Assembly: GCF_900167535.1 (NCBI RefSeq) | Contig: NZ_FUYE01000007.1 | Coordinates: forward strand, 124,001-188,000 | From: Prosthecobacter debontii | Lineage (GTDB): Bacteria; Verrucomicrobiota; Verrucomicrobiia; Verrucomicrobiales; Verrucomicrobiaceae | Direction: 5' to 3' | DNA: 64,000 bases | Shown: positions 1 to 64,000 of the stretch, piece after piece | How positions within the stretch are numbered: the first letter of the stretch is position 1 | How the letters are laid out: each line of letters opens with the position of its first letter | Program-made: the position numbers and the translations under genes | The notes under the pieces: generated by a model | What the model saw: only the letters and a program-made list of their open reading frames with translations | Databases searched by the model: none | Told to the model about the DNA's origin: nothing

Positions 1-149
1 TTCACGCCTTCAAAGTCACGATCCACAAACTGGAAGTAGCCGGAGCCGTCTCCAACCAGCAGAGCACCGTTGTCGGTAGGCAGGCGCAGATCGAGTGCCT
101 GGGCACCTGTGGCGGCAGCGATGAGGAGGGGGAGGAGGAAACGTGACAT
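1..149 (-). CDS. Exported protein, N-terminal fragment (C-terminus beyond window)
   Basis: Only the first 49 or so residues are present. They begin with a clear signal peptide (MSRFLLPLLIAAATGAQA) followed by LDLRLPTDNGALLVGDGSGYF and a QFVDRDFEG stretch. The start is the ATG whose complement lies at 147-149. From memory, this N-terminal pattern (LPT-N-ALL then FVDR-FEG) resembles exported M23-type peptidoglycan metallopeptidases of Verrucomicrobia, but the catalytic region is outside the window, so the family is a guess. It is convergent with nothing visible and lies 66 bp beyond the stop of the beta-helix gene on the same strand. Confidence 0.6.
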   Translation of the reverse strand, partial: MSRFLLPLLIAAATGAQALDLRLPTDNGALLVGDGSGYFQFVDRDFEGV

Positions 150-214
150 CAGGAGCAGTTAACGGAGAAGATATCGTCTCGCAAACCTTCCTCGCGTGGC
201 TCGAAAGACGCTTT

Positions 215-1852
215 TCAGCGGCGACCGTGATTAAAATCCACCGCCGCACGGCGCACGTCAGCCCCTTGATTGGCCTCGATCTGCGTGTTTTGGCAGGAGG
301 GATCGACCACGATGGTCGCAGGTTTGTTCTGGAAGACGTTTCCGGTCATCTGCAAATCATGGCCGTTGGGGGCGAACGTTACGGCATTCTCGGGCGCTGA
401 ATCCCCAAGAGCGAAGACATTGTCCCGCACGATGACGGGGCCGTAGCTCGCGCCTTCTTCGTAGAGCGTGAAGTAGAGTTCAGGGAAGGCCACCGGTTTC
501 CCCGTTTGATAAGCGATGCGTCCACGGCGCATGTCGGGTTCATTCTTGGTGGTGTTATTCACGAAGACATTGCCCTGGAGGATGAAGTTTTTCGGCTGAT
601 TGATCCAGCTTCCGCGTCCGCCGTTGCGGAAGGTATTGCCCGTGATGGTCACATCCGTGCAGGACTTCTCCACACTCATCACACGGGAGCCATTGGTGCC
701 ATCAATCAGATTGCCTGTGATGGTGGCGTTTTGACAAAACTCCGCCAGGAAGAAAGCGCCCATGCGCGAGCCCATGATGTGATTGTTAGCAAAGACGACG
801 TTACGGCAGGCCTGGATGTGCATGGTATCCCCTAAGGCACTGAGCTGACACCCCGTGACGCGCACGTCACGGGCACCGGTGATGTCGAAGGCTCCCTTCC
901 CAGGGCCTGCTCCAATGGGTGCCCAGCCCAGGTAGCAAGCGGAGAGATTGTAAGCCAGCCGAGTTCCCTCTCCTGAGTTGCCCTCAAAGCGGATGGGTTC
1001 ACCTCCAGGCGTCTCTGAGATCTTGATGAAGGCGTCGTGAGATTCGACAACGAAATACTGGCGTCCGTGGATGACGTTCTTGGGCAAGTGGGGCGTGAGA
1101 AAGCTTAAAGCTTCCCGAGGTTCATCGAGCTGGCTGACAGGCAGGCTCTGTTCGCGGTTGTCAAACACCACCCGATCATCTCCATCCGCCATCTGCACGT
1201 TCTCCCGGATCATATCCATGCGGAAATACTGTTTGGCGCGTTCCACCTCCCAAGGCTCGTAAGACTCCGGCCAAGTCAATATCTGCCAGAGGTAACCGTA
1301 GTCCCACATGAATTTACCGCTGCGTAGCAGAGTGCAGCTTTCGATTGCCACACGTTCCGCATAGGTGATGACATCACCTTCGGATCCTTTTTTGGTTAGG
1401 CCGTGAACACCGATCACGGCACCTGCCATGCCGTTGGATTTCACATCTCGAAATAGGATGTCATGGGTGGCACCATCCTGCGCGGTGGTGATCTCGATGC
1501 CCTTCGTATTGACGTTGGGCTCCCAAGTGTTGGCCTGCTTGGCCGGATCAAACACTTGGCCGACAAACTCGCCCCCCATCCAGGTGAAGTGTTCGAGGTT
1601 CTGTCCGGCAAAGACGACGATGCGAGCTTTATCTCCCAAGTCCCTGGGCAGAATGAACCGAGCGCCATAGGCCATCACCGTGGTATTGGATACAATCGGG
1701 ATGGGAGCCGTTCCATCCAGATGATATTCCCCCGCCGGGATGGTGACACTGCCGCCATCTCCTAACCACTCTTTCAAAATTGCAGAGTCATCCGAGAGAG
1801 CGAACGAGGCAGAACCAAGAACCCAAGCGGCAAGAGCGAATCGAATCTTCAT
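215..1852 (-). CDS. Exported right-handed beta-helix protein (pectate-lyase-like fold)
   Basis: 545 residues. An N-terminal signal peptide of about 20 residues (MKIRFALAAWVLGSASFA) indicates export. The next segment (GDGGSVTIPAGEYHLDGTAPI) is the typical opening of a pectin-lyase-like beta-helix, and residues from about 330 to 520 carry repeated N-x-[IVF] coils such as RDVRVTGCQLSALGD, RNVVFANNHIMGS, QNATITGNLIDG and TDVTITGNTFRNG. Proteins of this fold commonly are polysaccharide lyases, hydrolases or epimerases; no catalytic residues can be assigned here, so the substrate is unknown. It lies 88 bp beyond the pyrC stop codon, on the same strand, and probably has its own promoter. Confidence 0.85.
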   Translation of the reverse strand: MKIRFALAAWVLGSASFALSDDSAILKEWLGDGGSVTIPAGEYHLDGTAPIPIVSNTTVMAYGARFILPRDLGDKARIVVFAGQNLEHFTWMGGEFVGQVFDPAKQANTWEPNVNTKGIEITTAQDGATHDILFRDVKSNGMAGAVIGVHGLTKKGSEGDVITYAERVAIESCTLLRSGKFMWDYGYLWQILTWPESYEPWEVERAKQYFRMDMIRENVQMADGDDRVVFDNREQSLPVSQLDEPREALSFLTPHLPKNVIHGRQYFVVESHDAFIKISETPGGEPIRFEGNSGEGTRLAYNLSACYLGWAPIGAGPGKGAFDITGARDVRVTGCQLSALGDTMHIQACRNVVFANNHIMGSRMGAFFLAEFCQNATITGNLIDGTNGSRVMSVEKSCTDVTITGNTFRNGGRGSWINQPKNFILQGNVFVNNTTKNEPDMRRGRIAYQTGKPVAFPELYFTLYEEGASYGPVIVRDNVFALGDSAPENAVTFAPNGHDLQMTGNVFQNKPATIVVDPSCQNTQIEANQGADVRRAAVDFNHGRR

Positions 1853-1940
1853 GTCGCGATTCTAGCGAAAGTTGCTTTGGAATCGCTACGTCAAAATCTG
1901 TGTGAAATGCGTCTTCGCCGAAATGTGAGCGAAGTCGATT

Positions 1941-3035
1941 CTACTCTACCAATCGCCACGTGAGCTCTAAATTGAGCCCGATGGGGAGAGGTGTCACAGG
2001 GCCGGCTGGGGTTTCAAGAATAGCCGTCAGAGAGGCCGCTTTCTCCATCTGAAACCGCTGAGCGGAGGCCGGGAAGCCGTAGAAGGCCGGGCCATTCAGA
2101 CTGAGGAAGTTCTCAAAGAGGCGTTGGCCTTGAGGAATGGTCAGATCCGCCCCAGCCTCTTCAAAGGCCATGGCATACAGCTGTGGTGCGCAGCCTCCCG
2201 TGAAGCAGCCTGCGGCACAACCACAAGCGGTCGCCTTCGTCGTGTGCGGGGCGCTGTCGGTGCCAGCAAAAAACTTCGTCTGTCCAGGAGTTGTCACCGC
2301 CTTTCGTAAAGCAGCCCGGTCATCCTGAAACTTCACCACGGGCAGGCAATAGAGGTGATACTTCAGCCCCTGGATCAGATGCCCCAGCGTGTAAAGCAGG
2401 TGCTGTGGCGTGATCGTGGCACCGACGTGAGCGGGGGCGCTTGCCACAAACTCAGTCGCCGCGCGAGTGGTGATATGCTCACAGACAATGCGCAGCTTGG
2501 GATGTGCGGCGAGGAGGCGCGGCATGCGCTCGGTGTAAAAGCGGGTCTCCGCATTCTGCTGAGCATCAATGTAGTCGGGGCCACTCAGCGCATGCTGCTC
2601 GCCGTGAATGCAGAGCACGATGCCGTATTGCTCCATGGCCTTGAGTACCTCGCCGCCGATGAGGTCATCCATCGGCAGGCCATGCTCGGCATTCGTGGTG
2701 CCGTGAGGAGGGTAATATTTGCAGGCGCGCAGGGTGCCGGATTTCGCCCCCTCTTCGATCATTGCCGCCGTGGTTTGGCGGGTCAGGTAAAGTGGCACGA
2801 TGAGTAGCTCAAAAGCCTCGGCACCAGCAGCACGTAGGTCCGCAGCATAACTCTCGATCGACCAGCCATCGCTCTGCACCGCCCCTGAGACCCGAGAGAC
2901 CGGCGGCTGAGTATTGGGCATGGCCAGGGCTCCTGCGCAGCCCATCTCGAGGTGGGCTTGGATATAAGCCGCCGTGGCAGGGCCTTGGCGAAAATGGGTG
3001 TGCAGGTCAAACCACTTGGGGAGGGAAAGCGTCAT
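1941..3035 (-). CDS. pyrC: Dihydroorotase, class II
   Basis: Zinc enzyme of de novo pyrimidine synthesis, cyclising N-carbamoyl-aspartate to dihydroorotate in the cytoplasm. The metal-binding HxH lies in WFDLHTHFRQG near the N-terminus; the lysine that becomes carboxylated is in RACKYYPPHGTTNAEHG; further ligands lie in LCIHGE and CEHITT, and the metal/active-site Asp in FAGTDSAPHTTKA, followed by the Cys-rich loop typical of class II PyrC. The start is uncertain: I use the ATG directly before LSLPKW (364 residues), but an ATG at 3056 and a TTG at 3068 that would overlap the oxyR stop are also open. It follows oxyR closely and may share its transcript. carB lies about 11 kb away. Confidence 0.92.
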   Translation of the reverse strand: MTLSLPKWFDLHTHFRQGPATAAYIQAHLEMGCAGALAMPNTQPPVSRVSGAVQSDGWSIESYAADLRAAGAEAFELLIVPLYLTRQTTAAMIEEGAKSGTLRACKYYPPHGTTNAEHGLPMDDLIGGEVLKAMEQYGIVLCIHGEQHALSGPDYIDAQQNAETRFYTERMPRLLAAHPKLRIVCEHITTRAATEFVASAPAHVGATITPQHLLYTLGHLIQGLKYHLYCLPVVKFQDDRAALRKAVTTPGQTKFFAGTDSAPHTTKATACGCAAGCFTGGCAPQLYAMAFEEAGADLTIPQGQRLFENFLSLNGPAFYGFPASAQRFQMEKAASLTAILETPAGPVTPLPIGLNLELTWRLVE

Positions 3036-3064
3036 GGCTCCAGTTAGCGTAGGCATGAGAGGGA

Positions 3065-6416
<3,352 letters not shown>

Positions 6417-6458
6417 GCACTGATGCAGGTCTTCAAAGGAGGCCTGTAAGTCTGCGAC

Positions 6459-6493
6459 AAACCCATCCCGCAAGCCGACGGGATGGGTTTTTT
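6459..6493 (+). terminator. Rho-independent terminator of katG
   Basis: A 12-bp perfect stem, AAACCCATCCCG (6459-6470) with CGGGATGGGTTT (6479-6490), closes an 8-base loop and runs into a T tract (6488-6493). The A run on the 5' side means it could also work for the convergent gene on the minus strand, which ends at 6515. Confidence 0.9.
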
Positions 6494-6514
6494 CATGGCA
6501 CGATCCTCACCGAC

Positions 6515-8161
6515 TCACTCGGCAGTTAACGGCTCCAATTTCTGCCCTCGTGCGAGCAGGTTCTCTTTCAACTCAGCGTAGGGGACATCTTGGACGGCAC
6601 AGGCTTTTTCGACGGCTAAAGCAGCGGCGGCACCGGCAGATTGGCCGAGGACCATGAAGGTCCACTCCAGACGAACGGCACCGTAGCCTGCATAAGAGGC
6701 GGAAAGAGCTGAGGGAACAATGAGGTTGGTGCACTCGCTCCGCTTCGGAACGATGGCGCGATAAGGAATGCCGAAGGGGGCGTAGTTCTTGTAGTTGATG
6801 AAGGCGCCCTCATTGTAGACGTGACCGTCTTTGATCACCGTGCGCGCGGCATGGAGATCTACGAACCACCAACTGATGCCGATAGGGTCCGAGACGGGAG
6901 GGGCCGGATTTAAGAAGCCTCCCATTCCGTTTTCACGGGGTCGCTCTAGGACATCGGCCTCGGTGATGATGTAGTCGGAGATCATGCGTCGGCTGCTGCG
7001 CAGATAAAGCATGCGTGGCCAGCCACCGTTGTCGGTGAACTCGTCCGCACAGAGTCCCCACTGAGACCACTCCTGGCGGATCTTGTCAGGAACAGACGGA
7101 TCGTTCGACAGAAAGTAAATCAGGCCTTGGGTGTAACGACGGTGTTCGTCATAAATGGCCTTGCGCTCGCTGTAGCTGCCATTGGGATAACCATGATTGC
7201 GACCATAGAAGTTGGCAGAGAGTTCATGCCAGCTCCCCAAATCAATCAGGCGCTTTTTGGGATCGGTGGTTCGACTGCCAGGGCCGTCGAGCCAATCGTT
7301 CATGCCACCTGCGGCGATGAAGCGGCGATAGATTTCATAGTCTGAGGCTTGGTAACGTTCCGGAGCGAGGATGGGAATCTTGTTCTCGGGATCCTTGGTG
7401 AGTGGCAATCGGAAGCAAAAACCCATGCAACTCTTATCCCCAGTGCCATGGATTCCCACTTCTTCATTTTGCACGCCCACAATCGTGCCTGAGGCCGGAT
7501 CACCGGGGACTTTGTAAGGGTCCACTTTCACCTGGAACTGCTGCTCCAGAGTGGGATTGATGACGCCACCAACGGTTTCTCCATACTTCGCATTGCCTTC
7601 TCGACCCCAGGTGTAGCTGACCCCTGAAAAAGCCATGAGGTCGCCCTCGACCGTGCCATCGATGAAGACCTTGCCATGGATGCGCGTGCCATCCTCGCAG
7701 AGGAAGCTGGTGATGCGCCCGCCTTCCTGGGTCACAGCGCCTTCGGCTTCAGAGATGCGTTTCCCACGAAGCACGGGGACTTTCATTTCCTGCAACCATT
7801 GATCAATCACTTGTTCGGCCATGGAAGAACGAAACTTGTATTTCGGTTCTTTAGCCTTGGGATCATACGCACGTGCGATCCGCATGAAAAACTCCTTGGC
7901 TAAACCACCGATGGGTTGGCCATTGCCCGCTCGTTTATCCACATCCTGGCTGCCCAATCCCTCGACCGTGATTCCTCCCAGATGCTGAACCGGAGAAACC
8001 AGGAGCACGCTTCGGCGACTCTCGGCGACTTCGATCGCCGCCGTGATGGCGGAGGGAGAGTCTCCGTAAACGACGATCTCAGCCGTGTGTTCTTTGGGCT
8101 CAGCCGAGGCAGCCAAAAGGGTGGGAGCCAGAAGTAAAGACAGAAGCAGATGACGATTCAT
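6515..8161 (-). CDS. Exported FAD-dependent oxidoreductase (FAD_oxidored type)
   Basis: 548 residues with an N-terminal signal peptide (MNRHLLLSLLLAPTLLAASA). Directly after it comes a Rossmann dinucleotide fold, EIVVYGDSPSAITAAIEVA, followed by the HLGGITVEGLGSQDVD segment typical of the FAD-dependent oxidoreductase family (PF12831) that is greatly expanded in Verrucomicrobia and Planctomycetes. A TFMVLGQSAGAAAALAVEKA segment near the C-terminus completes the FAD site. Substrates of this family are mostly unknown; many genomes carry them next to sulfatases and glycosidases, suggesting sugar or steroid-like oxidation. Convergent with katG. The gene appears monocistronic. Confidence 0.85.
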   Translation of the reverse strand: MNRHLLLSLLLAPTLLAASAEPKEHTAEIVVYGDSPSAITAAIEVAESRRSVLLVSPVQHLGGITVEGLGSQDVDKRAGNGQPIGGLAKEFFMRIARAYDPKAKEPKYKFRSSMAEQVIDQWLQEMKVPVLRGKRISEAEGAVTQEGGRITSFLCEDGTRIHGKVFIDGTVEGDLMAFSGVSYTWGREGNAKYGETVGGVINPTLEQQFQVKVDPYKVPGDPASGTIVGVQNEEVGIHGTGDKSCMGFCFRLPLTKDPENKIPILAPERYQASDYEIYRRFIAAGGMNDWLDGPGSRTTDPKKRLIDLGSWHELSANFYGRNHGYPNGSYSERKAIYDEHRRYTQGLIYFLSNDPSVPDKIRQEWSQWGLCADEFTDNGGWPRMLYLRSSRRMISDYIITEADVLERPRENGMGGFLNPAPPVSDPIGISWWFVDLHAARTVIKDGHVYNEGAFINYKNYAPFGIPYRAIVPKRSECTNLIVPSALSASYAGYGAVRLEWTFMVLGQSAGAAAALAVEKACAVQDVPYAELKENLLARGQKLEPLTAE

Positions 8162-8216
8162 GAAGGCGTGACCGATTCAAGGCGGTCAGGCATGGACTTT
8201 GGACATGAACCTGTTT

Positions 8217-8519
8217 CTACACACGCGTTTTTTTCGTCTCCGCGACTCCTCGATAACATCGTCGAAACCAGCTCAAGACGATGAACAACAAGCCGAAGCA
8301 CAGCAGTAGCAGCACGCCAACTCGCACCTTTTCCGCAATGCCAGGAGCGAGGCTAACACCCGTCATCACCGTGATCCATGCGGCCAAGCAAACAGGGCAT
8401 TTGGGCATGACCATCAGTGCAAAGCTATAAGCGACAAACTGTGTGATCTTCGCACCCCCAAGATGGCGCTGACATGAAGAGACAGGCCTGTTGTCGCCGC
8501 AGCAAGAAGGGGTTTTCAT
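8217..8519 (-). CDS. Small Cys-rich membrane protein
   Basis: 100 residues. Two predicted membrane segments (about 27-53 and 64-84) enclose a MPKCPVCLAAW motif with a CxxC pair; the N-terminus adds two more cysteines (SCCGD and SSCQRH) and the C-terminus is basic. This pattern is seen in uncharacterised MerC-like or thiol membrane proteins, but no family is certain. Its ATG overlaps the stop of the DUF899 gene by four bases (ATGA), so the two are almost surely co-translated. The coupling of a CxxC membrane protein to a thioredoxin-fold protein suggests a shared thiol or metal function, which is an inference only. Confidence 0.75.
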   Translation of the reverse strand: MKTPSCCGDNRPVSSCQRHLGGAKITQFVAYSFALMVMPKCPVCLAAWITVMTGVSLAPGIAEKVRVGVLLLLCFGLLFIVLSWFRRCYRGVAETKKTRV

Positions 8520-9340
8520 GACTCACACCTGGTCGAATGTTGGCAGCAAGTTGGAACAGAGCTGACGGGGGTGTCATAGCGATCATGATGCTTCCACCAG
8601 ATGCCCTCGTTTTCATTACGCCCCAACGGTGCACGATCCAGCCAGGGATACATACTCCAGAGGCTGTCCACACCCCGCGAATAAGTGGAGTAGGTGTGAT
8701 AGACGGTGCCGTCTTGCTGAACGAAGGCGCTCATGCCAGGGCGTTGGCGCAGATAGGTGGGCGTATTGACACCGCACATGGTGGCGAATGCAAACTCCGC
8801 CCCTTCACCCCCTCCAGGTTCTCCAGACCGCCACTCAGCTTGAGGTTCACGCGTGTAGTTGTATTCGAGCCCTTCGCGTTGCTGCTCTTCGGTGTAGGAA
8901 GCACAGAAATCGTAATTGAACTCGCCTCCCATGGATGAAGCCCAGGGGAAAGTCCAGCCCATGCGCTTGCGGAAGGCCAGTAGCTTTTCCAAAGGAGCCA
9001 GTGACACCGCCGTCAGGAGAACATCGTGATGGGCCAGATGCGTGACGATGCCATTGAAGCCGTCCGCGATGGCCGAACAGGAAGGACAACCTGCGGTGTA
9101 ATCCGGCCCGAACATGAAGTGATAGACGAGAAGCTGTGAACGCCCTTGAAACAGGTCTGCCAGACGGACCTCTCCCACTTCGGTTTGAAACCGATACTCT
9201 TGAGTCACCGGCACCCAGGGAAGCTGCTGACGCTGTTGAGCCAGTTCATCGCTTCGGCGTGTCAGTTCTTTTTCCGCCTGGAGCAACTCCAGGCGTGCCT
9301 TGAGCCATTCTTGCTGAGTTCCGATTCGATGCGTTGTCAT
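8516..9340 (-). CDS. DUF899 family thioredoxin-like protein
   Basis: 274 residues. The sequence has the DUF899 layout: an N-terminal helical EWLKARLELLQAEKELTRRS segment, then a thioredoxin-like domain with LVYHFMFGPDY, the AGCPSCSAIADGF motif holding two cysteines, and the FNYDF and YHTYSTYSRG signatures near the C-terminus. DUF899 proteins are AhpC/TSA-related and have no established substrate. No signal peptide is present. It is the first gene of a two-gene operon with the small membrane protein, and is divergent from the regulator at 9470 across a 129-bp gap. The C-terminal tail, rich in Cys and Ser, ends with the overlapping stop codon. Confidence 0.88.
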   Translation of the reverse strand: MTTHRIGTQQEWLKARLELLQAEKELTRRSDELAQQRQQLPWVPVTQEYRFQTEVGEVRLADLFQGRSQLLVYHFMFGPDYTAGCPSCSAIADGFNGIVTHLAHHDVLLTAVSLAPLEKLLAFRKRMGWTFPWASSMGGEFNYDFCASYTEEQQREGLEYNYTREPQAEWRSGEPGGGEGAEFAFATMCGVNTPTYLRQRPGMSAFVQQDGTVYHTYSTYSRGVDSLWSMYPWLDRAPLGRNENEGIWWKHHDRYDTPVSSVPTCCQHSTRCES

Positions 9341-9469
9341 GATGATTCCTCCGAGGATTTTTGATGTTTGATGGATGGTTCGTATTGACCCGTTGGTTAG
9401 GTCGTCGGCGTCAAGTTATCGCTTGGCATTCGCAGGTGTGAGTGACAACGATGTCGCGATTTTGTTTTC

Positions 9470-10690
9470 ATGGATTCGCTCATCAGTGCAGCCGCTGCCG
9501 CCCTCGCTGGGGGTGATCCTTTGCGCGCCTTGAATTGGGTGGCCTTGCGGGAAGATGCACCGGCACTCGCCTTGCGAGGCATCGCCATGGCGCAATTGGG
9601 CGATCTCGCTCAGGCGCAGAAGCTGCTCAAGCGAGCCGCACGTGCCTTTGGTCCGAGGAAGGCCCTTGCCCATGCCCGCTGTGTCTTGGCCCAGGCAGAG
9701 ATTGCCTTTGTGTCACGTGATCTCACTTGGCCTGTGAATACACTCGCCGCGGCTCAAACCGCCCTCGAAAAACAAGGAGATGTCCTCAATGCGCTGCACG
9801 CTCGCCATCTGCTGGCTCGTCACGCTTTACTGCTGGGGGATTTACGTGATGCGGAGCGGCTGCTGGCGAATGTGGATCTCTCGTCGATGCCACCGATCCG
9901 ACAGGCGGCGCATGCCATGATCCTCGCCAGCATCGCCATGCAGCGGTTTCAGATCGAGACGGCTCGGGCGGCGTTCTCTCGGGCGGTTGAGGAGGCGAAG
10001 CTCTCTGGCATTCCAGCCCTGCTGGCCGAGGTCAAGACCGCTGCACAGCGGCTGGAGACTCCCGCAGCAAGATTGATCACCCGGCAAGGAGAGCACTTGC
10101 TCTTGCTGGAAGACGTCGCAGCTCTGCAGAGTTCCCCCATTCTTTTGATCGACGCCTGTCGCCGTGTGGTGCGGAGGGGTAAAGTGGTGATTCCTTTGGC
10201 TTCGCGCCCCGTGCTCTTTGCGCTTGCACGAGCCCTGGCTGAAAAATGGCCTAACGATGTGTGCCGAGACGATCTGGTCCAATCTGCTTTTCAAGCCAAG
10301 AAGGCAGATGAATCGCATCGCGCTCGCTTGCGGGTGGAGATCGGGCGCTTGCGTCAACTTCTACGACCGCTGGCAGATGTTCAGGCGACTTCCCAAGGTT
10401 TTGCCCTTCAGCCACGGCAAGCCAGTGAAGTGAATGTCCTGACCTGGCCTCTGGAGGAAGAGCATGCCGCCGTGCTGGCCTTTCTGGCCGATGGTGAAGC
10501 GTGGTCAAGCTCCGCCTTAGCCTTGGCTCTCGGCATCAGTCAACGCACCGTGCAGCGTTCTCTGGATGCCCTGGCGGCGGAGAGAAAGGTGCAGTGGTTT
10601 GGCCGCGCACGGGCACGACGCTGGACCACTTCGGCCGTTCTCGGATTCACGACGATAATGTTACTCCCCACCCGGGTGTTAGAGGATTAA
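9470..10690 (+). CDS. TPR-like transcriptional regulator with two winged-helix regions
   Basis: 406 residues, cytoplasmic. The first half (about 1-200) is Ala/Leu-rich and helical in TPR-like pairs. Residues about 240-320 match the OmpR/PhoB-type winged helix (LARALAEKWPNDV, RARLRVEIGRLRQLL, ATSQGFAL), and about 345-390 hold a second helix-turn-helix (ALALGISQRTVQRSLDALAA with a basic wing). There is no receiver domain. It is divergent from the DUF899 operon and 9 bp ahead of the beta-propeller gene, so it probably controls both; the ligand is unknown. Start is the only ATG with this context. Confidence 0.78.
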   Translation: MDSLISAAAAALAGGDPLRALNWVALREDAPALALRGIAMAQLGDLAQAQKLLKRAARAFGPRKALAHARCVLAQAEIAFVSRDLTWPVNTLAAAQTALEKQGDVLNALHARHLLARHALLLGDLRDAERLLANVDLSSMPPIRQAAHAMILASIAMQRFQIETARAAFSRAVEEAKLSGIPALLAEVKTAAQRLETPAARLITRQGEHLLLLEDVAALQSSPILLIDACRRVVRRGKVVIPLASRPVLFALARALAEKWPNDVCRDDLVQSAFQAKKADESHRARLRVEIGRLRQLLRPLADVQATSQGFALQPRQASEVNVLTWPLEEEHAAVLAFLADGEAWSSSALALALGISQRTVQRSLDALAAERKVQWFGRARARRWTTSAVLGFTTIMLLPTRVLED

Positions 10691-10699
10691 ACTCCGCTT

Positions 10700-11341
10700 A
10701 TGAACCCGACTTCATCCCCCGCAGAGATCCTTGCTGAATTTGGCCCTTTTCCTGGCAGCACACAGGTGGCCGGTGTCACCTACGACGGCGATGTCGTCTG
10801 GTGGGCCTCCGAGAAAAAGCTCAATGCCTCGAATCCCGATACGGGCGAGATCGTGCGCTTCCTGGAAGTCCCAGCCTATGCAGGCACCGCCTACGATGGC
10901 AAGCACCTCTACCAAATCGCCGAAGGACGCATTCACAAGATTGATCCTGAAACTGGAGATGTCCTCTCCAGCATCCCCACCCCAAGCGCCGATGACAACA
11001 GTGGCCTCGCCTGGGCGGAAGGTAGCCTCTGGATTGGTCAAGCCGATGGGCATCAGATCCTCCAACTCGATCCTGAAACCGGAGACATCCTGCGCACCAT
11101 TCCCTCCAACCGTGTGGTCACAGGCGTGACCTGGGTGGATGGCGATCTCTGGCACGGCACCTGGGAAGACGAGAGCGAAATCCGCCGCATTGACCCTCAT
11201 TCCGGTGAAGTTCTCGAAAGCCTCCTCATGCCTCCTGGCACCCATGTTTCCGGCTTAGAATCCGATGGCCAAGATCGCTTCTTCTGCGGCGGTGGCCGAA
11301 CGGGCAAGCTGCGTGTGGTGAGAAGGCCTAACAAGAGATGA
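10700..11341 (+). CDS. Beta-propeller protein, glutamine cyclotransferase-like
   Basis: 213 residues without a signal peptide. It is built of about five repeats of the pattern GxxYDGxxLW...I.KIDPETGDVL: NPDTGEIVRFL, IDPETGDVLSSI, LDPETGDILRTI and IDPHSGEVLESL. This is the blade pattern of glutamine cyclotransferase/SMP-30-like propellers. It is short for a complete catalytic propeller, so a binding or scaffold role is as likely as an enzyme. The gene begins 9 bp after the regulator and is presumably co-transcribed with it, facing away from the DUF899 operon. Confidence 0.75.
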   Translation: MNPTSSPAEILAEFGPFPGSTQVAGVTYDGDVVWWASEKKLNASNPDTGEIVRFLEVPAYAGTAYDGKHLYQIAEGRIHKIDPETGDVLSSIPTPSADDNSGLAWAEGSLWIGQADGHQILQLDPETGDILRTIPSNRVVTGVTWVDGDLWHGTWEDESEIRRIDPHSGEVLESLLMPPGTHVSGLESDGQDRFFCGGGRTGKLRVVRRPNKR

Positions 11342-11363
11342 CCTGAGGTACTTGGACCGTAGG

Positions 11364-11426
11364 ACGGATTTATCCGGCTATGGATGTTCTTCAATCCGCT
11401 GAGACTCTTGCCGGATAATCCGTCGG
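11364..11426. repeat. Inverted repeat of a short repeat family (CCGGATAATCCGTCGG)
   Basis: ACGGATTTATCCGGC (11364-11378) is inverted as GCCGGATAATCCGT (11410-11423), one base shorter, forming a hairpin with a loop of about 31 bases. The right arm with its flank, GCCGGATAATCCGTCGG, recurs with one change at 18187-18203. A smaller hairpin, CCGCC-TGAA-GGCGG, lies at 11532-11545. The 238-bp gap between the propeller gene and the next minus-strand gene holds only these repeats. Confidence 0.6.
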
Positions 11427-11579
11427 ATCGGAACCGCTCGCCAAGGCGGAGGAGGGCTAATTCTACGATGTTCAGGAAGGCCCAGATCGAGGCCTCAGGC
11501 GGCTTGCCATAGACCACACAGGATCTTGATTCCGCCTGAAGGCGGGCCTCCGAACTTTGATTCTTCTCCGCTTATCTTG

Positions 11580-11957
11580 TTAAGCCAAGCTTTTGCTGAT
11601 CTCAGCATGAGCCGCAGCGACTGCGGTCTCACGTTCACGAATCGCCGCATAGCGCATGGCAAAGCTTCCAGGCTCGGTGGAACCCGTGAGCAGATGCTTC
11701 GCCTCCGCTACCAAGGCATCCTTTCGCTCCACAGTGATCGGTGGCTTTTCCTCCATCGCCTCATCCATCACCACCACCAGTTGGGAGAGCTGGCGTAGCC
11801 AGGAGAACCGTTCATCTTCCGTCAGCAACTGGAGCAATTTCAACGGGCTGAGAGTTACCTTCTCCTGCTTTTCATACGCGGCCTTCTCCACATTCATGAG
11901 CAGCTTGTGCAGACTGAGAAGCTGATTGCGGAGGGTCGGGAGTGGGTGGTCGGACAT
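11580..11957 (-). CDS. Conserved hypothetical cytoplasmic protein
   Basis: 125 residues from the ATG before SDHPLPTLRNQLLSLH; a longer open frame upstream runs through repeat DNA and is not credible. The protein is all-helical in appearance, with LRNQLLSLHKLLMNVEKAAY, then LLQLLTEDERFSWLRQLSQL and LVVVMDEAMEEK. From memory, short proteins with this LHK..LL..E..AYE and FAWLRPLS pattern occur in many Proteobacteria without a known role. No signal peptide or membrane segment. It is bordered on both sides by repeats and has no clear operon partner. Confidence 0.65.
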   Translation of the reverse strand: MSDHPLPTLRNQLLSLHKLLMNVEKAAYEKQEKVTLSPLKLLQLLTEDERFSWLRQLSQLVVVMDEAMEEKPPITVERKDALVAEAKHLLTGSTEPGSFAMRYAAIRERETAVAAAHAEISKSLA

Positions 11958-12004
11958 GGGACGATCTATAGTGCGACCTGAAATGGTCGCAAGAGGTATG
12001 GATT

Positions 12005-12176
12005 GAGAGGAGCGCGGACACTTTTGACCGCAGTCTATAACGTAGCGGTGTAGCCGCCATTCTTTCAATGCATAAGACCAAATGTAGGTGCCGTTTTTCT
12101 GCCAGACTTCTCATGAAGTTAGGCGACTTCGTCGCGATGGTTGAAGTTGCGGACAAGAGTGTCCGCGCTCCTCTCG
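12005..12176. repeat. Pair of inverted REP-like elements (REPIN-like)
   Basis: Two copies of one composite element face each other. The left copy (12005-12058) reads GAGAGGAGC, then palindrome GCGGACACTTTTGACCGC (12014-12031), then a second palindrome GCGG-TGTAG-CCGC (12045-12057). The right copy (12176-12122) is the reverse: palindrome GCGGACAAGAGTGTCCGC at 12149-12166 and GCGAC-TTC-GTCGC at 12123-12135. Together they sit just past the 3' end of the transposase gene, the usual place for elements mobilised by REP-associated transposases. Confidence 0.85.
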
Positions 12177-12178
12177 AG

Positions 12179-12787
12179 TCAGCTTCGCTCCCACAGGACG
12201 TATCCGGTTTTCAGGCTCGCCTTGAGAGGATTGTCACGGATATACGCCTTCACGGTTTTCAGATGATCGGGACTGCGGATAAGCCGGTCAAAGTAATCGG
12301 GTTGCCAGAAGGGGTCCAGGGCGCTGAGGCCCGCCTTGTGAATCAAACGGCTCGACACCCCTTTCCAGCCTTGAACGATGCCCGGCAATGACACTGCATC
12401 GTCCAAGGTAAAGAGAACATGCACATGGTTAGGCATGATCACATAACTTTGAAGCTGATACCGCTCTCCATCGAAATGATGCAGCCGCCCTTGCACAATC
12501 TCCGCAATGTCGGGCTGCCTCAACGCACAGCTTCCATGCCCGGCGTCCAAAGCTTCATCGAGCCTGTCAGCAAACAGTCCATGAAAACATACCTCGGTGA
12601 TTTCATCCCAGGGTTCAGGATGATTCAGAAGAAACCTTTCTCGCTCCGCCAGATAAGCGTTCAGCAGCACTTGCGGCAATGAATCTGCCAACCGGAAAGT
12701 TACAAACACCGGGACCTCACCCTGCTGCCAATGCGGCAGCTTGTGTTCCGTCTTCTCGATGTCTCCCCTCGGATTGAAGAACTTCAC
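12179..12787 (-). CDS. REP-associated tyrosine transposase (Y1 / IS200-like)
   Basis: 202 residues from a GTG at 12787. This start gives the typical RAYT opening KFFNPRGDIEKTEHKLPHW and places the palindrome at 12803-12820 upstream; the longer TTG frame would translate the palindrome itself. The Y1 signature is present: the metal-binding HxH in MPNHVHVLF, with the preceding YQLQSYVI strand, and the tyrosine helix near YFDRLIRS..HLKTVKAYIRDNP. Family knowledge: RAYTs are single-copy domesticated transposases that bind and cleave REP palindromes. Here both flanks carry such palindromes. GC is moderately lower than in the neighbouring housekeeping genes. Confidence 0.9.
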   Translation of the reverse strand: MKFFNPRGDIEKTEHKLPHWQQGEVPVFVTFRLADSLPQVLLNAYLAERERFLLNHPEPWDEITEVCFHGLFADRLDEALDAGHGSCALRQPDIAEIVQGRLHHFDGERYQLQSYVIMPNHVHVLFTLDDAVSLPGIVQGWKGVSSRLIHKAGLSALDPFWQPDYFDRLIRSPDHLKTVKAYIRDNPLKASLKTGYVLWERS

Positions 12788-12793
12788 GCCCCT

Positions 12794-12846
12794 GAGAGGA
12801 GCGCGGAGACTCTTCTCCGCAATCAAAACCTAGGCGGCGAAGCCGC
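12794..12846 (+). repeat. REP-like element upstream of the transposase gene
   Basis: Same composite structure as at 12005: GAGAGGAGC, palindrome GCGGAGACTCTTCTCCGC (12803-12820), a spacer, then GCGGC-GAA-GCCGC (12834-12846). The stem differs from the other copies but is still perfectly paired, and the ACTCTT loop is kept. Confidence 0.85.
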
Positions 12847-12864
12847 GAAGAGAGTCATTGCGCA

Positions 12865-13638
12865 TCAGGAAAGATCACGCTCTAACACAATTCTGGGTTC
12901 ATCTCTTTGCAGATCATGAACTCCCCAGAAATCTAATACGAGCACAAAAGATCGGGTGCCATAACGCGCATATAAATCCTGCCATCGCCTTGCGAGAAAA
13001 TGAGCAGCACCGGAGGAGCACAAATCATCAAAGCCAGCCGCGTAAAGAAGTGCATTCTGGTTGTTTTTGATCCTGGCAATAAAACCCATCATTTGGTTTT
13101 GCTGCTTGGCTCGCTGAAAAACTGTCTCGATCACTCTTATTTCCTGAATGTCACTGACGTCGCCAAAGCCAATCTCTAGATTGCATACTTTTTCGAACTG
13201 CCTAGACGCTTCGTTGAATGGTGGACCTCCAATAGAAATGTTGGTACCTCGTACGAATCCGAGCCACCCACGTTGGCGTCCAGCAGACTTTGTTTCCACC
13301 TGCTTGACGTCCAAGAAAACTCGCTGAAGGAATTTAGGCAAATCTCCTGTTCCAGGAACCAAAAATCTGAACTGATCAGAAATACTCTGAGCAGCTTGGC
13401 TTTCCAGGACGCTAACATTTGCACCATAGTCAGGCCGAAAAATTTCATCGGGGCTTTTGGCCTGGTAATGTGCAGGCACATCTGAAAGCCATACTATAAT
13501 AGGTGAGTCGGATGATGCTCCAAAGAAATCTCGAAGATGCCGAATCTTGGTTAATCTGAACCAAGCCCATCCTCCGAATGCGATCAGCAGGATAAAAGCA
13601 AAATCGGAAGCAATGTTGATTAGAATATCCATCATCAT
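12865..13638 (-). CDS. Orphan membrane-anchored protein of unknown function
   Basis: 257 residues (or two fewer, as three ATG codons are in a row). One N-terminal membrane helix (about residues 3-27, ILINIASDFAFILLIAFGGW) is followed by a basic stop-transfer region and a soluble alpha/beta domain. That domain has strands such as SPIIVWLSDVP and the loop ISIGGPPFNEASRQFEKV, and near the end RSFVLVLDFWGVHD. I do not recognise the family; the GGP-x-N-x-x-[ST] loop is seen in several nucleotide-interacting or conflict-type domains, which is only suggestive. Base composition is clearly lower in GC than the flanking genes, and REP-like elements lie on both sides, so recent acquisition is likely. 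Confidence 0.6.
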   Translation of the reverse strand: MMMDILINIASDFAFILLIAFGGWAWFRLTKIRHLRDFFGASSDSPIIVWLSDVPAHYQAKSPDEIFRPDYGANVSVLESQAAQSISDQFRFLVPGTGDLPKFLQRVFLDVKQVETKSAGRQRGWLGFVRGTNISIGGPPFNEASRQFEKVCNLEIGFGDVSDIQEIRVIETVFQRAKQQNQMMGFIARIKNNQNALLYAAGFDDLCSSGAAHFLARRWQDLYARYGTRSFVLVLDFWGVHDLQRDEPRIVLERDLS

Positions 13639-13727
13639 GGTCGCATGAGAACCTTACTTTTTAAGATGTCCCACAACGACCGAACATATAACAAATATGT
13701 CGACACAGCAGCAAGGTCTTAGAAGAG

Positions 13728-13745
13728 GCGGTCAAGAGTGACCGC
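13728..13745 (-). repeat. REP-like palindrome downstream of carB
   Basis: GCGGTCAAGAGTGACCGC, followed by the GCTCC flank seen in the copies near the transposase, on the same strand orientation as the 12149 copy. The second palindrome of the composite element is degenerate here. It lies 20 bp past the carB stop codon and could help end or stabilise that transcript. Confidence 0.8.
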
Positions 13746-13765
13746 GCTCCCCTCGTTGGCGTGGC

Positions 13766-17056
<3,291 letters not shown>

Positions 17057-17264
17057 GGAGGCGGAAAGGGGGCGGAGCGGATGGTTGGGAGCCCTTCAGG
17101 ATGCCGCTGGTTGTGTCGGCAGTTTCGGCGAAACCGCGTTACTTTGCGGCGGCAGCCGGGAAAGCGCGGCATCTTGCACAAAGGAAACGCTCTGTAAAGG
17201 GCGGAGGCGGAAGATGTGGTCAATCCAAGTGATTTTGTGGTGTCACGGGATGAGTTAGACGCCA

Positions 17265-18080
17265 TTAGCGTCTGAACGCCGCACGAATCTCCTCCAAAGA
17301 GCCCGCGATGAGGGCGACTTCATATTCGAAGACGAGGCCGGGTTTGAGCGCAAAGGTCTGGATGGGGGCGAGATAGGAGCAGTCGGCCTTGTTACCGTTG
17401 CGCACCCGATAGGTCGTGACCTGATCGGTGTGCGGCATCCATAACCCGATGCCTTCATTGGCCGCATTCACCCAGGCCATCCAAGGCTCAGCCCCACGAC
17501 GGACGTATTCATTGGGGAAACCCGGGTGCAGACGCTGGAGCGTGCCATCGGGACCGACAAAGACGAGGGTGTCCAGGCTGGCAGGGACAAAGAGGGCGGG
17601 GAGCTCCTGATGATGCGGGCGATGATCCTTGCTGCCTGAGTAGGTCATCTTGAACTTGAGCCGCGCCTGCCGTCCCTCCAGATGCAGCCACTGCTCCATC
17701 GTCACGTCCTCCAGCAGCCGGCCCGTGGCCCAGTGACGGGGATGGATCTTTGCATACAGAAGATTCGGTTCCTGCCGAGTTTCGAGGACTTGGGCTGGGA
17801 GATTACGCCAGCTTCCGCCTTGCACCGGGTTGTAACGCCAGGGCTTGCCATTCCAATCGCTGCCATCGGCATCGCCATAGTAGGACTGCTGCACGTAACG
17901 GCCCACATCGTAGGCATCCAGCAGGTTGTCCTTCGAACCGGCCCTGGAAAACCAGCCGATGCAGGCCCCTGCATCGAGATTGACCCCCAGCTTCACTTGG
18001 TCATTCTCCAGGTAAGCCCAACCGTCTGCTGCTTGGATAATGGCAGAGGCAAAGAAAGCCAGGATGACGAGAATTTTCAT
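17265..18080 (-). CDS. Exported protein, possible sugar-binding beta-sandwich
   Basis: 271 residues from the ATG that gives the signal peptide MKILVILAFFASAIIQAADG; the upstream open frame is repeat-bearing and not credible. After the signal the sequence reads WAYLENDQVKLGVNLDAGAC, IGWFSRAGSKDNLLDAYD and GRYVQQSYYG, a pattern seen in galactose-mutarotase-like supersandwich domains of glycosidases. A C-terminal domain of beta strands follows (GLVFEYEVALIAGSLEEI). Catalytic residues are not evident, so carbohydrate binding or isomerisation is only an inference. It is alone between carB and the divergent transporter gene. Confidence 0.72.
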   Translation of the reverse strand: MKILVILAFFASAIIQAADGWAYLENDQVKLGVNLDAGACIGWFSRAGSKDNLLDAYDVGRYVQQSYYGDADGSDWNGKPWRYNPVQGGSWRNLPAQVLETRQEPNLLYAKIHPRHWATGRLLEDVTMEQWLHLEGRQARLKFKMTYSGSKDHRPHHQELPALFVPASLDTLVFVGPDGTLQRLHPGFPNEYVRRGAEPWMAWVNAANEGIGLWMPHTDQVTTYRVRNGNKADCSYLAPIQTFALKPGLVFEYEVALIAGSLEEIRAAFRR

Positions 18081-18443
18081 GCAGCAAGGGAACGCGGACT
18101 GGCGGTGGGTGCAAGAAAGTAGGGTAGGCAGATGCAGGACGGAGGTGTCCGGGGGAAAAGGGCTGGAATGTGATCCAAGAAAGCTCGCCGGATTATCCGT
18201 CGGCATGGGAAGGATCGCGTGGTCGAAAAAGGCTCAATAAGAGAGCCAAGGGTCAAGAATGCGTATCTTGAGAAGGCGAGGTTTCAGAGCTGCCTCCTCC
18301 CAAGGAGCCGGGTCATCCGGCAACGAGGACTTGTGGAAGAAAAGGAGCCGATAGCCGGACACACCCGGCCTACTGGTTGTCGCTTCGTAAGCCCAAGAGT
18401 ATGCGAGCCGGTCTTCCAGAGACCTTGTGCGTTTTCTGTGCCC
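18081..18443. other. Divergent intergenic region with degenerate repeats
   Basis: A 363-bp gap between two divergently transcribed genes. It contains the repeat GCCGGATTATCCGTCGG (18187-18203), a copy of the element at 11410-11426 with one change, and a GC-rich imperfect inverted region about 18350-18370 (GCCGGACACACCCGGCC). No credible gene or clear promoter was found in it. Confidence 0.5.
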
Positions 18444-19346
18444 ATGGTATCGGAAAAGGTGCCCCCAACCCTCGCCACGATTCTTTACCCCTTCATTGCT
18501 GCCCTTCTTTATGCCTTCGGTGCCATGGTGCTGAAGCGATCCAGCGAACTCGGCATCGGGCTCTGGCGCACCACGTTTGTGGCCAATGCCATCGTGGCGG
18601 TGTTGTTTTCGTTACTCTGGCTGCTGCCGGGGCAACCCATTGATCGGAATTTGCTCTGGCAGCCAGGGGTTATCGCCATGTGCTTGTTCTTCGGGCAGAT
18701 CTCTCAGTTCATCGCCCTAGAGAAAGGGGACGTCTCGGTAGCGGTGCCGGTCTTCGGTTTGAAGGTGATCCTGGTGGCTTTTCTAACCCCGTTTCTCGTC
18801 GGAGAGAGTGTGGGGCTGAAACTCTGGATCGCGGCGTTACTTAGCGTTTTGGGCATCGCTCTATTGAATAAGAAGGACCAGGGCAAATCACCGCGGGGGC
18901 TGGGCATCACTCTGGCAGCAGGAGGCGTGGGAGCGGTCTGCTTCGCCATCTTCGATGTGCTAGTGCAAAAGTGGGGACCGGCCTGGGGAGCAACTCGTCT
19001 CCTGCCCTGCATTTTCTGGATCAATGCCCTGCTCTCTTGCGGACTGATCTTTCGCTTTTCCGCCCCTTTGAGCACCATCCCCAAACAAGGTTGGGCATGG
19101 CTCACAGGAGGCTCCGTTTTACTAGGCACTCAGAGCATTATTTTCGTCAGCACCGTGGCCGTGTACGGCAAAGCCACCTCGGCCAATATCGTCTATGCCT
19201 CACGTGGGTTGCTCAGCGTGGCACTCGTGTGGCTGGTGGGGCATTGGTTTGCCAATCAGGAAAAGAACCTGGGAGGGGCAGTGCTGCGCTGGCGTCTCGC
19301 CGGGGCTCTGCTGATGATGAGCGCGATCGTGCTGGTGGTGGTGTGA
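18444..19346 (+). CDS. EamA/DMT-superfamily transporter
   Basis: 300 residues with about ten hydrophobic segments arranged as two repeats of five, the EamA (drug/metabolite transporter) plan. The first segment, ILYPFIAALLYAFGAMVLKR, and the seventh repeat the same pattern. The start at 18444 (ATG then VSEKVPPTLATI) is chosen because sequence upstream is repeat DNA without a coherent helix. EamA proteins export amino acids, sugars or metabolites across the inner membrane; the substrate cannot be read. The second half carries the expected ARLLPCIFW-like and YASRGLLSVALVWL segments. No operon partner. Confidence 0.85.
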   Translation: MVSEKVPPTLATILYPFIAALLYAFGAMVLKRSSELGIGLWRTTFVANAIVAVLFSLLWLLPGQPIDRNLLWQPGVIAMCLFFGQISQFIALEKGDVSVAVPVFGLKVILVAFLTPFLVGESVGLKLWIAALLSVLGIALLNKKDQGKSPRGLGITLAAGGVGAVCFAIFDVLVQKWGPAWGATRLLPCIFWINALLSCGLIFRFSAPLSTIPKQGWAWLTGGSVLLGTQSIIFVSTVAVYGKATSANIVYASRGLLSVALVWLVGHWFANQEKNLGGAVLRWRLAGALLMMSAIVLVVV

Positions 19347-19485
19347 TACCCACCACACACGGGTCATTGACTTCGCAAATCGACAAACCACTAGTGGTCA
19401 CTCATAGGCACTCATGGCTTTGTTGCAGAATCATTAGTGCCCATCCGGGTTCATCAGTGGTTCACACCTTTCCGAAAGGCCGCGC

Positions 19486-20244
19486 TTACAGATACGGCTC
19501 GATGTCCAGTTTGCCGTTGGTGGCGCAGATGAACATGGTGCCGGGCTTGATGGTGCTGGCTTGGGTCATGATTTTACCCCCGGCAGCTTCCACGAGCATG
19601 ACACCCGCAGCGATGTCCCAGAGGCTGATCTGCTCCTCAACATAGGCATCCAGGCGCCCGCAGGCGATGTAAGCGAGAGCGAGGGCGGCACTGCCGAGCA
19701 TGCGGGTCTTACGCACTTCATAGGCAATGCGCTTGTAGCGCTCGAACCCGGCATCCAAGGCGGATTTGCTCTTGGAGAAACCGACCGTCACGACCGCCTC
19801 CTTCATCTCAGCTCGTGCACTGGCGGAGATCGGTTTGCCGTTGAGCTGGGGCACGCCGCCTTTCTCGACGGTCCACAGCTCGTTCATCATCGGGTCGTAG
19901 ATCACGCCCACGAGGGACTCCTTGGTCTCCCGGTTGCGAGCGGCGATGGAGACGCAGAAATGCGGGATGTTGAAGTAGAAGTTCACCGTGCCATCAATGG
20001 GGTCCACGATCCACTCGATGTCGCCGTTGCCGCCGATGTCGCCTTCTTCTTCACCCAGGATGGCGTGGTCGGGATTGTGCCCGAGGATGATGTCGGTGAT
20101 GAGCTTCTGGCTACGCACATCCAGCTCCAGCTTGATGTCGTGACGCTGCATTTCATTGACCGTGAGGTCGGCGCCGAAGTTTTCTTTGATGAGCTTACCC
20201 GCCTGGGTGGCGGCTTCGATGGCGATGCTGAGGAGGTTGGACAC
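19486..20244 (-). CDS. suhB: Inositol monophosphatase family protein
   Basis: 252 residues with a GTG start. The IMPase metal-site motifs are all present: LGEEEGD, then WIVDPIDGTVNFYFNIPHF (DPIDGT motif) and, near the C-terminus, LWDIAAGVMLVEAAGG (WD..A motif). Such Mg-dependent enzymes hydrolyse myo-inositol phosphates or related substrates; SuhB also acts in rRNA maturation in E. coli. Which one applies here cannot be told; the symbol is by similarity only. It is upstream of nothing on the same strand within 130 bp except the transporter convergent end, and coaB follows on its 5' side with 54 bp between. Confidence 0.9.
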   Translation of the reverse strand: MSNLLSIAIEAATQAGKLIKENFGADLTVNEMQRHDIKLELDVRSQKLITDIILGHNPDHAILGEEEGDIGGNGDIEWIVDPIDGTVNFYFNIPHFCVSIAARNRETKESLVGVIYDPMMNELWTVEKGGVPQLNGKPISASARAEMKEAVVTVGFSKSKSALDAGFERYKRIAYEVRKTRMLGSAALALAYIACGRLDAYVEEQISLWDIAAGVMLVEAAGGKIMTQASTIKPGTMFICATNGKLDIEPYL

Positions 20245-20298
20245 GGAGGGGAAAAGAGGGCGGGCTTGCAGGCCCGTTCACTCAGGATGGGGTTTGGA

Positions 20299-20952
20299 CT
20301 AACGGGTGGAGTTTTTCAAAACCGCCTGTTGGCTGATGAACGCGATCAACTCGCGAGCCAGGGCAGTTTTGGCCTGACGCGGCAGGGAAAAGGGCGCCGC
20401 GTCTGGCAGACACAGAGTGACTTCGTTCTCCCCGCTGTCAAACCCGATGCCGGGCTGGGAGACGTCGTTGGCGATGAGGAGATCGCAGCCCTTCCGCCGC
20501 ATTTTCTCCTGAGCGTGGGTCAAAAGTTTCTCCGTCTCTGCCGCAAAACCAACCAGATATCCCGTGAAACCGAACACCGAACGGGCCGAGCCGAGAATGT
20601 CCTCGGTCTTCTCCAGGATGAGCGTCAGGGTCTCCCCCGTCTTCTTGATCTTCTGATCCGCGATCAGGGCAGGCCGGTAGTCCGCTACAGCGGCCGAGAA
20701 AATGGCCACGTCTTTTCCTACAATCTCCCTCTGAACGGCCTCAAACATCTGCCGGGCGGTCTCTACGGAAATCCGCTGGACACCTTCGAGAACGGGGAGC
20801 GACACCGGTCCAGAGATCAGGGTCACCTCGTGTCCTTCCGCGCAAGCCGCCTGTGCCAGGGCATAGCCCATTTTTCCCGATGACCGATTGGTCAGATAAC
20901 GAACCGGGTCCAGGGGTTCCCGAGTTGGGCCTGCTGTGATCAGAATCTTCAT
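20299..20952 (-). CDS. coaB: Phosphopantothenate-cysteine ligase (stand-alone CoaB)
   Basis: 217 residues. The opening KILITAGPTREPLDPVRYLT and NRSSGKMGYALAQAA match the CoaB nucleotide-binding fold; FSAAVADYRP holds the ligase active-site region, followed by KIKK and GFAAET. The reaction joins 4'-phosphopantothenate with cysteine in coenzyme A synthesis. Most bacteria carry CoaB fused behind CoaC in one CoaBC protein; here the two are separate frames overlapping by four bases (ATGA), so they are co-translated. The protein is full length for a CoaB domain. Confidence 0.9.
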   Translation of the reverse strand: MKILITAGPTREPLDPVRYLTNRSSGKMGYALAQAACAEGHEVTLISGPVSLPVLEGVQRISVETARQMFEAVQREIVGKDVAIFSAAVADYRPALIADQKIKKTGETLTLILEKTEDILGSARSVFGFTGYLVGFAAETEKLLTHAQEKMRRKGCDLLIANDVSQPGIGFDSGENEVTLCLPDAAPFSLPRQAKTALARELIAFISQQAVLKNSTR

Positions 20953-21497
20953 GCCTTGGCCTTGTTGGCTAAAACCGCGCCTGCCGCAGCCAGGATGTCC
21001 TCCACGGGAGCCAGTCGGCCAACCCCTTCATAACCGCAGGCCAGCAGCCCCTCCGCCGGTTCGATGAACTGCACGCCCCAGCCTTTGAGTATCTCCACAT
21101 TCCGCTGGGTGGCCGGGTGCAGCCACATTTTGCCATTCATGGCGGGTGCAATGAGGATCGGAGCCCGTGTCGCGAGTGCAATGGCCGTCAGCGCATCATG
21201 GGCAAAACCATGGGCCATGGCTGCCAAGACGTTGGCTGTGGCGGGTGCGATCAACAGCAGATCGGCCTCATCCGCCAACTGGATATGCCCTGGCTGCCAG
21301 CCCTCTTTTTCGGCAAATAGATCCGTCACCACCGGCCGACGTGAGAGGGTGCCCAGTGTCAACGGGGTGACAAACTCCACCGCTTCCTTCGTCAGCACGC
21401 AGGTCACCTCATGGCCGACTTTGGTCAGTTGGCTGGCCAGATCAGCCGCTTTATAGGCGGCGATGGAACCGGTGATGCCGAGGACGATTTTAGACAT
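20949..21497 (-). CDS. coaC: Phosphopantothenoylcysteine decarboxylase (stand-alone CoaC)
   Basis: 182 residues from the ATG before SKIVLGITGSIAAYKAADL; the longer open frame upstream has no typical sequence. It is the flavin-dependent decarboxylase of CoA synthesis, of the HFCD flavoprotein family. Visible family motifs are GSIAAYKA, the flavin-binding IAPATANVLAAMAHGFAHD, and the substrate-recognition PAMNGKMW. The AEGLLACGYEG segment carries the catalytic cysteine. CoaC precedes coaB, with an ATGA overlap, in a two-gene operon; a divergent gene of unknown function begins 134 bp upstream. Confidence 0.92.
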   Translation of the reverse strand: MSKIVLGITGSIAAYKAADLASQLTKVGHEVTCVLTKEAVEFVTPLTLGTLSRRPVVTDLFAEKEGWQPGHIQLADEADLLLIAPATANVLAAMAHGFAHDALTAIALATRAPILIAPAMNGKMWLHPATQRNVEILKGWGVQFIEPAEGLLACGYEGVGRLAPVEDILAAAGAVLANKAKA

Positions 21498-21631
21498 GAT
21501 GAAAGCAGCTCCGCTCTGGAGATACGCACAGAAGGCACGGCAAATGGGAAATTGAAACCTGAAAGTTACACCTGCGGCTTCAGGGTAAATCTCAGTTTGC
21601 ATTTCCTTCAGGGCGAGCTGACCCCCGTCCC

Positions 21632-22135
21632 ATGTCTTTCCTCAAGCGTTTCGAAGTCTGGCTGCTGATCGTCCTCAGTCTAGCCGCTGCTATCTGGGTC
21701 TTCACCACCGATTCCGACTCCATCTCGGAAGGAGCACCCGAACCGATCACCGCTGAAGCATCTGCCGAACCCACCCTAAAAATCCACCGCTGCACGCTGG
21801 AGCGTGATTACGGCAATGCCCGGCTGGACATTGAGTTGCGCTATCGCAATGCCAGTCCACGCCCGCTCATCCTGCTGGCGCCCGATGTGAAGCTGCTTAC
21901 CGCCGAGGGGAAAGAGGTGCCGCCCTTCATTCTCCCCGTGGAGAAACCTGCGCAAATTCCAGCCCAAACGGCCCAGGACGTACGCCTGCGCTACTGGCTG
22001 GACAAGACTCACCTGCAAGGTCCTCTGACTCTGGAGATCCGGGGTGAAAAAGCCGAGATCAAAAGCGCAACGGCCATTGAACTCGACACCCTGGAAAATC
22101 ACCAGCCGAAGACCTGGACGGGTAGCGTGAAATAA
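21632..22135 (+). CDS. Membrane-anchored exported protein of unknown function
   Basis: 167 residues. One N-terminal membrane segment (FEVWLLIVLSLAAAIWVF) serves as anchor or uncleaved signal. The rest is an extracytoplasmic beta-rich domain (LERDYGNARLDIELRYRNASPRPLILLAPDVKLLTAEGKEVPPF) that resembles small DUF4352-like or Ig-like immunoglobulin folds, with LRYWLDKTHLQGPLTLEI near the end. No catalytic motif is seen. It is divergent from coaC and convergent with the DNA-repair pair; no operon partner. Confidence 0.68.
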   Translation: MSFLKRFEVWLLIVLSLAAAIWVFTTDSDSISEGAPEPITAEASAEPTLKIHRCTLERDYGNARLDIELRYRNASPRPLILLAPDVKLLTAEGKEVPPFILPVEKPAQIPAQTAQDVRLRYWLDKTHLQGPLTLEIRGEKAEIKSATAIELDTLENHQPKTWTGSVK

Positions 22136-22147
22136 GAGAACGGGTCA

Positions 22148-23005
22148 TCACTCCTGCTTTCTTATTCTCCTGTGGAGCGACTGTAGATACGCATTGTTAG
22201 GCATCGGCTTCACGGGGCGTTCTTCCGTCTCGAGCATCGTGTTCACCCGAGACTGACTGCTCGAGATGAGTTCGGGGATGATCTGGGCTTCTGGCAGGTT
22301 CTTCCAGTATTTCTGGGGCATGGATGACTGCATGGTCTGCACCTTCAAGCGCGCGGGGTTAAAAATGCTGCGATAGTACGTGCGCCAAAGATCATCGTGA
22401 GCATCTGCCGCAGGGGCATCCTGTCGGCTCATGCCCGGTAGAAACGTCAGCTTTTCACCATCCCAACTCACGCATGCCTCGGGAGTGAGGATGGACCAGT
22501 TCATGCCGGCAAAGCGCTTTTCGAAAAACGGTGCCGCAAGCCGGAGAACAGGATACATCGGTTCAAACCAAGCCACGAATTCCTCCCTCCCTGTCGCCTC
22601 ATGGATACCGACCCCACGAAAGCGCACGAAGGCGTGCATCTTGTGAACCTCTCTTGCCACGGCCCTGGCCCACATCTCACATTGCCGCATGTCAGGATCC
22701 GTCGGCATCGTCAGCAGATGCCTTTCACCGCCGAGTGTGAGGCGATAAAGCAGGCGATACAGAATGGCCCAACGCCGCTCATCTCGATGAGCACAGACTT
22801 GTTCCGCTAACTTCAAGAAAGCCGCAGGCACTTTGACTTCTAAGGACAGCGAGCTTTGATAAGCATCCGTCTCTTCGTGAAGCAGCCCCAGCGTCTGGGT
22901 TCCATCCACCCAGTCCACATCCTCGGGCCGTGTTCCCCTCGAAAGCAGTTCCCGCGCTCGAAGACGCCAGGAAGTAAAGTGAGGCTCAATGGAGACGACC
23001 ATCAT
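22148..23005 (-). CDS. DUF4130 domain DNA-metabolism protein linked to radical SAM protein
   Basis: 285 residues, cytoplasmic. It matches the TIGR03915-type family (from memory, SAM_7_link, DUF4130) always found beside the radical SAM protein encoded just upstream. Visible hallmarks are WILYRLLYRLTLGGERHLL, REVHKMHAFVRFRGVG and HEATGREEFVAWFEPMYPVL, then FFEKRFAGMNWSILTPEA. In other bacteria the same domain is fused to a uracil-DNA-glycosylase. The function is thought to be DNA repair or base modification; no catalytic residue is proven. It starts 12 bp after the radical SAM stop codon, on the same strand, and so falls under the same LexA-type operator. Confidence 0.87.
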   Translation of the reverse strand: MMVVSIEPHFTSWRLRARELLSRGTRPEDVDWVDGTQTLGLLHEETDAYQSSLSLEVKVPAAFLKLAEQVCAHRDERRWAILYRLLYRLTLGGERHLLTMPTDPDMRQCEMWARAVAREVHKMHAFVRFRGVGIHEATGREEFVAWFEPMYPVLRLAAPFFEKRFAGMNWSILTPEACVSWDGEKLTFLPGMSRQDAPAADAHDDLWRTYYRSIFNPARLKVQTMQSSMPQKYWKNLPEAQIIPELISSSQSRVNTMLETEERPVKPMPNNAYLQSLHRRIRKQE

Positions 23006-23017
23006 GATGGGAAGGAA

Positions 23018-24325
23018 TTAAAGCTGACCACTCCGAGCAGAAGCTGCCGTCTCTGGCGTCGCCTGAGGGGGTGAGGTGAAATCCAATTCCAGCTGTCGAG
23101 GCCTCGGTAAAAACCGCTGTCTGAGATCAGCACCCTCCAAAAGAGTGATCTGCGGCACATGATCAGCCGCCACGATGAAGGGTTGCACCTTGCTGAGGTT
23201 CACGCGCATGCGCTGAAGGTCGCTCAAAGACAGACGTGAGAAACGCCGTGCCGCGATAATTCGCGCCACATTCGTCACGCCCAGCCCGGGCACGCGCCAG
23301 AGCATCTCACGAGGTGCCCGGTTGATATCCACCGGGAAGAACTCGCGAAAGCGCAGCGCCCAGGCCAACTTGGGGTCGAGGTCCAGATCGAGGTGAGGGT
23401 TTTCTTGCGGCAGCAGTTCCGTGACCTCGAAGCCATAAAAGCGGAGAAGCCAATCCGCCTGATACAATCGATGTTCGCGCACGAGAGGCGGTGACTTCAG
23501 CGGCAACAAAACGCTCGGTTCAGGGATGGGACTAAAACCACTGTAATAGACGCGTCGCAGACGATAGTCCCGATACAACTCATCCGCACGATTCAGAACG
23601 ATGGCGTCATTGGAGCTGTCCGCCCCCACAATCATCTGAGTGCTCTGCCCTGTCGCAAAGACGGGGGCTTGCGCGCGGGGCCGTTGACGAATCTGCCGCG
23701 CCTCTTTTTTGGCGACGTTGTTTTCTTCAATGCGGGCCTTGATGCCTTGCATGGCCTGGCGGGTGTTGTTTAAATTCTTCTCAGGAGCTAAACGATCCAA
23801 ACCTTCCTGCGTCGGCAACTCCACGTTGATGCTGATGCGATCCGCGTATCGCCCGGCAAGATCAATGAGTTCTTGAGAGGCTTCCGGGATGGTTTTGAGA
23901 TGAATGTAGCCGCGAAAATGATGCACCTCGCGTAGCTGCCGGGCTACTTCGACGACCTGCTCCATGGTGTAGTCTGCACTGCGGACAATGCCACTGCTGA
24001 GGAACAGCCCTTCGATGTAGTTACGCTTGTAGAAATCCAGCGTCAGCTTCACCACCTCTTCGGGACTGAAGCGAGCCCGTTGTACATTGGAGGACCTGCG
24101 GTTGATGCAGTAGTGGCAGTCGTAAAGGCACACATTGGTGAGCAGCACCTTCAGCAGGGAGACACAGCGGCCATCTGGGGTGAAGCTGTGGCAGATGCCC
24201 ATGCCGCCCGTCGAGCCCACCCCTTGGCTCCCACGCGAGTCCTTACGGGCCGCACCCGAGCTCGCGCAGGAGGCATCATACTTGGCGGCATCGGCCAGGA
24301 TTTCGAGTTTCCTCTCCGTATTCAT
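23018..24325 (-). CDS. Putative DNA modification/repair radical SAM protein
   Basis: 435 residues from the ATG giving MNTERKLEILADAAKYDASC. The radical SAM 4Fe-4S motif CxxxCxxC is in NVCLYDCHYCINRR. A following DYTMEQVVEVARQL..FRGYIHLKTIPEAS segment is typical of TIGR03916 (rSAM_link_UDG). The C-terminus has a helix-hairpin-helix DNA-binding region (DINRAPREMLWRVPGLGVTN, ARIIAARRFSRL). The role is DNA repair or base modification, by family; reaction unknown. The start is strictly tied to the overlapping LexA-type palindrome, which leaves no room for a normal ribosome site, so the mRNA is nearly leaderless. First gene of the pair. Confidence 0.93.
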   Translation of the reverse strand: MNTERKLEILADAAKYDASCASSGAARKDSRGSQGVGSTGGMGICHSFTPDGRCVSLLKVLLTNVCLYDCHYCINRRSSNVQRARFSPEEVVKLTLDFYKRNYIEGLFLSSGIVRSADYTMEQVVEVARQLREVHHFRGYIHLKTIPEASQELIDLAGRYADRISINVELPTQEGLDRLAPEKNLNNTRQAMQGIKARIEENNVAKKEARQIRQRPRAQAPVFATGQSTQMIVGADSSNDAIVLNRADELYRDYRLRRVYYSGFSPIPEPSVLLPLKSPPLVREHRLYQADWLLRFYGFEVTELLPQENPHLDLDLDPKLAWALRFREFFPVDINRAPREMLWRVPGLGVTNVARIIAARRFSRLSLSDLQRMRVNLSKVQPFIVAADHVPQITLLEGADLRQRFLPRPRQLELDFTSPPQATPETAASARSGQL

Positions 24326-24345
24326 ACTGTTCTCAAGAACAGTAT
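24324..24345 (-). promoter_or_regulatory. LexA-type SOS box overlapping the radical SAM start codon
   Basis: A 22-bp palindrome, ATACTGTTCT-CA-AGAACAGTAT, with only the two central bases unpaired. The core TGTTC-N4-GAACA (24328-24341) is the LexA motif I recall as reported for Verrucomicrobia; it also fits the E. coli-like CTG-N10-CAG. On the minus strand it holds TATACT (24341-24346), a good -10, and its end is part of the ATG at 24325. A TTGACT lies 14 bp upstream. Confidence 0.8.
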
Positions 24346-24362
24346 AGATAGCCGCCCTCAAG

Positions 24363-25421
24363 TCAATTCCACTTCACCAACTCCACCCTGCGATTCTTCG
24401 CACGACCATCTTCATTCGCATTGGGGGCGGCGGGGCTGGCGAAACTACATCCAAAGGGAAAGAGACGTTGCGTGGAGATGCCGTAGCGACTGATCAAGGC
24501 CTCCACCACCGCAGCGGCGCGGCGATTGGAGAGGTCACGGTTGAATTCAAACTCTCCGACATTGTCCGTGTGCCCCACCACCAAGAGCTTGATCTCGGGG
24601 TCTGAGCTCATGAGCTTCTGCACCTCAGCGAGCGCGGTATCGGATTCCGGTTTGAGCGTGGCTTTATTCGTATCGAAGTAGATGCCATAGAGCGCCACCC
24701 GGCCCGTGGTGGTGATTTGCTTTTCCATTTCATCGGCTTTCACCATCACCATGCGGTTTTCCATGGCCTTGGTCTCGATGACATCCACACGTGCAACAAC
24801 CGTTCCCGCCAGGATACCCTTCTCGGGATCTTTCCAGGAATCGGTGACCGCTGCGGTAAAGATCGTCACATAGATATCTCCGGCACCTCCTTCTCCCGTC
24901 TTCTTCATGGCGGTGTAGCGGAAGTCGTCGGCTCCAGGCATCGTGTATTCCTGTAGGCCGTAGTCTTTTTCGGTCTGATAGACGGCTGCCAGGAAGCGGC
25001 CATAGCCATTGTCCAGCGTGTTGCCATCTTCTTGAGGTTTACCACCGCTGTAGCCCTCAAACAGCACCTCAAATCCCTTCTCCTTCAAGTCGTTCTGATA
25101 AGAGCGCAGGCACTCCAGAGTACTCGCATCCGCCGGCTCTCGATAAAACAACGTGGTGCGTGCTCCTTCGACATCGATCTTCTTCCAGTCCTTGGTCTTT
25201 TGCTCCGCATAATCAAAAATGACGGGGCCTAACGCCACTTGGTGAGAATCAAACTTCTTGGTCGCATAATTCAAAATCACAGATCCCTCGATGCGCTTCA
25301 GAATCGGGTGATCCTTGGAGCCGGGTTTATCGCGAGTGAACTCTGGACTTGTTTGAGTGAAGGCGAGACTGGAGACAAACACGCTGGCGACGACTAACCA
25401 ATGAGATGATAAAATCTTCAT
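24363..25421 (-). CDS. Exported OmpA-family protein
   Basis: 352 residues from an ATG giving the signal peptide MKILSSHWLVVASVFVSSLAFT; an ATG ten residues upstream is also open. The central region (about 40-220) is of unknown type and contains the KKFDSHQVALGPVIFDYAEQ stretch. The C-terminal OmpA peptidoglycan-binding domain is clear: YGIYFDTNKATLKPESDTAL, LLVVGHTDNVGEFEFNRDLS and NRRAAAVVEALI. Such proteins anchor the outer membrane to peptidoglycan. It ends just 38 bp upstream of the SOS-controlled pair, on the same strand, but the palindrome there belongs to the downstream genes. Confidence 0.88.
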   Translation of the reverse strand: MKILSSHWLVVASVFVSSLAFTQTSPEFTRDKPGSKDHPILKRIEGSVILNYATKKFDSHQVALGPVIFDYAEQKTKDWKKIDVEGARTTLFYREPADASTLECLRSYQNDLKEKGFEVLFEGYSGGKPQEDGNTLDNGYGRFLAAVYQTEKDYGLQEYTMPGADDFRYTAMKKTGEGGAGDIYVTIFTAAVTDSWKDPEKGILAGTVVARVDVIETKAMENRMVMVKADEMEKQITTTGRVALYGIYFDTNKATLKPESDTALAEVQKLMSSDPEIKLLVVGHTDNVGEFEFNRDLSNRRAAAVVEALISRYGISTQRLFPFGCSFASPAAPNANEDGRAKNRRVELVKWN

Positions 25422-25580
25422 GCGGAGGCGAAGTAACGATCCAAACTTCATTCTGTCGAGACAACTAGTTTTATATAATTAAAGGCGGTCATGAAACTTC
25501 CCCTATCGAACGGATAAGCGAACTCGAATCAAGGTGCTGTATCGAAGGAAGAGTAGGTCGAAATCACCGTTCATCAGATC

Positions 25581-26513
25581 ATGTCCCAGCGTCTTTTTCG
25601 ATCCCTTCTCTTCATCGGAGCCTTTCTTCTCAAGTGGGAGAACCTCGCGGCTGCGGAAGCCAACCCTGCTGCACCAACGGCGAACTTAGATGCACCTCTA
25701 ACTGTTCCCCTCTGGCCGGATCGTCCGCCGCAGTTTCTGGAAGGGGCACCGGCAGAGTTCGTGGGTGAGAACGGCTCCATCAAGAATGTGACCGTCCCCG
25801 CACTGGTGGTTTTCCCTGCCGACGCCGAAAAGCGCACGGGGCGAGCTCTGATCATCTGTGCCGGAGGCGGTTATGGTAGCTTGGATTGGAAAACCCACGT
25901 CGTTTATGCAGCTCAGGTCTTCAATCCGCTCGGTGTCACCGTCTTCGGATTGAAGTATCGCGTACGGCCTCCGCATCGTCTGACCAACGAGGGCATTCAG
26001 GCACTGACCTTGCTCGATGCCAAACGTGCCGTGCGCTTGGTGCGACACCGAGCTGAGGAGTGGGGGATCAACCCACATCAGATCGGCATCGCCGGTTACT
26101 CGGCCGGGGGTAACCTAGCCATGAACTTGGCCGCCAACTTCGATCTGGGTGATCCTCAAGCTTCGGATCCCATCGACCGTCTCAGCAGCCGTCCGGACTT
26201 CGCCGTGGGACTCGCCACGTGGCATTGGCGACAGAAAGAATCGCCCTTCCACTTTCGCCCCGAAACCCCTCCTGTCTTCCTCGTCCATGCCACCAATGAT
26301 GGGGTCCCTGGTGGAGCCCCGATCGAGATGCCAAAGGCGATCGCAGTGGACTTGGAAAAATTAGGCGTTCCCGTGAAGATGGCCATCTTTGAGCAAGGGG
26401 CTCATGGCGTAGGGAATCTCATCCCTCAGCGCGTGAAGCGCGGCTATCCACCGACTCGCTGGCCTCAGCTCTTGCTGGAGTGGCTGGACGGCCTTCCCCA
26501 GCAGCCTCAGTGA
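25581..26513 (+). CDS. Exported alpha/beta hydrolase, esterase/acetylxylan-esterase type
   Basis: 310 residues with an N-terminal signal region (SLLFIGAFLLKWENLAAAE). The alpha/beta-hydrolase triad is visible: nucleophile Ser in GYSAGG near residue 174, Asp in HATNDGV near 240, and His in GAHGVGN near 274. The oxyanion loop is IICAGGGYGSLDWKTH. The family (BD-FAE/dienelactone-like) de-esterifies plant-type polysaccharides, for example acetylxylan. It parallels the enzyme at 36451 in size and motifs. It stands 45 bp before a convergent sulfatase, and has no operon partner on its own strand. Confidence 0.85.
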   Translation: MSQRLFRSLLFIGAFLLKWENLAAAEANPAAPTANLDAPLTVPLWPDRPPQFLEGAPAEFVGENGSIKNVTVPALVVFPADAEKRTGRALIICAGGGYGSLDWKTHVVYAAQVFNPLGVTVFGLKYRVRPPHRLTNEGIQALTLLDAKRAVRLVRHRAEEWGINPHQIGIAGYSAGGNLAMNLAANFDLGDPQASDPIDRLSSRPDFAVGLATWHWRQKESPFHFRPETPPVFLVHATNDGVPGGAPIEMPKAIAVDLEKLGVPVKMAIFEQGAHGVGNLIPQRVKRGYPPTRWPQLLLEWLDGLPQQPQ

Positions 26514-26557
26514 ATCTGCCGACCTGATGCACTGGGCATGAGCCCCCCTTCCCGATC

Positions 26558-28078
26558 TTACCTCGGAGGTTCAGCCGCCTTCGGTTTCTTCTTTTTCTCC
26601 GCCTCTCGCAACCGCTGCACCTTCGGTTTGTACCCTGCGGAGAGATTGAGCTGGGAGCTGCGCAGGTGCAGCAGCATCTCCTCACGCATGTGTTGCAGCG
26701 TCTCACGATGTTCCGGTAGCTCCGCCAGATTCGTCATCTCCAGAGGATCGGTGTCCAGGTCGAAGAGAAACTCCTTGTCCTCCTCAGCCCACCACTTGTA
26801 GCGCCCATCCCGCGCCATCACGCGCAGAGGTGCCACCGTGCCGATCTCACTCACCGCCACACGCCGCACGGCCTTCTTCTTTCCCATCGCCACCGGTAAC
26901 TGCGATACCGCAAAGCGCCCTGGACTCAGTTCTCCCCCGATGGCCTCGACGATGGTGGGATAGACATCCATCATTTGCGCCGGGGCCTTGGTTCGCCCTG
27001 CTTGGACCTGGCCGGGCCAACGGATCACCAGAGGCACGCGTGCGGACTCCTCATAAAACCGGCCTTTCGTGAGGTAACCATGCGCCCCCATCATCTCGCC
27101 ATGATCGGCGGTGAAAAGCACCAACGTATTGTCCCAAGTGCCACGTTTTTTCAGCGCCTCAATCAACTGCCCCACGCAGCGATCCACCAGCGAGATCTTG
27201 CCCAGATAGGCCGCCAGTGCTTCACGCGTCTCCGCATGATTCAGGGCATGTCCCTCCCGCAGGTAAACCGGAGGCACGTTCGCGGGCAACGTCAGTTTCT
27301 CAGGCTCATACATGGTGGCAAACTCTCCCGGCGGGTCCAGCGGCGGATGCGGTGAGTGAAAGCTGGCCACCAGACACAACGGCTTTTCCTGCGGTTGTCC
27401 GCCGATGAATTTCACCGCTTCGTCCGCCACGAAGACATCGTGATAATCCTCCACACCAACGACACTGGCACGCGGTTCAAACTCCCACTTCACATAACGA
27501 TCATGTAGATCCTTGGCCACCTGCTCCAGCAGCCCCTTTTGACGTAGATGTCGGGCATAGGCCCCGCGCGCATCGGCGGAGTCCGGCGGCCCCGAGACAT
27601 CCACCACCACATCCAGCCCCAGGGCCTGATAGTAGTCTTCCAGATTTTCGTGGTGTTCTTTCCAAGCCGCTCCACTACTCCAATGCAGCTTACCGATCTG
27701 CGCCGTCGTGTAACCCGCTGCGCGGATATCACGGAACATTGGGGCCGCTTCCGCAGGCGTGGCATAGTTCCCCACATTCCCCCACACGGAGTGGCCGCCA
27801 TTGTGAGGATACAACCCCGTGATCAGGGAGATACGCGCCGGCATGCACACCGGTGAAGTCGTGTAACACGCATCAAAGATCATCCCCTCCTTCGCCATCC
27901 GATCCAAGTTCGGCGTCTTCACCTCCGGATTCTCCCAGCTCAGGTAACGCGGGCTCCACTGATCCGTCAGGATCACCAGCACATCCGGTTGAGCAGCCGT
28001 CTTTGTCTCGGTCTTCTCGGCCCGCAGTCCGACCGGGAGTATCAGCATTAAACCTGTCAGTAGAGCTTTCATAGTCAT
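26558..28078 (-). CDS. Exported sulfatase (formylglycine type)
   Basis: 506 residues from the ATG at 28078, which has AGGA five bases upstream; a TTG-led extension upstream is not credible. Signal peptide MKALLTGLMLILPVGLRAE. The N-terminal metal residues are in VLVILTDQW, and the formylglycine site is Cys78 in SPVCMPARISL, matching CxPxR. The metal-binding LFTADHGEMMGAHGYLTKG is in place, and the C-terminal FDLDTDPLEMTNLAELPEHR is the usual end of these enzymes. It hydrolyses sulfate esters, here presumably of a polysaccharide. Activity needs a formylglycine-generating enzyme, not seen in the window. A KKKKPKAAEPPR tail is basic. Confidence 0.93.
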   Translation of the reverse strand: MTMKALLTGLMLILPVGLRAEKTETKTAAQPDVLVILTDQWSPRYLSWENPEVKTPNLDRMAKEGMIFDACYTTSPVCMPARISLITGLYPHNGGHSVWGNVGNYATPAEAAPMFRDIRAAGYTTAQIGKLHWSSGAAWKEHHENLEDYYQALGLDVVVDVSGPPDSADARGAYARHLRQKGLLEQVAKDLHDRYVKWEFEPRASVVGVEDYHDVFVADEAVKFIGGQPQEKPLCLVASFHSPHPPLDPPGEFATMYEPEKLTLPANVPPVYLREGHALNHAETREALAAYLGKISLVDRCVGQLIEALKKRGTWDNTLVLFTADHGEMMGAHGYLTKGRFYEESARVPLVIRWPGQVQAGRTKAPAQMMDVYPTIVEAIGGELSPGRFAVSQLPVAMGKKKAVRRVAVSEIGTVAPLRVMARDGRYKWWAEEDKEFLFDLDTDPLEMTNLAELPEHRETLQHMREEMLLHLRSSQLNLSAGYKPKVQRLREAEKKKKPKAAEPPR

Positions 28079-28644
28079 GTCCATCCTCATTCGATGCGTC
28101 TCTTTCTGCGATCCGCCCTGAAACGACCTTCCCACCCGATAGCTTCCGCAAACTTCCCACTTTCCTTCACTCTCCGCTTCCGACGTGGTCTTGAACCCTT
28201 TTGTAGACCTTTTCTTCGGACATAAACACCCCCGAATAACTTTCAAGCCCTTGCCAACCCAGGGATTAAACTGGCACAAAACTTGTGGGTCGTGACACAA
28301 AATGTGTCAAAGGGGCTCTTTAGCGTATGGCGATACAGGATCCATTTTCAGTCAAACCGGCTGGACTAACAAAAAGGAATGCAAGTTCATTTTCCTCCAA
28401 GGTCAATGCCACTTAAACACATCCATACAGAAAGGTTGATGAACTCTTTTCATGTCTCCGAATACCCTTCGGTCCAATCTGGATGTCGGCGATAGCTAGT
28501 TCGAAACAAAGTCTTGTTCCGCCACCTATGTTTTATTAGCCAGAAAAGGCATAACTTCAGCGCTAATTTGCTAACATCCTGGCCACACATCGATCTTCGA
28601 TGTCCGCTTCAGGTAATTGGGTTCCCTTAAACGTCTTCGATCCT
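28079..28644. other. Long intergenic region upstream of the sulfatase
   Basis: 566 bp without a credible gene. It is lower in GC than the flanking sulfatase. It holds the tandem inverted repeats at 28275-28309, listed separately. The remainder shows no recognised motif or hairpin. Confidence 0.55.
28275..28309. promoter_or_regulatory. Two adjacent inverted repeats, candidate operator of the sulfatase gene
   Basis: CACAA-AAC-TTGTG (28275-28287) is followed by TGACACA-AAA-TGTGTCA (28293-28309). Both are perfect with a 3-base spacer and their centres are 20 bp apart, two helical turns. The arrangement lies about 200 bp upstream of the sulfatase start and no other gene is close enough to be its obvious target. 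Confidence 0.45.
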
Positions 28645-29079
28645 TCACTGGCGATATTGTTCAATGGCCAGATATTCCGCATCGACAGCTCGGACTAACA
28701 CAAAGCGATACTCATAACCATCGTTTAACCAGTGGCCGGACACCGCAGTCGTGGGTTTGTCGATTCGAATCCCTCCACTGATCATTTCCACAAAAGGAAC
28801 GGCGGTTTCAACAGGGAAATCTGAGAAGTCCTCATCGCGCTCTGGAATTTCAAAGGCCTTCGTTGATTTCAATCCCCACGCATAATGGGTATGCGTCTCC
28901 AACCGATTCGAATCCGCGATCTCATTCAGTAAGGTGGCGTTTTGAGGAAACTGGATTCCTATCTTTTCTCCGAGAACACTCACGCGCTCTTCATTCGAGA
29001 TCTTCTCTTGCGAGCGATCTTCGCAAGAGGTCATCAGCAAGAGCGCCAAATATCCAAGGATCAGCTTCGTCCGTTTCAT
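28645..29079 (-). CDS. Small lipoprotein of unknown function
   Basis: 144 residues. The N-terminus KLILGYLALLLMTSCEDRS has a lipobox, with Cys19 as the lipidation site. The mature domain has no recognised family; it holds VGEKIGIQFPQNATLLNEIA-like and YAWGLKSTKAFEIPER segments, and ends RFVLVRAVDAEYLAIEQYRQ. The DNA is lower in GC than most of the window, as is the next gene, so both may be recent arrivals. It follows the membrane protein at 29095 by 15 bp on the same strand and may be co-transcribed. Confidence 0.72.
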   Translation of the reverse strand: MKRTKLILGYLALLLMTSCEDRSQEKISNEERVSVLGEKIGIQFPQNATLLNEIADSNRLETHTHYAWGLKSTKAFEIPERDEDFSDFPVETAVPFVEMISGGIRIDKPTTAVSGHWLNDGYEYRFVLVRAVDAEYLAIEQYRQ

Positions 29080-29094
29080 ATCTATGCATCAAGC

Positions 29095-29616
29095 TTAGCC
29101 GATCCATGCATGGATACGTGGATCATGAGCAAAGGGAAGGAAAACCTCTTTGCCAAGAGTCGGCTCATTCAGGATCAAGATGAGACAACCTTCTGCACGA
29201 ACGACCTCTTTGATCTGCTCACGCTTGAATGTCCGTTCTTTGCCAGAAATTTGACAAGAAAGATGATCATGGTGCAACTCCACCGAGGCATAGCCACCGG
29301 TTTCGTTTTCCCACCGCCTAACAATGGATTGAACGAGCTTTTCAACTTGCCAACGGCGGAGGTAATGTAAGACAGCCAACGTGCCTGCTCCGACGATCAT
29401 GGCAGCAGTCAACTTTGTAAGCCCGATAGAAATTCCAGAGTAATCGGTCGAACCGAGTATCAGTTGCCCTCCTTGGCCCGTTTGCCACCATGAGAGCCCC
29501 GCAGCGATCAATGCCACCACAAAATCGAAGATTCTGCAGGAACGAGCTTTTCTCGTCATCAGAATACGATGACCCATTTCGATTGTCTGCTGATTGATGG
29601 TTATGCTCGGAGTCAT
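29095..29616 (-). CDS. Two-helix membrane protein with YcxB/PH-like domain
   Basis: 173 residues. Two membrane segments (FVVALIAAGLSWW and LTAAMIVGAGTLAVLHYL) are followed by a soluble domain. The order ITINQQTIEMGHRI at the start and GYASVELHHDHLSCQISGKERTFKREQIKEVV with a final FLPFAHDPRIHAWIG is that of YcxB-like C-terminal or bacterial PH domains, which occur in membrane-associated proteins of unknown function. GC is low here. Upstream of the lipoprotein gene and probably in one transcription unit with it. Confidence 0.68.
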   Translation of the reverse strand: MTPSITINQQTIEMGHRILMTRKARSCRIFDFVVALIAAGLSWWQTGQGGQLILGSTDYSGISIGLTKLTAAMIVGAGTLAVLHYLRRWQVEKLVQSIVRRWENETGGYASVELHHDHLSCQISGKERTFKREQIKEVVRAEGCLILILNEPTLGKEVFLPFAHDPRIHAWIG

Positions 29617-29703
29617 GCCGACACGCTTGTCGTGACACGAAACTCGTTAAAGGGCAATTTTATCCGCTTTTTATAACGAAGCACATCATCAAGCCGCCAA
29701 GGA

Positions 29704-29850
29704 TCAGCTGCTTAACTGGTCTTGCATGGCTTCGAGACGCTCGGCAGCTTTTTTTGCCCTCTTTTGACCCAAATGGCTGTCTATCACGAGCTGTTCTTTA
29801 ATTCTCCACAAGACATCCGCACGGTGCTTGCTCCTGTTGGGCTTCATCAT
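29704..29850 (-). CDS. Possible small charged protein overlapping a permease start
   Basis: A 48-residue open frame from ATG (MMKPNRSKHRADVLWRIKEQ, then helical HLGQKRAKKAAERLEAMQD). The sequence is amphipathic and rich in Lys, Arg and Glu, so it reads like a real helix, but its start overlaps the divergent permease start by two bases and no ribosome site or relative is known to me. It could be an accidental frame. Confidence 0.28.
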   Translation of the reverse strand: MMKPNRSKHRADVLWRIKEQLVIDSHLGQKRAKKAAERLEAMQDQLSS

Positions 29851-31219
29851 GGATCGTTTCTTCAAGCTGACTGAACGCGGGACCTCGGTGCGCACGGAGG
29901 TGTTGGGAGGTCTCACCACCTTTGTGACCATGGCCTACATCATGGTGGTGAATCCGGCGATCCTAAGCTTTGCAGGGATTCCCTCTGGGCCGGGCACGGT
30001 GGCGACGATTCTGACGGCGGTGTTTGGCTGTGCATTGATGGGCTTGATCGCGAATCGACCTATCGCGGTGGCGCCTTACATGGGGGAGAATGCCTTCATT
30101 GCTTTTGGTTTGGTGGCGCTGGGGATCGGCTGGGAGCAGAGACTCGGGGCGGTGTTTGTGAGTGGGGTGTTGTTTCTGCTGATCACGTTGTTGGGCATTC
30201 GAGGTTGGCTGGCGAATGCGGTGCCAGCGGGGCTCAAGCACAGCTTTGCAGCGGGGATCGGTTTGTTTCTGGCTTTCATCGGTCTGTATGAGACGGGCAT
30301 CGTCACCAGCTTCGTGACCGGGATGCCTGCGGAAGTTTTGCCCAAGGGGGCAGGGGGTCTACTGGCGGCTCCAGCGGTGCCGGTGAAGATCGGGGATCTG
30401 CGAGATCCACAGGTGCTGCTGGCAGTGCTGGGCTTTTTGCTGATGATCGTGCTGATGCTGCGCAAGGTCCGCGGGGCCTTGCTGATCGGTATTGCCGTGA
30501 CGGCGGTGATCGGCGGGTTGGCAGGCTTTGGCTCGGCGCCCAAGGCGGTGATGGCACTGCCCTTTACAGGGGATTACGACCTCGGTGCGATTGCCTTTAA
30601 GCTGGACATTCTCGGCGTGTTGAAGCTGAGTTTCCTGCCTGTCCTACTGACGCTGTTTCTCATGAGCTTTCTGGATACCCTGGGCACGCTCACTGGGCTA
30701 GGCGCAGCGGCGGATCTGCTGGATGAAAAGGGCAATTTCCCTCAGGTGGAAAAGCCCATGCTGGTGGATGCGCTGACATGCATGTTCAGCGGCTTGATCG
30801 GCACCTCCACGAGTGGTGCCTACATCGAGTCGGCCACGGGCATCAGCGAGGGGGCACGCACGGGTTTGGCCGCACTGGTGACAGCGGGGTTGTTTGCGGT
30901 TTCGCTGTTTTTCATCCCTCTCATTGAGCCGCTCCAGCAGCTTCGTTTCGCTTACGGTCCAGCCCTGATCGCGGTGGGGGTGCTGATGATGGGATCGGTG
31001 CGCCGGATTGATTTCGAAGATCTCACGGAGTGGGTGCCCGCCTTTGTCACGATCGTGATGATGCTCTTTACCTATAACATCGCCAACGGCCTGACGGCTG
31101 GGTTTGTCGTGCATCCAGTGCTGAAAGGGGCGGCAGGGCGCTGGCGCGAACTGAATGCGGGCATGCTGATCCTGGCGGGGATGTGCGCGGCCTATTACCT
31201 GTTAGGGATGGTTCATTGA
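29849..31219 (+). CDS. Purine permease, NCS2/AzgA family
   Basis: 456 residues. The opening DRFFKLTERGTSVRTEVLGG and LTTFVTMAYIMVVNPAILS is diagnostic of AzgA/PbuG adenine-guanine-hypoxanthine permeases. It has about 12 to 14 membrane segments; the APYMGENAFIAF, FSGLIGTSTSGAYIESATG and GARTGLAALVTA segments are the family motifs around the substrate site. It imports purine bases with protons across the inner membrane. The ATG at 29849 is chosen over the GTG-type extension since the conserved MDRFF opening begins there. The 5' region (about 200 bp) shows no purine riboswitch that I can recognise. Confidence 0.92.
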   Translation: MDRFFKLTERGTSVRTEVLGGLTTFVTMAYIMVVNPAILSFAGIPSGPGTVATILTAVFGCALMGLIANRPIAVAPYMGENAFIAFGLVALGIGWEQRLGAVFVSGVLFLLITLLGIRGWLANAVPAGLKHSFAAGIGLFLAFIGLYETGIVTSFVTGMPAEVLPKGAGGLLAAPAVPVKIGDLRDPQVLLAVLGFLLMIVLMLRKVRGALLIGIAVTAVIGGLAGFGSAPKAVMALPFTGDYDLGAIAFKLDILGVLKLSFLPVLLTLFLMSFLDTLGTLTGLGAAADLLDEKGNFPQVEKPMLVDALTCMFSGLIGTSTSGAYIESATGISEGARTGLAALVTAGLFAVSLFFIPLIEPLQQLRFAYGPALIAVGVLMMGSVRRIDFEDLTEWVPAFVTIVMMLFTYNIANGLTAGFVVHPVLKGAAGRWRELNAGMLILAGMCAAYYLLGMVH

Positions 31220-31266
31220 GAAGTAAATCTGAAGGCACAGGACGAGTGTTCAGAAAATAAACAAAA

Positions 31267-31316
31267 ACGGACCGGAAGTTGCCTTCCGGTCCGTCGTTGG
31301 GGGTTTGGGTTTTTTA
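31267..31316 (+). terminator. Terminator of the purine permease gene
   Basis: ACGGACCGGAAG (31267-31278) pairs perfectly with CTTCCGGTCCGT (31283-31294) across a 4-base loop; a T run (31311-31315) follows after 15 bases. Confidence 0.75.
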
Positions 31317-31320
31317 TCGT

Positions 31321-31414
31321 GAGGCCTGTCTTCGCAAGCTCCCGGTATGCGAAAACAGGTCTCTCAAGACAAAATGTTTATGAAGAGAGACCTGCCTTTT
31401 CAGACAGGCCTCTC
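31321..31414. repeat. Two tandem hairpins with the same stem sequence
   Basis: Hairpin 1 (31321-31363): GAGGCCTGT and TTCGCA pair with TGCGAA and ACAGGTCTC. Hairpin 2 (31385-31414): GAGAGACCTG pairs with CAGGCCTCTC. Both share the GAG-RCCTG stem theme, unlike ordinary terminators, and lie between the convergent permease and groEL genes. Confidence 0.7.
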
Positions 31415-31419
31415 CAGAT

Positions 31420-31440
31420 AAGAGTTCAAAAAAACTCTTT
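31420..31440 (-). terminator. Probable terminator of groEL
   Basis: On the minus strand AAAGAGTT (31440-31433) pairs with AACTCTT (31426-31420) around a T-rich loop, immediately after the groEL stop at 31452. The stem is short, so the hairpin pair beyond it may help. Confidence 0.55.
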
Positions 31441-31451
31441 TATTCCTACAA

Positions 31452-33092
<1,641 letters not shown>

Positions 33093-33119
33093 TCAGGGGT
33101 GTTGAGATTCCTTGAGGGA

Positions 33120-33416
33120 TTAGGCGATGATACCGAGGATGTCGGTTTCGTTGATGATGAGGAGGTCCTCGCCGTTGACCTTGACTTCAGTGCCGCCGTA
33201 TTTGGAGATCAGGACTTTGTCGCCTGCCTTCACGGTGAAGAGAGTGCTGACGTCCTTGCCTTCGTCATCCTTGCCGGTGCCGAGAGCGAGCACTTCTGCC
33301 TCCTGTGGTTTTTCCTTCGCGGTGTCGGGAAGGAAGATCCCACCAGCGGATTTTTCTTCGCTGAGGGAGCGCTTCACGAGGACGCGGCGGCCGAGCGGGG
33401 TGATTGCGGTAGCCAT
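33120..33416 (-). CDS. groES: Co-chaperonin GroES, 10 kDa
   Basis: 98 residues from the ATG before [15 protein letters not shown]; a longer frame upstream is not credible. The mobile loop is in [17 protein letters not shown], and the domain signature is [20 protein letters not shown]. It caps GroEL and is the first gene of the groESL operon. The upstream 100 bp show no CIRCE inverted repeat. Confidence 0.97.
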
Positions 33417-33588
33417 AGTTGGTCTATTTTCTGCTAACTTGTTTAGTTGTTCAGTTTGGTTTGGTTCATCTGCCCGGCTTGCAGTCACATAATGGGTTCA
33501 TGTGGCGGCCAGCCGGGCGGAAAATTTATCGAGAGGGGAAATGCGAGACGGGAAAACGACGGACGAAGAAGTCGGCAGTGGGCGGGAT

Positions 33589-34245
33589 TTATTTCGCCGG
33601 AGGTGGGTTTTCTTTGATCGCCACCCCGTTGCTGGCGCGGTAAACGCCGTCATAAGTGAGCTCCGGTGTGGCTTCGCCAATTTCCTCGACCAGGAAGCCG
33701 ACGATGCGCTTGGGGTCTTCGGACAAAACCGCCTGGAGCATACGCGAGGTGCGCGGACGATCATAATTCTGCACCTGGAGATCCAGTCCTACAGAGCCGG
33801 GTTTGGCTTCCAGCCCTTGCATGCGAGCTGCCAATTCCACCGTGGAGTTGATCTGGCCTAACAGCTTTTTATCCTGGCCCAATTTGGTGAGAGCCACCTT
33901 GAGGCTTTCATTCACCTCAGGGACGTTCAACAGGTCCGCGGCGGTTTTGTTGGGATATTTGTCAATGATGCTCTCCGCTTCATCCGCCAGGGCGTTTTGA
34001 CGCTCAGCAGGTAAGGGCTCGAGGGCATCAGTGATGAGGCTGTCGAGATGAGTGTCCGAGACACTCGTGGTGGTCACAGCTTTGGGCTGGGCCGGAGAGG
34101 CTTCCGTTGATTTTGAGACTTCGGGTTTCTTCCCACAGGAGATGCTGAACGAAATGAGCACAGCCGCCACCCCCACCTGAAGGTGCCGACGGTTGGTCGG
34201 CACCTTGGAGGTAGAATCAGTTGAGATGGGCAGCTGAGGGTTCAT
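33589..34245 (-). CDS. Putative lipoprotein or exported protein
   Basis: 218 residues from the ATG at 34245; an ATG four residues earlier is also open. A hydrophobic segment VGVAAVLISFSISCGKKP ends in a lipobox-like SISC. The rest is soluble, low-complexity Ser/Thr/Pro near the N-terminus, then an Asp/Glu/Leu helical section (LPAERQNALADEAESIIDKY) and a C-terminal SEDPKRIVGFLVEEIGE region. No family recognised. It lies in a gap between dnaK and groES on the same strand and may belong to either chaperone transcript, or be an envelope stress protein; that is speculation. Confidence 0.65.
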   Translation of the reverse strand: MNPQLPISTDSTSKVPTNRRHLQVGVAAVLISFSISCGKKPEVSKSTEASPAQPKAVTTTSVSDTHLDSLITDALEPLPAERQNALADEAESIIDKYPNKTAADLLNVPEVNESLKVALTKLGQDKKLLGQINSTVELAARMQGLEAKPGSVGLDLQVQNYDRPRTSRMLQAVLSEDPKRIVGFLVEEIGEATPELTYDGVYRASNGVAIKENPPPAK

Positions 34246-34277
34246 CACGTTTCTCATCGGAGAAAAAACGGAACTGC

Positions 34278-36209
34278 TTACTTGTCCTTGTCCACGACTT
34301 CGAAGTCGGCGTCCACGACCTTGCCTTTGTCGGCAGACTTCGTTTCGGCGTTCGCGGTCGGAGGCTCGGGCATGTCACCCTGCGGCGGTGCGCCTGCGGC
34401 ACCAGCTTGGGCAGCCGCTTGATAAGCCGCAGCAAACAGCTTCTCGAGCTCTTCGGTCTGCGCCTTCATGCGATCCGTGTCACCAGACTCGATGGCAGAC
34501 TTCAGACCAGCCAGCTTGTCCGTGATCGGGCTCAGCTGCTCGGCAGGGACTTTACCCTCCCACTCTTTGACCTGCTTCTCGATCTCGAAGGACAGGGCTT
34601 CCGCCTTGTTCTTCACTTCGACAGCTTCCTTGCGCTTGAGATCTTCCTCAGCGTGCTCTTCAGCGTCGCGCTTGGCTTTCTCGATCTCTTCCTGGCTGAG
34701 GCCGGAGCTGCCCTGAATGGAGATGCGCTGTTCTTTGCCGGTGGTTTTTTCCTTGGCGGAAACGTGAAGGATGCCGTTGGCGTCGATGTCGAAGGTCACT
34801 TCGATCTGAGGGACACCGCGGGGAAGCGGAGGAATGCCATCCAGCTTGAAGGTGCCTAGCACTTTGTTGTCCTTGGACATCGGGCGCTCACCTTGCAGGA
34901 TCACGATTTCCACACCAGGCTGGTTGTCGCTGTAGGTGGAGAAGATCTGACTGTGCTTCTTCGGAATGGTCGTGTTACGGGGGATCATCGGGGTGGCCAC
35001 GCCACCTGCAGTTTCGATCGCCAGTGTCAGCGGGGTCACGTCGAGAAGGAGCACGTCCTTCACATCACCTTTCAGCACGCCACCTTGGATGGCAGCACCG
35101 ATGGCCACCACTTCATCGGGGTTCACGCCCTGGTGAGGGTCTTTACCGGCCAGTTTCTTGGCGGTTTCCACCACTTTAGGCATGCGGGTCATCCCACCCA
35201 CGAGAACGAGTTCGTCGATCTTGCTGGCGTCCAGTTTGGCGGCGGCAAGGCACTCACGCACGGGCTTGATGGTGCGCTCAAAGAGGCTGTCGCAGAGCTG
35301 CTCCATCTTCGCGCGGGTCAGCGTCTTCATGATGTGCTTCGGCCCGGTGGCATCTGCCGTGATGAACGGCAGGTTGAGATCATAGCTCTGGCTGGAGCTG
35401 AGGGCGATCTTGGCCTTCTCAGCTTCTTCCTTGATGCGCTGAAGTGCGTCAGGCTGGCCGCTGAGATCAATGCCGCTGTCGGCTTTGAACTCATTGACGA
35501 TCCAGGTGATGAGGGTGTTATCCCAATCGTCACCGCCCAGGTGGGTATCGCCATCGGTGGCCAGCACTTCAAAGACGCCGTCACCGATCTCAAGAACGGA
35601 GATATCGAAAGTGCCACCGCCAAGGTCATACACGGCGATCTTCTCATCGCTCTTGCTTTCCAGGCCATAAGCCAGGGAGGCGGCGGTGGGTTCGTTGATG
35701 ATACGGCGGACGTTCAGACCAGCGATCTCGCCAGCGGCCTTGGTGGCGTTACGCTGGCTGTCATTGAAGTAAGCTGGGACGGTAATCACCGCCTCCGTGA
35801 TGGCCTCGCCAAGTTTCGCTTCAGCGTCAGCCTTCAGCTTGCTGAGGATCATGGCGCTGACTTCCTGTGGGGAATAGGTCTTGGTTTCGCCGCCGACTTC
35901 CACCTGGACGTGGGCGTCGCCATTGGCCGCCGCGACGATCTTGTAAGGCATGCGCTTGTCGGCCTCCGTCAGTTCAGCGAACTTGCGGCCCATCAGGCGC
36001 TTCACGGAGAAAACGGTGTTGCGTGGGTTGGTGACGGCCTGGCGCTTCGCGGCCTGACCGACGACGCGCTCGCCGCTCTTGGTGAAAGCGACGATGGAAG
36101 GCGTGGTGCGTGCGCCTTCAGAGTTCTCAAGCACCGTCGCCTTGCCGCCGTCGAGGACGGCCATACAGGAGTTGGTGGTGCCGAGGTCAATGCCGAGGAT
36201 TTTGCTCAT
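34278..36209 (-). CDS. dnaK: Hsp70 chaperone DnaK
   Basis: 643 residues from the ATG before [14 protein letters not shown]; a longer frame upstream is not used. The three Hsp70 signatures are present: [26 protein letters not shown] and [12 protein letters not shown]. The substrate domain follows from about 390 ([18 protein letters not shown]). The C-terminal Gly-rich and Ala-rich end reads [16 protein letters not shown] and finishes with [13 protein letters not shown], the usual EVDD-like tail. It folds proteins in the cytoplasm with DnaJ and GrpE, not in the window. Confidence 0.98.
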
Positions 36210-36261
36210 AAGGTTGGGTTGGGAAAAGCTTTCTAGATAAAGTTTGAGTGACCCTTTATAA

Positions 36262-36288
36262 GGCAAGCCGCGTGCCACGAAGCTTGCC
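36262..36288 (-). promoter_or_regulatory. Inverted repeat upstream of dnaK
   Basis: GGCAAGC (36262-36268) and GCTTGCC (36282-36288) flank a 13-base spacer, about 53 bp upstream of the dnaK start. It is not CIRCE. Immediately downstream, on the dnaK strand, is TTATAAAGG, a plausible promoter core. It may be an operator for heat-shock control. Confidence 0.35.
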
Positions 36289-36450
36289 TCATTCTCAATG
36301 AGTTGATTGTGAACGAATTACGCCATCGAGACGCGCAGCAAGATCAACCCAAAGAGGAGCTTAAAGAGCCTTTTTGGCACAATTGATCTGTCACTTGGCA
36401 CTTTTGGACGGCTTCGATGGCACTTTCAGACGAGCCGCCCTCGTCGTGAC

Positions 36451-37659
36451 TCAACGTTCTATGTTCAGCTCCAGCTTATTGTCGCCGGGCTTGATTTCGA
36501 GCGTCCAGGTGCCTCCGCCAGGCTTCTGCTCTTCCGTGGTCACCGTGCCATCTGGGGTATCCAGCCCAGGCACATCCGCAGCGCTGTAGCTGACACGTAA
36601 GGTGACCTTCCCCACCACAGGCCCCGACTTGCCATCGAGCTTGAAGTTCCCTTTCATGACTCGCGCGCAAGCGACGGGTGCTGAAGAATCGTCCGAACGG
36701 AAGACGATGCTGCCCCAACTCACCGGGGTGCCGTTGATCGTGAGTTTGCCACTGACGGAAGCCCGCGGCGAGGGTTTCAAGAAACCTTGATTACGCAGCC
36801 AATCCCGCAGATGCAGGCTCCAGGTGCCCAGGACGGGATCACCCAGATACAAACCGACCCCATGAATACCGGGGCGATAGCAATGCAGTTCCGCAGGCAC
36901 TCCATTTTTGCGACAAGCGAGGTAAAAGCTCACCGCGTTCTCCGCCGGAACGACGGTGTCTTCATCGGTCTGGAACAGGAATGTCGGAGGAGTCTGAGGC
37001 GTCACCCGAAGCTGAGTGCTGACTTGGCGCGCCATTTCGTCCGTGTTGTTATCTGGGCCCAGTAAGTTTTTGCGCGAGCCAGAGTGCGCAAATTCATCGA
37101 TCATTGAAATCACCGGATAGGTAGGCGCCGCCACATCTGGCCGGGCACTGACCTGATCCACCGCGTCCTGGGTCATGCCCTCGGGTTTCTCATCAAACAA
37201 GGTGGCCGCCATGGAACTCAGGTGCCCCCCCGCGGAGAAGCCGATGACGCCAATCCGATTCGGATCAATGCCATACTGCTGGGCATTGGCCCGCACGTGG
37301 CGGATGGCCCGTTGCACATCCATGAGCTGGATGGGGTAATGATATCCATGGGTGCCTAACCGGTAGTGCAGGACAAAGGCGGAGACTCCCAATCCATTGA
37401 ACCACTTGGCTACTTGGGTGCCCTCGTGATCGGCCGCCAAACCACCGTAGCCACCGCCGGGGCAAACCACAAACGCGGCGCCATTGGTTTTTTCCTTCGC
37501 CGCAGACCACACATAAATGAAGGGTTGGTCTTTATCTTCATTCCCCTTCGCACCTGGCGCTCCATCGGGCCAGAGGCGTACTTTGGTGGGCTCAGCCGCA
37601 GAGAGCGTCTGAAGGGTCAACAGGCAGGTGAAACCGAGGGCGGTAAAGAGTCGTGACAT
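36451..37659 (-). CDS. Exported esterase with C-terminal Ig-like domain
   Basis: 402 residues with a signal peptide (MSRLFTALGFTCLLTLQTLSA). The alpha/beta-hydrolase domain has the opening KVRLWPDGAPGAKGN and PGGGYGGLAADHEG (oxyanion loop), nucleophile Ser in IGFSAGGH, Asp in TDEDTVVP and His in GIHGVGLYL. It belongs to the acetylxylan-esterase-like group. From about residue 300 a beta-rich domain follows (SGKLTINGTPVSWGSIVFRS) as in carboxypeptidase-regulatory or Ig-like modules, probably for binding a polymer. No operon partner; convergent with nothing and just upstream of a small membrane protein. Confidence 0.88.
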   Translation of the reverse strand: MSRLFTALGFTCLLTLQTLSAAEPTKVRLWPDGAPGAKGNEDKDQPFIYVWSAAKEKTNGAAFVVCPGGGYGGLAADHEGTQVAKWFNGLGVSAFVLHYRLGTHGYHYPIQLMDVQRAIRHVRANAQQYGIDPNRIGVIGFSAGGHLSSMAATLFDEKPEGMTQDAVDQVSARPDVAAPTYPVISMIDEFAHSGSRKNLLGPDNNTDEMARQVSTQLRVTPQTPPTFLFQTDEDTVVPAENAVSFYLACRKNGVPAELHCYRPGIHGVGLYLGDPVLGTWSLHLRDWLRNQGFLKPSPRASVSGKLTINGTPVSWGSIVFRSDDSSAPVACARVMKGNFKLDGKSGPVVGKVTLRVSYSAADVPGLDTPDGTVTTEEQKPGGGTWTLEIKPGDNKLELNIER

Positions 37660-37691
37660 GACAGACCTTTACGCAAAAGCCGCCGTGATCT

Positions 37692-37964
37692 TCAAGCCTC
37701 GTCTTGTTTTCCTCTTCGCTGCCGGAGCAGATAAAGGGCAAAATGCCCCAAGCCGCTGAATTTGAAACTCGGGTCCACCCAGCGTTCGATCACATAAAAC
37801 GCAAAGTAGTAAGCCCGACAAAAACCCCAAATGCACAAAGCTAGCAAAAGAGCCGTGCGCCAGCTTCCATGCTCAATCAGCAAAATCGCCGCGGAGAAAA
37901 GACCGATGACGAGAAACAAGATGGCCTTGAGCCACATGGCGGCTGTGCTTTGGAGGTCTCGCAT
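37692..37964 (-). CDS. Small membrane protein of unknown function
   Basis: 90 residues, or 81 from an inner ATG. Two membrane helices (AILFLVIGLFSAAILLI and LLLALCIWGFCRAYYFAFYVI) and a basic, polar C-terminus that ends RQRRGKQDEA. The FYVIERWVDPSFKFSGL region has no family that I recognise. It lies directly upstream of the esterase gene by 32 bp on the same strand and may be co-transcribed with it. Confidence 0.62.
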   Translation of the reverse strand: MRDLQSTAAMWLKAILFLVIGLFSAAILLIEHGSWRTALLLALCIWGFCRAYYFAFYVIERWVDPSFKFSGLGHFALYLLRQRRGKQDEA

Positions 37965-38020
37965 GGGAGCTGAGACCCCTTTAAAACAAGAACGTTCGTT
38001 TCAGGAACCCCGAGCCGTTG

Positions 38021-41000
38021 TCACTCCCAGCGCAAATAATCCAGCGCAAACATCAGGGCAGGTTTGGCCGCAGCGTTGTGGCCTTGGATCGTCACCACCA
38101 GTTCACACTCGCCCGGGGGTAAATCAAACTCTCCCAACTGCAGCTCGGGAGTATTCACAACCTGGGGGTCGTAGAGATCCAAGTCGCCAAGAGCACAGGC
38201 TTGGCCCGCCACTTGAAAGCTCACGATGCCGTAGTCGGGGGCCTTGGTGAAAACCGCGTGCAGCTTCTGTTTACCGGGCTGGGTTTTGGTGAAGCGAATC
38301 TTGAGGGTATTGCCGACCTTGCCGCCCGTCCACCACAGGTGCTGATCACCGCTCCAGTGCCCTTCTTTGAAGTTGCCCATGGGTTGGACTTTCGCCTTGC
38401 CAATGCTCGCTTCGGTTTTGAGTTTCTCACCTTCTTGAGCGCCTTTGATGGACGTTCCCTTGGAGGCTGAGGTTTGACTCTGGAGATACTTCACGAGATG
38501 GAGCAGCGAATCCGCAGGCAGGGCATCGAACAGCCCCTCCGGCATGGTGCTCACGGGAGATACCGTGCGCTTTTTGATCTCGGCTTTCGTGACCATTTGC
38601 TCGATCCCTCCCGGCATCGCCACGCGATAAGCGGCGGCGGTTTCTTCTTTGATCACGCCACTGGCAATTCGCCCATCTTGAAGTTCGAAGATGTTGAGCT
38701 GGTAGTCTTTGCCAATGACGGCATTCGGGTCCAGCACGTTGTCCAGAAGGTAATCCAGATCACCGCGATTGGAGCCTGTCAAATCCGGGCCCACATCCTG
38801 ACCTTCACCTAACAAACGATGGCATGTTCCGCAGGTGGCGCTGAAGATGAGCTTACCCTGCTTCGCATCGGCCCGCGCCAGAGCTTCTTTGGAAAGGGTG
38901 GTGCGGAACTTGACCTTCCGCTGCTCCAGATCGGGCTTCGGCGCATTGAGATCCCCCCAGACCTGAGGGATGAGGCGGCGGACTTCCGCATCTTTCAGCG
39001 CATCCATTTGACGAACCAGGAAGGGCGAGAGTGCAGAACGCGCCACCTTGCCCTCCTTCACCGCCAGCAGCAGTCCGCGAGCTCCCGCAGGGGTGGTGGC
39101 CAGGGTGTTTATGACATCGGTTTGAAGGTTGGCATCGAAGGAAGCAAACTTCTCCAGCAGCAGGGCGGGTGTATCCTCATGAGGCAGGGTGGCCAGGGCT
39201 TGAACGACCCGGCGAATCAGGGTCTTGTCTTCGCCTTGCAGCAGTTGGTGGAGTAAGCCCGCCGTCTGGGCATCGCGCACTTGCATGAGGATGCGCAAAG
39301 CCGCCTCCCGCTGGGCCAAAGAGGACTGTGAAACCAAGGTCTGACGGTAGGCGGCCAGGGCTGTTTCCACCCCCATGAAGGCTTCCAACTCCTGAACCAG
39401 ATCCGACGCGCCCAGTTGCGTTTTCCACTCGGGCCAGGCTGACGGCAAAGCCACCTTGCCCCCTGCCCTGGCGGCTTCCACCACGGTGCGCAGCAGGGTT
39501 TCCCTCTGAGCGGCATCGGGCGACTGTGCTGCGATCCCGAGCAAAGCCTCACGTCCCTTTTCCTCGCTGCCCAAACGTCGATAAATGAACTCCGTCACCG
39601 TGGGCATCTTCGAGGCCGTCGCGAGTTTCAGCCCTGCTTCCGCATCGGCTCCCACGACTGGCTCGATGCCATACCAGATGAGCAGCGGGATGTAAGGATC
39701 ATCCTTGTCCTCCTCATGATGGAGCAGAGCGGTGGCGATGTCCGAGCGGCTCTCCAGAGGCAGACGCTGAAGCGCGGAGGCCAACTCGCGACGAACGACG
39801 GGGGAGGCATCCTGCTTGGCCAGCTCGCTCAAGCCGGTGCTGCTCGATCCCGCAGCCTTGGCCCGCACTTGCCAGGCCCGCAAATGATCAAAGCCTTCAT
39901 TGGCTTTCGGGGTGGCGATGGGCGTAGTTCCTCCTGCACTCAAGGATAACCAAAGGGAGCGAAGCGCTGAGGTTTCTTGAGTCGAGGGTGTCCTCTCCAA
40001 AATGGGAGCGATGCTCGCAAAGCGGCTCGTCTCCACGGTTGTTCTCTCCATGAGCACTCGCTTGGCCATCCGCGCGAACCACTCGTTCTCCGTCTGCACC
40101 GCGAGCCGCACCAGCGACTCATCACTTTCCTGAGTCAGATCAAACGGTGCCTGCGGGAACTGGAGCGCATGCCCCTCCTTGCGGGCAGGAGTGCCCGCAT
40201 CACTTGGACCATAACTCACCCGATAGATTCGCCCATTGCTGCGATCCCACATCTCAATCGCATTGCTGCCGCGATGGCAGACCTGTTTATCACTCCAATC
40301 GCTGACGTACAGAGAGCCATCCGGCCCGACTTTTTGAGTCACGGGTATAAAATACATGTCATTAGACCGCAGGAAGTCGCTGCCATGGCGGCCGATGTAG
40401 GTGCTGCCCTTCGGATCGAGGTAATTGTTCACCAGACGATGCCCATGCAGGTTGCCAAACAGGAGTTGATTGCGATAGCTGGCCGGGAACTGGTCGCTCT
40501 GATAGATGGCTAAACCGCAGTGGGCATGACCGCCTCCGGCTTGATTCGTATCATCGGCGACGATGCCTCCCTCACGTCGGGCACCCCAATGCGCATTGGC
40601 GCGAATGTCCCCCGCATAATGGGCATGGTCAGCAATAGTCTTGATGTCGTCGTAGGTGTAGGGATTGAAGTGCTGCCCCGCCTGCCGGAAGTAGCGCCCG
40701 CCCGGCACGATGTGATACAGATGCGGGATCACACAGGCGGTCACAAAAAACTCGCCATGCTCATCGTAATCCAGCCCCCAGGGATTACTCGTGCCATGGG
40801 CAAAGACTTCGAAGACATGCCGCACTGGATGATAGCGCCAGACGCAGGCATTCAGGGGTTCACGCTGCTCGTCGGGCGTGCCCACCTTGCCTACCTTGGA
40901 GTGTGTAAAGACACCCTGACAGCCATACAGCCAACCGTCCGGTCCCCAGATGAAGCTGTTCAGCGTCTCATGCGTATCTTGAGACCCCCAGCCATCCAGC

Positions 41001-42724
41001 AAGGCATACGCGGTGAATTTTAAACCGGGCACTTGGGGAAAAGCGGCATAACTCTCGTGTTTCTGATCCGGCACATCATCACGATCTGCATCCGGGATGA
41101 ACATCAGATAAGGCGCGGCCCCCACCCACACCCCCCCGAAGCCGATCTCAATGCCACTGGCCAGGCTGATGCCTTCTGCGAAGACCTTGCGGGTCTCGAA
41201 CTTGCCATTGCCATCCTTGTCCTCAAAGATCAGGATGCGGTCCTGCCCAGCCCCAGGTTCACGGGGTTTCGGGTAGCTGTTGCCCTCGATCACCCAGAGG
41301 CGGCCCCGTTCATCCCAAGTCATGGCGATGGGCTGCACCACCTCTGGCTCCGACGCGATCAGTTCGGCTTTGAAACCCGCAGGCAGTTGCAGGTTCTTGA
41401 CCGCGTCTTGCGGAGATTGGCCCGCTTGATAGTCGCTCTGCGGCATCAGGCCGGGGCCATACAGTTTCTTGGGGCGCATTTGTTCGGCAAGCTCGGGGCT
41501 CACCTCCTGCCGCTCCTGGAGCAACACATACACCCCGCTTTTGTTGCCCACGATGATGTCCTGCAGCTGATCGCCATTCACATCCCCGGTCTGCACATCC
41601 ACACCCACACCGCTTTCGGCATCGACGAGGTGCGGGATAAACTCCACCCCACCCTTGCCATCGCGCTTGGTTTGAAACCAATACACCACCCGAGCCCCGT
41701 GCTCATCGGGATCGCCATGGCCATTGTGAGCCCAGTAGCGCTTGCCGGTGACGAGGTCCTTCACCCCATCTCCATCCACATCCACCAGGGACATGGCATG
41801 CGGCTGACTGAAGACGATGCCATAGTCGTTCTCCCAGGGCTGCTCACCCACCAGCGTGCGCTTTTCCCAAGTGGGGTGGGCACTTTTGCCCGCCGGATCC
41901 GAAGTGCGGGTAGGAGTGCCCGCATCACTGCGATTCATAAACACAGCCACCCCATAGCGATGCGCGGACAAAGCGGTCGCCACATCATTGCGGCCATCGC
42001 CATCGAAGTCATAGGCGAACATCTGCGCCCCGCCCCCGACTCCGGCGGCAAAGTTGTGTTGCGTCCAGGTGTCTCCACTTCCGGCCTGCCACCAGCGGCG
42101 AGCTTCCAGCAGATCCATTTTCCCATCGCCATCCACATCTCCCACGCCAAGGCCATGGGTGAACTTGGCCACCTTCATATCACCCGTCACCGCATGGAAG
42201 GTCCACTTCTCCGTGGGCTTGCTCCAGTCCGGTGCAAACCAGCCAAAGCGGCCTCCGGTGCTGCAGACGATCTCCGGTTTGCCATCGCCAGTGATATCGG
42301 TGAAGACGGGGGATTCATTGTCCACGACATCGGCGACGATGTGCATGGCCCAGGGAGTGTCTTTGTCTTGGTCAAACCGACCCGGGTTCAGATACAGCCG
42401 GGCTTCCTTCCCAGGAAAACCCAACACGAGAAGGTCCTGCCAGCCATCGCCATTGAAATCGTGGGGATAGCTAAAGAAGTTGTCGGAATAACCATGGATG
42501 CTAAAAACCTTCGGCTCGTAAAACGCGTGCGCTTTTTTCCAATCCGGCCCCTCATACCAAAACGGGCCGCTGATGATGTCCATGTGGCCATCTTTGTTCA
42601 GGTCTGCATAGGTGGCCCCTTCAGCGTAAAACTGGTCCGTCAACTGGACACGCTGCCAGGAAATGAGGGTCTCCGCCTGGAGCAGGGACACACTGGCGAG
42701 AGCGAGAAGGAACAGGCTTTTCAT
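38021..42724 (-). CDS. VCBS-repeat / PVC-type dehydrogenase / haem c fusion protein
   Basis: 1567 residues with a signal peptide (MKSLFLLALASVSLLQA). In order: FG-GAP/VCBS repeats at about 20-430 (ADLNKDGHMDIISG, VDVDGDGVKDLVTG), a PVC-type membrane-bound dehydrogenase beta-propeller at about 435-860 (LPAGFKAELIASEPEVVQPI), an alpha-helical HEAT-like region about 880-1250, a single haem-binding cytochrome domain about 1285-1430 (CGTCH near residue 1298), and a C-terminal beta-sandwich resembling a carbohydrate-binding module to 1567. The two REP-type palindromes at 41906 and 40181 lie inside the frame. Likely a periplasmic sugar-oxidising dehydrogenase with its own electron acceptor; substrate unknown. 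Confidence 0.9.
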   Translation of the reverse strand: MKSLFLLALASVSLLQAETLISWQRVQLTDQFYAEGATYADLNKDGHMDIISGPFWYEGPDWKKAHAFYEPKVFSIHGYSDNFFSYPHDFNGDGWQDLLVLGFPGKEARLYLNPGRFDQDKDTPWAMHIVADVVDNESPVFTDITGDGKPEIVCSTGGRFGWFAPDWSKPTEKWTFHAVTGDMKVAKFTHGLGVGDVDGDGKMDLLEARRWWQAGSGDTWTQHNFAAGVGGGAQMFAYDFDGDGRNDVATALSAHRYGVAVFMNRSDAGTPTRTSDPAGKSAHPTWEKRTLVGEQPWENDYGIVFSQPHAMSLVDVDGDGVKDLVTGKRYWAHNGHGDPDEHGARVVYWFQTKRDGKGGVEFIPHLVDAESGVGVDVQTGDVNGDQLQDIIVGNKSGVYVLLQERQEVSPELAEQMRPKKLYGPGLMPQSDYQAGQSPQDAVKNLQLPAGFKAELIASEPEVVQPIAMTWDERGRLWVIEGNSYPKPREPGAGQDRILIFEDKDGNGKFETRKVFAEGISLASGIEIGFGGVWVGAAPYLMFIPDADRDDVPDQKHESYAAFPQVPGLKFTAYALLDGWGSQDTHETLNSFIWGPDGWLYGCQGVFTHSKVGKVGTPDEQREPLNACVWRYHPVRHVFEVFAHGTSNPWGLDYDEHGEFFVTACVIPHLYHIVPGGRYFRQAGQHFNPYTYDDIKTIADHAHYAGDIRANAHWGARREGGIVADDTNQAGGGHAHCGLAIYQSDQFPASYRNQLLFGNLHGHRLVNNYLDPKGSTYIGRHGSDFLRSNDMYFIPVTQKVGPDGSLYVSDWSDKQVCHRGSNAIEMWDRSNGRIYRVSYGPSDAGTPARKEGHALQFPQAPFDLTQESDESLVRLAVQTENEWFARMAKRVLMERTTVETSRFASIAPILERTPSTQETSALRSLWLSLSAGGTTPIATPKANEGFDHLRAWQVRAKAAGSSSTGLSELAKQDASPVVRRELASALQRLPLESRSDIATALLHHEEDKDDPYIPLLIWYGIEPVVGADAEAGLKLATASKMPTVTEFIYRRLGSEEKGREALLGIAAQSPDAAQRETLLRTVVEAARAGGKVALPSAWPEWKTQLGASDLVQELEAFMGVETALAAYRQTLVSQSSLAQREAALRILMQVRDAQTAGLLHQLLQGEDKTLIRRVVQALATLPHEDTPALLLEKFASFDANLQTDVINTLATTPAGARGLLLAVKEGKVARSALSPFLVRQMDALKDAEVRRLIPQVWGDLNAPKPDLEQRKVKFRTTLSKEALARADAKQGKLIFSATCGTCHRLLGEGQDVGPDLTGSNRGDLDYLLDNVLDPNAVIGKDYQLNIFELQDGRIASGVIKEETAAAYRVAMPGGIEQMVTKAEIKKRTVSPVSTMPEGLFDALPADSLLHLVKYLQSQTSASKGTSIKGAQEGEKLKTEASIGKAKVQPMGNFKEGHWSGDQHLWWTGGKVGNTLKIRFTKTQPGKQKLHAVFTKAPDYGIVSFQVAGQACALGDLDLYDPQVVNTPELQLGEFDLPPGECELVVTIQGHNAAAKPALMFALDYLRWE
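40181..40198 (-). repeat. REP-like palindrome inside a coding region (copy 1)
   Basis: On the coding strand GCGGGCACTCCTGCCCGC, with a conserved flank AAGTGAT before it. It is translated in the host frame as SDAGTPAR, near residue 842. Stem pairing is perfect and the ACTCCT loop is that of the intergenic copy at 45227-45244. Confidence 0.88.
41906..41923 (-). repeat. REP-like palindrome inside a coding region (copy 2)
   Basis: On the coding strand GCGGGCACTCCTACCCGC, with the same AGTGAT flank. Read in the same frame as copy 1, it gives SDAGTPTR near residue 267, in the VCBS region of the same gene. One base of the stem is changed, leaving one unpaired position. Confidence 0.88.
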
Positions 42725-43326
42725 GGTGAAAGGGTCGGAGTCCGGAAGAAACGTTATCAGGAGACAGGGCTGTCGGACAAGATTTAGGATGGATCGGACA
42801 CGCGTCCGGTTTAAAGCCAGCGACCCTTTCGCTTCACGGCCCGGTGGAGAGGTAAGAGGGCCTGATACGCATTTCCAAACAGATGGTCTGAAACGATCCT
42901 CTGACAGGGGGCTTTGCTGCACCGCTACACAGTTCCCGGGGCCGTTCGACCATCCATTGGAAATAGGTCTGCACAACCCGCCTCTTCCAGAGCACCGAAG
43001 GTGCAGCATTCCTCAGCCTGGGGTAAAACCCCAGGACCCGCCAAACGCATGCGATTCGGTTTACGAGGAGCCCCGTAAGGGCGGCACTCGACGCTGGATC
43101 AAGATGTTGCGGTGTCGGGTCTCGCCCTTTCAGGGCTTGATGTGATTCAATGACGCACGTGGCGGGTGATTCCCAGGGGGGTCACCCTGGGCTAAGGAAT
43201 CCCGCGCGCTTGGCGCTGGAGGTCATTTGAATCGTCATCTCGTAACGGTGGGTATCACCAGCCCAAAACAGGTGGAAAAGTCGTTCTGCGCCTTGCAGCC
43301 CCCGCGCTGCGGTTTAGAAAAGGGGC
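42725..43326. other. 602-bp intergenic region with a cluster of hairpins
   Basis: No credible gene; the longer frames here have no protein-like features. Most of the region from 42992 to 43191 is made of inverted repeats, listed separately. It is the shared upstream side of the divergent large protein gene and gatC, so it must hold at least two promoters, which I cannot place. Confidence 0.6.
42992..43191. repeat. Cluster of four GC-rich hairpins
   Basis: GCACC-GAA-GGTGC (42992-43004), CCTGGGG-TAAAA-CCCCAGG (43017-43035), GCCCT-TTC-AGGGC (43124-43136) and CCCAGGG-GGGTCA-CCCTGGG (43172-43191), each perfect, within 200 bp. Two are variations of one CCTGGGG/CCCAGG motif. They are unlike the ACTCYT family. 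Confidence 0.75.
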
Positions 43327-43611
43327 ATGCCCACGCCGGAGATCAATATCCACCACATCGCCAAACTATCCCGCCTCGCCCTGACCGAGGAGGAGGCGAC
43401 GCATTTCACGGCTCAGCTTTCCCAGATCCTGGGTCACATCGACCAGCTCAGCAGCTACCCCCTGGACGCTGAGCCCAGCTCTCACGCGATGCCTGTGTTC
43501 GATGTGGTTCGCCCCGATGTTGCCCGCCCTGGATTCACTCAAGACGAAGCCCTGGCCAACGCCCCGCGCCGAGCCATGGACCAGTTCCAGATTCCCAAGG
43601 TCCTGGAGTAA
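43327..43611 (+). CDS. gatC: Aspartyl/glutamyl-tRNA amidotransferase subunit C
   Basis: 94 residues. The opening INIHHIAKLSRLALTEEEA is the GatC signature, followed by FTAQLSQILGHIDQLSSYPLDAE and the C-terminal DVARPGFTQDEALANAPRRA stretch that wraps around GatA. It is the small chaperone-like subunit of the GatCAB complex that amidates Glu-tRNAGln and Asp-tRNAAsn. gatA follows, 123 bp downstream. gatB is absent from the window, so the operon is split in this genome. Confidence 0.94.
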   Translation: MPTPEINIHHIAKLSRLALTEEEATHFTAQLSQILGHIDQLSSYPLDAEPSSHAMPVFDVVRPDVARPGFTQDEALANAPRRAMDQFQIPKVLE

Positions 43612-43613
43612 AG

Positions 43614-43707
43614 TCGGTGTTCAGTATCCAGTCATCGGTGTTCAGTGAACAGTTTCTGAAGCCGTTATGTCGCTGAATATGGATCCTGAAAACTGACCCC
43701 TGAAAAC
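43614..43707. repeat. Short direct repeats between gatC and gatA
   Basis: TCGGTGTTCAGT occurs twice (43614-43625, 43635-43646), 21 bp apart, and CCTGAAAAC twice (43685-43693, 43699-43707), 14 bp apart. The two halves are partly inverted relative to each other (GTTCAG against CTGAAAAC), so the region could fold. It lies in the gap of an operon, an odd place for simple repeats. Confidence 0.65.
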
Positions 43708-43734
43708 CGATTACTGATCACTGCATCCTTTCCC

Positions 43735-45153
43735 ATGTCCCTCGCTTCCTCCACCATCGCGGCCCTACGCCAGCGGCTCGTTGCCAAAGAAATCACCCCG
43801 CGTGACATCGTTCTGGATGTCGCCCAGGCGATCGAGGCAAAGAATCCAGCCCTCGGGGCCTACCTGTCCTGGGATGTGGAAAAGGCGCTGAAGGAAGCCG
43901 ACCAGGCCGATCTTTCCCAGCCGCTCGGCGGCATCCCGATTGGCATCAAGGATAACATGAACGTGCTCGGTGAGCCCTGCACCTGTGGCTCCAAAATGCT
44001 GTCTAACTATGTGGCCCCCTACGACGCTGGTGCGATCCAGAAAATGCGTGCTGGGGGAGCCGTTCCCTTGGGCCGCCTGAACATGGATGAGTTCGCCATG
44101 GGCTCCTCCACGGAGAACTCCGCCCTCGGCGTCACGCGCAACCCGGTGGACCTGGATCGCATCCCAGGGGGCTCCAGTGGCGGCAGCGCTGCCGCAGTGG
44201 CCGGGCAAATCGCCATTGCGACGCTGGGTTCCGATACCGGCGGCTCCATCCGCCAGCCTGCCGCGCTGTGCGGTTGCGTGGGGCTGAAGCCGACCTACGG
44301 GCGCATCTCCCGTTTCGGTCTGGTCGCCTTCGCTTCCTCGCTGGATCAGATCGGCCCCATCACAAAGACGGTGGAAGACGCCGCCCTGCTGCTCAATCAC
44401 CTCTGTGGGAAAGACCTGCGCGACTCCACCTCTCTGGATGTCGAAGTGCCGGATTTCTCCGCGGCTCTGGGTCAGGACATCAAGGGCCTACGCATCGGTC
44501 TACCCAAAGAGTATTTCATCAGCGGTATCCACGCCGGGGTTTCGGCCAGCGTCAAAGCTGCCATTCAAAAACTGGAATCCCTGGGCGCTATCCCCGTGGA
44601 AATCAGCCTGCCGCATACCGATGTCGGCGTGAGCACCTATTACATCCTCGCCCCTGCCGAGGCCTCGGCCAACCTCGCCCGTTTCGACGGCGTGCGTTAC
44701 GGCCACCGCAGCACCGAGGCGAAGGACCTCATGGAGCACTACATGATGACCCGTGAAGAGGGCTTCGGCGCCGAGGTGAAACGACGCATTTTGTTAGGCA
44801 CGTATGTGCTCAGCAGCGGTTATTACGATGCTTATTACATCAAGGCCCAACGCGCCCGCACTCTCATCCGGCAAGACTTTGAAAAAGCCTTCCAGCAGGT
44901 GGATGTGATCGTCAGCCCCACCAGCCCGACCCCCGCCCACAAGCTAGGCGCTCTGAAAGACAACCCGCTGGCCGCTTATCTGGAAGACATCTTCACCATC
45001 CCGGTGAACCTCGCCGGTCTGCCTGGCATCAGCGTGCCCTGCGGCACCGTGCAGGAAGACGGCAAGAGCCTGCCCGTGGGCCTCCAGATCATCGGCAAGC
45101 CCCTGGACGAAGTCACCGTCCTGCGTGTGGCGGATGCTTTTGAAAAGGCTTAA
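43735..45153 (+). CDS. gatA: Aspartyl/glutamyl-tRNA amidotransferase subunit A
   Basis: 472 residues, full length. The amidase Ser-cis-Ser-Lys triad is visible: Lys in IGIKDNMNV, cis-Ser in PGGSSGGSAAAVAG, and the nucleophile Ser in GSDTGGSIRQPA. The C-terminal VNLAGLPGISVPCG and LPVGLQIIGKPLDE motifs are typical. It releases ammonia from glutamine for the amidation of misacylated tRNA. The missing gatB and a 123-bp gap with repeats to gatC are unusual for what is often a tight operon. Confidence 0.97.
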   Translation: MSLASSTIAALRQRLVAKEITPRDIVLDVAQAIEAKNPALGAYLSWDVEKALKEADQADLSQPLGGIPIGIKDNMNVLGEPCTCGSKMLSNYVAPYDAGAIQKMRAGGAVPLGRLNMDEFAMGSSTENSALGVTRNPVDLDRIPGGSSGGSAAAVAGQIAIATLGSDTGGSIRQPAALCGCVGLKPTYGRISRFGLVAFASSLDQIGPITKTVEDAALLLNHLCGKDLRDSTSLDVEVPDFSAALGQDIKGLRIGLPKEYFISGIHAGVSASVKAAIQKLESLGAIPVEISLPHTDVGVSTYYILAPAEASANLARFDGVRYGHRSTEAKDLMEHYMMTREEGFGAEVKRRILLGTYVLSSGYYDAYYIKAQRARTLIRQDFEKAFQQVDVIVSPTSPTPAHKLGALKDNPLAAYLEDIFTIPVNLAGLPGISVPCGTVQEDGKSLPVGLQIIGKPLDEVTVLRVADAFEKA

Positions 45154-45172
45154 CGAGCGAGCGAATGACGCC

Positions 45173-45244
45173 ACGCTCGCAGGAGTGTAGCGTCTCGGAC
45201 CTCAAGACCATCCCACCGATTCATCTGCGGCCAGGAGTGGCCGC
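45173..45244. repeat. Two REP-like palindromes after gatA
   Basis: The first, at 45173-45193, is degenerate (ACGCT then AGGAGT then AGCGT). The second, GCGGCCAGGAGTGGCCGC at 45227-45244, is perfect and is followed by ATCACTT as in both coding copies; that flank supplies the stop codon of the next gene on the minus strand. It also lies past the gatA stop and can act as a terminator for both converging genes. Confidence 0.85.
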
Positions 45245-45245
45245 A

Positions 45246-47966
45246 TCACTTCTTGGAGAATTCCTTGTCGAGCGCGTCGAGGTATCTGGAGATGGCATCC
45301 GTGCGCTCTGGCAGCTCATTTTGGATGGTCTCGGGCAGCTTCAGATAATCCTCGAACAGACCCGACATGGCAGGGGTGTCATTCGCCTCGTGCAGGTCCA
45401 GGAGATCACGGATGGCATTGCTTTTGGTTAGGGCCTCTTGAGCACGTGCTCGCATGGTTTTGAGACGGGCATCCATGCCCTTGGTCTTGCCTTTATTGAG
45501 ATCCTCTAACACCTGGATGTAATCGACCACGATAGGCCGGAAAAGCACCGCTGCACGTGTTTGCAACGCCCCCAGGGCATTCACATTGCGCTGGATGATG
45601 CTCGGGAAATCCTTGCGCTTGATCACGGCGGCGTAGTCCTCAATGGGAATCTCTGCCGCCACGGTGGTTTCGTTCTTGGGCGAGGACTTCGGGGCCGGGG
45701 CCGGTGTGGGTTTGGGCTTCGGACTTGGACGCGGGGCGGGTTCGTCGGGGATGCTGGGCGGAGCCTCAGGCATGGGGGCCTCTTCTGGGCCGGTGGCCTC
45801 GGTGGATTCCTTTTTATCGCCACTGAAGAGATGCAAGCCCAGGAAGGAACGCTTGGCCTTCTCCGGCTTCGCTTCTCCCCCTTCCTCCTCAGGGGCAGGC
45901 ATGGCTTCCTCCGCAGGAGCCGGAGGTGCAGGTGCTGGGGCTTCTTTGGTCTTCTTTGGCTCGGCCTTGGGCTCGGGTTCAGGTTTTTTCGGCGCTTCCG
46001 GTTCGGCGGGATCTGACTCGGGTTTCTTTTTGCCAAACAGGCCGAAGAAACGTTTTTTCTCCGAGGCCTTCTCTTCGGCCTCGACCGCTACTTCCTGATA
46101 AACCATGGCGATCAGAGGCGTGCCTGCCCGGAGCTGAGCTTCGATGGACGGCGACTCCCGAGACAAGGCCACTTCTTGAGCCGGAGCCTCGGCGGTGTCA
46201 TGGGCAGACGCATCCGCTGGAGGGGCTTCTTTCTCTTTCTCCTTCTCCTTTTTACCGCCCCGAAACCAGTTCATGGGATTGAGGTTGGAGGGTTTCTTTT
46301 CGGCTTCCGGCTCGCTCGGGGTAGGCTCGGGCGCCGGTGTGGGCTTGGCGGCAGCTGCGGGTTTGGCCGGAGCTTTCGGTTCCGGTTTGGGCTGCGGTTT
46401 GACTTTTTCCTCAGTTTCTGGAACGGCTGCGGGCGCTGGAGCCGCAGCTTCTTTCTTGCCCTCGCCAAACCAACGATTCAGCAGCGGTGCGGGCTCTTTT
46501 TTCGTGGCGACCGGCATCTCAGGCGGCAGATCACTTGCTACGGGAGGCAGCGACTCTTCCTGAGCGGCGGGAGGCATGGCACTTTCCGCTTCGGCCTTCG
46601 CGGCAGCTTCGATGGCTTCGGTGATGGCCTCATCGCTGGATTTTTGCTTGGCAAAGGGATTGAGCCGCCCCAAGAAACCACGTTTTTCCTCGGATGGGCT
46701 TGCCATCAAGGGAGTGGGGTCGGCCGGTTTCTCTTCCGATTTGGCCTCACGGGTGGTCGAAAGTGCGACAGGAGTAGGTGCAGGGGCGGGTGCAGCGGGC
46801 GAGGATGTGGGTTCTGGCTTCCGCACCACCGGGGTGTGCCGAGAGGTCTGTGGGAGCTCGCTCGGCTTCGCCTGAAAACGGAGGATCAGCGCATCCTCCA
46901 GAGCGGCCAGGGTATCCTCAGGGCTGAGCGGCTCTGCAACCCCAGGGCTGGCCAGGGTGGCCAATTGCAGCGCCCACCATTTGTTCAGGCTGGCATCGCT
47001 GGCGGCAAAGTTGGGGAACCACTGATTGAGCAGCTCCCGCTCCGTGCGGGGATCGGTGGCCAGCGCGTTGAGAAACTTGCCCATGCGCAGACCGCCCTCC
47101 GGCTGATCCAGCAGAGCGAGCACCAGAGCGCAGCAAGACGTTTGGTAAATGGTGCGGGAGAGCGCATCCTCAATGGCCGAAGCAGGAGCCTCGATGATGT
47201 CCTCGATGCCAAAGATTTTACCACTCTTGAAGATGGCGGCAAACAGCGCACTCGGCCGGGCGCGCTGACGGTATTCCCCAGCTTCCAAGACGCCTAAAAA
47301 CAACCAATCGGGCAGCAGCAGGGACCGCTTCGTGGCGATCTCTTTTTGATCCCGCAGGATGCGCTCGGCCAACAAGGCCCGCACGAGTTCCTTGCGCAGG
47401 TCCTCGGGCCGCAGATCTGGCCGCATGCTCACATTCACCTGGATGTGAAAGCCCCCATGAGAGAGCTGGGAGATCGTCGTGGAGACGGGTTTATCCGCCT
47501 TGCGCGCCGTCTCACCGGAGGTGACCAGCACCACGATGGGCAAGACCCAAGGCTGCTTATCTTTGAGGAGATCCCGCAGGTCTTTCGCGATGTCTTCGCA
47601 CTTGCTGGACAGGGCGCTGCGGATGGTCAGATCATCCCCATGAATGATGAATTGCCCGGTGCTGCTGGTGGAGGAGCCGGGCTTGGCGGCCGCCATCGGC
47701 ACTGCGGGCACGGCTTTCGTCTCCCCAGCCAGGGGCATGGCGGGGGCACCCTCTGTGGGCGTGGCCATGCTTGGAGGCGGCAGGCTGGGCTGGGCTTGCA
47801 ATTGCCCCGGCAGCGGCGGCGGCAGCGGCAGCACGGGGCCTCCTGCTGGCAGGCCAGGGGCTGCTGGGGGCGGAATCACACCGACAGGGGGCAGCACAGC
47901 TTCCTGGGCGCGAAGGCTGGCGATAGAGACAAAAAGGGCGGTAGCAAAGGCAACTGCGCGAAACAT
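45246..47966 (-). CDS. Exported low-complexity protein with five short repeat modules
   Basis: 906 residues. A signal peptide (MFRAVAFATALFVSIASLRAQ) is followed by a Pro-rich stretch, a folded domain (about 105-350, with TIRSALSSKCEDIAKDLRDL, then LRKELVRALLAERILRDQ, ATKRSLLLPDWLFLGVLEAG), and a long Ala/Pro/Glu/Lys region (about 385-770) with five aromatic-basic modules. These are GFLGRLNPFAKQK (near 425), LLNRWFGEGKKEA (494), PMNWFRGGKKEK (559), FFGLFGKKKPES (637) and FLGLHLFSGDKKES (702). A helical C-terminus with QLRAG-like and AEIPIEDYAAVIKRKDFPS segments ends the protein. I recognise no family. Operon with the gene at 47979. Confidence 0.75.
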   Translation of the reverse strand: MFRAVAFATALFVSIASLRAQEAVLPPVGVIPPPAAPGLPAGGPVLPLPPPLPGQLQAQPSLPPPSMATPTEGAPAMPLAGETKAVPAVPMAAAKPGSSTSSTGQFIIHGDDLTIRSALSSKCEDIAKDLRDLLKDKQPWVLPIVVLVTSGETARKADKPVSTTISQLSHGGFHIQVNVSMRPDLRPEDLRKELVRALLAERILRDQKEIATKRSLLLPDWLFLGVLEAGEYRQRARPSALFAAIFKSGKIFGIEDIIEAPASAIEDALSRTIYQTSCCALVLALLDQPEGGLRMGKFLNALATDPRTERELLNQWFPNFAASDASLNKWWALQLATLASPGVAEPLSPEDTLAALEDALILRFQAKPSELPQTSRHTPVVRKPEPTSSPAAPAPAPTPVALSTTREAKSEEKPADPTPLMASPSEEKRGFLGRLNPFAKQKSSDEAITEAIEAAAKAEAESAMPPAAQEESLPPVASDLPPEMPVATKKEPAPLLNRWFGEGKKEAAAPAPAAVPETEEKVKPQPKPEPKAPAKPAAAAKPTPAPEPTPSEPEAEKKPSNLNPMNWFRGGKKEKEKEKEAPPADASAHDTAEAPAQEVALSRESPSIEAQLRAGTPLIAMVYQEVAVEAEEKASEKKRFFGLFGKKKPESDPAEPEAPKKPEPEPKAEPKKTKEAPAPAPPAPAEEAMPAPEEEGGEAKPEKAKRSFLGLHLFSGDKKESTEATGPEEAPMPEAPPSIPDEPAPRPSPKPKPTPAPAPKSSPKNETTVAAEIPIEDYAAVIKRKDFPSIIQRNVNALGALQTRAAVLFRPIVVDYIQVLEDLNKGKTKGMDARLKTMRARAQEALTKSNAIRDLLDLHEANDTPAMSGLFEDYLKLPETIQNELPERTDAISRYLDALDKEFSKK

Positions 47967-47978
47967 GCAGGCGAAATA

Positions 47979-48563
47979 TTACGGAAAGCGGGGATCAATG
48001 ACCAGCTTATCCTGAGCGAGTTGGATCTGGTTCATTTGAAAAAGAGCCTGGATCTCCTCTTTTAACACATCAGCCAGCTTTTCCAAAGCCGGACTCAGGG
48101 GGCGTAACATGCCCCGGGGCACCACCAAGTGACCATAACTGCCCCCGACGACCTCGACCCGAAAAACATCCTCGAGGCGTCGAATGCGGAAATCCACCGT
48201 CGCCGTGCTGGTATGTCCCTGCACATCCCACACCAAGGTGGCGTGAGCCAGATCAGGCTCCAGCTCGAAGGCCAGCCGCTCGAATTTCACCCACCGATCT
48301 GCCGGTGGGGTCATCTTGGCCGTGAGCACCTTGGCGAGGTGCCGATTCAACTCCCCCTCACTGATCTCAAAGATGGCGGAGCGCTTGATGGCGGCCTGCT
48401 TCAGATCATCCACAAACTCCCGCACTCGCGGCCCCGGTTTTGGAGCTTCCAGCGGAGCCACTGCCACCGGGCGGTGCGCCACCCAGGCAGCACCCGCCAG
48501 AGCGCTGAGCGCTAAAAGCAGCAGGACATGGAAGATAAATTTCACAGGCCCTGCATGATGCAT
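47979..48563 (-). CDS. Membrane-anchored protein of unknown function
   Basis: 194 residues from the ATG at 48563. One N-terminal membrane helix (VKFIFHVLLLLALSALAGAAWVA) is followed by a soluble beta-rich domain: AIFEISEGELNRHLAKVL, then DVQGHTSTATVDFRIRRLED, VFRVEVVGGSYGHLVVPRG. No family recognised. Just 12 bp separate its stop from the start of the low-complexity gene at 47966, so the two are co-transcribed and likely work together at the cell envelope. Confidence 0.68.
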   Translation of the reverse strand: MHHAGPVKFIFHVLLLLALSALAGAAWVAHRPVAVAPLEAPKPGPRVREFVDDLKQAAIKRSAIFEISEGELNRHLAKVLTAKMTPPADRWVKFERLAFELEPDLAHATLVWDVQGHTSTATVDFRIRRLEDVFRVEVVGGSYGHLVVPRGMLRPLSPALEKLADVLKEEIQALFQMNQIQLAQDKLVIDPRFP

Positions 48564-48689
48564 CAAAAAGGGGGGCTTGGGCAAGTCCTATGACAGCCGC
48601 TTGGGCAGCCCATCCGCAAAAGCGAGAATTCTCCCTCCGCGCAGGCACTCCGCTGTGTGAAACCACAAGGGCCATCCGTTCCCTGCCGG

Positions 48690-49751
48690 ATGCCATGCCG
48701 CCCGTTTACTTTTCGTTCCTTGAGCTTAGGGGCTCTGAGTCTCCTGCTTCTGGCGACCTCCACACATGCCGCCGAGCTGGACCCCGCCCCCGAGGGCAGT
48801 TTCACCCTCGTGGTGATCCCCGACACCCAAGGCTATCTGGGACAAGGCACCAAGAAAACACCCGACAGCACCGAGCCCGTCAGCAACCCGGTTTTCACCC
48901 GCCACGTGAAGTGGATCACGGATCATCTGGCCGATCAACGCATCGCCTTCGTCTCCCACGTGGGGGACATCGTGGATAAAAGCAACGCTAACGAATGGGG
49001 CATCGCGCGCCAGTGTCTGGACGTGCTGCATGGCAACGTCCCCTACAGCGTCACGGTGGGAAACCATGACATGAAGGGCAGTGGCGACTCGTCCCTGTTT
49101 CAGAAGTCTTTTGGCGCAGAGCGTTTCCGTGATTTCGCCTGGTATGGCGGTTGTTTCGAACCCGCACGGCCGACGCCGGAGCTGTCCGGCAACAATGCCA
49201 ACAGCTACCAGCTATTCAGCGCGGGCGGGCTGGACTTCATCCACCTCAGCCTGGAGTGCAATGCACCGGATGACGTCCTGGCCTGGGCCGATGCACTGCT
49301 GACGAAGCATGCCTCGCGTCGTGCCCTCATCACCACCCACATGGATCTCGGTGTGCTGGAGCATCCAAAGACGGCAGAGGGCTTTGTCAAAGATCCCAAG
49401 GGCCGCATGAACTGGACGAAAAACCACGGTTCACGGGGCAATACCGCCGTGCAGATGTGGGACAAGCTGTATCGCAAACACGCCAATCTGGGCTTCATCT
49501 TCTGCGGTGACCAGAGCCGCTGCACCGCCCTGAAGCTGGATAGCAAGGGCGATCACGGCAACACCGTGCATGCCCTGCTCTCTGACTACACCTCCTCAGG
49601 GCCCCTCCGGCTCTATCGATTCCTACCGTGGGAGGATCGCGTGCAGGTCATCACCTATGACACCACCCTGAATGAACTGACCGAAACCACGGAGTATGTG
49701 AAAGCCCGTGAAGAGCATCAGTTTAGCCTGCCCTACGCCATGCGGCCTTGA
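48690..49751 (+). CDS. Exported metallophosphoesterase
   Basis: 353 residues from the ATG at 48690; a GTG start 11 codons earlier is possible. The signal region is SLSLGALSLLLLATSTHAAE. Calcineurin-type motifs are in order: VVIPDTQGY (D-x-Q variant in place of DxH), HVGDIVDKS, VGNHDMKG and ITTHMD near the middle, with FIFCGDQSRC at the final site where a GH pair is usual. Both the DTQ and GDQ sites have Gln in place of His, as in a recognised subgroup. It may cleave phosphomonoesters or diesters outside the cytoplasm. No operon partner. Confidence 0.87.
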   Translation: MPCRPFTFRSLSLGALSLLLLATSTHAAELDPAPEGSFTLVVIPDTQGYLGQGTKKTPDSTEPVSNPVFTRHVKWITDHLADQRIAFVSHVGDIVDKSNANEWGIARQCLDVLHGNVPYSVTVGNHDMKGSGDSSLFQKSFGAERFRDFAWYGGCFEPARPTPELSGNNANSYQLFSAGGLDFIHLSLECNAPDDVLAWADALLTKHASRRALITTHMDLGVLEHPKTAEGFVKDPKGRMNWTKNHGSRGNTAVQMWDKLYRKHANLGFIFCGDQSRCTALKLDSKGDHGNTVHALLSDYTSSGPLRLYRFLPWEDRVQVITYDTTLNELTETTEYVKAREEHQFSLPYAMRP

Positions 49752-49753
49752 GC

Positions 49754-50029
49754 TCACCTCTCGATCACAAACCCGCGCAGGCCGGTCATCGCGGGGATCG
49801 TCGTGACCTCGCGTTCTTTGATGAGAGATCCGAGGTTGCTTTCATCGATGGCGGCCAAGAAGGCTTCCAGTTCATCCGCATCGTAGGACATGACCTGGAG
49901 CTGCACCCGCCCATCGGGGAGGTTTTTCACCGTTCCCGTGACCTCATAACCGGAGGCAATTTGCTTCGTGCTGTAGCGGAAACCCACCCCCTGCACGCGA
50001 CCCGAGTAGAGAACTTGTTTGGCAATCAT
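49754..50029 (-). CDS. acyP: Acylphosphatase
   Basis: 91 residues. The active-site signature YSGRVQGVGFRYST carries the catalytic Arg of the phosphate loop, and the catalytic Asn lies in GTVKNLPDGRVQLQV. It hydrolyses carboxyl-phosphate bonds in small acyl phosphates; the physiological role is uncertain. Its start codon overlaps the stop of the coiled-coil gene (ATGA), so it is probably the last gene of that transcript. Confidence 0.95.
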   Translation of the reverse strand: MIAKQVLYSGRVQGVGFRYSTKQIASGYEVTGTVKNLPDGRVQLQVMSYDADELEAFLAAIDESNLGSLIKEREVTTIPAMTGLRGFVIER

Positions 50030-51552
50030 GGAGCCGAGGGCTTTTGAGGATTGAGCGTCGAGCGCATGGCCTCCGCGAAGTCCGGTGTCGCGGCATCCAG
50101 CAAGAGCACTCCCTGACCGTTGCGGTTGAGCAGGAGCCGCACGTGGCGCTCCGGTGTATCCAGCACCAGTTCGGCTGGCGTATCCGTCGCGGCCTTCACA
50201 TCATACCGCTGCAGCAGCCAGTTCCGCATGGCCTTGAAAAACAGGCCCGCCTGCTCAGGGGAGAGCCACATCGTCTGCCATGCGGCATGGTCCCGCTTAT
50301 GATCCGGAGAAGCATAGGTTAACAGCCGGTCGGCCTGCCAGCCACGAGCCGCCTGCCCGGCGTCCTCATCACTGTTGTAGGTGCGGAGGGCGGTGTAGAT
50401 GGCGAAACGCCCCAGACTATCATCCCAATAAGGCGCGTGATCCTGCACGGTGACATTGCCCATGTCAGGTCGGGTCGAGGGGAGCGCGCTGTTATCCAGA
50501 TATCGCTCCGCCTCGATGATCTCCGCACAGCTTTGCGGCGGACGCGAGTAGGCGGCATTGAGCTGGGCAAAACTGCCAGCACTATGGAGCGTTTGAGCAA
50601 ATTCAAACCCCGGGCGGAAAGGAAACATGGCCAGCTCGCGAACGAAGACCGGTGCCTGCACCTGATTCAAAGGATGATCAGGATCTTCCGAGGGTAAATC
50701 GCTCGCCGGTGAGGCCGCAGGGTTTTGCAAGCTGAACAAAAAGCGTGTCAAACCCGCATCCCCCGCCAGCAAACACTCCCGAGCGAGGCGCTCATCCGTC
50801 GTCAAGGGAACCTTTCCCGCCTCGGGGAAGAGTGTGCCCCCGAACTCCCGCAGCAACTGGCCGAAGGCGATGGCCAGCGGTCGATCCGGCGGCGGCATGC
50901 CCGGCGTGGAGTCCTGATCCGCCACCATCAAGGTGCCGCTGGCCTGATCATACCAGCCGCCGAGTTGACGCGCCCACAGTGCCGCCTTGACGGGGAGAAG
51001 GTCCACGGGTTTATCGATCCAGCCCAGGGCCGTCAGTGCCAGACCAAAGCGCGGCCCCTCCTCATTCGGTTGCTTCTGGCGCATCCAGGTCAGGATCGCT
51101 TGCTCCACTTCACTTTGGGTCACGCCCGCCGTCGGCACGGGCAGGGATTGGATCTGGCGGAATTTCATCAGCTCGATGCCCATGCCGACGAAATCCGGCG
51201 GCTCCTCCTCCTCGGCCACCCCCACTGCGGGCTCCATCTTGGGCACACCTTTCATGCCTAGCGTGCCCAGTTTCTGCATGAGTTGAGAGTTCTCATCCTG
51301 TAGGGCACCCACCTGGCCCTGGAGATACTCCACTTGGCCTTCCAGCAGTTTGATCTGAGCGAGCAGATCGCTGCTTTCGCCCGCGTCAGTCCCAGAGACA
51401 GCGCTGAGCATCCCCGGCTCCACGGTTGTGATTTCTGTTTTTGCGGCCGCTGTCGCAGGAGGCACAGGCTTGCTGCGTGAGAAAAATAGGCCCGAACCCG
51501 CCCCTGCAGCGACGAGAATCACCAGAATAACAGCGGGGGAGGGTTGGGACAT
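50026..51552 (-). CDS. Membrane-anchored coiled-coil protein of unknown function
   Basis: 508 residues from the ATG before SQPSPAVILVILVAAGAG. One N-terminal membrane helix (VILVILVAAGAGSGLFF), then a coiled coil at about 60-100 (LLAQIKLLEGQVEYLQGQVGALQDENSQL), then a large soluble domain with PVKAALWARQLGGWYDQASG, RPLAIAFGQLLREF, FVRELAMFPFRPGFEF and a C-terminal TPERHVRLLLNRNGQGVLLLD. I do not recognise the family. It is followed by an overlapping acylphosphatase gene and preceded, at 86 bp, by the dehydratase gene on the same strand. Confidence 0.7.
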   Translation of the reverse strand: MSQPSPAVILVILVAAGAGSGLFFSRSKPVPPATAAAKTEITTVEPGMLSAVSGTDAGESSDLLAQIKLLEGQVEYLQGQVGALQDENSQLMQKLGTLGMKGVPKMEPAVGVAEEEEPPDFVGMGIELMKFRQIQSLPVPTAGVTQSEVEQAILTWMRQKQPNEEGPRFGLALTALGWIDKPVDLLPVKAALWARQLGGWYDQASGTLMVADQDSTPGMPPPDRPLAIAFGQLLREFGGTLFPEAGKVPLTTDERLARECLLAGDAGLTRFLFSLQNPAASPASDLPSEDPDHPLNQVQAPVFVRELAMFPFRPGFEFAQTLHSAGSFAQLNAAYSRPPQSCAEIIEAERYLDNSALPSTRPDMGNVTVQDHAPYWDDSLGRFAIYTALRTYNSDEDAGQAARGWQADRLLTYASPDHKRDHAAWQTMWLSPEQAGLFFKAMRNWLLQRYDVKAATDTPAELVLDTPERHVRLLLNRNGQGVLLLDAATPDFAEAMRSTLNPQKPSAP

Positions 51553-51638
51553 GCAGGACGATAAACTCCGTTCAACGGGTAGGAAACGAATAAACCGACA
51601 ACTTAGCCGCGAGCGATTGCTCGGTCGAGCCTTGAGGC

Positions 51639-53375
51639 TCAATAAATCTCCGGTTCCGGCACGCCTTCGGGATGATGTTGGAGGAAGTCAAAGTCGGCTC
51701 CTTCATTCGCCTGCGTGACATGATCCACGAAAAGCTTGGCATAGCCGCGCTGATAACGCGGGGGCGCAGGTTTCCACTCCGTCGCACGGCGAGCCAGCTC
51801 TTCCTCGCTGACATGCAGGTGCAACTTCCGGTTAGGCACATCCAGTTCGATGAGATCTCCTGTTTTCACTAGGGCTAAGGGACCACCCACAGCACTCTCA
51901 GGAGCGATGTGCAGGACGCAGGCTCCGTAGCTGGTGCCGCTCATGCGGCAGTCGGAGAGACGGACCATGTCGCGGATGCCCTGCATGATGAGTTTTTTCG
52001 GAATCGGGAGCTGCCCCCACTCCGGCATGCCTGGAGCGCCTACGGGACCGGCGTTGCGCAGAATCAACACGGTGTCCTTGGTCACATCCAAGTCCATGTT
52101 ATCAATCTGAGCCTTCATCTCGGGATAGCTATCGAAGACCAGTGCGGGACCGGTATGCTGGCAGAGTTCGGGAGTGGCTGCGGCGTGTTTGATGACGGCT
52201 CCGTCGGGGCAGAGGTTTCCACGCAGGATGGCGGTGCCACCATCGGGTTGAATCGGGTTCTCAGGAGTGCGGATGACATCAGGCTGATAGATCTCACAGC
52301 CCTCCACATTCTCGCCCAGTGTCTTGCCGGTGATGGTGAGCACATCGGTATGCAGCAGTTCACGCATACCATTGAGCAGAGCGCGGAGTCCCCCAGCGAC
52401 AAAGAACTCATCCATCAGGTATTTGCCTGCGGGACGCATATTGGCCAGCAGCGGGATGCGACGGCTGATTTCATCAAACTTCTCCAGGGGTAGTTTGATG
52501 CCCAAGCGACCTGCCATGGCGACGAGGTGCACGATCGCATTCGTGCTGCCTCCCAGAGCCATGTCCACCGCGATGGCGTTTTCAAACGAACGCTCGGTCA
52601 CAAGGGTCGAAGGCTTCAGGTCTAACCAAACATTCTCAACAATTTGACGCCCTGCCGCTGCCGCCATACGCACATGGGCGCTGTCCACCGCGGGCACGGA
52701 GGAGGCACCAGGGATGACCAAACCGAGGGTTTCCGCAAGAGCCGTCAGCGTGGAGGCTGTGCCCATGGTCATGCAGTGACCAGGACTGCGGGCAATGCCA
52801 TCTTCGATCTCGCACCACTGCTCCCAGCTCAGATTGCCTGCGCGCTTTTCATCCCAATATTTCCAGACATCGCTGCCTGACCCGAGGGTCTCCCCACGCC
52901 AGTTGCCTTTGATCATGGGACCGCACGGCATGTAGATCACGGGGATGTCCATGCTGAAGGCACCCATGAGAAGACCCGGTGTGGACTTATCACATCCACC
53001 CAGCAGCACAGCGCCGTCCAGAGGATTGCCACGCAGCACTTCTTCCGTCTCCATGGCCAGAAGATTGCGATGGAACATGGCGGTCGGCTTGGTCAGCATT
53101 TCACCGGCTGATAGCACGGGGATCTCCATCGGGTGGCCACCGGCTTGGAGGATGCCTCGGCGCACCCCGTCTGCCGTCAGCTTCAGGTGCATGTGACAGG
53201 AGTTCTGCTCTGACCAAGTATTGAGGATACCGATGATCGGTTTACCCACATAGTCTTCAGCCCCCCAGCCGGCCTGTTTGGCGCGTGAACGATGGCCAAA
53301 GGAGCGCAGTTCATCCCGGCCATACCAGCGCCAGGAACGGAGTTCTTCAGGGGTCTTGCGAGTGGGGGTGGTCAT
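51639..53375 (-). CDS. IlvD/Edd family dehydratase, sugar-acid type
   Basis: 578 residues from the ATG before TTPTRKTPEELRSW. The three cluster cysteines are visible: Cys60 in NSCHMHL, Cys128 in GGCDKSTPG and Cys201 in PGHCMTMGTAS. The catalytic region MSGTSYGACVLHIAPESAVG and the DLIELDVPNRKLHL swivel segment are in place. Compared with biosynthetic dihydroxyacid dehydratase, the opening WYGRDELRSFGHRSRAKQ is that of the arabonate/xylonate/galactonate dehydratase clade. The substrate is a sugar acid, identity uncertain. Upstream genes of catabolism are not adjacent; it lies by the coiled-coil protein gene. Confidence 0.92.
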   Translation of the reverse strand: MTTPTRKTPEELRSWRWYGRDELRSFGHRSRAKQAGWGAEDYVGKPIIGILNTWSEQNSCHMHLKLTADGVRRGILQAGGHPMEIPVLSAGEMLTKPTAMFHRNLLAMETEEVLRGNPLDGAVLLGGCDKSTPGLLMGAFSMDIPVIYMPCGPMIKGNWRGETLGSGSDVWKYWDEKRAGNLSWEQWCEIEDGIARSPGHCMTMGTASTLTALAETLGLVIPGASSVPAVDSAHVRMAAAAGRQIVENVWLDLKPSTLVTERSFENAIAVDMALGGSTNAIVHLVAMAGRLGIKLPLEKFDEISRRIPLLANMRPAGKYLMDEFFVAGGLRALLNGMRELLHTDVLTITGKTLGENVEGCEIYQPDVIRTPENPIQPDGGTAILRGNLCPDGAVIKHAAATPELCQHTGPALVFDSYPEMKAQIDNMDLDVTKDTVLILRNAGPVGAPGMPEWGQLPIPKKLIMQGIRDMVRLSDCRMSGTSYGACVLHIAPESAVGGPLALVKTGDLIELDVPNRKLHLHVSEEELARRATEWKPAPPRYQRGYAKLFVDHVTQANEGADFDFLQHHPEGVPEPEIY

Positions 53376-53555
53376 GTGAAAGACGGATGATGACGACATT
53401 GAGGCAAAATGCCAGAACACATGCTCGAAAGTTCTGAGTTTCCGTGCATCGCGCCTGAAATGCCCCTCTGAGGGGACCACCTTTTAAAGTTCGAGCGAAG
53501 CCTCGGTCAAGGGAGGATAAACTCCCTCATTTTGAAACCCTAACCCATCCATCCT

Positions 53556-53900
53556 ATGAAATCTATTCTTGCCTGCATCACGGCTGGTTTTCTGATGATT
53601 ACCGGTGTCAATGCCCAGACCACGACCACCACCGTGACAACCAGTAGTGGCACCATCACTCAATACACCCCCGGAAGCACCTTCATCGTGAAAGAAACTT
53701 CCGGTCCTGTCACCTACACTTATGGAGACCAGGTGGTTTACGCAACCAGCAGCGGTGTCGTTTTGACCCCTGAGCAGGTGCAAACCCGCATCCGTGTGGG
53801 CATCCCTGTGAACGTGGAATATGCCCCAGTGGGTGAAACCCGCGTGATCAAACGCGTGATCGTCGAGGAAGACGACGATGATGATGATGACGATAACTAA
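53556..53900 (+). CDS. Small exported protein with acidic tail
   Basis: 114 residues. A signal peptide (MKSILACITAGFLMITGVNAQ) is followed by a Thr-rich stretch and a beta-rich core (GTITQYTPGSTFIVKETSG, VTYTYGDQVVYATSSG, TRIRVGIPVNVEYAPVGE). The C-terminus is EEDDDDDDDDN, eight Asp residues in a row. It probably is a secreted or periplasmic Ca-binding or matrix protein, which is only inference from the acidic tail. It has its own strong terminator directly after it, and no operon partner. Confidence 0.78.
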   Translation: MKSILACITAGFLMITGVNAQTTTTTVTTSSGTITQYTPGSTFIVKETSGPVTYTYGDQVVYATSSGVVLTPEQVQTRIRVGIPVNVEYAPVGETRVIKRVIVEEDDDDDDDDN

Positions 53901-53947
53901 ACTCGGTGTTTATCAGCTTAAGAGCCTGAGAAAGCATTCACTTCCAC

Positions 53948-53982
53948 AGCGGTGTGCCTAGCGACTAGGCACACCGCTTTTT
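53948..53982 (+). terminator. Terminator of the acidic-tail protein gene
   Basis: A 14-bp perfect stem, AGCGGTGTGCCTAG (53948-53961) with CTAGGCACACCGCT (53965-53978), a 3-base loop, then five T residues. It is the strongest terminator in the window and implies a well-expressed transcript. Confidence 0.95.
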
Positions 53983-54055
53983 GTTTCCTCGGAATGGCTT
54001 GAGAAGATGGAAAGCGAAAGATCAGGGAAAACCGGCAGTTAAAAGGGCTTTCCTG

Positions 54056-55627
54056 ATGAAACCTGCCCTACCTTTGCGCCTCGCCATGGCATTGATGGCC
54101 TTCGTCTCTTGTTTTCACATACCCATGACCGCACTGGAAGCGGCCGAAGCCAAGCGCCCGAATATCCTTTTCATTTTGGTGGATGATCAGTCGCCGTTTG
54201 ATCTCAAGATTTACAATCCCGATTCTCCGTTGCAGACCCCGAACCTGGATAAGCTAGCGGACTCAGGCATGGTTTTCACGGGAGCTTATCACATGGGCTC
54301 CTTCAGTGGCGCCGTCTGCACACCTTCACGTCACATGATCATGAGCGGGCGCACGGTTTGGCATTTGCCCATCGCGCCATGGGGTAGCAAGACCTGCCCT
54401 CCCGAATTGGAGCAGCAGACGATCCCTGCTGTTTTTAACCGGGCAGGTTATGCCACCATGCGCACTTGCAAGATGGGGAACAGCTACGAAGCGGCTAACA
54501 AACTATTCACCGTGCGTCATGATGCCATCAAACGAGGTGGCGACGAAGAAAGCGGCAGCGGCTGGCATGGTCAGCAGGTCTTGAACTACCTCGCTGAGCG
54601 CGAGACGACCAAAGAGACGAAGCCCTTCCTGATCTATTACGGCTTTTCCCACCCGCATGACACGCGTGATGGCCGCCCCGAATTGCTCGCCAAGTATGGA
54701 GCCGTCAATCACACCGATCCGAATAGTGTTCCCTCCCTCCATTCCATTCAGCCGAAGCTGCCTCTCAACTACCTCTCGGCTCATCCTTTCGATACCACTC
54801 ACTCCGACGTGCGTGATGAGGTGGATGTCAGTGGTGTTTGGAGGCATCGGGATGAGGCCAGCATACGCAACGAGATCGGTCGCGAGTATGCTTGTTCGGA
54901 GAACATTGATATCCAGGTGGGTCTTGTGTTGAAGAAGCTGGAGCAAATGGGTGAACTGGATAACACCTACATCATCTACACCGCCGATCATGGCATCGCC
55001 ATTGGGCACCACGGTCTGATGGGGAAACAAAACCTCTACCAACACACCTGGCGTGTCCCCTTCATTGTCAAAGGACCCGGCATCAAGGCAGGGAGTCGCA
55101 CGGAAGGGAACATCTACCTGCTCGATATCCTAGCCACTCTCTGCGACATGGCTGGCATCACACCTCCTGAAACCAATGAAGGCCTCAGCTTTAAGCCCGT
55201 GCTGACGGGGGAAAAAGACATAGTCCGTGATGTCCTCTACGGCGCTTACTCCGGTGGCAGCAAGCCCGGCATGCGCACGGTGAAGAAGGGAGATTGGAAG
55301 CTGATCCAATACGAAGCTCCCGATCGTTCGGTGAACGAGACGCAGCTTTTCAATCTCAAGGAAAATCCAGAAGAGTTGCTGCTTCAGCATCGTGACACTG
55401 AGATTGCTCAATTATCGGGTGTCCACCCAACTCCTGCCCAAACGAATCTGGCCAACGACCCCGCTTACGCAGAGAAACGGGTCGAGATGGAGGCGGTGCT
55501 ACTCGCCGAAATGCGCCGTCTCGATGACCCTTACCGCTTTTCCAATCAGCCGAGCGACAACCTGCCTGAACCTCCCAAACCCGCTGCGAAAGGCGGTAAG
55601 GGAAAGAACAAGAAAAAGCAGCCCTGA
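54056..55627 (+). CDS. Exported sulfatase (formylglycine type)
   Basis: 523 residues from the ATG before KPALPLRLAMALMAF. The metal-binding ILFILVDDQSPFDL and the modification site Cys88 in SGAVCTPSRHMIMSG (CxPSR) are clear, as is IIYTADHGIAIGHHGLMGKQ. The C-terminus ends with GKGKNKKKQP, a basic tail. It removes sulfate from a polysaccharide or other ester outside the cytoplasm. First of the catabolic genes on this strand, with the DUF1080 gene 70 bp downstream. Confidence 0.93.
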   Translation: MKPALPLRLAMALMAFVSCFHIPMTALEAAEAKRPNILFILVDDQSPFDLKIYNPDSPLQTPNLDKLADSGMVFTGAYHMGSFSGAVCTPSRHMIMSGRTVWHLPIAPWGSKTCPPELEQQTIPAVFNRAGYATMRTCKMGNSYEAANKLFTVRHDAIKRGGDEESGSGWHGQQVLNYLAERETTKETKPFLIYYGFSHPHDTRDGRPELLAKYGAVNHTDPNSVPSLHSIQPKLPLNYLSAHPFDTTHSDVRDEVDVSGVWRHRDEASIRNEIGREYACSENIDIQVGLVLKKLEQMGELDNTYIIYTADHGIAIGHHGLMGKQNLYQHTWRVPFIVKGPGIKAGSRTEGNIYLLDILATLCDMAGITPPETNEGLSFKPVLTGEKDIVRDVLYGAYSGGSKPGMRTVKKGDWKLIQYEAPDRSVNETQLFNLKENPEELLLQHRDTEIAQLSGVHPTPAQTNLANDPAYAEKRVEMEAVLLAEMRRLDDPYRFSNQPSDNLPEPPKPAAKGGKGKNKKKQP

Positions 55628-55696
55628 TCTCTCCTTCCTGCCCTTGATCTTCCCCTCCTGCACGAGATGACAGGAGGGGATAAAACCCGCTTCCGT

Positions 55697-56488
55697 ATGA
55701 TGAACATTCGTTTTCTCCTCACCAGTCTGGTTCTGGTCTGCTCTTCCGTGATTGCCCAAGATAGCGAGGGCTTTAGCGAGCTCTTTAACGGGCGTGATCT
55801 CACGGGATGGGAGGGGGATCCCCAGCTATGGTCTGTGAAAGACGGGCTTGTCACGGGTGAGTGCAGGGGTCCAGAAAGCCCCTCCGCCAACACCTTTTTG
55901 ATCTGGCGGGGTGGTCAGGTGAAGAACTTTGAGTTGCGAGCCACGGTGCGGGTCATCGGTGACAACAACTCAGGCATTCAATACCGCAGCCGCCCTCTGC
56001 CTGAAGCGGGTCCCTGGGGTATCACCGGCTATCAGTGTGATATTCACCCCGCGACTGAACACACCGGCATGACCTACGAGGAGAAAGGGCGGGGTATCTT
56101 TGGGCTCAATGGCAAAGACATCGTTCTGGATGGCGAAGGTAATCGCTGGCAAGTGGCTGAGCGCGAGCCTGTGAAAGTGGATGTATCCCAATGGAATGAA
56201 TACACCATCATCGCCGAAGGAAATCATTTGACCCATAAGATCAATGGTCAGATCACCTCACAACTCACCGACTGCGATGAAGCTCACCGCGCTTTGGAAG
56301 GCTTGCTCGCCATTCAGCTCCATCACGGCAATGCCAACACCGTTCAGATCAAGGACCTGCGTCTGAAGGTTCTCGGGGAGGCTCCCTTGACGGCTTTCGA
56401 TCCATCTCTTTTACCCTCAGGAGCCCAGAAAGTGGCTCGCCCAGGCACCAAGAACCCTCAAGGGCTGGGGCCTGCCGCACCGAAGTAA
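55697..56488 (+). CDS. Exported DUF1080 (3-keto-disaccharide hydrolase-like) protein
   Basis: 263 residues with a signal peptide (MNIRFLLTSLVLVCSSVIAQ); two ATG codons in a row leave the start open by one residue. The DUF1080 opening EGFSELFNGRDLTGWEG, then WSVKDGLVTGEC, NFELRATVRVIGDNNSGIQY and RALEGLLAIQLHHGNA are all typical. This family has a concanavalin-like beta-sandwich and some members are 3-keto-glycoside hydrolases. It is placed between two sulfatases, so a role in sulfated or oxidised glycan breakdown is likely. Confidence 0.9.
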   Translation: MMNIRFLLTSLVLVCSSVIAQDSEGFSELFNGRDLTGWEGDPQLWSVKDGLVTGECRGPESPSANTFLIWRGGQVKNFELRATVRVIGDNNSGIQYRSRPLPEAGPWGITGYQCDIHPATEHTGMTYEEKGRGIFGLNGKDIVLDGEGNRWQVAEREPVKVDVSQWNEYTIIAEGNHLTHKINGQITSQLTDCDEAHRALEGLLAIQLHHGNANTVQIKDLRLKVLGEAPLTAFDPSLLPSGAQKVARPGTKNPQGLGPAAPK

Positions 56489-56515
56489 AAATAACCTCCC
56501 GCCTGCTGCAAATTC

Positions 56516-58021
56516 ATGAAACTCAGATATCATATTTCATCCTTTCTGTTAGGCTCGCTGTTAGCGATTCACCTCTCGGTGTCTGCCGCTCAGCCTAACA
56601 TCATCTTGCTCATGGGCGATGATCACGGATGGGAAGAAACGGGTTACAACGGGCACCCCCATGTGAAGACCCCTGTGCTGGATGAAATGGCCGCCACCGG
56701 TTTGCGCATGGATCGTTTTTATGCCGCCCATCCCAGTTGCTCGCCCACTCGCGCCAGCTTCCTCACGGGGCGGCATCCTAACCGCATGGGCACGTTTGCC
56801 CCAGGCTGGTCTTTCCGTCCGGAGGAGATCACCGTTGCCAGCATCCTGTCGAAGGCGGGGTATCGCTGCGGACACTTTGGCAAATGGCATGTGGGCACCG
56901 TCAAAGCAGGTTCCCCCGTCAATCCGGGAGCCATGGGTTTCGATGAATGGCTCGCGCACGACAATTTCTTCGAAATGAATCCCTCACTGTCTCGCAATGG
57001 TGGTCCTCCAGAGGTTTTCAAAGGAGAGAGCTCGGAGATTCTGATTCAGGAAACCATCCGTTTCATTGATGCCACTCATGACAAGGGGAAGCCCTTCTTC
57101 ACCATCGTCTGGTTCGGCTCTCCACATGAGCCCTATAGCGGGCTACCGGAGGACCTCGCGCTCTACGACGATCTGCCAGCGAAATATAAAAAGAAGGTCA
57201 AACTGACCTCCAACGAGACCGGAGGTCCGGTCACACGCCCACAGGGCGAAGTGTTGCGCGAACGCTACGCTGAGATCACCGCGATGGATCGAGCCATCGG
57301 TCAACTGCGCAAACATCTGGCTCAGACTGGCCTGCGTGAGGATACCCTATTATTCTACTGCGGGGACAATGGCACATCAGCGGACTCCGCTCTGGGTGAA
57401 CCTCACCGCGGCGTCAAAGGTCAAGTCTATGAGGGAGGCACCTTGGTCCCGGGTGTGATCGAGTGGCCCGCTCGCATTCCCCAGCCACGCTCCACACCGG
57501 TGCGAGCCTGCACGAGTGACCTGCTGCCGACCCTTTGCGCTCTGACTGGTCAGCCTCTGCCAAACCGGCCGCTCGATGGCATTGATCTCTCGCCTCTTCT
57601 CGAGGGCAAGATGACTCAGCGGCCGAGTCCACTCTGCTTCTGGGACTATCCTTCAGCCAGACTGAAAGGCCTGGATTTGAAGCCTTGGATCGCACCTGAA
57701 CTCCAACAAGGCACCACCCCGCTCGTCAAAAAATCCGAGGGCAAAGCCACGCGCGATTTCACCAACTTCCATCACCCAGCGATCACGGATGTGGATTACA
57801 CCGGGGCTCGATCCATCATTGAGGGTTCTTGGAAGCTGGTGATCCACGACGGTAAGAACGGCAAGGCCAAGGAAGAGCTCTTTGACCTGGAATCCGATCC
57901 TGGTGAGAAAACCAATCTTCTCTCCAAACAACCCGACATTGCCAAAAAGCTCCAGGGAGAACTGCACAACTGGCAGGACAGCGTGCTTCATAGCCTGACG
58001 GGAGCCGATTACCAAAAATAA
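56516..58021 (+). CDS. Exported sulfatase (formylglycine type)
   Basis: 501 residues with a signal peptide (MKLRYHISSFLLGSLLAIHL). The motifs are NIILLMGDDHGWEETGYNGH, Cys75 in HPSCSPTRASFLTGRH (CxPTR), and LFYCGDNGTSADS. The C-terminal FDLESDPGEKTNLLSKQPD is family-typical. It differs from the sulfatase at 54056 in the metal-site sequence, so the two probably recognise different positions on the substrate. It is 27 bp after the DUF1080 gene and 22 bp before the next, so these are one operon. Confidence 0.94.
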   Translation: MKLRYHISSFLLGSLLAIHLSVSAAQPNIILLMGDDHGWEETGYNGHPHVKTPVLDEMAATGLRMDRFYAAHPSCSPTRASFLTGRHPNRMGTFAPGWSFRPEEITVASILSKAGYRCGHFGKWHVGTVKAGSPVNPGAMGFDEWLAHDNFFEMNPSLSRNGGPPEVFKGESSEILIQETIRFIDATHDKGKPFFTIVWFGSPHEPYSGLPEDLALYDDLPAKYKKKVKLTSNETGGPVTRPQGEVLRERYAEITAMDRAIGQLRKHLAQTGLREDTLLFYCGDNGTSADSALGEPHRGVKGQVYEGGTLVPGVIEWPARIPQPRSTPVRACTSDLLPTLCALTGQPLPNRPLDGIDLSPLLEGKMTQRPSPLCFWDYPSARLKGLDLKPWIAPELQQGTTPLVKKSEGKATRDFTNFHHPAITDVDYTGARSIIEGSWKLVIHDGKNGKAKEELFDLESDPGEKTNLLSKQPDIAKKLQGELHNWQDSVLHSLTGADYQK

Positions 58022-58043
58022 CAGCCCACTTTGCCTCTTATTT

Positions 58044-58724
58044 ATGAAACGCCTCGCCTTGCTCTGCCTTCTCTCGCCAGGTCTGCTTGCCGCCGCCGAT
58101 GTACCTGCTGAACCGATCACCGAGAAAGGAACAGTGATTGCCTCCGATGACTTCGAGCGCACGGATTTGGGGGAGTGGAAGGTCGTTATTCCAACTTTCA
58201 CCGTCGAAAACGGCGTGCTCAAAGGCGTGCAAACCCGGGCGGATCATGGCTCCGTAGGGCGCCTCTATCGCCCCATGAAGGATGTTGTCGTCGAGTTCAA
58301 ATTTAAGCTCGATGGCTCCACCACCTTCAACGCGGTTTTTGACGACCAGAAGTTCAAAGGTTCCCATGCCGGTCATATCTGCCGCGTCGCTTTCACGCCT
58401 AAACAGCTTCGCCTCGGCGATGATAAAGAGGGAGTGATGCGCAATGACATCTATGAAATGCGCAAGGATCCCGCGCAAAAAGCGGAAGCAGAGAAGCTCC
58501 TCGTTGGGCGGGGTAGTTCGGCCAAGGTCGACCTCAAACAAGGGCAATGGTATCAGGTCAGTCTCGAACTTGTGGGAGATCGGCTGCGTGTCTCCCTGGA
58601 TGGTCAACCCACGATTTATCTCCAATCACCGGGGTTGGCCCACGAAACCAAATCCAGCTTCCATTTCACCGTCAATGGCCCCGGGGTGCTGTTTGATGAC
58701 GTGAAAATCTGGGAGGCAAAGTGA
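58044..58724 (+). CDS. Exported DUF1080-like beta-sandwich protein
   Basis: 226 residues with a signal peptide (MKRLALLCLLSPGLLAAAD). The domain reads IASDDFERTDLGEWKVVIP, TFTVENGVLKGVQTRADHG and VVEFKFKLDGSTTFNAVFDD, ending SFHFTVNGPGVLFDDVKIWE. It is related to LamG-like or DUF1080 beta-sandwiches but lacks the FNGRDLTGW motif. It may bind or cleave a glycan. It is part of the sulfatase operon and is followed by the cytochrome gene. Confidence 0.78.
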   Translation: MKRLALLCLLSPGLLAAADVPAEPITEKGTVIASDDFERTDLGEWKVVIPTFTVENGVLKGVQTRADHGSVGRLYRPMKDVVVEFKFKLDGSTTFNAVFDDQKFKGSHAGHICRVAFTPKQLRLGDDKEGVMRNDIYEMRKDPAQKAEAEKLLVGRGSSAKVDLKQGQWYQVSLELVGDRLRVSLDGQPTIYLQSPGLAHETKSSFHFTVNGPGVLFDDVKIWEAK

Positions 58725-58811
58725 CCGGCGTTCGAGCTTCGGCACGGCTCATGATTGATTGCGGCCCGGAGAGACGTATTTTCTCTACCCCCTCTTAACC
58801 TGGCCCTGCCC

Positions 58812-61800
58812 ATGCTTCACCGGATGCCCCCTTCCGTTCCTGTTTCCGTCGTCACTCTGTTCACGGCGTCGCTTGTCACTGTTCAAGCGGCACCCGAGTG
58901 GAAGACGGTGCAGCCCGTCGTCGCCGAAATGTGCTACGACTGCCACAATGGCAAAAAGACCAAGGGTGGGGTGGACTTGGAGAGGTTGGATGCCAATCCC
59001 TCGGTGGAAGCGGAATATGCGCTCTGGGAAAAGGTCAAGGACGTGGTCGCCAAGGGGGAGATGCCCCCAGAGGATGAAACGCAACTTTCGGATCAGGAAA
59101 GAAAGGAGTTCGTCACGTGGGCCACTCAGGCGCTCGACAAGGTCGCCACCGCCAATGCCGGTGATCCAGGCCCCGTCACTCTACGTCGCCTAACCAATGC
59201 CGAGTATGACTACACCGTCCGCGATTTGACCGGTAACGATTACGGTCTGGGCAAGGAGTTCCAGCCCGATGGAGGTGGTGGTGAGGGCTTTGCCAATACA
59301 GGGGATACGCTTTTTGTTAACCCAGCCCAGCTCGATAAGTATCTGGCTGCCGCCCGTAAGTTGGCAGATCACGCCACGATCCTCCCCGGCAGTGGAGTCA
59401 CTTTTCACCCACAGCGCGTGGGCATGCGCGGCAAAGACCAAGTGAAGGGACAGGCCCAACAAGCCTTGTATGTCTGGTATCAGAAGATGTCAGGCCCCCA
59501 CCTCCCCAGCTATGACCGGGAACTGCATGAGGCGGACTACATGCTGGCCTGCTGGAAGTGGAAGCATAAAGACCTGACGGGAGCGCAGTCTCTGGAACAA
59601 CTGGCCAAGGAAGCCAAGCTCTCCGAGGCCTTCCTGAATAACTGGTGGAACATGCTGAATGACACCAAGATGCAATCTCGCTACTTGGACCTCACCAAGA
59701 TCCCCTGGCGCAATCTGCCACCACCGGATGCGGCTAAACCGAAGGAAGTGCCCGCTAAAGTCTTGGCCGAGTTGAAGGCCATTGAAGAGCAGCGCCATTC
59801 TTGGAACCACCCTGAAAAACCTGGCAGTGGCGTCCAGCGTCGCCAACAGGATGCGGACGGCATTCGCACTTATGGAGTCAGCCGAGTGCCCACCCAGGGT
59901 CACAAGGAGTTCCACGTCGTTCTGGGAGACATCGGCGATGGTAATGGTGGCGACTACGTGCAGTTCAGCAGCCTGACCTTTCGCAGAAAGGGCAAGAACT
60001 ACGAATACGCGCCCTTCATGCGCCAGCAGCGTGATGCGGATCGGAAGCTGCTCAAGGACATCGAAGCCGGTAAACCTGCTCCCAAGGACATCACTGCGGA
60101 TCTGCTGAAAAAGCGTATCGATCAGGCTGATAAGGCTCTATCCCACTTCGGTAAAGATCCACTGGGCAAAGGCATTCCTGAAAACACCCTTGCCGCCAAG
60201 GCACCGATCATCATCACCCTGCCACTGCCTGAGGGCACCACCGAAGTCTTCGGCCCTGGACGCCTGGACATGCGCAGCCCCGAGGTGGACCTCGCAACTG
60301 TTCAATGGACCCTGGTGGTCGGCACACCGCCCAATCCGAAAGACATCATCCCCGGCGTGCTGACCGTGTGGAAACGCAATACCGATGCCCACCGCAAGAC
60401 CATGGCCGACTTTGGCCGCATGAAGTCGGTCTTCCCCGACATGTATGAGCGCAGGCTTGAAGAGGTCGCTCGGAATTTCTACAGCAGCCGCCCCGGCCCT
60501 GGCGTCTATTATTTCAGCGATGAGCAGCTGCTCAAAATGGTGTCCGAGCAAGAAAAACGCCGCTGGGAACAAATGCGCACGGATTGGTCCTACGTCGCAC
60601 CGGATAACCTCAAAAAAGAGCAACAGACCCAGTATGACGAACTGATGCGCCAGCATCTCCATCGTTTCGCCAGCCAAGCCTGGAGACGCCCCACGACTGA
60701 GCAAGAGCGGACGAAGCTTTCCAAACTCTATCAGGATGGCCTCGCCAAAGACTTGGACCGCGAATCTGCGGCTCGTGAGGTGGTCACACTCATCCTCGTT
60801 TCCCCGAACTTCCTCTACAAATCCGAGTTTGGCACCCTCGCGGCAGCCCCTGCACCGGCCAAGCCTAAACCTGCCGCCGCCGCTCCAGCCAAACAGCCCG
60901 CCAAGCCTCAAACCGTTGCACAGACGGCCAAGGTTGAAAAACCCACGCCCGCTCAGCCTGCACATCCGGCCCCTACTCAGCCTGCCGCGGCTCCAACCTC
61001 TCCGAATGCGGAGAAACAGCAAATCGCCGAAGCTGCCCGCACGGAAGTGCCGCTGAATGCCTGGGAACTGGCCTCCCGACTCAGTTACTTCCTATGGTCC
61101 TCCCAGCCGGATTGGCAACTCCGCAAGGCAGCCACCGATGGGGCCTTGCTCAAGCCGGAAGTGCTGACGGCCCAAGTCACCCGCATGCTGAAAGACCCGA
61201 AAGCCGAGGCTATGGCCAAGGAATTCGCGGGGCAGTGGTTGGAGTTCAAGGGCTTCGAGAAACACGCGGCGGTGGATGACAAGAAGTTCCCTCAATTCAC
61301 CCCCGAACTCCGCCGAGATCTGGATCGCGAAACCACCTTGTTTTTCACCCACATCATCCGTCAGGATCGTCCCGTTCAAGAGATCGTGGGGGCCAACTAC
61401 ACCTTCCTCAATGAAAGACTCGCTCAGCACTATGGCGTGCCTGGAGTGAAAGGTGAAGAGTTCCGTCTGGTTCAGGTGAAGGATCATCACCGTGGCGGGT
61501 TGCTCGGCCAAGGCAGCCTGCTCACCAAGACCTCCCGCAGTCACCGCACCAGCCCCGTGCTGCGTGGTAACTGGCTGCTTCAGGCCGTGCTCGGCACCCC
61601 CGTCCCTCCACCGCCTGCCGATGTGCCGGAACTGAAAGAACACGGCGCGAAACCTGCCACTGTCCGCGAAATGCTGGAACAGCACCGGGCCTCTAAAGCT
61701 TGCTCGGGCTGCCATGACCGCATTGACCCGCTCGGCTTTGCGCTGGAAGGCTTCGATGCCATTGGCCGCTATCGTGAGAAGGATGACAGCGGCCTGCCTC

Positions 61801-62063
61801 TGGATACCTCCGGTCAGGTCAAAGGCGGGACTAAATTCGTCGGGTTCGAAGGTCTGCGCGACTATCTGGAAAGCCAGCAGGATCAGCTCAACCACCACTT
61901 CACCCGCAAGCTCATCGGTTATGCCCTGGGTCGCCAAGTACTGCCCACCGACAAGCTCCTGATGCAGAAAGTGAAGTCGGAGTTGGCTGCCCATGACGGC
62001 CACTTCTCCGCCGCTGTGCTGGCCGTGGTGCAAAGCCGCCAGTTTCTGAATAAGCGACTGTAG
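58812..62063 (+). CDS. Planctomycete-type cytochrome c protein (DUF1587/1592/1588/1585)
   Basis: 1083 residues from the ATG before LHRMPPSVPV. A signal region precedes the haem motif CYDCH (residues 41-45). The DUF1587 segment is VTLRRLTNAEYDYTVRDLTG; DUF1592 with WELASRLSYFLWSSQPD; DUF1588 with RTSPVLRGNWLLQAVLGTPVP and CSGCHDRIDPLGFALEGFD; DUF1585 with the C-terminal RKLIGYALGRQVLPTDK. A second CxxCH (CSGCH, near residue 963) lies in DUF1588. An Ala/Pro-rich insertion of about 60 residues (about 677-737) interrupts the DUF1592 region. The usual partner, a DUF1552 protein, is not next to it. Confidence 0.92.
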   Translation: MLHRMPPSVPVSVVTLFTASLVTVQAAPEWKTVQPVVAEMCYDCHNGKKTKGGVDLERLDANPSVEAEYALWEKVKDVVAKGEMPPEDETQLSDQERKEFVTWATQALDKVATANAGDPGPVTLRRLTNAEYDYTVRDLTGNDYGLGKEFQPDGGGGEGFANTGDTLFVNPAQLDKYLAAARKLADHATILPGSGVTFHPQRVGMRGKDQVKGQAQQALYVWYQKMSGPHLPSYDRELHEADYMLACWKWKHKDLTGAQSLEQLAKEAKLSEAFLNNWWNMLNDTKMQSRYLDLTKIPWRNLPPPDAAKPKEVPAKVLAELKAIEEQRHSWNHPEKPGSGVQRRQQDADGIRTYGVSRVPTQGHKEFHVVLGDIGDGNGGDYVQFSSLTFRRKGKNYEYAPFMRQQRDADRKLLKDIEAGKPAPKDITADLLKKRIDQADKALSHFGKDPLGKGIPENTLAAKAPIIITLPLPEGTTEVFGPGRLDMRSPEVDLATVQWTLVVGTPPNPKDIIPGVLTVWKRNTDAHRKTMADFGRMKSVFPDMYERRLEEVARNFYSSRPGPGVYYFSDEQLLKMVSEQEKRRWEQMRTDWSYVAPDNLKKEQQTQYDELMRQHLHRFASQAWRRPTTEQERTKLSKLYQDGLAKDLDRESAAREVVTLILVSPNFLYKSEFGTLAAAPAPAKPKPAAAAPAKQPAKPQTVAQTAKVEKPTPAQPAHPAPTQPAAAPTSPNAEKQQIAEAARTEVPLNAWELASRLSYFLWSSQPDWQLRKAATDGALLKPEVLTAQVTRMLKDPKAEAMAKEFAGQWLEFKGFEKHAAVDDKKFPQFTPELRRDLDRETTLFFTHIIRQDRPVQEIVGANYTFLNERLAQHYGVPGVKGEEFRLVQVKDHHRGGLLGQGSLLTKTSRSHRTSPVLRGNWLLQAVLGTPVPPPPADVPELKEHGAKPATVREMLEQHRASKACSGCHDRIDPLGFALEGFDAIGRYREKDDSGLPLDTSGQVKGGTKFVGFEGLRDYLESQQDQLNHHFTRKLIGYALGRQVLPTDKLLMQKVKSELAAHDGHFSAAVLAVVQSRQFLNKRL

Positions 62064-62270
62064 CGGGGCGATTTGGCCTGATCACTCGTGCGTTGCGCTG
62101 TATCTGCTGACAAAAAGAATCAAGGCATGCTCGTGATTCTAGACATCGCATCCTGGCCAGCCTGATGGATTGCCCGACGGAAATCGCCGGGGAGGCTGAG
62201 GTTGGAACCTATCAAATAATTCGATAAAACGGCTTTCTACTTCGTTACAGGGAACACTCATTCTCTGTCC

Positions 62271-63761
62271 ATGCGGCATTTTCTTTTCTCTCTCGCTTTT
62301 ATGTTCACGGCGGCGCTTTGTGCCGCCGACCGCCCCAACATGATCTTCATCATCGCCGATGATGTGAGCTGGGATGATCTGGGCTGCTACGGCAATACGG
62401 CCGCGCGCACGCCGAACCTCGACAAGCTCGCGGCTCATGGCCGCCGCTTTGACGAAGCCTATCTCACGGCCAGCAGTTGCAGCCCGAGCCGATCCAGCAT
62501 CATCACGGGCCGTTACCCCCATAACAATGGTCGTGCTTCTGAACTGCACCAGCCCATTGCCGCGCATATCCCATGGTTCCCGCGTCTGCTCCGAGAGGCT
62601 GGTTACTACACGGCCTTGGTGGGTAAACATCACATGACTTCCGATCAGTCGGCCGAAGGTGAAAAGCCCCAGCCTGAGCCCTTTGATCTCGTGGATCCGG
62701 GCAATGAGCCCGGCAACAAAGGAGGACACGCCACCTGGGTCAAAACCCTCCACGAAAGACCGAAAGACAAACCTTTCTTCTTCTGGTTCGCGTCTCTGGA
62801 TGCCCATCGGGATTGGGACGGTGACAAGGATTGGCAAGAAGGTCTGTATGGCCCCAAGCACGATCCAGCCACGGTCCGTGTGCCCCCTTTTCTCACGGAT
62901 GATGCCGCCACACGCCAGGATCTAGCTTCCTACTACAACGAGATCACCCGCCTGGATTACTTCGTTGGCAAAGTCGTGGCCGAGTTGGAGAAACAAGGCG
63001 CGCTGGAGAACACACTCATCATCATGATGGCCGACAACGGACGCGCCTTCCCACGTGCCAAGACCCGCCTGCATGACTCTGGGATGAAGACGCCCTTCAT
63101 CACCCATTGGCCTGCAGGTATCCAACAGCCGGGCACCCCCAGCCAAAGCCTGATCAGCGCCATTGATGTCGCTCCCACGCTTCTGGAGCTAGCCGGGGTC
63201 CCCGTGGCGCCGACGATGCAGGGCGTGAGTTTTGCACCGGTCTTCACGCATCCAAACGCCGAGGTACGCAAACATGCCTTCTCCGAGCACAACTGGCATG
63301 ACTACTCCGCCCATGGGCGGTCCGTTCGTTCCGAAGGGTTTCTCTACATCCGCAACAACCGACCCAAAGAACCATGGCAAGGTCCTGCCGACTCCGTGCG
63401 CTCACCTTCCTACGAGCAACTGAAAGTCCTGCGGGATGAGGGCAAGCTTACCCCTGCTCAGGCTGATGTCTTCCTGGCTCCACGACCCCCTGAAGAACTG
63501 TATCGCTCCGATGCAGACGCCGATCAGCTCACCAACCTTGCCTCGGATCCGAACTACGCATCGGTCAAAGTCCGCCTCGCGAAGCTGCTCGACGATTGGA
63601 CCGAGCAAACGGGCGACAGTGCACCTGCCGACATTTCTCGCGACATGTTTGACCGCGAGACCGGCGAGTCTCTCTACAAGCGCAAAGACAACTCCTACCG
63701 TGGCACCCCACCGGGCTGGGACCGCGACGCCTCACATGTGAATGCGCCGGGGCCGAGGTAA
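62271..63761 (+). CDS. Exported sulfatase (formylglycine type)
   Basis: 496 residues with a signal peptide (MRHFLFSLAFMFTAALCAAD). The motifs are NMIFIIADDVSWDDLGCYGN, Cys70 in ASSCSPSRSSIITGRYP (CxPSR), and LIIMMADNGRAFPRAK. It is the fourth sulfatase of the window, on the same strand as the two before it but 207 bp after the cytochrome gene, so it may have its own promoter. The C-terminus is typical (YRSDADADQLTNLASDPNYA). Confidence 0.94.
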   Translation: MRHFLFSLAFMFTAALCAADRPNMIFIIADDVSWDDLGCYGNTAARTPNLDKLAAHGRRFDEAYLTASSCSPSRSSIITGRYPHNNGRASELHQPIAAHIPWFPRLLREAGYYTALVGKHHMTSDQSAEGEKPQPEPFDLVDPGNEPGNKGGHATWVKTLHERPKDKPFFFWFASLDAHRDWDGDKDWQEGLYGPKHDPATVRVPPFLTDDAATRQDLASYYNEITRLDYFVGKVVAELEKQGALENTLIIMMADNGRAFPRAKTRLHDSGMKTPFITHWPAGIQQPGTPSQSLISAIDVAPTLLELAGVPVAPTMQGVSFAPVFTHPNAEVRKHAFSEHNWHDYSAHGRSVRSEGFLYIRNNRPKEPWQGPADSVRSPSYEQLKVLRDEGKLTPAQADVFLAPRPPEELYRSDADADQLTNLASDPNYASVKVRLAKLLDDWTEQTGDSAPADISRDMFDRETGESLYKRKDNSYRGTPPGWDRDASHVNAPGPR

Positions 63762-63827
63762 ATGGGAATCCGCCCCTCTTACTCGCAGCTCAGACCGTCA
63801 CTCCGCGAACTATAGAGTCCGAGAACA

Positions 63828-63851
63828 GTCAGCGGCGTAAACGCCGCTGAC
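63828..63851. repeat. Perfect hairpin between convergent genes
   Basis: GTCAGCGGCGT (63828-63838) and ACGCCGCTGAC (63841-63851), a perfect 11-bp stem with a 2-base loop. It lies between the sulfatase stop (63761) and the end of the minus-strand gene at 63882. No T tract follows, so it may be a repeat rather than an intrinsic terminator. Confidence 0.75.
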
Positions 63852-63881
63852 AGCACACGGGACGCTGCACCACAGCATCCC

Positions 63882-64000
63882 TCACTTCGCTTTCGGATTC
63901 CGCAGGTAATAGAGGTGTCCATCTTCGGCACCGCCGACGAAGTCGGGGATACCGTCGTCATTAAAGTCCACGGTGGTGGGGCTCACGTCGTGGCCTTCGA
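63882..64000 (-). CDS. VCBS/FG-GAP repeat protein, C-terminal fragment
   Basis: Only the last 38 or so residues are in the window. They read VSPTTVDFNDDGIPDFVGGAED, then GHLYYLRNPKAK and the stop. DFNDDGxPDFV is the FG-GAP/VCBS calcium-binding repeat motif, as in the N-terminal half of the large protein at 38021. The rest of the gene is beyond the right edge. Confidence 0.75.
   Translation of the reverse strand, partial: EGHDVSPTTVDFNDDGIPDFVGGAEDGHLYYLRNPKAK

What the first reader, a model, noticed from the sequence alone, without database searches (positions are those of the whole stretch)
40181..41923. Repeat elements inserted in frame within a coding sequence, giving the peptide SDAGTPxR
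Two copies of the palindrome family lie inside the gene at 38021-42724, about 1.7 kb apart, in the same orientation and reading frame, encoding SDAGTPAR (near residue 842) and SDAGTPTR (near residue 267). They include the AGTGAT flank that in the third copy (45227) makes a stop codon for a different gene. This resembles the Rickettsia palindromic elements, which add peptide inserts to proteins. It would be a protein-invading repeat tied to a RAYT family in Verrucomicrobia.
Basis: partly seen in the sequence, partly recalled or inferred. Interest (0 to 1): 0.8.

Follow-up and report, generated by a model that had tools for sequence, protein, structure and literature searches.

The report
Mobile palindromes translated inside proteins
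Short palindromic DNA repeats that usually sit between genes have inserted in frame inside many protein genes of this bacterium and its relatives, mostly in the one reading frame that yields the harmless-looking peptide SDAGTPAR, so a mobile element seems to be adding bits of flexible linker to proteins.

Summary
Two REP copies lie in frame in the gene 38021-42724 (a PVC-type heme-binding CxxCH protein). Site 1 is really an inverted pair encoding 20 residues.

Orthologues show lineage-specific presence or absence at both sites. Site 1 is 13 residues longer than in the 79%-identical orthologue and is a low-confidence loop on a predicted propeller.

It is not confined to one gene. Of 223 REP cores surveyed in loci of the genus (probably Prosthecobacter; loci fetched by DNA pattern), 84 lie in coding sequence, 73 of them in phase 0 (AGTPAR, or AGK/RSAR and ADKSVR for the inverted partner). 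Of 18 host clusters showing one frame, 14 use the SDAGTPAR strand and frame, with five frames open (binomial 2e-7). No target consensus flanks the element, so tolerance of the peptide is the likeliest cause.

A sister family (REP2) makes ~90-bp inverted pairs encoding GSAGTPAR...ADKSVRAPL in methyltransferases, a kinase and a DUF1553 protein, and flanks RAYT-like transposases. REP1 flanks one in a relative; none was found beside REP1 in this genome.

In-frame palindromes are known (Rickettsia RPEs; GTAG REPs in Opitutus terrae). This is a new family of a known kind with a clear frame filter.

The parts
38021..42724 (-). host gene: FG-GAP propeller + PVC-type heme-binding CxxCH protein (DUF7133, HEAT, cytochrome c), 1567 aa
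   Evidence: ORF; Pfam PF13517, PF23500, PF00034 above cut-off, HEAT_2 below it; NCBIfam TIGR02604 and TIGR02603 above cut-off
41870..41929 (-). site 1: inverted REP1 pair read in frame, residues 266-285 SDAGTPTRTSDPAGKSAHPT
   Evidence: residues 268-282 at pLDDT < 50 in the predicted propeller
41905..41929 (-). site 1, first REP1 copy (AGTPAR orientation relative to the gene)
41876..41893 (-). site 1, inverted partner core, two mismatches (reads AGKSAH)
40180..40204 (-). site 2: REP1 read in frame, SDAGTPAR starting at residue 841, in the stretch after GRIYRV between the DUF7133 and HEAT parts
   Evidence: the second structure model is too poor to add much
45226..45250 (+). third REP1 copy in the window; its AGTGAT foot supplies the TGA stop of the minus-strand gene 45246-47966
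12182..12829 (-). RAYT-like Y1 transposase (open frame), REP2 copies on both sides
   Evidence: PF01797 over its cut-off; neighbours; NF047646 61.4 bits, below its cut-off of 80
12014..12031 (-). REP2 core beside the RAYT-like gene
12149..12166 (+). REP2 core beside the RAYT-like gene
12803..12820 (-). REP2-like core at the 5' end of the RAYT-like open frame
13728..13745 (+). further REP2 core, about 0.9 kb from the RAYT-like gene

Best explanation
REP1 (AGTGAT + 18-nt hairpin core + A) and its sister REP2 (GGGAGC/GAGGAGC foot, often as ~90-nt inverted pairs) are small, probably RAYT-mobilised elements. They land in genes as well as between them. Insertions survive where the protein has a flexible loop or interdomain linker, and mostly in the orientation and frame whose translation is hydrophilic, Cys-free and stop-free (SDAGTPAR / GSAGTPAR...GGEAA...ADKSVRAPL). 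The gene at 38021-42724 carries two such inserts. Shown here: the repeat family, in-frame location in many genes, frame and orientation bias, lineage-specific presence, transposase neighbours in several genomes. Inferred: mobilisation by RAYT, purifying selection as the cause of the frame bias, near-neutral effect on the protein.
For: Copy number with zero reversed-pattern hits in the own genome and 2 such hits in all over 48 genomes. Survey by DNA pattern: 84 of 223 cores coding by codon score of the flanks, the core itself not scored; AGTPAR strand ph0 45, ph1 5, ph2 0; other strand ph0 28, ph1 5, ph2 1. All 13 host proteins scanned besides the window's have Pfam domains (3, 10). 33 host clusters (84 coding + 4 uncertain cores); of 18 showing one frame 14 use the SDAGTPAR strand and frame, p = 2e-7 for 1 in 5. 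By element, orthologues not merged: 18 of 20 coding singles, and 26 of 33 coding dimers with both halves in phase 0. Favoured frames have GRAVY about -1 and no Cys. No consensus outside the element. Presence/absence with length gain: host site 1 and a DNA methyltransferase (+28 residues). Places: propeller loop of pLDDT < 50; end of the aldolase domain in an aldolase-SDR fusion; after GRIY/WRV in the window host, L164/L170 and L180. RAYT-like genes beside REP copies in nine loci.
Against: At the aldolase-SDR linker REP-bearing linkers are only about as long as REP-free ones, so simple insertion does not explain every site. Core codons are almost identical between species (45/45, 36/36, 36/36, 172/180) while aa-identical flanking codons agree only 60-73%, more than selection for a tolerated peptide alone predicts. 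One alternative frame of REP1, AGRSARIT, is also Cys-free and mildly hydrophilic (GRAVY -0.35), yet its phase is used by only 1 of 20 coding singles, so hydropathy alone does not explain the bias. No RAYT flanked by REP1 in this genome, and none of the 20 top-scoring RAYT-family loci of the genus (one of them in the own genome) had a core within the fetched stretch. RAYT model matched below cut-off. No transposition or expression was observed.
Confidence: 0.75

Rival explanations
1. The repeats are kept inside genes because the DNA or RNA hairpin does something (transcript processing, pausing, a protein or nuclease binding site), and the peptide is a by-product that must only be harmless.
For: Core DNA is almost invariant at synonymous positions between species while flanks diverge. 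The site 1 stretch folds more stably than its shuffles (z -2.8; 2 of 200 as good), the site 2 copy weakly so (z -2.1; 8 of 200).
Against: Most orthologues of the host gene lack the element at site 1. Hosts are unrelated in function. Identity between copies is also what recent or repeated insertion, or conversion, would give.
Confidence: 0.15
2. The peptides were adopted as useful linkers, so the inserts are kept by positive selection on the protein.
For: Site 1 is occupied in several lineages, by REP1 in some and REP2 in others. One insert in a DUF7133/cytochrome c protein is present in seven genomes: G000, G011, G013, G019, G039, G041, G046.
Against: Patchy presence, sister branches lacking it (G010 beside G011, G041 beside G019, in one tree whose support values I did not inspect), and visible decay (G005, G044). 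Unrelated sequences fill the same loop elsewhere.
Confidence: 0.07
3. The octapeptides are ordinary ancestral protein sequence that resembles the repeat by chance.
For: At the aldolase-SDR linker length is nearly constant between carriers and non-carriers.
Against: Exact 24-25-nt DNA repeats with flanks and inverted partners, also abundant in stretches scored non-coding; 0 reversed-pattern hits in this genome; presence/absence with length gain at other sites.
Confidence: 0.02

Closest known systems
Rickettsia palindromic elements (RPEs) and Wolbachia WPEs
   Same: Palindromic repeats inside ORFs without destroying the frame, in solvent-exposed regions, hot spots considered possible (PMC3767692 passages; PMC2229807 passages)
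   Different: RPEs are given there as about 105-150 bp; RPE-4 and RPE-6 belong to the CGTC class, which has no associated transposase (PMC3733652). The elements here are 25-nt units or ~60-90-nt inverted pairs with a GTGA or GGAG foot, found beside RAYT-like genes in relatives
Intragenic GTAG REPs, above all in Opitutus terrae (Verrucomicrobia)
   Same: RAYT-class REPs, single or dimer, inside genes of a bacterium of the same phylum; more than half of inserts are dimers or groups encoding 20-30 residues; some genes hit twice; REP ends supply stop codons (PMC3733652 sections 15 and 16 read)
   Different: Foot is not GTAG; other palindrome. The parts of that paper that I read give no frame count; its Additional file 3, which lists the peptides, was not seen
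REPINs
   Same: Two inverted REPs with a spacer, many copies; REP2 spacers often carry a hairpin-like GGCGGCGAAGCCGC
   Different: The best-known REPINs are extragenic (recalled); here about half of the 38 tight pairs found in the genus are inside genes

Membership tests
REP / REPIN (RAYT-associated repeats) | 20-40-nt imperfect palindrome in many copies genome-wide | tested here: met
   74 REP1 and 17 REP2 matches (up to 3 mismatches) in the own genome, control 0; the site 2 copy folds as a hairpin
REP / REPIN (RAYT-associated repeats) | inverted pairs with a spacer | tested here: met
   38 tight pairs in 16 of 48 genomes; none of that spacing class in the own genome, but looser or diverged inverted pairs there
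REP / REPIN (RAYT-associated repeats) | flank a RAYT gene | tested here: met
   REP copies beside RAYT-signature ORFs in nine loci, one of them this window's gene. REP1 only in L173 (G041). Not met for REP1 in the own genome, nor at the 20 top-scoring RAYT-family loci
REP / REPIN (RAYT-associated repeats) | transposase matches the RAYT model | tested here: inconclusive
   NF047646 60.6-64.3 bits for three proteins, below its cut-off of 80; Y1_Tnp PF01797 over cut-off for the window gene
GTAG REP superfamily | GTAG at the foot of the palindrome | tested here: not met
   REP1 foot is GTGA, REP2 foot GGAG at the same place
CGTC REPs / RPE-4, RPE-6 | CGTC tag, no transposase association | tested here: not met
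   No CGTC foot; RAYT neighbours in relatives
Rickettsia palindromic elements | in-frame insertion in protein genes | tested here: met
Rickettsia palindromic elements | insert in a solvent-exposed part of the fold | tested here: inconclusive
   One good model: site 1 loop at pLDDT < 50. Site 2 model poor, mean pLDDT 44. Others judged by domain borders only
Rickettsia palindromic elements | insert shown to be translated | not testable with these tools
   needs proteomics

The most novel reading that the evidence does not exclude
Genes are a main habitat of this element, not an accident: the REP sequence has been shaped so that one strand and frame reads as a harmless disordered linker (SDAGTPAR / GSAGTPAR...ADKSVRAPL), with both sister families converging on the same peptide, so that a selfish DNA survives by being a good spacer peptide.
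Probability: 0.2. Interest if true: 0.8.

Novelty: new member of a known kind. Interest (0 to 1): 0.55.

Why it matters
It extends protein-invading palindromes to another genus of Verrucomicrobiota, where the likely transposase class is in view and 48 related genomes give natural presence/absence series. That makes the old question of how selfish DNA adds new peptide to proteins, and what limits it, testable by counting frames, orientations and sites. It also warns annotators that SDAGTPAR-like stretches in these proteins are mobile DNA and not conserved motifs.

Tried and rejected
Other palindromes in the same loops: sequences such as SAGFQPAQ, QASGLPNATE and RSDLSDKSD fill the same loops in other species and looked like further repeat families. 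In 453 kb not chosen by REP pattern the patterns I tried for them were found 0 to 4 times, so this was dropped to a side note.

Target-site explanation for the frame bias: no consensus outside the element in coding or non-coding copies. Structure model of residues 437-1060: mean pLDDT 44, used only as weak support for a linker. The third sequence was a wrong stretch and is not used. The coding row at window 16382 (2 mismatches, no REP flank) was judged a chance match and left out of my count of intragenic sites in this genome.

Sampling limits: the survey is not a whole-genome census except roughly for the own genome. It used loci fetched by DNA pattern (own genome; G011 with 32 of its 39 exact cores; G010; the 38 tight pairs; first-listed cores of other genomes). 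L055, first fetched as a host-gene orthologue, was kept because its two pairs are among the 38. Loci fetched by peptide (L098-L118) and L185-L189 were left out. The coding call rests on my own codon score and thresholds (open frame of 120 aa or more, 25 residues each side). 'Single' means one exact core within 200 bp; some singles (L251, L252) have a diverged partner. The 18 one-frame clusters include uncertain cores and one half of a pair (L153).

Full report
What is there. The gene 38021-42724 (minus strand, 1567 aa) encodes an FG-GAP propeller joined to a PVC-type heme-binding CxxCH protein. It holds two copies of a 25-nt repeat, TGCGGGCAGGAGTGCCCGCATCACT, at 40180-40204 and 41905-41929; a third at 45226-45250 supplies the TGA stop of the neighbouring gene 45246-47966. 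The own genome (6.29 Mb, 56 contigs) has 74 matches at up to 3 mismatches and none to the reversed pattern. A sister family, REP2, with foot GAGGAGC/GGGAGC instead of AGTGAT, has 17. The shared core GCGGNCANGAGTGNCCGC is present in 45 of 48 genomes of the genus (reversed pattern: 2 hits in all) and 61 of 68 of the family, in 11 of 11 genera searched. One genome of the set (G023) has a contig with the number and length of a Prosthecobacter sp. MAG contig, so the genus is probably Prosthecobacter.

Site 1 is a pair. Twelve nt beyond the first core lies an inverted partner (41876-41893, two mismatches). Together they encode SDAGTPTRTSDPAGKSAHPT, residues 266-285. In the predicted propeller (mean pLDDT 77.6) residues 268-282 are below 50, between strands 259-264 and 286-293; the best Foldseek matches are CRTAC1, KICSTOR and integrin propellers. 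Site 2 is a copy beginning at residue 841, just after the conserved GRIYRV end of DUF7133 (residues 437-837).

Presence and absence. I compared 45 genes, one from each of 45 of the 48 genomes (G015, G017 and G031 were not included). At site 1 clear REP peptide is in eight (G000, G011, G013, G019, G037, G039, G040, G045), decayed remains in two (G005, G044), one has no data there (G024), and the other 34 have other, mostly shorter sequence. The near relatives G001 and G004 have 7 residues where the window has 20. REP1-type and REP2-type inserts occupy the same site in different lineages, interleaved with empty ones (FastTree, support values not inspected); identical REP1 inserts in G011, G019 and G039 may come from recombination or shared ancestry rather than independent insertion. 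At site 2 nine of the 45 show [AV]GT[PL][AV]R; G011 and G039 could not be read there by the pattern used, and G007 shows none in the alignment.

Not one gene but many. A peptide search found full REP2 pairs in frame in methyltransferases, a kinase, DUF1549/1553 proteins and others (21 matches in 13 of 48 genomes, three of them in open frames under 150 aa). Because that search is biased to one frame, I repeated it by DNA. Of 38 tight REP pairs in 16 of 48 genomes, 19 have best-scoring coding flanks on both sides in one frame that runs through the element: 17 read the first half in phase 0 (AGTPAR, ADTPVR or AGTLAR), and two orthologous ones (L164, L170) read the first half in another phase while the second half still reads ADKSVR. 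One of the 17, L158, has only two residues of open frame upstream.

Frame bias. Across loci fetched by DNA pattern there are 223 distinct exact cores: 84 coding, 4 uncertain, 135 not. Only the flanks were scored, not the core itself, though in dimers a flank contains the partner. Of the 84: AGTPAR strand phase 0 45, phase 1 5, phase 2 0; opposite strand phase 0 28, phase 1 5, phase 2 1. Phase 2 of the AGTPAR strand is closed in REP1 by a TGA. Grouping hosts by sequence (coding and uncertain together, 88 cores) gives 33 clusters; 27 contain the SDAGTPAR-type frame, and of 18 clusters showing only one frame 14 show that one, 2 opposite-strand phase 1, 1 opposite-strand phase 0 and 1 AGTPAR-strand phase 1. 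As elements, orthologues not merged: 53 of 146 are coding; 18 of 20 singles are in that frame; 26 of 33 dimers have both halves in phase 0. In G011 15 of 22 elements examined are coding; in G010 4 of 15; in the own genome 4 of 36 by exact cores plus one uncertain, and eight sites in six genes when up to two mismatches are allowed. The favoured peptides are hydrophilic and Cys-free; most alternatives have a stop or are hydrophobic, basic or Cys-rich, but AGRSARIT (opposite strand) is not, and is still rare in singles. Information content falls to background outside the element in both coding and non-coding REP1 copies, so a codon-phased target is unlikely.

Clean and unclean sites. A DNA methyltransferase carries the pair in G043 and G040 but not in G014 (34 residues against 6 between the same anchors, net +28). 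At the linker between the aldolase and dehydrogenase domains of a conserved fusion protein (the match to 3m4r ends at residue 236, at the insert), SD[AV]GTPAR stands in five of the 30 loci read (G011, G015, G038, G041, G046) and a REP2 pair in G033, but most REP-bearing linkers are about as long as REP-free ones. Insertion there was followed or accompanied by loss, or the other linkers are decayed copies.

Puzzle. In the host gene the core codons are identical between species in 45/45, 36/36, 36/36 and 172/180 comparisons, while aa-identical flanking codons agree in 387/536, 419/574 and 988/1636 (comparisons are not independent). Young age, copy-to-copy conversion, exchange between species or selection on the nucleic acid could each give this.

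Transposase. This window has a RAYT-like gene at 12182-12829 with REP2 cores on both sides. Similar ORFs lie between or beside REP copies in eight further loci, one of them (L173, G041) with REP1. The NCBIfam RAYT model is matched below cut-off. In the own genome no REP1 core lies close to any of the 10 Y1-transposase genes, the nearest being about 1.4 kb away, and the 20 top-scoring RAYT-family loci of the genus (one of them own) have no core in the stretch fetched.

Literature. PMC3733652 (sections 15 and 16 read, other passages seen) reports intragenic GTAG REPs with most cases in Opitutus terrae, also Verrucomicrobia, and CGTC ones in Rickettsia conorii. PMC3767692 and PMC2229807 (passages) describe the Rickettsia elements. 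Ogata 2002 is not held. Searches for the peptides (0 papers), for Prosthecobacter with palindromes (listing only) and for REP/RAYT with Verrucomicrobia (only PMC3733652) turned up no description of this family in the held library.

Noticed in passing
host-gene site 1 in L040, L046, L294, L296; site 2 in L042, L290, L293, L302; linker in L349, L367, L368: The same loops hold other foreign-looking in-frame sequences (QASGLPNATE, RSDLSDKSD, TSFPTR...TSWKTRS, SAGFQPAQ), some with short palindromes, perhaps further small repeat families.
   Followed up: partly
L153:1-130: A second REP1 inverted pair in the same gene, read SDAGTPAR...VRAGVPASL, so the second half is in a different phase.
   Followed up: no
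L063: A PSCyt1/DUF1549/DUF1553 protein of the own genome holds two separate in-frame REP1 pairs.
   Followed up: partly
G000:C13:121009-121714 (L084), G000:C6:105119-105318 (L070): Tandem arrays of REP1 at 136-137-nt and 35-nt spacing in the own genome.
   Followed up: no
L370, L371 (IMGVR_UViG_3300031857_000283): Two stretches of one viral-collection contig each hold an exact REP1 24-mer; it may be a prophage of, or a stray contig from, a relative.
   Followed up: no
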